Shown piece by piece: positions 1 through 34,771 of a stretch of DNA of 34,771 bases; within the stretch, counting starts at the first letter, position 1, and the number at the start of each line of letters is the position of its first letter. The position numbers were made by a program, and so were the translations under genes. The stretch is taken from NCBI GenBank assembly GCA_944386635.1, contig CALXBV010000072.1, positions 1-34,771 of the forward strand, in the 5' to 3' direction. The stretch is from an uncultured Clostridia bacterium (GTDB lineage Bacteria > Bacillota > Clostridia > TANB77 > CAG-465). The notes below the pieces were generated by a model. It was given only the letters and a program-made list of their open reading frames with translations, searched no databases and was not told the DNA's origin.

Positions 1-1
1 G

Positions 2-586
2 ATTAATAGTAATAAAAATAGCAATCAAAACACAGTTGTTCAAGCAGATAATGAAGAGCATAATATAATATTACCAACTTATAGCAAAGAAATTAGTATT
101 AATAATAGTGCTTATGGCTTTGGAAAATATTTTGAAAAAATAAATATTTATTCTGTTGAGATCGAAAAAATAGAGCAATATTCTACAAAGTACAATGTGG
201 ATGATAATTACAGTTATCCAATAACTAAAGTAAAAGCAAAAGTTATAAATTGTTACAAAGGAGAAAACGCTGAAGAAATAGAATTTTGGGTTCCTGGTGG
301 AGTATGGACTGTAGCAGAATTAAAAAATTCAAATTTACCGTATAATGAAATAGAAATTGGAGCTAATGATAGCGAAAATATAAAAATAAATTACTATGAA
401 AGTTATTACATTTCAGATGTTGAAGTCGGAAATATATATATAGTTTGTTTATATAAAGAAAATGATCAGTTATATGTTAATAAGAATTCAAAGTATAACT
501 TCAAAGAGTATAATTCTGATACTAATATGGTAGAGATGGATGAAAATGATTGGGAAGAGCTTGATTTATCTGATTATTTGAATTAA
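2..586 (+). CDS. 3' part of a hypothetical, probably exported protein (start lies before the window)
   Basis: The frame is open from the first bases of the window to the TAA, so the visible 194 residues are a C-terminal part; the GTG at 197 is internal to this frame and has no ribosome binding site. The first 15 or so visible residues are Asn/Ser/Gln-rich, as in linkers that follow a signal peptide or lipobox. The rest is acidic with short beta-like strands and a segment ending in FWVPGGVW. No family was recognised and no catalytic motif is evident. Export is inferred only from composition; the missing N terminus would decide it. A strong terminator follows 12 bases after the stop. Confidence 0.6.
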   Translation: MNSNKNSNQNTVVQADNEEHNIILPTYSKEISINNSAYGFGKYFEKINIYSVEIEKIEQYSTKYNVDDNYSYPITKVKAKVINCYKGENAEEIEFWVPGGVWTVAELKNSNLPYNEIEIGANDSENIKINYYESYYISDVEVGNIYIVCLYKENDQLYVNKNSKYNFKEYNSDTNMVEMDENDWEELDLSDYLN

Positions 587-597
587 TGTATTTTAAA

Positions 598-641
598 CAC
601 TTTAAGTACAATTATATTTGATACTTAAAGTGCTTTTTTTA
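598..641 (+). terminator. Intrinsic terminator of the first gene
   Basis: An 11-bp stem, CACTTTAAGTA with TACTTAAAGTG, is followed by seven T residues. It ends the transcript of the partial gene at the window edge. Confidence 0.85.
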
Positions 642-708
642 TATTTGAAATAGTTTTATTTATGTATTAAATTATTCAGGTTACAGATACTATATTTGAG
701 GTGATATT

Positions 709-918
709 ATGTCAAAAAATGATAGAAAAAGAAATATTGAATATGAATTAGAAATAGAAAGAAAAGATGCTAATAATCCTAATATGGAAAAATATGATTT
801 TATATTTCCATTGAGTAATTTGACATCAATTGATGAACAAAAAGTAAAAGTAGAAGAATTAACAAATATTACTAAAATAAAAAAAGAAAAAGATGAAGGT
901 AAAGCAAATAAAAAATAG
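709..918 (+). CDS. Small highly charged hypothetical protein, 69 aa
   Basis: ATG start preceded by a good Shine-Dalgarno sequence (GAGGTGAT, 5-6 nt away) and closed by a terminator that begins at the stop codon, so this is a real monocistronic gene. The product is Lys/Glu/Asn-rich with a charged N terminus, a short hydrophobic patch (FIFPLSNL, about residues 29-36) and a Lys-rich tail. There is no signal peptide, transmembrane helix or recognised domain. Small cytosolic protein of unknown role. Confidence 0.7.
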   Translation: MSKNDRKRNIEYELEIERKDANNPNMEKYDFIFPLSNLTSIDEQKVKVEELTNITKIKKEKDEGKANKK

Positions 919-949
919 ACACTATATAAAATATAGTGTCATTTTTTTA
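917..949. terminator. Bidirectional terminator between convergent genes
   Basis: The stem GACACTATA / TATAGTGTC (9 bp) has T-runs on both sides: seven T on the + strand and a T-rich run on the - strand. It can end both the 69-aa gene and the converging Rpn remnant. Confidence 0.8.
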
Positions 950-1491
950 ATTTAGTTTTTGTATTTCTTCTTTTGTTAATTGAGTTATTTCTATTATATC
1001 TTCAATGCTCATATTCTTTTTTAGCATCCTATTAGCAATTTCTTTGTTTCTTTTATTTTCTCCTTCTCTAATGCCATCGATATATCCATAGTATAGTTCT
1101 GGTATTTCTTTTAAACTATCTATTTTAAAATCTGCTATTAATATACATATAGCTTTTTTTGATGTATCATATCCATATCCAGATTTTACTGATTTTGAGT
1201 ACATTTTTGCCCAGTACCAGAGTATTCTATCCGCTATATATGCACACTTTTAACTACTTGTATTTCTAAGTCTATATTATTAATATCGTCTGCCAGAACT
1301 TTTACGTCTAGCACTCCCATTTTGTTATCTATTAAATCTCTTTCGAGAATAGGGGTGTCATCTAAATTTATATTTTTAAATTCTATACTAGTTGCTGCTT
1401 TAATAAAGTCTTGTGTTATATCTTCATTTCTAATTCTACCAAATATTCTTTTAAATACACAGTCATTTGTTGGTAACAATGTTTTTTTCAT
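947..1491 (-). pseudogene. Remnant of an Rpn-family (PD-(D/E)XK) recombination-promoting nuclease/putative transposase
   Basis: Two minus-strand reading frames belong to one gene. The upstream part begins at an ATG at 1491 after a GAGG site and carries the family N terminus (LLPTNDCVFKRIFG) and the nuclease core GVLDVKVLADD...LEIQV, giving a D...ExQ motif. The frame stops at a TAG near 1226, yet after a shift of two bases in a TATATA run the next frame reads ADRILWYWAKMYSK, the normal continuation. The C-terminal part has the usual YIDGIREGENKRNKEIA helix and a short HTH-like tail. About 180 residues remain where the family usually has 250-300, and DFKID joins directly to the C-terminal helix, so an internal deletion of about 100 residues is also likely. 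Dead gene; identification confident, function lost. Confidence 0.8.
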
Positions 1492-1609
1492 TAAAACCTC
1501 ATTCAAAACTTCATTAATAAAAGGCCTAAAGTAAGGTAATTATAATATACTAACATATCGTTTTCAAATCTTTTTAGTATTTGCTTTATATCGAAATTTG
1601 AATTAAATT

Positions 1610-2086
1610 TTATTTAGTATTACATATTTGCCATAATAAAATGGGCTCATCACAAAGTATAGATGGTCTTCTAGAAGAATTAACTTCAAATTCTGTTAAT
1701 ATATTTTCATTTTTTATATTATATTTTTTCTTTAAATGATTTAATAATTTTGAAAGTGAATTTAATTCATCTTTGTTATAATATCCATTTTTATTTAATG
1801 TAAGCATTATACTTATACTTCTATCATCATAATTGCTATTTCTAGTACATATTGCTTTTTCTTTTTCTGGAATAATATTTAATATTTTGCCATTTGTATC
1901 TATTATAAAATGACAAGAGAATTCTCGGTCTTCTTTATATTTTAATTTTTCTATTATATTTCTATTTTTTAATGCACTAAATCCATTATATTTAGATGAA
2001 GTAATTATGATGTATTTTATTTCATTCATTTTTTCTAATCTTCTAGTATTTAAACTTTTTGTTAAATAATATTTCTTAATATCCAT
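1610..2086 (-). CDS. Degenerate N-acetylmuramoyl-L-alanine amidase (amidase_2/PGRP-like) fold protein
   Basis: The 158-residue product has the amidase_2 layout: a first strand (YIIITSSKYNG), the CHFIIDTNGKILNIIPE hairpin, NSNYDDRSISIML, then a helix LSKLLNHLKKKYNI and a final ILTEFEV...CDEP segment. In active relatives the first strand carries a zinc-binding His (usually VIHHT or similar) and the late segment a second His; here these positions are Thr/Ser and Glu. Only a Cys/Asp near the end could match the third ligand. There is no signal peptide, so a cytosolic or non-enzymatic role is likelier than wall cleavage. The start was set at ATG 2086, which is 4-5 nt behind GGTGAT; an in-frame GTG at 2098 overlaps that site. 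Neighbours give no clue. Confidence 0.6.
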   Translation of the reverse strand: MDIKKYYLTKSLNTRRLEKMNEIKYIIITSSKYNGFSALKNRNIIEKLKYKEDREFSCHFIIDTNGKILNIIPEKEKAICTRNSNYDDRSISIMLTLNKNGYYNKDELNSLSKLLNHLKKKYNIKNENILTEFEVNSSRRPSILCDEPILLWQICNTK

Positions 2087-2137
2087 TTTAATCACCACAT
2101 TATATTTTATGTTAATTGTACGTTTTTGTTAATGTTC

Positions 2138-2165
2138 TTGACAAGTTATTTTTCTTTGATATAAT
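2138..2165 (+). promoter_or_regulatory. Promoter of ychF
   Basis: Consensus TTGACA at 2138-2143 and TATAAT at 2160-2165, spacer 16 nt. The expected start of transcription is about 20 nt ahead of the TTG start codon. Confidence 0.8.
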
Positions 2166-2192
2166 ATTAGTTGTAAAAAGGAAGTGTTTAAA

Positions 2193-3287
2193 TTGAAGAT
2201 AGGAATAGTTGGATTACCTAATGTTGGAAAATCTACACTTTTTAATGCTATAACAAAAGCAGGTGCAGAAAGTGCGAATTATCCTTTTTGTACTATAGAA
2301 CCAAATGTTGGTATGGTATGTGTACCAGATAAAAGAATAGATGTATTATCTAAAATGTATGATACAGAAAAAACTACATATGCAACTATAGAATTTGTAG
2401 ATATAGCTGGTCTTGTAAAGGGAGCATCAAAAGGTGAGGGACTTGGAAATAAATTTTTATCTCATATTAGAGAAACAGATGCTATAGCACATGTTGTTAG
2501 ATGCTTTAATGATGAGAATATAGTTCATGTTAATGGTAGAATAGACCCAATAAGCGATATAGAAACTATATCTTTAGAACTTATTTTTGCTGATCTTGAG
2601 ACTTTAAATAAAAGAATAGATAGAGTTACCAAATTAACGAAATCTGGAGATAAGAAAGCAATTGCAGAACTTGAGTTATTAAATAGAATAAAAGCACATT
2701 TAGAAGAGGGAAAACCTGTGAGAACAATGGAATTAACTGAAGATGAAAGAGATACAATAAAAGATGCATTTTTCTTAACAGATAAAAAAGTTATATATGT
2801 AGCTAATGTTTCAGAAGAGCAGTTACCAAATAAGGATAATGATCCTAATGTTTTAAAAGTAAAAGAGTATGCTAAAAATGAGGGAGCAGAGGTTATAACT
2901 TTATGTGCTAAATTGGAAGAGGATTTATCCGAATTAGAAGATGAGGATAAAGAATTATTAATGCAAGATTATGGTATTGATGAATCAGGATTAGATAAAT
3001 TGATAAAAGCAAGTTATTCTTTATTAGGTCTTATTTCTTTTCTTACTGCAGGTAAACAAGAGTGTAGAGCTTGGACTATAAAAAGGGGAACTAAAGCACC
3101 TCAGGCCGCTGGAAAAATACATTCTGATTTTGAAAGAGGATTTATAAAGGCAGAGGTTGTATCTTATGATGATTTAATAAAATATGGTAGTATGAATGCT
3201 GCAAAGGAAAAGGGATTAGTTAGGCTTGAAGGAAAAGATTATGTAGTACAGGATGGAGATATAATTTTGTTTAGGTTTAATGTATAA
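2193..3287 (+). CDS. ychF: Ribosome-binding ATPase YchF/OLA1 family
   Basis: 364 residues, the normal length of YchF. The P-loop GLPNVGKST lies at residues 6-14, switch/Walker B DIAGLVKGASKGEGLGNKFL follows, and the usual NKxD specificity motif is replaced by NVSE, which in this family favours ATP over GTP. A C-terminal TGS domain ends in GDIILFRFNV. Known members bind the 70S ribosome and affect stress responses. The start chosen is TTG 2193, 9 nt behind AAGGAAG, giving the family-typical MKIGIVGLPN; an upstream in-frame GTG at 2184 overlaps the ribosome binding site. Monocistronic, with its own promoter and terminator. Confidence 0.97.
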   Translation: MKIGIVGLPNVGKSTLFNAITKAGAESANYPFCTIEPNVGMVCVPDKRIDVLSKMYDTEKTTYATIEFVDIAGLVKGASKGEGLGNKFLSHIRETDAIAHVVRCFNDENIVHVNGRIDPISDIETISLELIFADLETLNKRIDRVTKLTKSGDKKAIAELELLNRIKAHLEEGKPVRTMELTEDERDTIKDAFFLTDKKVIYVANVSEEQLPNKDNDPNVLKVKEYAKNEGAEVITLCAKLEEDLSELEDEDKELLMQDYGIDESGLDKLIKASYSLLGLISFLTAGKQECRAWTIKRGTKAPQAAGKIHSDFERGFIKAEVVSYDDLIKYGSMNAAKEKGLVRLEGKDYVVQDGDIILFRFNV

Positions 3288-3317
3288 GGCATAAATTTTA
3301 TGCCTTATTTTATTTTT
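3284..3317 (+). terminator. Terminator of ychF
   Basis: Hairpin ATAAGGCATAAA / TTTATGCCTTAT overlaps the stop codon and is followed by a T-rich run. Confidence 0.8.
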
Positions 3318-3412
3318 TACTTGTTTTCAAAATAAAACTAAACACTTATTTACATAACAAAAGTATCTATGATTTTTTTGTGTATTTTTCTTGCTTTTTT
3401 TAAGAAAAAAGC

Positions 3413-3441
3413 TTGACTTTTAATAGTAAGTAGATTATAAT
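3413..3441 (+). promoter_or_regulatory. Promoter of the two-tRNA transcript
   Basis: TTGACT at 3413-3418 and TATAAT at 3436-3441, spacer 17 nt, about 20 nt before the first tRNA. Confidence 0.8.
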
Positions 3442-3462
3442 AATAACTGTCCACAGTGATGT

Positions 3463-3539
3463 GGGCCTTTAGCTCAGCTGGTCAGAGCACTCGGCTCATA
3501 ACCGAATGGTCCGGGGTTCGAATCCCTGAAGGCCCACCA
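3463..3539 (+). tRNA. tRNA with CAT anticodon (elongator Met or lysidine-modified Ile2)
   Basis: Cloverleaf of 77 nt with acceptor stem GGGCCTT/AAGGCCC, discriminator A and encoded CCA. Anticodon loop CTCATAA gives CAT. It is not an initiator: the acceptor ends in a G-C pair and the anticodon stem lacks the three G-C pairs. Met and Ile2 tRNAs share this anticodon and cannot be separated safely by eye; the acceptor and D arm resemble both. The first pair of the anticodon stem is a C27-A43 mismatch. Confidence 0.93.
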
Positions 3540-3548
3540 TTTATATTA

Positions 3549-3634
3549 GGGTAGGTGCCCGAGTGGCTAAAGGGGGCAGACTGTAAATCTGTTGGCTTTC
3601 GCCTACGATGGTTCGAATCCATCCCTGCCCACCA
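3549..3634 (+). tRNA. tRNA-Tyr (GTA)
   Basis: Class II tRNA of 86 nt with a long variable arm. Acceptor GGGTAGG/CCTGCCC (one T-G pair), anticodon loop CTGTAAA with GTA, T loop TTCGAAT, discriminator A and encoded CCA. It lies 9 nt after the preceding tRNA, so both share one transcript. Confidence 0.96.
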
Positions 3635-3647
3635 TAATATAAATATT

Positions 3648-3686
3648 AAATGATTTCAAAGTTTATTTTTGAAATCATTTTTTTAT
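3648..3686 (+). terminator. Terminator of the tRNA transcript
   Basis: Stem AAATGATTTCAAA / TTGAAATCATTT followed by seven T residues, just behind tRNA-Tyr. Confidence 0.85.
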
Positions 3687-3735
3687 TTAAAAAGATAATT
3701 ATCATAGATATAATAATTATTTAGTTATTAATTAT

Positions 3736-3766
3736 AAAAAATTCCAAAGCTTTGCTTTGGAATTTA
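3736..3766 (-). terminator. Terminator of murC
   Basis: On the - strand a 10-bp stem ATTCCAAAGC / GCTTTGGAAT with a 3-nt loop is followed by TTTTTTATAA, directly behind the murC stop codon. Confidence 0.85.
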
Positions 3767-3767
3767 A

Positions 3768-5198
3768 TTATTTGTCTTTTTGGTTTATATCATCAAAATA
3801 ATCAGCTAAGTGAGTTATATTTCCAGCTCCTATAGAAAGAACAATATCACCTGGTTGGATTATTTCTTTAATTTTTTGTGCTGTTTTTTCTAAAGTCTTA
3901 GTATATAATGCTTTTTCTCCATTTTTATTTATTAATTTTACAATATCATTTGAAGATATTGTGCCATCATCTACTTCTCTTGCTGCATAAATGTCTAGTA
4001 ATAAAACAACGTCTGCGTCTTTAAATGCATTAGAAAAGTCTGTAAGTAATTCTTTTGTTCTAGAAAACGTATGTGGTTGGAAAGCAGCAATTATTCTATT
4101 ATGCTCTTTTTGTTTTGCAGCTGCAAGAGTTGCTTTAATTTCTGTTGGATGGTGTGCATAATCATCATAAAGTTCTACATTTGGAGCTATTGTCTTTTTA
4201 AATTCGAATCTTCTTTTAGCACCACAGAATTTACTTAAACTTTTTTGCATATCCTCAAATTTTATTCCGTATGCTTGAGATGTTGTTATAGCAGCTAGTG
4301 CATCATAAACATTATGAATACCAGGTACAGTTAAATAGAAATTATATGTTTTTCCATTTCTAGGATCTGTTACATCAAAAGAATAAAATCCTTTTATATT
4401 ACAGCTAAAGTTTTTAGCATATATATATGCATCTGGATCACTAAGTGAAAACTTAAATATTCTAACATTTTTCTTCTGTAAATCATCTATGCAATCATCT
4501 AATACTTCCATGCAATGTGTATCATCTTGGTTTATAACTAATATGCCATTTTCAGGTAACATTAAAATAAACTTTTTAAATGATTTTTTTATATCTTCAA
4601 TATCTGAAAAATAATCTAAGTGTTCAGCTTCTATATTTAGTACTGTTGCACAGTGATGAGGAAAGTTTAAAAAACTATCTACATATTCACAAGCTTCAAG
4701 TATAAAATATTCAGAATTTCCTAATCTATAGTTTGAATTATTAAGCTTTTCATATTTTGAACCTACTTGAACATTTGGATCCATATTTGCATCTATAAAT
4801 ATAGATGATATCATAGATGTAGTAGTAGTTTTTCCATGAGTTCCACATATACATATTGGTCTTTTGTAATTTTTTAATAGTAGTCCTAGAAATTTAGCTC
4901 TTTCGTATGTAGGAATACCAAGACTCTTAGCTCTAACAAATTCTGGATCATGTTGACTTATTGCAGATGTATATACAACTACATCTACATCTTTAACTAA
5001 ATCTGCATTAGAGCCAATATACACATGTATATCGTTTTTTTCTAATATATCTATCATATCACCATAATTTTTGTCTGAACCACTTACATCAAAGCCATCT
5101 TTTTTTAGTATTAATGCAATACCACTCATACTAACGCCACCAATACCAATCATATGTATCTTATGTATATTTTTTAAAGCGTCAAAGTCTTTCTTCAT
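3768..5198 (-). CDS. murC: UDP-N-acetylmuramate--L-alanine ligase MurC
   Basis: 476 residues, normal for MurC. It joins L-Ala to UDP-MurNAc with ATP in the cytosol, the first peptide step of peptidoglycan synthesis. Seen: N-terminal Rossmann motif MIGIGGVSMSGIA (about residues 15-27), the Mur ligase ATP loop CGTHGKTTTT, the central EACEYVDSFL segment, and the C-terminal domain with DDYAHHPTEI and AFQPHTFSRT. ATG 5198 was chosen because the in-frame codons further upstream (to 5249) overlap the -10 element of the promoter; AAGGA precedes the ATG at a somewhat long 12 nt. Transcribed alone, divergent from the TPR gene. Confidence 0.97.
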   Translation of the reverse strand: MKKDFDALKNIHKIHMIGIGGVSMSGIALILKKDGFDVSGSDKNYGDMIDILEKNDIHVYIGSNADLVKDVDVVVYTSAISQHDPEFVRAKSLGIPTYERAKFLGLLLKNYKRPICICGTHGKTTTTSMISSIFIDANMDPNVQVGSKYEKLNNSNYRLGNSEYFILEACEYVDSFLNFPHHCATVLNIEAEHLDYFSDIEDIKKSFKKFILMLPENGILVINQDDTHCMEVLDDCIDDLQKKNVRIFKFSLSDPDAYIYAKNFSCNIKGFYSFDVTDPRNGKTYNFYLTVPGIHNVYDALAAITTSQAYGIKFEDMQKSLSKFCGAKRRFEFKKTIAPNVELYDDYAHHPTEIKATLAAAKQKEHNRIIAAFQPHTFSRTKELLTDFSNAFKDADVVLLLDIYAAREVDDGTISSNDIVKLINKNGEKALYTKTLEKTAQKIKEIIQPGDIVLSIGAGNITHLADYFDDINQKDK

Positions 5199-5228
5199 TA
5201 AATAGTCACATCCTTTTTTACATTGTTT

Positions 5229-5257
5229 ATTATACATTATTATACCCAATTAGTCAA
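5229..5257 (-). promoter_or_regulatory. Promoter of murC
   Basis: On the - strand TTGACT (5257-5252) and TATAAT (5234-5229) with a 17-nt spacer. The leader is only about 25 nt. It fixes the murC start at 5198. Confidence 0.8.
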
Positions 5258-5295
5258 TGTAAGATAAAAAATTAGATATAATATGTATTATAAGC

Positions 5296-5324
5296 TTGAA
5301 AGTTGACAAAAAATGTTATATAAT
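5296..5324 (+). promoter_or_regulatory. Promoter of the TPR membrane protein gene
   Basis: TTGAAA at 5296-5301 and TATAAT at 5319-5324, spacer 17 nt. A TTGACA at 5303 is only 10 nt from this -10 and is not properly placed. The promoter lies back to back with that of murC. Confidence 0.7.
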
Positions 5325-5346
5325 ACCTGTGCGGAGGATAATGCGG

Positions 5347-6573
5347 ATGATAATTGATAATATAATAGTAATAGTCGTAGCTATAATCTTAATAACATAT
5401 TTATCAATCAATTATGTTAAAAAATATGCCCCAGGAAATCTAATCTTAATATCTATTACGGCTTTTTCTTTAGGATTATATTTGCCAATAGTATATTATG
5501 ATGTATATTTAAGAATAAGATATCAGATACCACTTTCAATAGGAATATTTTTCTTACCATGTATTTTTGCTATATTACAATATAATAATATTAGCTTTGG
5601 TAAAAAATTATTATATAAAAGGGCACAAAAATACTATTTAAAACAAAAATATACAAAATGCATAGCTACATTGCAGAAGATAATAAATACACAGGGAAAA
5701 AATAGTGAAAATTTATTTCTATTAGCTAATTGTTTTTATGAGATAGAAGACTATCAAAATGCAAAAGAAATATTATATAAAGTAATAGATTTGGATGAAA
5801 AAAATTATAAAGCATATTTTAGACTTGGAAATATATTAGAAAAAGAAGAAGATTTTGATCCTGCAATAGATGTATATAGAAAAGCTTTAGAAATAGATCC
5901 AACTTTTTATGATGCATATGAAGTATTAGGAATACTACTAGCTAACAAGGGAGAATATGAGCAAGCAGAAGAAGTGTATAAAAATGCTTTGGATTATCAT
6001 GTTGAATCATATGAATTGTTATATAATTTAGCAATGATACAATTAGAACTTGGAAAAACAGATGAGGCAGAAAAAAACTTAGAGTTTGCATTAGTAATTA
6101 AACCGGATATAAAGGAAGCTATTTATAGTTTAGGAAATATAAAAATGCTAAAAGGAAAGTATAATGATGCTTTAAATTTATATAATGAAATAATAAAAGA
6201 TGAGGAATATGGATTAAAAGCATACTATAAAATAGCAATAATATATGTAACTAAAAATGAATTTGACAAAGCTATGAGTATTATAGAATACTTAATTAAT
6301 AGTGATAGTAAATATATAAATATAATAGAAAATGAATTTGTATTTAATGCAATGCGTTCAAGAATAGATACCTTTTTAAAAGAAAGAAAAGAATCTATAA
6401 ATGAGGAAGAATTAGAAGAACAAAAGGAAATTGAACAAAGAAAAAAAACTAGAAAGAACTGGTTTTCTTCTAAAGATAATAAACAAGAGTCAAAAAAAGA
6501 GAGTATTTTGTATGATGATATAGATATTACTAGAACAGGATTTAGATCAGAAGAAAGTAAAAAAGATGAATAA
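5347..6573 (+). CDS. Membrane-anchored tetratricopeptide repeat protein
   Basis: 408 residues. Three hydrophobic segments (about residues 3-22, 30-50 and 58-80) are followed by a run of TPR-like helix pairs from about residue 90 to 320, for example DYQNAKEILYKVIDLDEKNYKAY-type units with the usual A/G/Y/P positions, and a charged Lys/Glu tail. TPRs form scaffolds for protein partners; the topology suggests a cytosolic repeat domain tethered to the membrane. Start: GGAGG at 5333-5337 suits ATG 5347 (9 nt) better than ATG 5341 (3 nt); the longer frame from 5296 lies in the promoter. Divergent from murC, so a link to the cell envelope is possible but unproven. The partner is unknown. Confidence 0.8.
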   Translation: MIIDNIIVIVVAIILITYLSINYVKKYAPGNLILISITAFSLGLYLPIVYYDVYLRIRYQIPLSIGIFFLPCIFAILQYNNISFGKKLLYKRAQKYYLKQKYTKCIATLQKIINTQGKNSENLFLLANCFYEIEDYQNAKEILYKVIDLDEKNYKAYFRLGNILEKEEDFDPAIDVYRKALEIDPTFYDAYEVLGILLANKGEYEQAEEVYKNALDYHVESYELLYNLAMIQLELGKTDEAEKNLEFALVIKPDIKEAIYSLGNIKMLKGKYNDALNLYNEIIKDEEYGLKAYYKIAIIYVTKNEFDKAMSIIEYLINSDSKYINIIENEFVFNAMRSRIDTFLKERKESINEEELEEQKEIEQRKKTRKNWFSSKDNKQESKKESILYDDIDITRTGFRSEESKKDE

Positions 6574-6576
6574 GTA

Positions 6577-6605
6577 TTGCAATATTTTTAGAAATATTGT
6601 ATAAT
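6577..6605 (+). promoter_or_regulatory. Possible promoter of tRNA-Leu, inside the upstream terminator region
   Basis: TTGCAA at 6577-6582 and TATAAT at 6600-6605, spacer 17 nt. Transcription would start near 6611, within the left arm of the terminator hairpin at 6607-6634, so the new transcript would lack the full hairpin. Confidence 0.55.
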
Positions 6606-6606
6606 A

Positions 6607-6634
6607 AAAGAGCAATAGAAATTGCTCTTTTTTT
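6607..6634 (+). terminator. Terminator of the TPR protein gene, abutting tRNA-Leu
   Basis: Stem AAAGAGCAAT / ATTGCTCTTT (10 bp), loop AGAA, then a T-run ending at the base before the tRNA. Confidence 0.8.
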
Positions 6635-6721
6635 GCCGATGTGCTGGAACTGGCAGACAGGAAGGTCTCAAACACCTTTGCTTTTAAAAGCGTGTGGGTT
6701 CGATCCCCACCATCGGTACCA
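6635..6721 (+). tRNA. tRNA-Leu (CAA)
   Basis: Class II tRNA of 87 nt. Acceptor GCCGATG/CATCGGT (terminal G-T pair), anticodon stem AAGGT/ACCTT with loop CTCAAAC giving CAA (reads UUG), a long variable arm, discriminator A and encoded CCA. Confidence 0.95.
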
Positions 6722-6748
6722 TAAATACTCCATTTAGGAGTTTGTTGT

Positions 6749-6783
6749 GTGCATGCTAATTATGGAGTATGCATATTTTTTTG
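6749..6783 (+). terminator. Terminator after tRNA-Leu
   Basis: Stem TGCATGCT / AGTATGCA (8 bp with one G-T pair), 8-nt loop, then TATTTTTTT. It sits just before the ribosome binding site of the next gene. Confidence 0.65.
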
Positions 6784-6804
6784 CTTTTCATATTAGGAGG
6801 TATT

Positions 6805-7680
6805 ATGAAACAGATAGTAGTAGAAGTTGGGTCTACTTGCACTAAAGTTGATGAGTTTGATGGAAAAAATATAATACACATAAAAACAGTACCAATTGAG
6901 TTTAAGAAAAATTATAAAATAGAAAATGGACTATATTCAAAAGATGTGGATAAACTTATAAGACTTGTAAATGATTTGAGTGATAGTATGAAAAACATAT
7001 ATGTATGTGGTACAAGTGTATTTAGACAATTAGATGATGAACATAAAAATATTTTTTTAGATTATTTTAAAAATAAAACAAAATTGGATTTTAATATAAT
7101 ATCTTCAGAAAAGGAAAATGAACTTACTGTATTAGGTGCTACTAAAAATATAAAAGAAGCTGTTGTTTTTGTTGGTGGAGGAGGTTCCACTGAAATATCA
7201 TATTATAATAATGGAATAAAGCAAATGTGTAATAGTAAAATAGGAGTTATGGATGTATTAAATGAATACGAAGATTTAGCAAATGATTATGCAACCACAA
7301 GTTTAGAAGAAATAGAAAGGTATATAGAAGATAGAATTACAATACCAGATGTAAAAACAGATGTATTAATATTGGCTGGTGGAGGACATGAGTATTTTGC
7401 TAGACAGTCAGGAATAAGATATTATGATAATATATTGTATAAAGATAATATGTCACCAATAATGATGGATATAAATACTAGAATAGAAGATACTAAAGAT
7501 TATTACACAAAAATATCTTTGGATAAAATTAGAAAAAGAGTTGATGAGCCTAGTTGGTGGTATGCAACTAGAGCAATGTGCGCTTTTGTTTTAGTAGTAG
7601 CTCAAAAAATTGAAGCAAAATATATAGTCCCAACAGATATATCTATGATTTATGGAATAGTAAGTGAAAAGGAGGAGTGA
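6805..7680 (+). CDS. Ppx/GppA-like phosphatase (ASKHA fold)
   Basis: 291 residues, near the size of short Ppx/GppA proteins. The N terminus IVVEVGSTCTKVDEF is the phosphate-1-like loop, and VVFVGGGGSTEISYY (about residues 125-139) is the family GGGSTE motif; a second glycine loop LAGGGHEYFA follows. Characterised relatives hydrolyse polyphosphate or pppGpp, but the first loop here reads EVGSTCTK where canonical members have D-GSNS, so the substrate is uncertain. The ATG at 6805 follows AGGAGG at 5 nt; the longer in-frame start lies in the upstream terminator. It ends 1 nt before the YitT gene and must be co-transcribed with it. Confidence 0.75.
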   Translation: MKQIVVEVGSTCTKVDEFDGKNIIHIKTVPIEFKKNYKIENGLYSKDVDKLIRLVNDLSDSMKNIYVCGTSVFRQLDDEHKNIFLDYFKNKTKLDFNIISSEKENELTVLGATKNIKEAVVFVGGGGSTEISYYNNGIKQMCNSKIGVMDVLNEYEDLANDYATTSLEEIERYIEDRITIPDVKTDVLILAGGGHEYFARQSGIRYYDNILYKDNMSPIMMDINTRIEDTKDYYTKISLDKIRKRVDEPSWWYATRAMCAFVLVVAQKIEAKYIVPTDISMIYGIVSEKEE

Positions 7681-7681
7681 T

Positions 7682-8542
7682 ATGAAAAAAAATAAAAATA
7701 TAGTTAAATTAATTTTTTCTTTTATAGTATTAACAATTGGATGTGTTATTGCAGCTTTTTCTATAGGAGCAATTTTAATACCAAATTTAATTCTTGATGG
7801 AGGAGTCAATGGTATATCTATTATGGCTTCCCAATTAACAGGTATTTCAACAAGTGTTTTTATAATCGTACTAAATATTCCATTTTTGATAATAGGATAT
7901 AAAAGTTTAGGAAAAGAATTTGTTTTTAAAGCATTATATGCAATGTTAGTATTTTCCGCTATACTTTATTACACAGAAACAATACATTTAGGAATAGAAG
8001 ATAAACTTCTTGCTACAATATATGGAGGTCTATTATTAGGATTTGGGGTAGGGCTTGTAATAAGATATGGTGGATGTCTGGATGGAACTGAAATCGCAGC
8101 TATAATTTTAAGTAAAAAAATAAATTTGTCAGTTGGACAAATTGTATTAATTTGTAATGTTTTTATATATGGAACAGCAGGATTTTTGTTTGGCTTTGAT
8201 AGAGCATTATATTCTCTTTTAACATACTTTATAACATTTAAAGTAATAGATTTTGTATCCGAAGGATTAGAGCAAGGAAAAGCTGCATTAATAATAACAA
8301 ATCAAAGTGCAAAAGTTGCAAAAGATATATATGAAAAGTTAGGAAGAACTGTAACATCATTTGAGGGAAAAGGGATGATGAATGGTGAAACAATGATTCT
8401 TTATTGTGTTATAACAAGGCTTGAACTCACAGAATTAAGAAATATAGTGAATGCAGACGATGTACAGGCTTTTGTAACTATTATTGATGTATCTGAAATA
8501 ATAGGATCTCATATAAAGAAAAGGCCACAGATAGGAGGATAG
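7682..8542 (+). CDS. YitT family membrane protein (DUF161 + DUF2179)
   Basis: 286 residues. Five or six hydrophobic segments fill residues 10-200, with the family signatures LIPNLILDGGVNGI and IRYGGCLDGTEIAAI. The soluble C-terminal DUF2179 domain follows (ALIITNQSAKVAKDI...TSFEGKGM...IDVSEIIG). YitT proteins are predicted integral membrane proteins, possibly transporters, with unknown substrate. ATG 7682 is 7 nt behind GGAGG, which lies in the end of the preceding gene; an in-frame GTG at 7664 is inside that gene. Two-gene operon with the Ppx/GppA-like protein. Confidence 0.9.
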   Translation: MKKNKNIVKLIFSFIVLTIGCVIAAFSIGAILIPNLILDGGVNGISIMASQLTGISTSVFIIVLNIPFLIIGYKSLGKEFVFKALYAMLVFSAILYYTETIHLGIEDKLLATIYGGLLLGFGVGLVIRYGGCLDGTEIAAIILSKKINLSVGQIVLICNVFIYGTAGFLFGFDRALYSLLTYFITFKVIDFVSEGLEQGKAALIITNQSAKVAKDIYEKLGRTVTSFEGKGMMNGETMILYCVITRLELTELRNIVNADDVQAFVTIIDVSEIIGSHIKKRPQIGG

Positions 8543-8570
8543 CATTTTTGCTATCCTTATTTTAGTTTTA
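8537..8570. terminator. Bidirectional hairpin between YitT and 2H phosphoesterase genes
   Basis: GGATAGCA / TGCTATCC (8 bp), loop TTTT, then TTATTTTAG on the + strand. The left arm overlaps the YitT stop codon and the right arm ends at the stop of the convergent gene. Confidence 0.65.
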
Positions 8571-9042
8571 TGGTATTTAATATTATAGATTCCTCATTCT
8601 TTCCGATACCTTCTAGTATAATTTCATCTATAATTGTTTCAAATTCAAAATTAAAATCCTTTAAATCATCTATTGTGTTATTTTGTCCAAGTGTGATGTG
8701 TGGAATATATTCTATATCTTTTTTTAGATGAGAAGGTAATATTTTTTCATATATTTGATCATGTAAATTAATTATATTATCTGATCCGTATATACAGTTT
8801 AAAAATATAAAATTATCTTTAGATAAAGATATGCCTTTAAATTTTACTTTAAATTTTTTTTGATCTTTAAGTATATTTTTTAATTTTATATAAAGAGTAT
8901 CATTATCTATGTCATCTGTAAAAGGAAATACTAAAGTTATATGTGGAGGTACAGCTTCATATAATCTGTCATATTTTTTTCTTATATTTTGTATCAAGTT
9001 TATATTATTGAATTTCGGAAAAATTAAAATATCTCTTTTCAA
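8557..9042 (-). CDS. 2H phosphoesterase (2'-5' RNA ligase-like)
   Basis: 161 residues with the two HxT motifs that define the 2H superfamily: PPHITLVFPF (His34, Thr36) and IPHITLG (His115, Thr117). Members hydrolyse cyclic phosphodiesters or act on 2'-5' RNA ends; the true substrate cannot be read from the sequence. The TTG at 9042 was chosen because AGGTGAT lies 4-5 nt ahead of it; the in-frame GTG at 9051 is part of that binding site. Monocistronic on the - strand, converging with the YitT gene. Confidence 0.85.
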   Translation of the reverse strand: MKRDILIFPKFNNINLIQNIRKKYDRLYEAVPPHITLVFPFTDDIDNDTLYIKLKNILKDQKKFKVKFKGISLSKDNFIFLNCIYGSDNIINLHDQIYEKILPSHLKKDIEYIPHITLGQNNTIDDLKDFNFEFETIIDEIILEGIGKNEESIILNTIKLK

Positions 9043-9252
9043 ATAAATCACCTAGTTTAATTATATAATATTAAAAATTTTAAATCAATAATTATAATAT
9101 TTTTGGTTAAAATATTAGTGTATAAACTATATATTTTATCACAAAAAAAAAGAGTTATCAATCAAATTAAAGTAAAAAAAATAAATAAGTATAAATGTTT
9201 AAAAAATCCCGAAAAATGGCTGAAAAAAAACAATATTTTTTAGCTTAAACTC

Positions 9253-10323
<1,071 letters not shown>

Positions 10324-10330
10324 TATTTAT

Positions 10331-10371
10331 AATAAGCTGGTTACTTGGGTTTATGTGCCAGCTTATTTTTA
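10331..10371 (+). terminator. Hairpin between gap and pgk (partial terminator or mRNA end)
   Basis: AATAAGCTGG / CCAGCTTATT (10 bp) with a 17-nt loop, followed by a short run of five T. Probably lowers read-through or stabilises the gap mRNA, as gap is normally the most abundant product of such operons. Confidence 0.55.
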
Positions 10372-10391
10372 TAAAAGAACGGAGGATATAT

Positions 10392-11579
10392 ATGTTAAAT
10401 AAAAAGACTGTAAGAGATGTTCAAGTATCAGGAAAAAGAGTACTTGTAAGATGTGACTTCAATGTACCTTTAGATAAAGAAGATCCTAGTAAGATTACTA
10501 GTGATAAAAGAATAGTAGAGTCATTAAAGACTATAAAATATTTAATTAATGCTGGAGCAAGAGTCATTTTATGCTCACATTTAGGCAAAACAGGACAGAA
10601 TAAGAGCTTAGCACCAGTTGCTAAAAGATTATCTGAGTATTTAGACAAAGATGTTCCTTTGCTAAAGGATATATTATCTGATAAGACAAAAGAATTTGTT
10701 ATGAATATGAAAGACGGGGATGTTTGCTTATTAGAAAACACAAGAATGTATAAAGAAGAAGAGGAAAATGACGCTGAATTTTCAAGAAAACTTGCTTCCC
10801 TTGCTGAAATATATGTAAATGATGCTTTTGGAAGTGCACATAGAGCACATGCTTCAACAGAGGGGGTTACACATTATTTACCATCTGTTGCTGGATTTTT
10901 GATTGAAAAAGAAATTGCTGCATTAGATGGTGGAATAAATAATCCAAAACGTCCATTAGTAGCAATAGTTGGTGGATCTAAAGTATCAAGTAAAATAGGT
11001 GTTTTAACTAATTTATTAGATAAGGTTGATTCATTATTAATAGGCGGAGCAATGATGTTCACATTTGTAAAAGCTCAAGGTGGTAAAGTAGGTAAATCTT
11101 TGTGTGAAGATGATAAAATCGATGTAGCAAAAGAAATAATAAAAAAAGCAGAAGAAAAAAATGTTAAATTTTTATTACCTGTAGATGTAGTAGCTGCAGA
11201 TGAAATGTCAGAAATATCTAATACTTTAGTTTGTAAGCCAGATGAAATTCCAGATGATTATATGGGATTAGATATTGGACCAGAGACAATTAAATTATTC
11301 AAAGCTGAAATTGAAACAGCAGGAACAGTAGTATGGAATGGACCTGTTGGAGTATTCGAAATAGATAAATTTGCAGTAGGAACTAATGAAATTGCTAAGG
11401 CTATGGCAGATAGCGAAGCTGTAACTATAATAGGTGGCGGAGACAGTGCTGCTGCTGTAGAAAAGGCTGGACTTTCAGATAAAATGAGCCATGTTTCTAC
11501 AGGTGGTGGAGCATCTTTAGAGCTTATGGAAGGTAAAAAACTACCTGGAATAGAAGCTTTAGAAGATAAGAATGAGTAG
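10392..11579 (+). CDS. pgk: Phosphoglycerate kinase
   Basis: 395 residues, the usual bacterial length. Transfers phosphate from 1,3-bisphosphoglycerate to ADP. Seen: [11 protein letters not shown] near the N terminus, [28 protein letters not shown], the hinge and nucleotide domain ([13 protein letters not shown]), [11 protein letters not shown] and the GGGDSAAAV loop. ATG 10392 follows GGAGG at 7-8 nt; an in-frame start at 10353 lies in the gap-pgk hairpin. Fourteen nt before tpiA, same transcript. Confidence 0.98.
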
Positions 11580-11593
11580 AAAGGAAGTTTTTT

Positions 11594-12343
11594 ATGAGAA
11601 AAAAGATAATTGCTGGAAATTGGAAAATGAACTATTGTGTAAATAAAGCTGAAGACTTCGTAGAAGAAATAAAAGATAGAATTAATACAGATGATGTTGA
11701 TGTAGTTGTTTGTCCAAATTTTGTTTCATTGGATAGAGTAAGCGAAGCCATATATGATACTAACATAAAGCTTGGAGCACAAAATGTTTATTTTGAAGAC
11801 AAAGGTGCGTATACAGGAGAAACTTCTGTTGATATGTTAACAGCTGTAGGAGTACAGTATTGTATAGTTGGTCATAGTGAGAGAAGACAATATTTTGCTG
11901 AGACAAATGAAATAGTTAATAAAAAGGCTAAAAAGTTACTTGAAAAAGATGTATCGCCAATAGTTTGTGTTGGTGAAACATTGGAAGAAAGAGAAAGCAA
12001 TAAAATGTATGATGTTGTTAAAGAAGAAGTAGAAAAATCTTTAGATGGAATAGAAAAAGATATGATTGCTAATAAAGTTGTAATAGCATATGAACCAATT
12101 TGGGCTATAGGTACTGGTAAAACAGCTACTGCAGAACAAGCAAATGAAATGTGTAAATATATAAGAAAAGTAATTGCAGATATGTATGATGAAAAAACAG
12201 CAGAACAGGTTAGAATTCAATATGGTGGAAGTGTAAAACCAACTAATGCAAATGAAATATTAAATATGAGTGATATTGATGGTGCTTTAGTAGGTGGAGC
12301 AAGTTTGACTAATGATTTTGTAGCTATTGTAAATTATGATTAA
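11594..12343 (+). CDS. tpiA: Triosephosphate isomerase
   Basis: 249 residues, full length. Interconverts dihydroxyacetone phosphate and glyceraldehyde-3-phosphate. Asn9 and Lys11 are in AGNWKMN, the catalytic His is in IVGHSERR, the catalytic Glu in AYEPIWAIGTGKTA (also the flexible loop), and the phosphate-binding YGGSV and GGASL loops are present. AAGGAAG precedes the ATG at 6-7 nt. Confidence 0.98.
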   Translation: MRKKIIAGNWKMNYCVNKAEDFVEEIKDRINTDDVDVVVCPNFVSLDRVSEAIYDTNIKLGAQNVYFEDKGAYTGETSVDMLTAVGVQYCIVGHSERRQYFAETNEIVNKKAKKLLEKDVSPIVCVGETLEERESNKMYDVVKEEVEKSLDGIEKDMIANKVVIAYEPIWAIGTGKTATAEQANEMCKYIRKVIADMYDEKTAEQVRIQYGGSVKPTNANEILNMSDIDGALVGGASLTNDFVAIVNYD

Positions 12344-12355
12344 TAATGATATAAT
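12327..12355 (+). promoter_or_regulatory. Possible internal promoter before gpmI
   Basis: TTGTAA at 12327-12332 and TATAAT at 12350-12355, spacer 17 nt, straddling the tpiA stop codon. It could add expression of gpmI and eno. Confidence 0.5.
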
Positions 12356-12393
12356 AGTAATGCTGTAAAGCAAGAAAGAGAAGGTTTTTGATA

Positions 12394-13932
12394 ATGAAGG
12401 ATAAACAATATTTACTTATGATCATGGATGGGGTTGGTTTAAATGATGAAGAAAAAGGAAATGCTTTTAAACTAGCTAATACACCAAATTTAGATAGACT
12501 GACTATAAAATATCCTAATACATATATTAAGACTAGTGGAATGGCTGTTGGTCTTCCAGAAGGTCAAATGGGAAATTCAGAGGTTGGACATACTAATATT
12601 GGTGCAGGAAGAATAGTATATCAAGAATTAACAAGAATTACAAAAGAAATAGAAGATGGAAATTTCTATGAGAACAAAGAATTAAAACAAGCAATGGAAA
12701 ATGTAAAGAAAAATAATTCTACATTACATTTGTTAGGTCTTGTATCTGATGGTGGAGTACATTCACATATTAAGCATTTATTTGCCTTACTTGAGATGGC
12801 AAAAAGAGAAAATGTAAAAAATGTATATGTACACGCAATACTTGATGGAAGAGACACTCCTCCAACATCAGCTGTAGATTATATAAAACAACTTGAAGAA
12901 AAAATGAAAGAGCTTGGAATAGGAAAAATAGCTACTATATCTGGTAGATATTATGCAATGGATAGAGATAATAGATGGAAAAGAGTAAAACTTGCATATG
13001 ATGCAATGGCTTTTGGTAAGGGACAAGACTTCAAAATTGCTCAAAAAGCTATAGAGACATCATATGAAGCACAAGAATTTGATGAGTTTGTAAAGCCAGT
13101 AGTTTTGACAGATTCAGAAGATAAGCCACTTGCAACAGTAAATGACAATGATTCAATTATATATTTTAATTTTAGACCAGATAGAGCAAGAGAGCTTACA
13201 AAGGCTTTCATACTAGACGGATTTAATGAATTTGAAACTAAAAAAATAAATAATTTAGTATTTGTAACAATGACACAATATGATGAGACAATAAAAAGAG
13301 CTTTAGTAGCATATAAGCCACAAGTATTAGTAAATACTTTTGGAGAGTATATATCTAAAAAAGGATATACTCAGTTAAGAATTGCTGAGACAGAAAAGTA
13401 TGCGCATGTAACATTTTTCTTTAATGGAGGAAAAGAAGAGCCATATCCTGGTGAAAAGAGAATCTTAATTAATTCACCAAAGGTTGCAACTTATGATTTA
13501 AAACCAGAAATGTCAGCATATGAAGTTACTGATAATTTAATTAAAGTAATAGATGAAAAGTCTTGTGATGTAATAATTGTAAACTATGCAAATGGAGATA
13601 TGGTAGGACATACTGGAAATCTTGAAAAAGCTATAGAAGCTGTTGAAGCCTTAGATAAATGCGTTGGAAGAGTAATATCTAAAATAGAAGAAGTAGGTGG
13701 AGAAGCTTTAATTACAGCCGATCATGGAAATTGTGAACAGATGCTAGATTTAAAAACAGGTGAACCAATAACTTCACATACTACATTTGATGTTCCATTA
13801 ATTGTAGTATCTAACAGAGTTAAATCTTTAAACTCTGGTAGATTATGTGATATAGCGCCAACGCTTTTAACTATGATGGGAGAAAAAATACCAGAAGAGA
13901 TGACAGGTGTATCTTTAATAGAGCTTAATTAA
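12394..13932 (+). CDS. gpmI: 2,3-bisphosphoglycerate-independent phosphoglycerate mutase
   Basis: 512 residues, standard for the manganese-dependent mutase that converts 3- to 2-phosphoglycerate. Metal site LMIMDGVGLND, the phosphoserine loop GQMGNSEVGHTNIGAGR, HAILDGRDTPP, RYYAMDRDNRW, NFRPDRARELT, NYANGDMVGHTG and the second metal cluster TADHGNCEQM are all intact. ATG 12394 is 9 nt behind AAGG; a TTG two codons upstream is also possible. Continues the glycolytic transcript. Confidence 0.97.
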   Translation: MKDKQYLLMIMDGVGLNDEEKGNAFKLANTPNLDRLTIKYPNTYIKTSGMAVGLPEGQMGNSEVGHTNIGAGRIVYQELTRITKEIEDGNFYENKELKQAMENVKKNNSTLHLLGLVSDGGVHSHIKHLFALLEMAKRENVKNVYVHAILDGRDTPPTSAVDYIKQLEEKMKELGIGKIATISGRYYAMDRDNRWKRVKLAYDAMAFGKGQDFKIAQKAIETSYEAQEFDEFVKPVVLTDSEDKPLATVNDNDSIIYFNFRPDRARELTKAFILDGFNEFETKKINNLVFVTMTQYDETIKRALVAYKPQVLVNTFGEYISKKGYTQLRIAETEKYAHVTFFFNGGKEEPYPGEKRILINSPKVATYDLKPEMSAYEVTDNLIKVIDEKSCDVIIVNYANGDMVGHTGNLEKAIEAVEALDKCVGRVISKIEEVGGEALITADHGNCEQMLDLKTGEPITSHTTFDVPLIVVSNRVKSLNSGRLCDIAPTLLTMMGEKIPEEMTGVSLIELN

Positions 13933-13946
13933 TAGGAGGGGAAGAT

Positions 13947-14738
13947 ATGAAATCAAATAAAGATGAATTAGGTAATGAAAATGAAGAGAAACAGGAGAAA
14001 ATAATATTTATATGTTCAAAATGTGGATTTATGTATGATTTATCTAATCCACCAAAGCATTATCTTCCTTTTAATTATTATGTAACAAGTTCTGATCCTT
14101 CAAAAGTAAAATGTCCTAAATGTGGTAAGAAGGTAGATTTTCAAACTATATCAGAAGAAAAATATAAAGAAATTGTAGAAAAGCAAGAAAAGAAAAAAGA
14201 AGAGAAAGAAGCTAAAAATCAAGAAGCAAAAAGAGCAAAAGCTATAGCTCAAATAAAAGATGATTTAAAGGAGCTTGCAAAGGATTTAAAAGATAGGCTT
14301 TTTGATAAAGAGATAACACCTAAAAGATTTGTTGCAATTTTTACAAATACATCTAAAAATATAGTAAAAAGATATAATAAAGTTGTAAATGTAGATTGGA
14401 TAGATTTTAGAAATAGTATATATGATATTTCTGATGGTATACTTGGTGTGTATAAAGAACAAGAAAAAGCAGAAGATATAATACAAGAATATCAAGATGA
14501 TATTGAAAAAGATGAGTTATATAAAGCGGAAATGGAGTATTATATTGAAGATAACAAGTTTGCTATTCCAGATTACGAGCTTAGAAAAAGAATAGCTGAG
14601 TATGAAAGAGTAGAAAAGAACATAAAAAATAAAGAATATAAGAAAGAAATAGAAGAAAAATATCAGTCAAGAAGAAATGATTTGCTAAAAAGAGCTGAAG
14701 AAAGAGAAAGAAGGCAAAAACTACGAGATATTTTGTAG
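13947..14738 (+). CDS. Hypothetical zinc-ribbon/coiled-coil protein within the glycolytic cluster
   Basis: 263 residues. A two-CxxC zinc ribbon (Cys23, Cys26, Cys56, Cys59) with a rubredoxin-like look (CSKCGFMYD, CPKCGKK) is followed by a long Lys/Glu-rich helical region (residues about 68-115), a middle domain rich in Ile/Asp/Tyr, and a basic C-terminal helix. No signal peptide or transmembrane helix. ATG follows GGAGGGG at 6 nt, 14 nt behind gpmI and 28 nt before eno, with no terminator in between, so it is co-transcribed with glycolytic genes. No function recognised; a regulatory or scaffold role is a guess from position only. Confidence 0.8.
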   Translation: MKSNKDELGNENEEKQEKIIFICSKCGFMYDLSNPPKHYLPFNYYVTSSDPSKVKCPKCGKKVDFQTISEEKYKEIVEKQEKKKEEKEAKNQEAKRAKAIAQIKDDLKELAKDLKDRLFDKEITPKRFVAIFTNTSKNIVKRYNKVVNVDWIDFRNSIYDISDGILGVYKEQEKAEDIIQEYQDDIEKDELYKAEMEYYIEDNKFAIPDYELRKRIAEYERVEKNIKNKEYKKEIEEKYQSRRNDLLKRAEERERRQKLRDIL

Positions 14739-14766
14739 TTTATATAAAAATAAGGAGGAATTTTAA

Positions 14767-16083
<1,317 letters not shown>

Positions 16084-16120
16084 TTAAGAAAACTAGATAA
16101 TATCATAAACTAAAATTAAC

Positions 16121-16158
16121 AAAAATAGCACCTTCATTTTTGAAGGTGCTATTTTTTA
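16121..16158. terminator. Strong terminator after eno (bidirectional)
   Basis: A 14-bp perfect stem AAATAGCACCTTCA / TGAAGGTGCTATTT with a TTTT loop and six T behind. The end of the converging HTH gene overlaps the T-run, and the reverse strand also has a T-rich tail. Confidence 0.9.
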
Positions 16159-16600
16159 AAAAGATTCTATTTCTTGTAATTGCAAACTTAATTTGTTTAA
16201 TTTACTATCTAGTGTGGATTTTGAATATGGAAATTCATCTGCGTCTGAATAAGTCTCATCATATGTGTTTATTTTGTATTCTAATTGTTGTATATACTTA
16301 ATGATATTTTTTCTTTGAAATGATTTTTGAATAAGTAGATCATATTTTCTTTCAACTTTATATGATTTATGATATCCGTAGTTCTCGCATTTTTTTATCC
16401 ATATTTGATGCAGCTTTTTCTTTTAATAAATTAGCCATTTTTAAATCTACAAAGCCAAATACTATTGCTTTATGTATGGATTTTGAAATGTGACTTGCAG
16501 AGCAATTATAATCATTTGCTAACTTCTCCATAGAGATATTGTCATAAACATAACGTTTGCAAATATTAATAATGTCAGAATTAGTTAATTTACTTTTCAT
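16156..16600 (-). pseudogene. Frameshifted helix-turn-helix protein gene
   Basis: The first frame (ATG 16600, behind TAGGAGGTATATT) gives 77 residues with a sigma-like or resolvase-like HTH: ISMEKLANDYNCSASHISKSIHKA (shown here as the motif positions 22-45; key residues ANDYNCSASHISKSI). It stops at 16367, but the next frame stays open for 75 more residues (NYGYHKSYKVERKYDLL... ending LQLQEIESF) to a TAA at 16156. The join lies at a run of seven A near 16388-16394; six A would restore one protein of about 148 residues. Either a true frameshift, transcriptional slippage, or a homopolymer error in assembly. Its own promoter contains TGTAA repeats that could be its operator. DNA-binding regulator inferred. 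Confidence 0.65.
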
Positions 16601-16620
16601 AATATACCTCCTAATATTAA

Positions 16621-16651
16621 TTTGTAAGTATAAAATGTAAGTTACACTTAT
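16621..16651. promoter_or_regulatory. Candidate operator: TGTAAG repeat and TGTAAGTTACA palindrome
   Basis: TGTAAG occurs at 16623-16628 and again in the odd palindrome TGTAAGTTACA at 16636-16646, 13 nt apart. They cover the transcription start expected from the HTH gene promoter, as autoregulatory sites often do. Confidence 0.45.
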
Positions 16652-16680
16652 ATTATATCATTTATTATACAGCTAGTCAA
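16652..16680 (-). promoter_or_regulatory. Promoter of the HTH gene
   Basis: On the - strand TTGACT (16680-16675) and TATAAT (16657-16652), spacer 17 nt, followed by the same bases as downstream of the carD -10. Confidence 0.75.
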
Positions 16681-16689
16681 TTAATTATG

Positions 16690-16718
16690 TTGACATAAAT
16701 TAATAAAAATGTTATAAT
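16690..16718 (+). promoter_or_regulatory. Promoter of the membrane-anchored gene
   Basis: TTGACA at 16690-16695 and TATAAT at 16713-16718, spacer 17 nt: full consensus. It is back to back with the HTH gene promoter, the two -35 boxes being 9 nt apart, so a factor bound there could act on both. Confidence 0.8.
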
Positions 16719-16801
16719 CTTAATATGTTAAAAATATGGAGACAAAACTAATGTTTTTTACTTGTTATATAATTATATTTAATTAAGGAGGAGTGATATA
16801 T

Positions 16802-17504
16802 ATGAATATCAAAAATTTTATTATTGGAGTAATAATTATTATGGTTGTTATAGGATGTGTATACCTATATACAAATAGTATTCAAGAAAATAAAATAGCT
16901 TTAAATACACAAAATGCTCAAAAAGAGCGGTACTTTTTTGGAAGTTGTAAATAAAGAAAAAAAGTATTTTGATGAGTATGAATCTGAATTTTATGAAGTG
17001 ACATTAAAAAATGTAAGTAAAGAGGAATTAAGAAGAATTAGCTTCTCATTTAATGATGGCGGTATACAAGAAATATATAATATGCAACCAAATGATGAAT
17101 ACAAAGTTATAGCTCCGACTACAGATGAAAATTTAGATTTTTCCATAATATCTGTAGAATTTGATATACCTAATTATTTTTATGATGAGGTAGAAATTGA
17201 GGCAAATATAGAAAATGATAAAATATCCGGAACTGTAAAAAATAATTTAGAAAGAATTTTATATCCTAATCAGATTATAATGTTCTTTAAAGATAATAAT
17301 GATGGAAGTATATATCAAAAAACATTAGAATATTCCGGCTGCTTTGATGAGGAAAGAGTGATAATGACTGGTGGAAAATTCAAATTTGAATTGAAAATTC
17401 CAGAAAATACTACTTTTATAGCCAAAAAGGGAATAACATTAAAATATTCTGATATAGATTTTAAAGATTATCAAGTATATACACAATATGATATAAAGAT
17501 GTAA
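16802..17504 (+). pseudogene. Frameshifted gene for a membrane-anchored or exported beta-rich protein
   Basis: An ATG at 16802 with an excellent AAGGAGG site starts a frame with a signal anchor (IIGVIIIMVVIGCVYLY, residues 8-24) that stops at about 16954. The long frame that follows (to 17504) begins before this stop and has no ribosome binding site of its own. One surplus base between 16918 and 16939 (runs of five A and six T) separates them; removing it gives about 233 residues: an anchor, a short linker, then EYESEFYEVTLKNVS and PNYFYDEVEIEANIEND, resembling a FxLYAF-like extracellular beta-sandwich. Family not recognised. Assembly error in the T or A run is an alternative to real decay. 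Confidence 0.6.
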
Positions 17505-17527
17505 ATTTTTTTTACATCTTTTTTCTT
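17496..17527 (+). terminator. Terminator of the membrane-anchored gene
   Basis: AAGATGTAAA / TTTACATCTT (10 bp) overlapping the stop codon, followed by TTTTCTTTTT. Confidence 0.8.
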
Positions 17528-17548
17528 TTTATTAAATTTTTGATTTTA

Positions 17549-17577
17549 TTGATAAATATAGCTATTTATGATATTAT
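17549..17577 (+). promoter_or_regulatory. Promoter of the flavodoxin/GT-C/GNAT gene group
   Basis: TTGATA at 17549-17554 and TATTAT at 17572-17577, spacer 17 nt, 25 nt before the flavodoxin start. Confidence 0.6.
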
Positions 17578-17602
17578 ACTTACAGTATAATAAGGAGTTA
17601 AT

Positions 17603-18100
17603 ATGAAAATAGCTATAGTATATAAAAGTATAACAGGTAATACGAAAATTATTGCAAATGCAATAAAAGAAGCTTTAAGTGAACAAGAAATAATATATTT
17701 TGGAGAGCCAAAGGATAATATAAATGCGGATATATATATTGTTGGATCGTGGACAGATAAAGGTGAATGTTCAAAAGAAATAAAAACATATTTGTCTAAC
17801 TTAGAAAATAAGAAGATTATATATTTTGGTACTGCTGGCTTTAATGGAAAAGGATATTATGAAATGCTATATGATAGGGTAAGGAAAAATATCAAAGAGT
17901 CAAATAAGGTATTAGGATATTTTTATTGTCAGGGAAAAATGCCAATGAGTGTTAAAGATAGATATATAAATCTTATTAAAGAGCATCCTGATGATAAAAG
18001 ATTGCAAGTTAGTATAGATAATTTTAATAAAGCTTTAACTCATCCAGATAATACAGATGTTGAAAATGCAAAGCATTGGATAAAATCTATTATAAATTAG
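17603..18100 (+). CDS. Flavodoxin family protein, BilS-like
   Basis: 165 residues. The N-terminal FMN phosphate loop is YKSITGNTKIIANAI (residues 7-21), then GSWTDKGECSKEIKTYL and YFGTAGFNGKGYYEMLYDRV, followed by a conserved-looking GYFYCQGKMPMSVKDRY and a C-terminal ALTHPD segment. This order, including the CQGKM and HPD motifs, fits the BilS-type flavodoxins linked to the bilirubin reductase BilR in gut anaerobes, as far as memory of the family allows. No bilR or bilQ is in the window, so the electron partner is unknown. AAGGAG precedes the ATG; the next gene starts 9 nt after the stop. Confidence 0.75.
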   Translation: MKIAIVYKSITGNTKIIANAIKEALSEQEIIYFGEPKDNINADIYIVGSWTDKGECSKEIKTYLSNLENKKIIYFGTAGFNGKGYYEMLYDRVRKNIKESNKVLGYFYCQGKMPMSVKDRYINLIKEHPDDKRLQVSIDNFNKALTHPDNTDVENAKHWIKSIIN

Positions 18101-18109
18101 AGGTGAGAG

Positions 18110-19708
18110 ATGAAAAAGAAAAATATTTTATTAATAATAATTTTAGTGATATTTAGTATTTGTATAGTTCGTATAGAATTTCAAAACGATACTTTTTTTT
18201 CAATTGCGGTTGGAAGACAGATATTGGATACTGGAGTTGATATGCAAGAGCATTTAACTTGGCATGAAGGCTTTACATATACATATTCACATTGGCTTTT
18301 TGATATAATTAATATATTTTTATTCAACTTTGCTGGATTTAAAGCTATATATATAGCTGTGGTTTTAATGACGATATTAATAGCAATTACTTTATTTACA
18401 GTACTTAAAAAGCTAAATAAAGACTCGTATGCTATTCCATTTATAATGACTATAATTGTATTGATTATGGGAAATCAATATTTTGCAGCACGAGCACAGA
18501 TAGTAAGCTATTTTTTATTTATTTTACAAGTATATTTTATCGAAAAACTACTGGATACAAATAAAAAAAGATATATTTTAGGACTTATAGTTATTCCAAT
18601 TATTGTTGCAAATGTACATGCTGCCATGTGGATGTTATGTTTGGTATTTTATTTGTCATATATAGCAGAGGCTTTATTTGATTATTTTAGTGTAAAGAAT
18701 AGAAATGAGAGATTAATAAAAAAAATAAATAAAAAAATCGAAAAAGAGGCTAATGATGAAAAAAAAGAAAAATTAATAAAATGGTTAGAAGCAGTGGAAA
18801 AAGATTATGATCTATATAAAGAGGCTAAAAAAGATAAAAATTCAAAGATATATATCACACATCATAAATATGTAAAAACTTTATTTTTAGTGTTTTTTAT
18901 CACAATATTTACTGGACTTTTTACTCCTATTGGAGATACACCATACACATATATTTTTAAAACTATGGGTGGAATATCACCTCAAAATATAAGTGAACTA
19001 AGAGCTGTTATTCCTGCAGTTGATGTTAGTTTTTTGATATATGTAGTTGTTGCTATGATATTTATTTCATCTTCAAAGGTGAAAATAAATCTAGCTGATG
19101 GATTTATGATGCTAGGTCTTACTTTAATGGCTATGTTATCTGTAAGATGTGTGGCATATTTATTATTTATAGGATGTATACCTCTTACAAGACTTATATT
19201 TAATTATATGAGTAACTATGACTATAATATATTGGATATTGCATACGAGAAGTTTATCGACAAAGGATTTGTAAGAGTATTTTTTGTATTCTATATGACG
19301 GTAATTGCATTATCTGTATTTACAGATATTAATTTAGGAAAAAAATTTGTAAATGAAAGTTCATATCCTGTAGCAGCTAGTGAATATATATTAGCAAATC
19401 TTGATGTTGAAAATATGAGGCTATTTAATGGATTTAACTATGGTAGTTATTTAGAGTATAAAAATATACCTGTTTTTATAGATTCTAGATCTGAAATGTA
19501 TACAGAGCAGTATAATGATACTACAGTATTTCAGGATTTTGTTGATGTTCAAAATGGAAATAAAACATATATGGAAGTTTTTGATAAGTATGATATAACA
19601 CATGCCTTGCTTCCTAAAGATAATATTGTCACAAGATATATAAGTAATGATTCAAATTATAATCTTATATATGATGATAATAATTTTGTAATATATGAAA
19701 AAATATAA
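18110..19708 (+). CDS. Polytopic membrane protein, GT-C glycosyltransferase-like
   Basis: 532 residues with about ten transmembrane helices. The first extracytoplasmic loop (residues 25-62) carries NDTFFSIAVGRQIL and HLTWHEGFTYTYSHWLFD, the layout of GT-C enzymes with an acidic residue after helix 1. A Lys/Glu coiled insertion (residues about 195-250) should lie in the cytosol. The soluble C-terminal part contains LFNGFNYGSYLEYKNIPVFIDSR, matching the NWGGYLIW...DGR-like segment seen in uncharacterised GT-C-like families. GT-C enzymes use polyprenyl-phosphate sugars; the donor and acceptor are unknown here. GGTGA precedes the ATG; likely co-transcribed with the flavodoxin gene. Confidence 0.65.
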   Translation: MKKKNILLIIILVIFSICIVRIEFQNDTFFSIAVGRQILDTGVDMQEHLTWHEGFTYTYSHWLFDIINIFLFNFAGFKAIYIAVVLMTILIAITLFTVLKKLNKDSYAIPFIMTIIVLIMGNQYFAARAQIVSYFLFILQVYFIEKLLDTNKKRYILGLIVIPIIVANVHAAMWMLCLVFYLSYIAEALFDYFSVKNRNERLIKKINKKIEKEANDEKKEKLIKWLEAVEKDYDLYKEAKKDKNSKIYITHHKYVKTLFLVFFITIFTGLFTPIGDTPYTYIFKTMGGISPQNISELRAVIPAVDVSFLIYVVVAMIFISSSKVKINLADGFMMLGLTLMAMLSVRCVAYLLFIGCIPLTRLIFNYMSNYDYNILDIAYEKFIDKGFVRVFFVFYMTVIALSVFTDINLGKKFVNESSYPVAASEYILANLDVENMRLFNGFNYGSYLEYKNIPVFIDSRSEMYTEQYNDTTVFQDFVDVQNGNKTYMEVFDKYDITHALLPKDNIVTRYISNDSNYNLIYDDNNFVIYEKI

Positions 19709-19732
19709 AATTTTTAGCTAGGAGGTGAATTG

Positions 19733-20167
19733 ATGCAAATAAAGAAAGTAGAAGGAGACTTAACAGAGGCCTTGAATTTGGTATGGAAAGTATTTTTAAA
19801 GTATGAAGCACCTTTTTATACTGAACAGGGAATAAATACATTTCATAATTTTATAAGTGATAAAGAAAAAATGAATTCTTTAGTGTTTTATGGTATGTAT
19901 GAAGAAAATAAGATAGTTGGAGTTATAGCAACAAGAAATAATGGAAATCATATTGCGTTGTTTTTTGTAGATGGAGACTATCATAAAAAAGGTATAGGGA
20001 AAAAATTATTTCAAAAAGTATTAGAAAATTCCACATCTAATATAATAACTGTAAATTCATCAGTATATGCTGTAGATGTATATCATAAACTTGGTTTTGT
20101 AGATACAGATATTGAACAAATAGATGAAGGTATAAGATTTACACCAATGAAGTTTATAGTTAAATAA
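19733..20167 (+). CDS. GNAT family N-acetyltransferase
   Basis: 144 residues with the GNAT core: an NKIVGVIATRNNGNHIALFFVD strand pair (described by its key residues GVIA and HIALFFV), then the acetyl-CoA loop DYHKKGIGKKLFQKVLE (the R/Q-x-x-G-x-G/A motif as KKGIGK), and YAVDVYHKLGFV near the C terminus. Substrate not predictable. ATG 19733 lies 7 nt behind GGAGG; an in-frame TTG one codon earlier is too close. It follows the GT-C-like gene by 24 nt. Confidence 0.85.
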   Translation: MQIKKVEGDLTEALNLVWKVFLKYEAPFYTEQGINTFHNFISDKEKMNSLVFYGMYEENKIVGVIATRNNGNHIALFFVDGDYHKKGIGKKLFQKVLENSTSNIITVNSSVYAVDVYHKLGFVDTDIEQIDEGIRFTPMKFIVK

Positions 20168-20209
20168 AAACTAAAGTTAGTAAATTGTGTTTTTGGGAGG
20201 AAAATAATT

Positions 20210-20914
20210 ATGGGTAAAAAGAAAATTATATTTATTGTTATAGGAATAATTATATTAATTTTAATAGGAATATTTGGATATATGATGATACAAGATTTAA
20301 GACAACAAACTAATCTTGTAAATGAGATTAGTGAAATATCTCAGATGTTTAACCAAAGTACATTGGATTATGATGCAATAGAGCAAAGATTATCTACAAA
20401 TATTAGTACTGGAGATTATCTAGTTGTGGAAAAATCATTAAAAGAGTACTTATCTGATGTCACAAATTCAATGAGAGAATTGCAGACTACTCTTGAAGAT
20501 GAAAGAATAACTACATTATTAACAGCTCAAAATTACAGCGAAGATGGACCAGATTTTATTAACACTAAGGAATATATACAAAATACTAGGAGTACTTTAG
20601 AAAGAATAAAAGAAGAGATGATTTCCTATGTAAAAGAAGAGAAAATAAATGAATATATTAATGATAAAGGATTAGATCGATATTATGTAGATTTATATAA
20701 TGAACTTATGGGAGATACTCAAACAGCACAAGCCGATATTGAAGAACTAGAAAAATCATTAGATGATGTTATATCAATGTTAACTAATAGTGAAGCTGTA
20801 ATAGATTTTTTAATTGAAAATAAAGGACAATGGGAAGTACAAGATGAAAATATAGTATTTACAACAGATGATTTGGTAAGTCAGTATAATCAATATGTAT
20901 CAAATATTTATTAA
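20210..20914 (+). CDS. Hypothetical single-pass membrane protein with helical ectodomain
   Basis: 234 residues. A short basic N terminus (GKKK) and one hydrophobic helix (residues 5-27) form a signal anchor; the rest is acidic and predominantly helical, with heptad-like stretches (EISEISQMFNQ, ADIEELEKSLDDVISML), and would lie outside the cell. No Cys, no sorting motif and no recognised domain. GGGAGG precedes the ATG; a terminator follows, making it the last gene of the group that starts with the flavodoxin. Confidence 0.75.
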   Translation: MGKKKIIFIVIGIIILILIGIFGYMMIQDLRQQTNLVNEISEISQMFNQSTLDYDAIEQRLSTNISTGDYLVVEKSLKEYLSDVTNSMRELQTTLEDERITTLLTAQNYSEDGPDFINTKEYIQNTRSTLERIKEEMISYVKEEKINEYINDKGLDRYYVDLYNELMGDTQTAQADIEELEKSLDDVISMLTNSEAVIDFLIENKGQWEVQDENIVFTTDDLVSQYNQYVSNIY

Positions 20915-20920
20915 TATATT

Positions 20921-20950
20921 AAAAGGCACGAATTAATCGTGCTTTTTTTG
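20921..20950 (+). terminator. Terminator after the single-pass protein gene
   Basis: GCACGA / TCGTGC stem extended by A-T pairs, loop ATTAA, followed by seven T. Confidence 0.85.
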
Positions 20951-21041
20951 TGTTTTTATAGTATAAAAAGAAAAATAATTTTTAATAGTAAAATTTGTAT
21001 AATTAGGTAGAAAAATCATGTTAATAAATGGTTATATTTTG

Positions 21042-21070
21042 TTGTTTAAAAGAGCTAAAAGTGATATAAT
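21042..21070 (+). promoter_or_regulatory. Promoter of radA-disA
   Basis: TTGTTT at 21042-21047 and TATAAT at 21065-21070, spacer 17 nt. Confidence 0.6.
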
Positions 21071-21137
21071 TATATGGTACTTTTGTATGAATAAATAAAA
21101 CTTTATTAAAAGTTTATATATAATTAAGGAGGGGAAT

Positions 21138-22514
21138 ATGTCTTCAAATACTGTATTTTTTTGTAAAGAATGTGGATATGAGTCGACTAAATGGCTTGGT
21201 AAGTGTCCGGGATGTAATAGTTGGAATAGTTTTGTAGAAGAAAAAATAGGAAAAAAGAATAATAATTCTAAGTATAGTTCATCTCATTCTAATACCTTTT
21301 CAAATAATAATAAGGTAAAGAAATTAAATGATATAGTAGTAAAAAAAGAAGTAAGACTAGATACTGGCTTTGAAGAATTAAATAGAGTATTTGGTGGTGG
21401 TATAGTTGAGGGATCTTTAAATTTAATAGGTGGAGAACCTGGTATAGGAAAATCTACCTTAATAATGCAGGTATGTTCGAATTTATCTAATAAAGGAATT
21501 GTATTATATGTCTCAGGTGAAGAATCTGAAACACAAGTAAAACTTAGAGCAGATAGATTAAAGGTAACATCAGATAATATACTTTTTTTTAATGAGACTA
21601 ATATAGATAGTATAGAAGAAAAAATAGAAGAAATTTCCCCAAAATTTTGTATAGTTGATTCAATCCAGACTATGTATGATGAACAAATAAGCTCTACTCC
21701 TGGAAGTATTTCTCAGGTTAAAGAAGTTACAGCAAGACTTATGTATCTTGCAAAAAATAAAAATATAACTACTATAGTAATAGGTCATGTAACTAAAGAT
21801 GGAGTTATAGCTGGACCTAGAATATTAGAACATATGGTGGATATAGTAATATATATAGAAGGAGAGAGATTTTTAAGTCATAGAATAGTAAGAGGAGTAA
21901 AAAATAGATTTGGATCAACAAATGAGATTGGAATATTTGATATGAAGGATGAAGGTATGGTAGAAGTAAAAAATATATCAGATATTTTTCTTACAAAATC
22001 TGAACAAAATTTACCAGGTACAGCTATAGTTGCAACCGTTGAAGGAACTTCAACTATACTTATGGAGGTTCAGGCACTTACAACGCATTCATATTATAAT
22101 ATGCCAAGAAGAGTAGCAAATGGAATTGATTTAAATAGATTGAATATGTTAGTTGCAGTTTTAGAGAAAAGATGCAAATTGAGTTTGAGTACTCAAGATA
22201 TATATGTTAATGTTATAGGTGGAATGAGAGTAGACGAGCCAGCTGTCGATCTAAGTATAGCTATGGCTATAGTATCTAGTTATAAAAATATATCAATAGA
22301 TCCAAAAACTGTATTCTTAGGAGAAATTGGACTTACAGGAGAGATTAGAAACATTACAAATTTTGAGAAAAGGATAAAAGAAATCTCTAAACTTGGATAC
22401 AAAACAATATACACAAATAAAAAGCAAATAGATAATTTTAAGGAGAGTATAGATGCAAAATTGATAGGAGTTTCATCTATAGATGAGGCTATTTCAAAAG
22501 TATATAACAGCTAA
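21138..22514 (+). CDS. radA: DNA repair protein RadA
   Basis: 458 residues. N-terminal zinc finger with Cys9, Cys12, Cys23 and Cys26 (CKECGYESTKWLGKCPGC), RecA-like ATPase with Walker A GGEPGIGKSTL, the RadA signature VKNRFGSTNEIG, and a C-terminal Lon-like domain (ALTTHSYYNMPRR...LGEIGLTGEIR). RadA is a helicase that promotes branch migration in recombination. AAGGAGGGG precedes the ATG. It is 11 nt from disA; RadA and DisA interact in Bacillus, and the pairing is conserved in Firmicutes. Confidence 0.97.
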   Translation: MSSNTVFFCKECGYESTKWLGKCPGCNSWNSFVEEKIGKKNNNSKYSSSHSNTFSNNNKVKKLNDIVVKKEVRLDTGFEELNRVFGGGIVEGSLNLIGGEPGIGKSTLIMQVCSNLSNKGIVLYVSGEESETQVKLRADRLKVTSDNILFFNETNIDSIEEKIEEISPKFCIVDSIQTMYDEQISSTPGSISQVKEVTARLMYLAKNKNITTIVIGHVTKDGVIAGPRILEHMVDIVIYIEGERFLSHRIVRGVKNRFGSTNEIGIFDMKDEGMVEVKNISDIFLTKSEQNLPGTAIVATVEGTSTILMEVQALTTHSYYNMPRRVANGIDLNRLNMLVAVLEKRCKLSLSTQDIYVNVIGGMRVDEPAVDLSIAMAIVSSYKNISIDPKTVFLGEIGLTGEIRNITNFEKRIKEISKLGYKTIYTNKKQIDNFKESIDAKLIGVSSIDEAISKVYNS

Positions 22515-22525
22515 GGAGGTAAAAA

Positions 22526-23608
22526 TTGAAACAAGAAGAAGTTTTAGATATATTAAGAAAAGTAGCACCAGGAACAGAACTAAGGGCAGGATTAGATAAT
22601 ATTTTAAAAGCTAAAACAGGAGCTCTTATTGTTCTATCTGAAAGTGAACAAGTAATGAATATAGTTGATGGTGGATTTAAGTTGGATTTAGACTTTACTC
22701 CAGCCAATATATATGAGCTTTGTAAAATGGATGGGGCAATAGTTGTAAGCAGTGATTTAAAAAAAATATTAAGAGCAAATGTACAACTTGTTCCAGACTA
22801 CAAGATAAAGACTGTGGAGACTGGTACAAGACATAGAACAGCAGAGCGTACTGCTAAACAAACTAACGAAATTGTAATATGCATATCTCAAAGAAGAGGT
22901 ATAATTACTATATTTAAAGGCGATTTTAGATATGTAGTAAATGATACTGAAGTAGTTATAATGGAAGCTACACAAATGTTGGAGACTCTTGAAAAATATA
23001 AAAAAGTATTTGATCATATGTTAAATGTATTAACAGAGCATGAATTTGATGATATTGTATATCTAGAGCTTGTTGCAAATGCAATATATAGAAGTGAAAT
23101 GATAATGAAAATGAAAACTGAAGTTGAAAGAACAATAGTTGAACTTGGAAATGAAGGAAGACTGGTAAATATACAATTATTAGAATTAATAGATAATGTG
23201 GAATTAGAGGAAAAACAAATAATACAAGATTATATGGTGTCAAGTAAAATGAAAGATAAAAAAGCAGTAGATAATATATTAGATGAGATACGAAAGCTTG
23301 ATAGAAAAGGGCTTATAGACTCGGAAAAGATTATAAAAATCTTAGGATATGAGTCAGATAATACAACAGAGCTTTTAGATAGAAATGTATCTCCAAGAGG
23401 ATATAGAGTATTAAATAAAGTGCCAAAGATGCCAGCTAGCGTAATTGAAAAAATAGTTGAATCATTTGGAACATTACAAATGGTATGCAATGCTACTGTA
23501 GCACAGTTAGATGATGTTGATGGAATAGGAGAAAGAAGAGCAAAGATCATAAATCAATCTTTAAAAAGACTACAAGAACAAAATATATTGAAATTATATA
23601 ATATGTAG
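22526..23608 (+). CDS. disA: DNA integrity scanning diadenylate cyclase DisA
   Basis: 360 residues, full length. The N-terminal DAC domain has the DGA motif (69-71) and GTRHRTAER (100-108), the ATP-binding signatures for making c-di-AMP from two ATP. A helical linker and a C-terminal helix-hairpin-helix DNA-binding domain follow (FGTLQMVCNATVAQLDDVDG with GIGERRAKII). DisA forms octamers that scan DNA and stop c-di-AMP synthesis at branched structures. TTG start 5-6 nt behind AAGGAGG. Second gene of the radA operon, closed by a terminator. Confidence 0.97.
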   Translation: MKQEEVLDILRKVAPGTELRAGLDNILKAKTGALIVLSESEQVMNIVDGGFKLDLDFTPANIYELCKMDGAIVVSSDLKKILRANVQLVPDYKIKTVETGTRHRTAERTAKQTNEIVICISQRRGIITIFKGDFRYVVNDTEVVIMEATQMLETLEKYKKVFDHMLNVLTEHEFDDIVYLELVANAIYRSEMIMKMKTEVERTIVELGNEGRLVNIQLLELIDNVELEEKQIIQDYMVSSKMKDKKAVDNILDEIRKLDRKGLIDSEKIIKILGYESDNTTELLDRNVSPRGYRVLNKVPKMPASVIEKIVESFGTLQMVCNATVAQLDDVDGIGERRAKIINQSLKRLQEQNILKLYNM

Positions 23609-23636
23609 GTACCTTTATAAAAAGGTACTTTTTTTG
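23607..23636 (+). terminator. Terminator of radA-disA
   Basis: GTACCTTT / AAAGGTAC (8 bp), loop ATAA, then seven T. Confidence 0.9.
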
Positions 23637-23710
23637 TATAGTTTTTTTATAATATGAATATATTTTATACAATGCTAAAATAGAATTAATATTATTATAC
23701 TAAATAAAAA

Positions 23711-23899
23711 TGTAACACAAATGTAATATGTTAGTTTTATGTAATATTTATTACTAAAATTTGTCAATATTAAACTATATTGCAAGTATAAAGTTTATAT
23801 TTATGCAATTTTATAATTTTTAGATTACATAAAAAATAAAAACCTGATTGTAGTAAATTTCTGTAATTATATTAAATGTTTCAATAATATTACATTACA
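23711..23899. promoter_or_regulatory. Cluster of TGTAAT/TGTAAC sites in the 350-nt region before the SpaA-like gene
   Basis: The gene-free stretch 23609-23961 holds a terminator, this cluster and a promoter. TGTAAC occurs at 23711; TGTAAT at 23722, 23740 and 23862; the reverse form ATTACA at 23824, 23889 and 23894. This is far more than expected by chance even in AT-rich DNA. It may be a multi-site operator for the downstream gene; the binding protein is unknown. Confidence 0.45.
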
Positions 23900-23909
23900 A
23901 GACGCAAAT

Positions 23910-23938
23910 TTAACATAATTATGAAATTATGGTATAAT
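23910..23938 (+). promoter_or_regulatory. Promoter of the SpaA-like protein gene
   Basis: TTAACA at 23910-23915 and an extended -10, TATGGTATAAT, with TATAAT at 23933-23938; spacer 17 nt. Confidence 0.7.
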
Positions 23939-23961
23939 ATAAGTATAAAGAGGTGTTTAAA

Positions 23962-24921
23962 ATGAAAAGATGGTTATTTGCATTAATGACAATTGCATTA
24001 AGTTTTAGTATAAATAATATATTTGCTACTGAGCAATTAGATATATATGATGAGCCAGAATATGTAAATGAAGGAACGGTAGTTATAAACTTTTTAAGTA
24101 AAATTAGAGAAGATGCAGAGGAAGAAATAAATAATCCAATAGTAGAGGGAGTGGAAATTGAGTTATATTATAGATATAACGGTGAAATGATAAATGTTAA
24201 AGAATTACCACAATTTCAAGATAAAAATTTAAATCTTGTAAGTGATTCAAGTGGTAAAATAACATTAGATGATTTTCCATATGGATTTTATCAATACTAT
24301 ATAGTATCTGTTCCATTTGGATATAAACTTAATACAGAAGTAAGAACATTAGATTTAAATATTTTAAATAGCACTATTAATAGGTATGACTTTATAGTAG
24401 AAGATATACACCTTGCAGAAGGTGGAAATGTGATTGAAGAAGAGCCTAAAGTAGAAGAAAATGAAGAGGTAAAGTTAGAGGAAAATATAGAGAATGTACA
24501 GGAAACTACCAATGAAAATGTATCTCAAGTAAATAATAATATAAATATAAATATAAATATAAATTTAAGTATAAATACTATTTTAAATGATTCATATAAT
24601 AAAACTCAAAAAGAGCAAGATGATGATAATATTTTTAATGAAAGAATTACTAACAATATAAAAGTTACAAATAAAAAAATAAAATTAGATATATTAGATG
24701 CTATGAAAGATATAAAAATTAATGACACTATAAAAGTTGCTATATTAGATAATAATAAAGATGTTTATAAAATACATAACAATGTAGTAGATTTACCAGT
24801 TGATAATAAATCTAAAAAGCATAAAAAGATAGTAACAATAGAAAGATTTGCTATAAAGAGTGAAAATATAAATTATGTTAATAGAATACACTTTAGTGTA
24901 AAAAGACAAATTATGAGTTAG
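23962..24921 (+). CDS. Exported protein with a SpaA-like prealbumin-fold domain
   Basis: 319 residues. A signal peptide (KRWLFALMTIALSFSINNIFA, cleavage likely after IFA-T at about residue 22) precedes a domain of about 110 residues with VVINFL, VEGVEIELYYRYNG, SGKITLDDFPYGFYQYYIV and VPFGYKLN, the strand order of SpaA/Cna-B-like domains found in pilins and adhesins. Then come a Glu-rich linker, an Asn-Ile repeat from ATAAAT units, and a Lys/Asp-rich tail. There is no LPxTG motif or terminal anchor, so secretion or non-covalent wall binding is likely. ATG 23962 is 8 nt behind AGAGG; GTG 23953 is too close to it. Monocistronic. Confidence 0.75.
   Translation: MKRWLFALMTIALSFSINNIFATEQLDIYDEPEYVNEGTVVINFLSKIREDAEEEINNPIVEGVEIELYYRYNGEMINVKELPQFQDKNLNLVSDSSGKITLDDFPYGFYQYYIVSVPFGYKLNTEVRTLDLNILNSTINRYDFIVEDIHLAEGGNVIEEEPKVEENEEVKLEENIENVQETTNENVSQVNNNININININLSINTILNDSYNKTQKEQDDDNIFNERITNNIKVTNKKIKLDILDAMKDIKINDTIKVAILDNNKDVYKIHNNVVDLPVDNKSKKHKKIVTIERFAIKSENINYVNRIHFSVKRQIMS
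24541..24576 (+). repeat. In-frame hexanucleotide repeat (ATAAAT) in the SpaA-like gene
   Basis: Four perfect ATAAAT units (24541-24564), one degenerate TTAAGT and one more ATAAAT. The unit codes Asn-Ile, so gain or loss of copies keeps the frame and changes only the linker length. Confidence 0.8.
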
Positions 24922-24942
24922 CTGTCAACACTTCTTTATATA

Positions 24943-24980
24943 GCCTTAAATATTAGAAATAATATTTAAGGCATTTTTTA
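24943..24980 (+). terminator. Terminator of the SpaA-like gene
   Basis: GCCTTAAATATT / AATATTTAAGGC (12 bp) with a 6-nt loop and six T. Confidence 0.9.
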
Positions 24981-25000
24981 ATTAACATTATATATATTTT

Positions 25001-25029
25001 TTGACAAATTGTGATATTTAAAATATAAT
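25001..25029 (+). promoter_or_regulatory. Promoter of ispH-ispA-uppS
   Basis: TTGACA at 25001-25006 and TATAAT at 25024-25029 with a 17-nt spacer: full consensus. Confidence 0.85.
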
Positions 25030-25055
25030 ATATGTTATTATTAGGAGTTATATTT

Positions 25056-25889
25056 ATGAAGATAATTGTTGGAAAAAATTCTGGCTTTTGTTTTGGAGTA
25101 CAAAGAGCTGTAGATGGTGTACAAGAACAAGTATCCATATATAAAAAATTAAAATGTTTAGGACATTTAGTACATAACGAAATTGTAACTGGTATTTTAG
25201 AAAATAAAGGTGTAGATTTTGTTGATGATATTTCACAAGTAGACAATAATTCTATACTTGCAATAAGAGCACATGGTGTACCTGAAAGTGTTTATGAAGA
25301 GGCAAAAAGAAGAAATATTACATTATTGGATTATACGTGTCCTAAAGTAGCTCAAATACATACTAAAATAAAAGAAGCTTCAAATAGCGGTTACCAGATT
25401 CTATTAATAGGAAAAAAAGATCATCCTGAGGTTATTGGATCAAAAGGATATGCTCAAAATGTTATAATAATAGAGAGTGTTAATGATGTATATTCTCTAA
25501 AAGATTATGAAAAGGTATTTGTAATAGTTCAAACCACATTTTCTTATGACAAGTATAAGTTAATTGAAGAAGAACTAAAGAAAAAATATAAAAACATTGT
25601 GTGTGTAAATTCTATATGTCAAAGTACTAAAATAAGACAAGAAGAATGTAAAACTATAGCAAAGCAATCTGATTTTATGATAATAATTGGCGGAAAAAAA
25701 AGCTCTAATACTCAAAAATTATATGATATAGCATCAAGTATTAATAAAAATTGTATTATAGTTCAAGATGAAAATGACAAAAAAATTGAAGATTGTAAAA
25801 AATATGATATAATAGGAATAATGTCTGGAGCTTCTACTCCAAAATATACTATAGATAAAGTTATAGAGAGATTGAATAATAATATGTAG
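25056..25889 (+). CDS. ispH: 4-hydroxy-3-methylbut-2-enyl diphosphate reductase IspH
   Basis: 277 residues, the single-domain form without the S1 fusion of some clostridia. Last step of the MEP pathway, giving IPP and DMAPP; an iron-sulfur enzyme. The three cluster cysteines are in GFCFGV (Cys12), DYTCPKV and NSICQSTKIRQ. IRAHGVPE, the ILLIGKKDHPEV motif, SSNTQKL and GASTPKYTID are also present. ATG 25056 is 9 nt behind AGGAG; the longer frame from 25032 overlaps the promoter. It starts the isoprenoid operon, 9 nt before ispA. Confidence 0.97.
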   Translation: MKIIVGKNSGFCFGVQRAVDGVQEQVSIYKKLKCLGHLVHNEIVTGILENKGVDFVDDISQVDNNSILAIRAHGVPESVYEEAKRRNITLLDYTCPKVAQIHTKIKEASNSGYQILLIGKKDHPEVIGSKGYAQNVIIIESVNDVYSLKDYEKVFVIVQTTFSYDKYKLIEEELKKKYKNIVCVNSICQSTKIRQEECKTIAKQSDFMIIIGGKKSSNTQKLYDIASSINKNCIIVQDENDKKIEDCKKYDIIGIMSGASTPKYTIDKVIERLNNNM

Positions 25890-25898
25890 GAGGATAAA

Positions 25899-26789
25899 AT
25901 GAACTTTAAAGAGGAATTAAAAAATTATCAAAACTATATTGATGAGGAACTAAATAAATATTTTAACGAAGATAATGTGTATGAAAAAAGGCTAAGAGAA
26001 TCTATGAGATATAGTCTTTTAGCAGGTGGTAAAAGAATAAGACCAATACTTATGATATCTACATATAAATTATTTAGAGATGATTTTGAAAAATGCTTAC
26101 CGTTTGCAATAGCTATGGAGATGGTACATAATGCGAGTTTGATACATGACGATATGCCGTGTATAGATAATGATGATTTTAGACATGGAAAGCCAACAAA
26201 TCATAAAATGTATGACGAATGTACAGCATTACTTGCTGGAGATGCACTATTTAATTATTCTAATATTGTAATTACAGATGATTTAAGAGAAGAACTAGAT
26301 ATAAAATTAATTAGTATGAAAATAATGGCATTAAATGAGTTTGTAAAAGCTAAAGATAGAATGATAGTTGGTGAGTATTATGATACAGTAAGTGAAGGAA
26401 AAATTCTTACTTTAGAGCAACTTGAATACATGCATAAAAATAAAACAGGAGCTTTAATTAAAGAATCAGTAAGAATTGGAGCTTTACTTGGTGGAGCAAC
26501 AAATCAAGAATTACAAGTACTTACAAACTTTGCAGAGAATATAGGACTTGCTTTTCAAATAAAAGATGACATTTTGTCTGAAATAGGTGATACCAAAAAA
26601 ACAGGAAAGCCGGTTGGAAATGATAGAGAGATGAAAAAAGCTACATATGTTACAAAGTATGGCTTAGAAAGAGCCCAAGAAATGTTGGATGATGTTATAA
26701 ATGAAGCTATGTCCGGAATTAGAGCTTTTGGTGATAAGTCAGAGTTTTTATTAAATTTAGCTTTATATATAAAAGATAGAGAACGTTAA
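25899..26789 (+). CDS. ispA: Polyprenyl diphosphate synthase (farnesyl/geranylgeranyl type)
   Basis: 296 residues. First Asp-rich motif DDMPCIDNDD (residues 84-93, with the two-residue insert of bacterial short-chain enzymes) and second motif FQIKDDILSEIGD near residue 222; GGKRIRP and KTGALI are in place. It condenses IPP with allylic diphosphates. The residue five places before the first motif is Ala (NASLIHDD) where FPP synthases of the E. coli type have Tyr, so the product could be longer than C15; ispA is a family-level name. Start behind AGGAGG; 10 nt before uppS. Confidence 0.93.
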   Translation: MNFKEELKNYQNYIDEELNKYFNEDNVYEKRLRESMRYSLLAGGKRIRPILMISTYKLFRDDFEKCLPFAIAMEMVHNASLIHDDMPCIDNDDFRHGKPTNHKMYDECTALLAGDALFNYSNIVITDDLREELDIKLISMKIMALNEFVKAKDRMIVGEYYDTVSEGKILTLEQLEYMHKNKTGALIKESVRIGALLGGATNQELQVLTNFAENIGLAFQIKDDILSEIGDTKKTGKPVGNDREMKKATYVTKYGLERAQEMLDDVINEAMSGIRAFGDKSEFLLNLALYIKDRER

Positions 26790-26799
26790 TGGAGGATAT

Positions 26800-27513
26800 A
26801 TGATAATAGATCAAAAAGGACCACAGCATATTGCTATTATAATGGATGGAAATAGAAGATGGGCTAAAGCTAGAGGATTAAAGCCTAATGATGGACATAA
26901 GGCTGGTGCTGAAAATGTAAAAAAGATAGTAAAGTATGCATATGATTGTAATCTAAAATATTTAACTTTATATGCTTTTTCTACGGAGAATTGGAAAAGA
27001 GATAAAAGTGAAGTATCTCTTTTGATGAAACTATTAGAAAAGTTTACAGATGAACTTTTAAATAGTGATGAAAAAAGAGAAATACAAATTAAAATTTATG
27101 GTGATATAACACCATTAAATAAAAAATTACAAGATAATATAAGAAAGCTAGAGGAGAGTACTAAAAAATATGATAAAATGGTACTTGGAATATGTTTAAA
27201 TTATGGTGGTAGAGATGAGATATTAATGGCTACTAAAAGAATGGTTGATGATGTATTGTCTGGAAAAATTAAAAAAGATGATATAACAGAAAATATGATA
27301 GCATCGTATTTGTATACCAAAGATATTCCTGATCCTGATCTTATAATTAGGACAAGCAATGAGTATAGACTTAGCAATTTTCTTACTTGGCAGTCAACTT
27401 ATTCAGAACTATATTTTCCACTTGATGTTATGTGGCCAGATTTTGATGAAAATCAGTTTGATAAAGCTATAGAAGAATACATAAAAAGAAACCGTAGATT
27501 TGGAGGAAATTAA
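26800..27513 (+). CDS. uppS: Isoprenyl transferase / undecaprenyl diphosphate synthase UppS
   Basis: 237 residues. Catalytic Asp16 lies in IAIIMDGNRRWAKARG, followed by GHKAGAENV, LYAFSTENWKR and the C-terminal RTSNEYRLSNFLTWQSTYSELYF region (key residues RTS, SNF, YSE). It extends FPP with cis IPP units to the undecaprenyl carrier for peptidoglycan and other wall polymers. GGAGG lies 4-5 nt before the ATG, which overlaps the end of the intergenic spacer behind ispA. No terminator is seen before carD. Confidence 0.96.
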   Translation: MIIDQKGPQHIAIIMDGNRRWAKARGLKPNDGHKAGAENVKKIVKYAYDCNLKYLTLYAFSTENWKRDKSEVSLLMKLLEKFTDELLNSDEKREIQIKIYGDITPLNKKLQDNIRKLEESTKKYDKMVLGICLNYGGRDEILMATKRMVDDVLSGKIKKDDITENMIASYLYTKDIPDPDLIIRTSNEYRLSNFLTWQSTYSELYFPLDVMWPDFDENQFDKAIEEYIKRNRRFGGN

Positions 27514-27544
27514 GGCTAGACATTCAAAAATAAAGTTTAATTCC

Positions 27545-27573
27545 TTTACTTTTTCGCAAAATTGTGGTATAAT
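27545..27573 (+). promoter_or_regulatory. Promoter of carD
   Basis: TTTACT at 27545-27550 and TATAAT at 27568-27573, spacer 17 nt, with a TGTGG extended -10. The 15 bases starting at the -10 are identical to those of the HTH gene promoter. Confidence 0.75.
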
Positions 27574-27616
27574 ATAAGTGTATTACTGAGATTTAAAAGA
27601 GAAGGGGGAATGTTTA

Positions 27617-28165
27617 GTGTTTAGTGTAGGAGATAAAGTAGTTTATCCAATGCATGGAGCTGGTACAATAGAATCTATAGAAGAAAAGGAAATGCTTGGT
27701 AATGTTGATGATTACTATATTATAAAAATGCCTATTGGTGGAATGAAGTTAATGGTTCCTACTAATAAGGTTGATGATATAGGGGTAAGAGAAGTCTCTA
27801 AAAGATCAGAAGCAGATAAAGTATTTGCAGTTCTTGAAAAACCTAAAGATCCTTACATTCATGATGTTAATTGGAGTAAGAGATACCATCTTAACGTGGA
27901 GAAAATTAAATCAGGTAACATATTAGAAGTGGCAGAAGTTGTAAGAGAACTATCTCACAGACATATGGAAAGAGGACTTTCAATTGGCGAGAAAAAGATG
28001 CTTGCAACATCAAAAAATATTTTGCTAAGTGAAATGGTTCTTGCAGAGAATCAAGATAAAGATCTATTAGAAAATAAAATAGATAGTATAATAAAAGAAT
28101 CATATGCTGCAGGAATTATGAATGAAGCTTCTAATGCAAGTGAAAATGGAGATGCAAGTTTATAA
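27617..28165 (+). CDS. carD: CarD family transcription regulator
   Basis: 182 residues. The N-terminal Tudor-like RNA-polymerase-interacting domain (FSVGDKVVYPMHGAGTIE ... GMKLMVPT) and the helical C-terminal domain (EVAEVVRELSHRHMERGLSIGEKKML) are complete, then an acidic tail. CarD stabilises open promoter complexes by binding the RNA polymerase beta subunit. The start is GTG 27617, 8 nt behind GGGGG. An ATG at 27610 in a seven-base tandem duplication (TGTTTAG twice) opens a frame MFSV that stops at once; removing one copy would put it in frame. Alone on its transcript with promoter and terminator. Confidence 0.94.
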   Translation: MFSVGDKVVYPMHGAGTIESIEEKEMLGNVDDYYIIKMPIGGMKLMVPTNKVDDIGVREVSKRSEADKVFAVLEKPKDPYIHDVNWSKRYHLNVEKIKSGNILEVAEVVRELSHRHMERGLSIGEKKMLATSKNILLSEMVLAENQDKDLLENKIDSIIKESYAAGIMNEASNASENGDASL

Positions 28166-28196
28166 TCTCATATAAATAATAATATTTTAAACATAT

Positions 28197-28231
28197 AAAA
28201 AGACTTGAAAATTTATTTTCAAGTCTTTTTA
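28197..28231 (+). terminator. Terminator of carD
   Basis: AAAAAGACTTGAAAA / TTTTCAAGTCTTTTT (15 bp) with loop TTTA. Confidence 0.9.
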
Positions 28232-28267
28232 TTGTATTTTTTAGAACTATTTTTGCAATTGGCTTTA

Positions 28268-28296
28268 TTGACAAATAATTTTATATATGATAATAT
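28268..28296 (+). promoter_or_regulatory. Promoter of the PHP gene
   Basis: TTGACA at 28268-28273 and TAATAT at 28291-28296, spacer 17 nt. Confidence 0.65.
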
Positions 28297-28351
28297 CACA
28301 TTAAATTTGTTTGCTTTTTTATTCACTATTAAATAAGGAGTGTGGTAAATT

Positions 28352-29252
28352 ATGAGTGTGGGAATTATAGACTTGCATGTTCATTCAAATTGTTCAGATG
28401 GATTTGATGATGTAAGTAAAATTATAGAGACCGCAAAAAATAATAATGTTAAATATTTATCTTTTACAGAGCACTATAATGTAGCTTCATATAAATTAGC
28501 AAGTGAGATAGCTGGAGATGACATAGAAATAATTAAAGGAATAGAAATAGGGACTGATATGAGTGATTACAATAAAGAAAATAAACATATATGCCATATA
28601 TTAGCATACTATATTTCAAATGATATATATAAATTACTTGATTTATATGAGGTAGATAGGTATAAATGTGTATTAGATACTTTAAAATTGTTAAATGCAA
28701 ATAAAGTTTTTATACGTATGGATGACGTTTTAAGATATTCCAGAAATGAAAAAAGTGTAGGAAGATATGATATTGCTATAGCTTTAAAAAAATTAGGGTA
28801 TGTAAAATCTATAAATGATGCATATGGAAAGTATTTAGATTATAAAGGAAAGGGATACGTGAAAAGAGAAAAATTAGATCCATTTAAGCTAATAAAAAAA
28901 ATAATTGAATATGGTGGTGTTCCTGTCCTAGCACATCCTAAGAGTTTGAGGATGAAAATTGAAGAGGAAATTATTTTTATTGATAAGCTTATTGATGCTG
29001 GCTTATGTGGTATAGAGGTATACAATCCAAAAAATGGTATAGAAAGAAGAAATAGATACTTAAAATTGTGCAACGAGCATTGCTTAGTTGCTACTGTTGG
29101 TAGTGATTATCATGGACGGAAATAGAAAGCCGATGATAGAAATAGGCAAAGGAATAAACAATAATTTGAACATATCAGATGTAAATATCATAGATATGTT
29201 AAAGGCAAAAAAAGAATATATAGATAAAAAAAATAAAAAGACTTCAATATGA
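28352..29252 (+). pseudogene. PHP-domain phosphoesterase (TrpH-like), frameshifted near the 3' end
   Basis: The PHP metal motifs are present: IDLHVHSNCSDG (His9, His11), FTEHYNVA, KGIEIGTD, HILAYYI, PVLAHPKS, GIEVYN and GSDYHG at the end. TrpH-like enzymes remove phosphates from nucleoside bisphosphates or short RNA. The first frame stops at a TAG at 29123-29125 straight after SDYHGRK, while the next frame continues GNRKPMIEIGKGINNN to a TGA at 29250-29252. One surplus base near 29117 (GGACGGA where GGAGGA would read G-G-N-R-K) explains the break. Full length would be about 299 residues. The metal site survives in the truncated form. Good ribosome binding site AAGGAG. Nearest neighbours: carD and two small membrane proteins. 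Confidence 0.75.
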
Positions 29253-29263
29253 AGTCTTTTTAT
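29232..29263. terminator. Bidirectional terminator between the PHP gene and the DUF4190 gene
   Basis: AAAAAGACTTCA / TGAAGTCTTTTT (12 bp) with loop ATA; T-runs on both strands. The stop of the restored PHP frame lies in it. Confidence 0.85.
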
Positions 29264-29751
29264 TATAAGATATTATTATTGTTATAGTTAATTTCAAATT
29301 TCTCTCCATAATCTTCAAGAACGTCATTTAGCTGATCTTCAAAGTTATTTCCATAGTCTTCAAAATCATCTAAGTTATTATATATATTATTACCTAAATT
29401 ATTAAGAATTGTAAGACCTAAAATTATTACAGCAACATATATAATTACCATTAATATTATTCCTATAACTCCTGTTATAATTCCTGCAATAGAAAGTTCT
29501 CTTTTACTAGATTTAATTCCTAATATACCTAATATTATTGCTAATATACCTGAAATTAAAGATACATACCATATACATGATAGAAGTATTGCTACAATTC
29601 CAAATATAAGTGCTGCAATACTAAAGCCTTTTTCATCTTTATTTTCTTGATTAATAGTGTTTGTATTGATGTTAGTATCTGTTTTTATGGTAGTGCCTTC
29701 ATCATTATGTACATATGTAGTTTCATTTTGCTCATTATTGTTATTTTCCAT
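29263..29751 (-). CDS. Small membrane protein, DUF4190-like
   Basis: 162 residues. A polar Asn/Thr-rich N terminus (about 45 residues) leads to three hydrophobic segments: GFSIAALIFGIVAILLSCIW, ISGILAIILGILGI, and IAGIITGVIGIILMVIIYVAV, the layout and Gly/Ile spacing of DUF4190 proteins. The acidic C-terminal tail (NLDDFEDYG...) is likely outside the membrane. Function unknown. AAGGAGG precedes the ATG; a promoter lies at 29778-29807, so it can be expressed apart from the upstream DUF2752 gene. Confidence 0.8.
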   Translation of the reverse strand: MENNNNEQNETTYVHNDEGTTIKTDTNINTNTINQENKDEKGFSIAALIFGIVAILLSCIWYVSLISGILAIILGILGIKSSKRELSIAGIITGVIGIILMVIIYVAVIILGLTILNNLGNNIYNNLDDFEDYGNNFEDQLNDVLEDYGEKFEINYNNNNIL

Positions 29752-29777
29752 AAATAGATTTCCTCCTTAATGTTAAC

Positions 29778-29807
29778 ATTATACTATATTTTTACATTGT
29801 TTTACAA
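29778..29807 (-). promoter_or_regulatory. Possible promoter of the DUF4190-like gene
   Basis: On the - strand TTGTAA (29807-29802) and TATAAT (29783-29778) with an 18-nt spacer. Confidence 0.5.
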
Positions 29808-29812
29808 TATTT

Positions 29813-30178
29813 TTAGTAAACATTTCTAATAATTGTATATATAGCTACTAAGACTGCGAAAATAATTGTATACCAGTATTTTGGGTAAATGAAAGTTAGT
29901 ATTTTATTTTTTCTATTTAAGTTTATCAAGTATATGATATTGATTAATACTAAATATATAATTGTTATAAAAAAAATAGAGTGATTGTTAAAGGCTTGTA
30001 TAAAATCTCCTTGTAGTATATTTTTTATACATCTAGTACCTCCACAAGAAGGACAATATATATGTAAATATTTATAAGCAATGCATTCAGGTATATATTG
30101 AATGATAGGGCTATTTATAAATATTTTTAATAATATAATTAATAATAATTCTATACTTAATATTTTTATTGCTTTCAT
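29813..30178 (-). CDS. DUF2752 membrane protein
   Basis: 121 residues with three hydrophobic segments (about 5-24, 66-87 and 98-118) and the family motif CPSCGGTR at about residue 42-49, whose two Cys residues could bind metal or form a disulfide. DUF2752 proteins are common in Firmicutes and have no known role. TAGGAG precedes the ATG. It runs ahead of the DUF4190-like gene on the same strand, 61 nt away, so they may share function or transcript. Confidence 0.85.
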   Translation of the reverse strand: MKAIKILSIELLLIILLKIFINSPIIQYIPECIAYKYLHIYCPSCGGTRCIKNILQGDFIQAFNNHSIFFITIIYLVLINIIYLINLNRKNKILTFIYPKYWYTIIFAVLVAIYTIIRNVY

Positions 30179-30249
30179 AAATAAATCTCCTAGAAAAGAT
30201 TATACTATAAAAATATTATATATACAAATAAATAAAAAAATGTCGTTTT

Positions 30250-30308
30250 TTGTCATGTGTACCACAATGTGTACTAAAATAATACAAAAAGTCACATATA
30301 ATATGTAC
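30250..30308 (+). promoter_or_regulatory. Repeats and possible promoter before the RHH gene
   Basis: ATGTGTAC occurs at 30255-30262 and again at 30267-30274, 12 nt apart, and a variant ATATGTAC at 30301-30308. TTGTCA at 30250-30255 and TATAAT at 30297-30302 are the only -35/-10-like elements; their spacing is not ideal. The repeats look like an operator for the small ribbon-helix-helix protein encoded next. Confidence 0.45.
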
Positions 30309-30318
30309 AGGTGATAAA

Positions 30319-30513
30319 GTGGAAAAGTTAAAAATCGTAAAAGAAATAAAAAGTAAAGATACTATAACAAGAACTATTAGAATTAGTGGTGCTACATATG
30401 ATAAAATAAATGAAATTGCTGATAAAAATGGTATAAAATTTAATAATGTAGCCAATCAATTAATTGAATATGCTTTAAAAAATTTGGAAGAGGAAAAACC
30501 AATTACAAAATAA
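30319..30513 (+). CDS. Small ribbon-helix-helix (CopG/Arc-like) protein
   Basis: 64 residues. A beta strand TRTIRISGATYDKINEIADKNG (key residues TIRI, YDKI) and a second helix FNNVANQLIEYALKNL match the RHH fold: a polar strand, a short helix, a turn at Asn-Gly, and a longer helix. Such proteins dimerise and bind repeats in DNA, often their own operator or as antitoxins. No toxin gene lies next to it; the next feature is tRNA-Gln. GTG start, 5 nt behind AGGTGAT. The fold call is by motif only. Confidence 0.7.
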   Translation: MEKLKIVKEIKSKDTITRTIRISGATYDKINEIADKNGIKFNNVANQLIEYALKNLEEEKPITK

Positions 30514-30534
30514 TGTAGAATTTTTTAAAATTAT

Positions 30535-30563
30535 TTGCATATTTGATCTATTTATGGTAAAAT
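30535..30563 (+). promoter_or_regulatory. Promoter of tRNA-Gln
   Basis: TTGCAT at 30535-30540 and TAAAAT at 30558-30563, spacer 17 nt. Confidence 0.6.
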
Positions 30564-30584
30564 AAATAAGGTATTCTACATTAT

Positions 30585-30659
30585 TGGGCTATCGCCAAGC
30601 GGTAAGGCATCGGACTCTGACTCCGACATGCGCTGGTTCGAATCCAGCTAGCCCAGCCA
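30585..30659 (+). tRNA. tRNA-Gln (CTG)
   Basis: 75 nt with acceptor TGGGCTA/TAGCCCA, discriminator G and encoded CCA. Anticodon stem TCGGA/TCCGA with loop CTCTGAC gives CTG, which reads CAG. The T-A first pair and G discriminator fit glutamine tRNAs. Confidence 0.94.
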
Positions 30660-30666
30660 TATATAA

Positions 30667-30714
30667 AATCACTAGGAATATTGAAATATCAATGTTCCTA
30701 GTGATTATTTTATA
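30667..30714. terminator. Long hairpin behind tRNA-Gln (bidirectional terminator)
   Basis: An 18-bp stem, AATCACTAGGAATATTGA with its partner at 30689-30706 (one T-G pair), loop AATA, then ATTATTTTATA. The - strand side also runs into T-rich sequence behind the converging nuclease gene. Confidence 0.7.
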
Positions 30715-30724
30715 CAAATTATAT

Positions 30725-31957
30725 TTAATTATCTTTACTAAATATTTTATAACTAGTTGGTACTAGCTTAAAAGATTTAAATAAAGTATTACCATTTATT
30801 ATTTTACATTTTTTTTCATTAGAATTGCTATTATAAATTCTATATATGTAATAATTATTTTTATGTGATTTTGCAAATTCTAATTCATTACTTGTAATAT
30901 CTATAGGAGTATTTTCATTTCCTTTAGTGGATTTTACTTCTATATATTTTTTATGAAATTTACCATTTTTATCTAAATCAAATGATAAAATATCAAAGCC
31001 GTCACTATCTTTTCTATTATTAAAAAAATTTTTCATTATTTTCACTTTATCAGTTGCACCTAAATTAGCTACTTTATTTAATTCATAGTTAAATATTATT
31101 TCTTCATTAATATTCCCTTGCATAGTATTTACAATTTCTGAAGAAATATAATCTTTGTTTGCAGATGAGTTATTTCCATTATAATTCTTATTATATTTCT
31201 TTATTTTTATTGGTTTATCTATAAACGTTATATCCTTTTTATCATTAATAATATTTATATCATCTTGTATATTTTTTAATGTTTCTAAATATATGTATTG
31301 TGCTTTGTTGTTTATTATATTTAAAGGAAATTTATAAATAATTTTGCTATTAGTAGTTACTGTAAATGGAGCACCCTCTAAGAAGCATTCTCCTTTATAT
31401 ATATAAGTATTTTTATCTTTTAAAAATAAGTATATTGGTAAATCATTTTTTAAAGAATTAGTTAAATATACAATATTATTTTCTGAATTTGAACTATCAA
31501 TTTTCTTTTCAATAGTATATAGTAGTCTTTCATTTTCTATTTTTGAAGTATTATCATTATTTTGCATTATTAAAACTAAAGTGTAGGTATAATATGAAAT
31601 ATTTATTTCTTGATTAATATCAATTTTAAAGATTTTTTCTAATTCATTTAAGCTAAAAAATTGGTCAATTTTTAAAGATTCTATTTTTTTTATATTGTCA
31701 AAAAAATTCGACTTCCATAATCCACTACCTATTTTTTTTGAAGAGAATAGATCTGCTTTATTAGTATATGACTTACACTCTTTACAATGCTCTTCGAGAG
31801 TTCTTCTAATACTAGATCCTTTATTTGGATTTGTCTTCTGCCTTATTTTTTCAACTTCTTTATAAATTTCATTTAAGCTTATATATTCATTTTTACTTTT
31901 TCTATGCAAAACATTAAGTGCTTGTAGAGTTACATATGGCATTTTATCATATTTCAT
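30725..31957 (-). CDS. DUF3883 protein, putative restriction-type nuclease
   Basis: 410 residues in three parts. The N-terminal part (1-80) has a winged-helix look and the segment [13 protein letters not shown]...[13 protein letters not shown], a pattern seen at the start of many restriction-type proteins. A middle part (about 95-235) includes [11 protein letters not shown]. The C-terminal domain (about 285-395) matches DUF3883: [23 protein letters not shown] (Asp322) and KYIEVKST (Glu340, Lys342), giving a D...ExK PD-(D/E)XK nuclease centre. Related proteins act in defence against foreign or modified DNA. No methylase or other subunit is near, which suggests a solo modification-dependent enzyme or a remnant. 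AAAGGAG precedes the ATG. Codon use is as AT-rich as its neighbours. Confidence 0.7.
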
Positions 31958-32088
31958 TTTGTTATTCTCCTTTGTTATTGTAAAGTATTTTTAATTTTTA
32001 TAGATTATACCATAAATATAAACTATATAAAAGCTTAACAAAAATAAATCAGATTTTTTACTATTTAAACTAGTAATATTAGCTTAAA

Positions 32089-32117
32089 TTGACTTTTTAA
32101 TTAAATTATGGTATAAT
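32089..32117 (+). promoter_or_regulatory. Promoter of the RNase J gene
   Basis: TTGACT at 32089-32094 and TATAAT at 32112-32117, spacer 17 nt, with a TATGG extended -10. The leader to the start codon is about 130 nt, longer than most here, and holds a small AGCAA/TTGCT hairpin at 32168-32179; no known riboswitch is seen. Confidence 0.75.
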
Positions 32118-32251
32118 AATCTCTGTCTTATTACGTGATATATATTCTTAATTAATAGAAATTATAGCAATTTTGCTAATATAAATAAATTGTACGGATA
32201 TAAAAGTTATGTTATTGCAGATTGAAAATTTTATAGTGAAGGAGAGATTTA

Positions 32252-34138
32252 ATGGAAGAAGATAATAACAAAAGTAAAAGTACTTCTAGAACTAAAAAAG
32301 GGTCTAGTAGTAGTAAAAAAACAAATAGTATCACAACAAAATTAAAAAAAGATACAAAGGAAAAATTAAAAAAATCTAAAGATAAAGAAATAATTATTGA
32401 AAATATTAAACAAGAAGAAGTTAAGGAGACTGCCAAAAAGGAGAAAGCCAAAAATAGTATTTTTGCAAAATCTAAATTAAAGATAATACCTTTAGGTGGC
32501 TTAAATGAAATCGGTAAAAATTTAACCGTATTTGAGTATGAAAATGATATAATTGTAGTAGACTGTGGATTAGCTTTTCCAGAAGATGAAATGTTAGGAG
32601 TAGACCTTGTTATACCAGATATTTCATATCTAGAAAAAAATAAAGAAAAAGTAAGAGCAGTGTTAATAACACATGGACATGAAGATCATATAGGAGCTAT
32701 TCCATATTTTTTAAAGAAAATTAATGTACCAGTTTATGGAAGTAAACTAGCATTAGGATTAATAAAAGTAAAACTTGAAGAACATAACTTAGATAAACAA
32801 ACAAAATTAGTAACTATAGAGCCTAGACAGACTTTTAAATTTGGCAAATTTAAAGTAGAGTTTATTAGGGTAACTCACTCTATAGCTGATTCTATGGCAA
32901 TTGCTATAACAACGCCTGTTGGAACAATACTACATACAGGAGATTTTAAAGTAGATTATACACCTATTGATGGAGGATATATAGATTTACAAAGAATAGC
33001 AGAACTTGGTAAAGAGGGTGTAACATTATTATTATCTGATAGTACTAATGTTCAAAGACCAGGGCATACTATGTCAGAAAGAAGTGTTGGTAAAGAATTT
33101 GATAGACTATTTACTAATTGTAATAAGAGAATAATCGTTGCAACTTTTGCTTCAAATGTACATAGGATGCAACAGATCATTAATTCAGCTGTAAAATTTA
33201 AAAGAAAAGTTGCAGTCGTTGGACGTAGTATGGTAAACGTTCTTGGAGTTTCTCAAGAACTTGGATATTTAAATGCGCCAGAGGGAACAATAATAGATGT
33301 AGATAAAATAGGAATGTATAATCCCGAACAATTAGTTATAATAACTACAGGATCTCAAGGAGAGCCAATGGCTGCTTTATCACGTATGTCTGCTGGTGAG
33401 CATAAAAAGGTTCAAATAACACCGGATGATATGATAATTTTTTCTTCATCTGTTATACCAGGAAATGAAAAGTCAATTGGTAGAGTAATAGATGAACTAG
33501 AAAAGCTAGGTGCTGAAGTTATATATAGCCAAATAGCTGATGTTCACGTTTCAGGACACGCTTGTCAGGAAGAATTAAAGTTAATGTTAAGTTTAGTAAG
33601 ACCTAAATATTTTATGCCGGTTCATGGTGAGTATAGATTTTTAAAACAACATGGTCAACTTGCAGTTGATACAGGTGTTCCAAAGGAAAATGTATTTATT
33701 ATGGAAAATGGTAGAGTATTAGAAATAGATAAAAATAGTGCTAAGATGACTACACAAGTTACATCTGGTATTGTATTAGTTGATGGCTTAGGTGTTGGAG
33801 ATGTTGGTAATATTGTCTTAAGAGATAGACAATTACTATCTGAAAATGGTATGATAATAGTAGTTATGTCATTAGATAGAAAAACAGCTAAAGTTGTATC
33901 TGGTCCTGATATCGTAACACGTGGCTTTGTATATGTAAGAGAAAACGAACCACTTATTGATGAAATAAAAGATGTAGCTAAAAAAGAGTTAAATAAATGT
34001 GAAGAACAAAATATACATGAATGGTCAACTATAAAAACAAGACTTAGAGAAACATTAATAAAATATATATATGGAAAAACAAAAAGACAACCAATGATAC
34101 TTCCGATTTTAATGGATGTAGATATGGATAAAAAATAA
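32252..34138 (+). CDS. rnj: Ribonuclease J with a basic N-terminal extension
   Basis: 628 residues. The core starts near residue 73 (KLKIIPLGGLNEIGKN) and has the metallo-beta-lactamase site THGHEDHIG (His141, His143, Asp145, His146), TILHTGDFK, the beta-CASP motifs SDSTNVQ and FASNVHRMQQ, SGHACQEEL and PVHGEYR, plus the C-terminal domain. RNase J combines 5' exonuclease and endonuclease activity in mRNA decay. Family members have about 555 residues; the first 72 here are Lys/Ser/Thr/Glu-rich, probably disordered, and may contact RNA. It is unclear from sequence whether this is the J1 or J2 type. ATG follows AAGGAGAG; gltX begins 23 nt after the stop. Confidence 0.94.
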   Translation: MEEDNNKSKSTSRTKKGSSSSKKTNSITTKLKKDTKEKLKKSKDKEIIIENIKQEEVKETAKKEKAKNSIFAKSKLKIIPLGGLNEIGKNLTVFEYENDIIVVDCGLAFPEDEMLGVDLVIPDISYLEKNKEKVRAVLITHGHEDHIGAIPYFLKKINVPVYGSKLALGLIKVKLEEHNLDKQTKLVTIEPRQTFKFGKFKVEFIRVTHSIADSMAIAITTPVGTILHTGDFKVDYTPIDGGYIDLQRIAELGKEGVTLLLSDSTNVQRPGHTMSERSVGKEFDRLFTNCNKRIIVATFASNVHRMQQIINSAVKFKRKVAVVGRSMVNVLGVSQELGYLNAPEGTIIDVDKIGMYNPEQLVIITTGSQGEPMAALSRMSAGEHKKVQITPDDMIIFSSSVIPGNEKSIGRVIDELEKLGAEVIYSQIADVHVSGHACQEELKLMLSLVRPKYFMPVHGEYRFLKQHGQLAVDTGVPKENVFIMENGRVLEIDKNSAKMTTQVTSGIVLVDGLGVGDVGNIVLRDRQLLSENGMIIVVMSLDRKTAKVVSGPDIVTRGFVYVRENEPLIDEIKDVAKKELNKCEEQNIHEWSTIKTRLRETLIKYIYGKTKRQPMILPILMDVDMDKK

Positions 34139-34161
34139 TTAGATTAAAGGAGTTTTTTAGT

Positions 34162-34771
34162 ATGGAAATGATGGATAAAGATTATGAAAGAAAATGTTAT
34201 GAACTTGCATATTTAATATTTCCAGATGTCGATGAGACTGTTGATGATTTAGAGATTAAATATCCTGAAAGAAATGACTTAAAAGCTGACGCAAAAGTTG
34301 TAAGAATTGGGCCTTCTCCAACAGGACTTATGCATACTGGAACACTATTTCAGGCTATGATTAATAAGAAACTTGCTTCTCAAAGTGATGGCGTATTTTA
34401 TGTTAGAATAGAAGACACAGATCAAAAAAGAGAAGTAGAAGGTGCTGTAGAAGAGATTATAGATGGATTAAAGCATTTTGAACTAATGCCAGATGAAGGT
34501 GTAGTTGGAAAAGATAAAGAAATAGGATATTATGGTCCATATACGCAATCTAAAAGAAGAGATATTTATAGAGTATGTGCAAAGCATTTAATTGAGATTG
34601 GTAGAGCTTATCCTTGTTTTTGTACACAAGAAATGTAGAAAAAAACACATGATGCGCAAGTAGCTAATAAATTAGTACCTGGATATTATGGAGTTTATGC
34701 TAAATGTAGAAATATTTCTATAGATGAATCAATAGAAAGAGTAAAAAGAGGGGAGAAATTTATATTAAGAT
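34162..34771 (+). pseudogene. gltX: Glutamyl-tRNA synthetase gene with an in-frame TAG, truncated by the window end
   Basis: The product follows the clostridial GluRS with a 45-residue N-terminal extension (ELAYLIFPDVDET...IKYPERNDL) and has the class I signature IGPSPTGLMHTGTLFQA (HIGH-like MHTG), VFYVRIEDTDQKREV, YGPYTQSKRRDIY and AYPCFCTQE. A TAG at 34636-34638 stops the frame after 158 residues, but the same frame continues KKTHDAQVANKLVPGYYGVYAKCRNIS to the window end. The spacing from CFC to PGYYG equals that of intact relatives, so TAG replaces one amino acid (Leu or Ile position) with no indel. Start ATG 34162 follows AAGGAG. The enzyme is essential unless a second copy exists elsewhere. 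Confidence 0.8.

Follow-up and report, generated by a model that had tools for sequence, protein, structure and literature searches.

The GluRS gene gltX, which is interrupted at the end of the contig described here, raises the question of whether an uncultured Clostridia bacterium makes an essential enzyme through an in-frame TAG, or whether this TAG belongs to the assembly and not to the cell. The window, by which is meant the whole stretch of 34,771 nucleotides that was analysed, corresponds to one entire contig, C72, of a draft genome that amounts to 1.46 Mb in 105 contigs and is 77% complete. Judging from its named relatives, which are mostly metagenome-assembled uncultured Clostridia, the draft genome is probably metagenome-assembled as well. 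The comparison covered 27 further genomes of the genus, and gltX was found in 24 of these. The features that bear on the question are presented in Table 1. Far from gltX, at 947-1506 on the minus strand, the window carries two short ORFs, one of which matches the start of PDDEXK_2 (PF12784); from their sequence these PDDEXK_2-type ORFs look like a decayed nuclease-family transposase.

Table 1. Coordinates in the window of gltX, its upstream neighbour and the sequence features around the in-frame TAG.
Feature	Position	Strand	Remarks
rnjA (RNase J), neighbour upstream of gltX	32252..34138	+	colinear with gltX in G013
gltX codons 1-158, N-terminal GluRS catalytic domain with PSPTGxxHxG (HIGH-like)	34162..34635	+	TIGR00464 and PF00749 matches; dN/dS 0.035 vs G013
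in-frame TAG, codon 159; aliphatic (or methionine) codon in 24 relatives	34636..34638	+	
cluster of four adjacent mismatches vs the nearest relative, G013	34636..34639	+	includes the start of the A run
gltX from codon 160, still in register, truncated where the contig ends	34639..34771	+	
seven-A run directly 3' of the TAG; its last A opens the contig overlap	34639..34645	+	
terminal 127 bases, the same sequence as the end of G000:C8 (20899-21025, reverse strand)	34645..34771	+	k=127 assembly-graph overlap

The preliminary description stated that codon 159 of gltX is TAG, and the in-frame reading of 34162-34771 bears this out. The frame gives 158 GluRS residues, then the TAG, then 44 residues in register before the contig ends 133 bases past the stop. 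That both sides of the TAG follow the GluRS register was likewise correct, and the spacing from CFC to PGYYG is exactly that of the 24 relatives. When the GluRS of the window was searched with the stop written as X, another piece came up at the very end of a second contig of the same genome, C8, where residues 162-203 are matched at 100%; from there C8 carries the frame on for 410 stop-free codons to the normal end of gltX. The two pieces match TIGR00464 in consecutive ranges of the profile (4-102 and 110-468) and score 109 and 164.5 bits, each piece being partial, where the cut-off is 289.95 and the intact orthologue in the nearest relative, G013, scores 295.3. Both GluRS motifs are present, PSPTGLMHTG in the window and KLSKRK (KMSKS-like) on C8, and the TAG sits between them, within the catalytic-domain hairpin CFC...YxxxC. 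In order, spacing and motifs the gene is thus the same as the TIGR00464 GltX of the 24 genus genomes, and it has the same neighbour, rnjA (checked in G013). What sets the copy in the window apart is the TAG at codon 159 and its division between two contigs.

C72 and C8 both align colinearly with a single stretch of G013 at about 90% identity, and for this reason they are taken to be true neighbours. The G013 sequence compared ends at about window position 32195, short of a gene for a NOV_C domain (PF13020) protein of 410 aa, which lies on the minus strand at 30725-31957 between tRNA-Gln and rnjA. On C8, downstream of gltX, a 194-aa ORF (G000:C8 19020-19604, minus strand) carries the sequence HPFREGNGRT, recognised by eye, which we take to be a Fic-family motif.

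The 127 bases shared by the two contigs are the maximal exact overlap and lie at the ends of both; among the contigs of the bin only C72 and C8 carry this 127-mer, and the TAG is located seven bases upstream of it. An exact overlap of 127 bases is the signature of a branch point in a k=127 assembly graph. It has been described that metaSPAdes and MEGAHIT leave overlaps of maxK length at the points where contigs are broken by multiple paths, and that the causes of the extra paths include within-population variation and sequencing errors (COBRA paper, PMC10914622). The present case is like these in that two contig ends have one exact 127-base sequence in common and the gene is joined in frame across it; 127 is a common maximum k. 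The competing path is absent from the bin. Neither the start of the window nor the other end of C8 has a 127-base sequence in common with any contig of the bin, so that a single overlap underlies the k=127 reading. Two arrangements of the branch are compatible with this. With several paths entering the 127-mer, the competing path would differ from the window at 34644, six bases past the TAG, and the variation or error would then sit right at the TAG site. With several paths leaving the 127-mer, the variation would be found beyond 34771 and the TAG would lie close to the overlap by coincidence.

All 24 genus genomes in which gltX was found have an open frame through the region with CTA, TTA, ATA, ATT, ATG or GTA at the position of the TAG (CTA in G013), and the residue is always aliphatic or methionine; TAG occurs in 0/24. 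In each of them gltX is intact and single copy. In G017 and G026 a stop inside gltX was flagged and rejected, the TAA lying directly upstream of the start codon and outside the gene. In three further genomes of the genus, G005, G009 and G012 (93-96% complete), gltX was not found and the adjacent RNase J gene gave weak matches only; the genes may be missing from the assemblies, may lie in sequence that was withheld, or may really have been lost.

The preliminary description made its case dependent on the frame after the TAG being conserved in relatives. This was checked and is so: the 24 relatives are open, and the part of the gene on C8 is under purifying selection. Compared with G013, the part before the TAG has a dN/dS of 0.035 and the C8 part one of 0.095; compared with G010 the values are 0.047 and 0.111. 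The whole gltX has been under purifying selection, so that any loss of function would be very recent.

The 610 bases of gltX in the window differ from G013 at 60 sites. Outside the four adjacent differences at the TAG these sites are scattered, with 48 in third, 7 in first and 1 in second codon positions. A run of four adjacent differences turned up in 0.5% of simulations using the observed codon-position rates and in 4.5% of plain permutations, both figures having been computed after the fact, and these statistics suggest something other than an ordinary point substitution at the TAG site. It had been proposed that a TTG was changed to TAG by one base. This is at variance with the comparison, since no relative has TTG and G013 differs at all four bases of 34636-34639. 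The more general proposal of a sequencing error fared better: an error is the best supported of the options that had been put forward, as an assembly or strain-variant problem at the branch point and not as an error of one base.

GluRS is normally essential, and the TAG had been thought to imply, among other options, a second GluRS gene or suppression. Neither option found support in the 77% complete draft. Apart from the two pieces of gltX nothing in this genome matches PF00749, and a search with the C8 part gave no further match. Elsewhere in the genus there are other weak PF00749 matches, to frames of about 440-480 aa with none in this genome; they look like other class I synthetases and are probably CysRS. 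A search with RF00005, read with ARAGORN, gave 32 tRNA genes in the 77% complete genome, including tRNA-Leu(caa), and 0/32 have a CTA anticodon, while for PylS only sub-threshold matches of 18.6-21.3 bits were obtained against a cut-off of 178. It should be noted that the genome is incomplete, so these absences are weak evidence. RF1 is present (prfA, 541 bits) and TAG ends 7 of the 21 genes checked in the window, in agreement with the earlier view that a genome-wide recoding of TAG is unlikely. That UAG is decoded as an amino acid in gltX by a suppressor tRNA, by pyrrolysine machinery or by a local recoding can be argued only from the in-frame TAG itself and from the fact that at 77% completeness a tRNA may be missing. 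Against it stand the anticodons, the PylS scores, RF1 and the genes ending in TAG, together with relatives that need no UAG at this site, and we regard such decoding as very improbable. We likewise give very little credence to a TAG which is real and fixed in the species, with the sole GluRS made by efficient read-through of a UAG that is a normal stop elsewhere.

The main rival is that some or all members of the sampled population really carry a nonsense allele of gltX, which would be recent and either deleterious or tolerated by a low level of ordinary read-through; such an allele would probably be a minority or transient one. The intact frame on both sides and the low dN/dS are as expected of a very recent event, and in-frame stops have been widely reported in conserved prokaryotic genes, where they were attributed to read-through and found to be mostly short-lived (PMC7918605). 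The TAG in gltX resembles those stops in that the frame around it is conserved and dN/dS downstream of it is low, and differs from them in adjoining an assembly break and in interrupting an enzyme of which the search gave no second gene. The absence from the draft of another gene for a normally essential enzyme speaks against the allele, as do the 24 relatives without TAG, the four adjacent differences from G013, which are not a simple point mutation, and the place beside a graph overlap, which suggests assembly trouble; on balance we find the allele unlikely. A GluRS consisting of two polypeptides, divided at codon 159, seems to us the least probable of the explanations. An internal ATG downstream could in principle start an ORF of 346 residues, but this ATG lies about 64 codons into the C8 part and its use would leave a conserved stretch of the catalytic domain untranslated; the split would moreover fall inside the hairpin between the HIGH-like and KLSKRK motifs, and no relative has a split gene.

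Most probably, then, the TAG arose where the contig breaks, as an artefact of assembly, of reads or of strain mixture, and is not a feature of the functional gltX of the living cell. The TAG is located in the last unique bases of the contig, just before the 127-base sequence common to the next contig, and the local sequence most likely comes from an erroneous or minority path, produced by read errors, by strain mixture or by a defective minority allele. The organism itself would most likely have one ordinary intact gltX, of which the assembled copy is split between C72 and C8. We infer that a variant at the TAG site gave rise to the branch and that the dominant reads have a sense codon here. 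Counted in favour of an artefact are the TAG beside a k-length overlap, the intact continuation on C8, the 24 single-copy relatives, the four-base cluster and a draft which is 77% complete in 105 contigs. Counted against it are that the branch could lie after 34771, which would make the nearness of the TAG a coincidence, that the TAG-bearing contig was the one kept, so that some reads must carry the TAG, and that a four-base cluster is not typical of a single Illumina error.

Should the TAG be real after all, an essential aminoacyl-tRNA synthetase would depend on stop-codon read-through, which would be a surprising control point. As it stands, the case is a useful warning: where an in-frame stop lies close to the end of a draft contig, one should look for k-length overlaps with other contigs before calling recoding.
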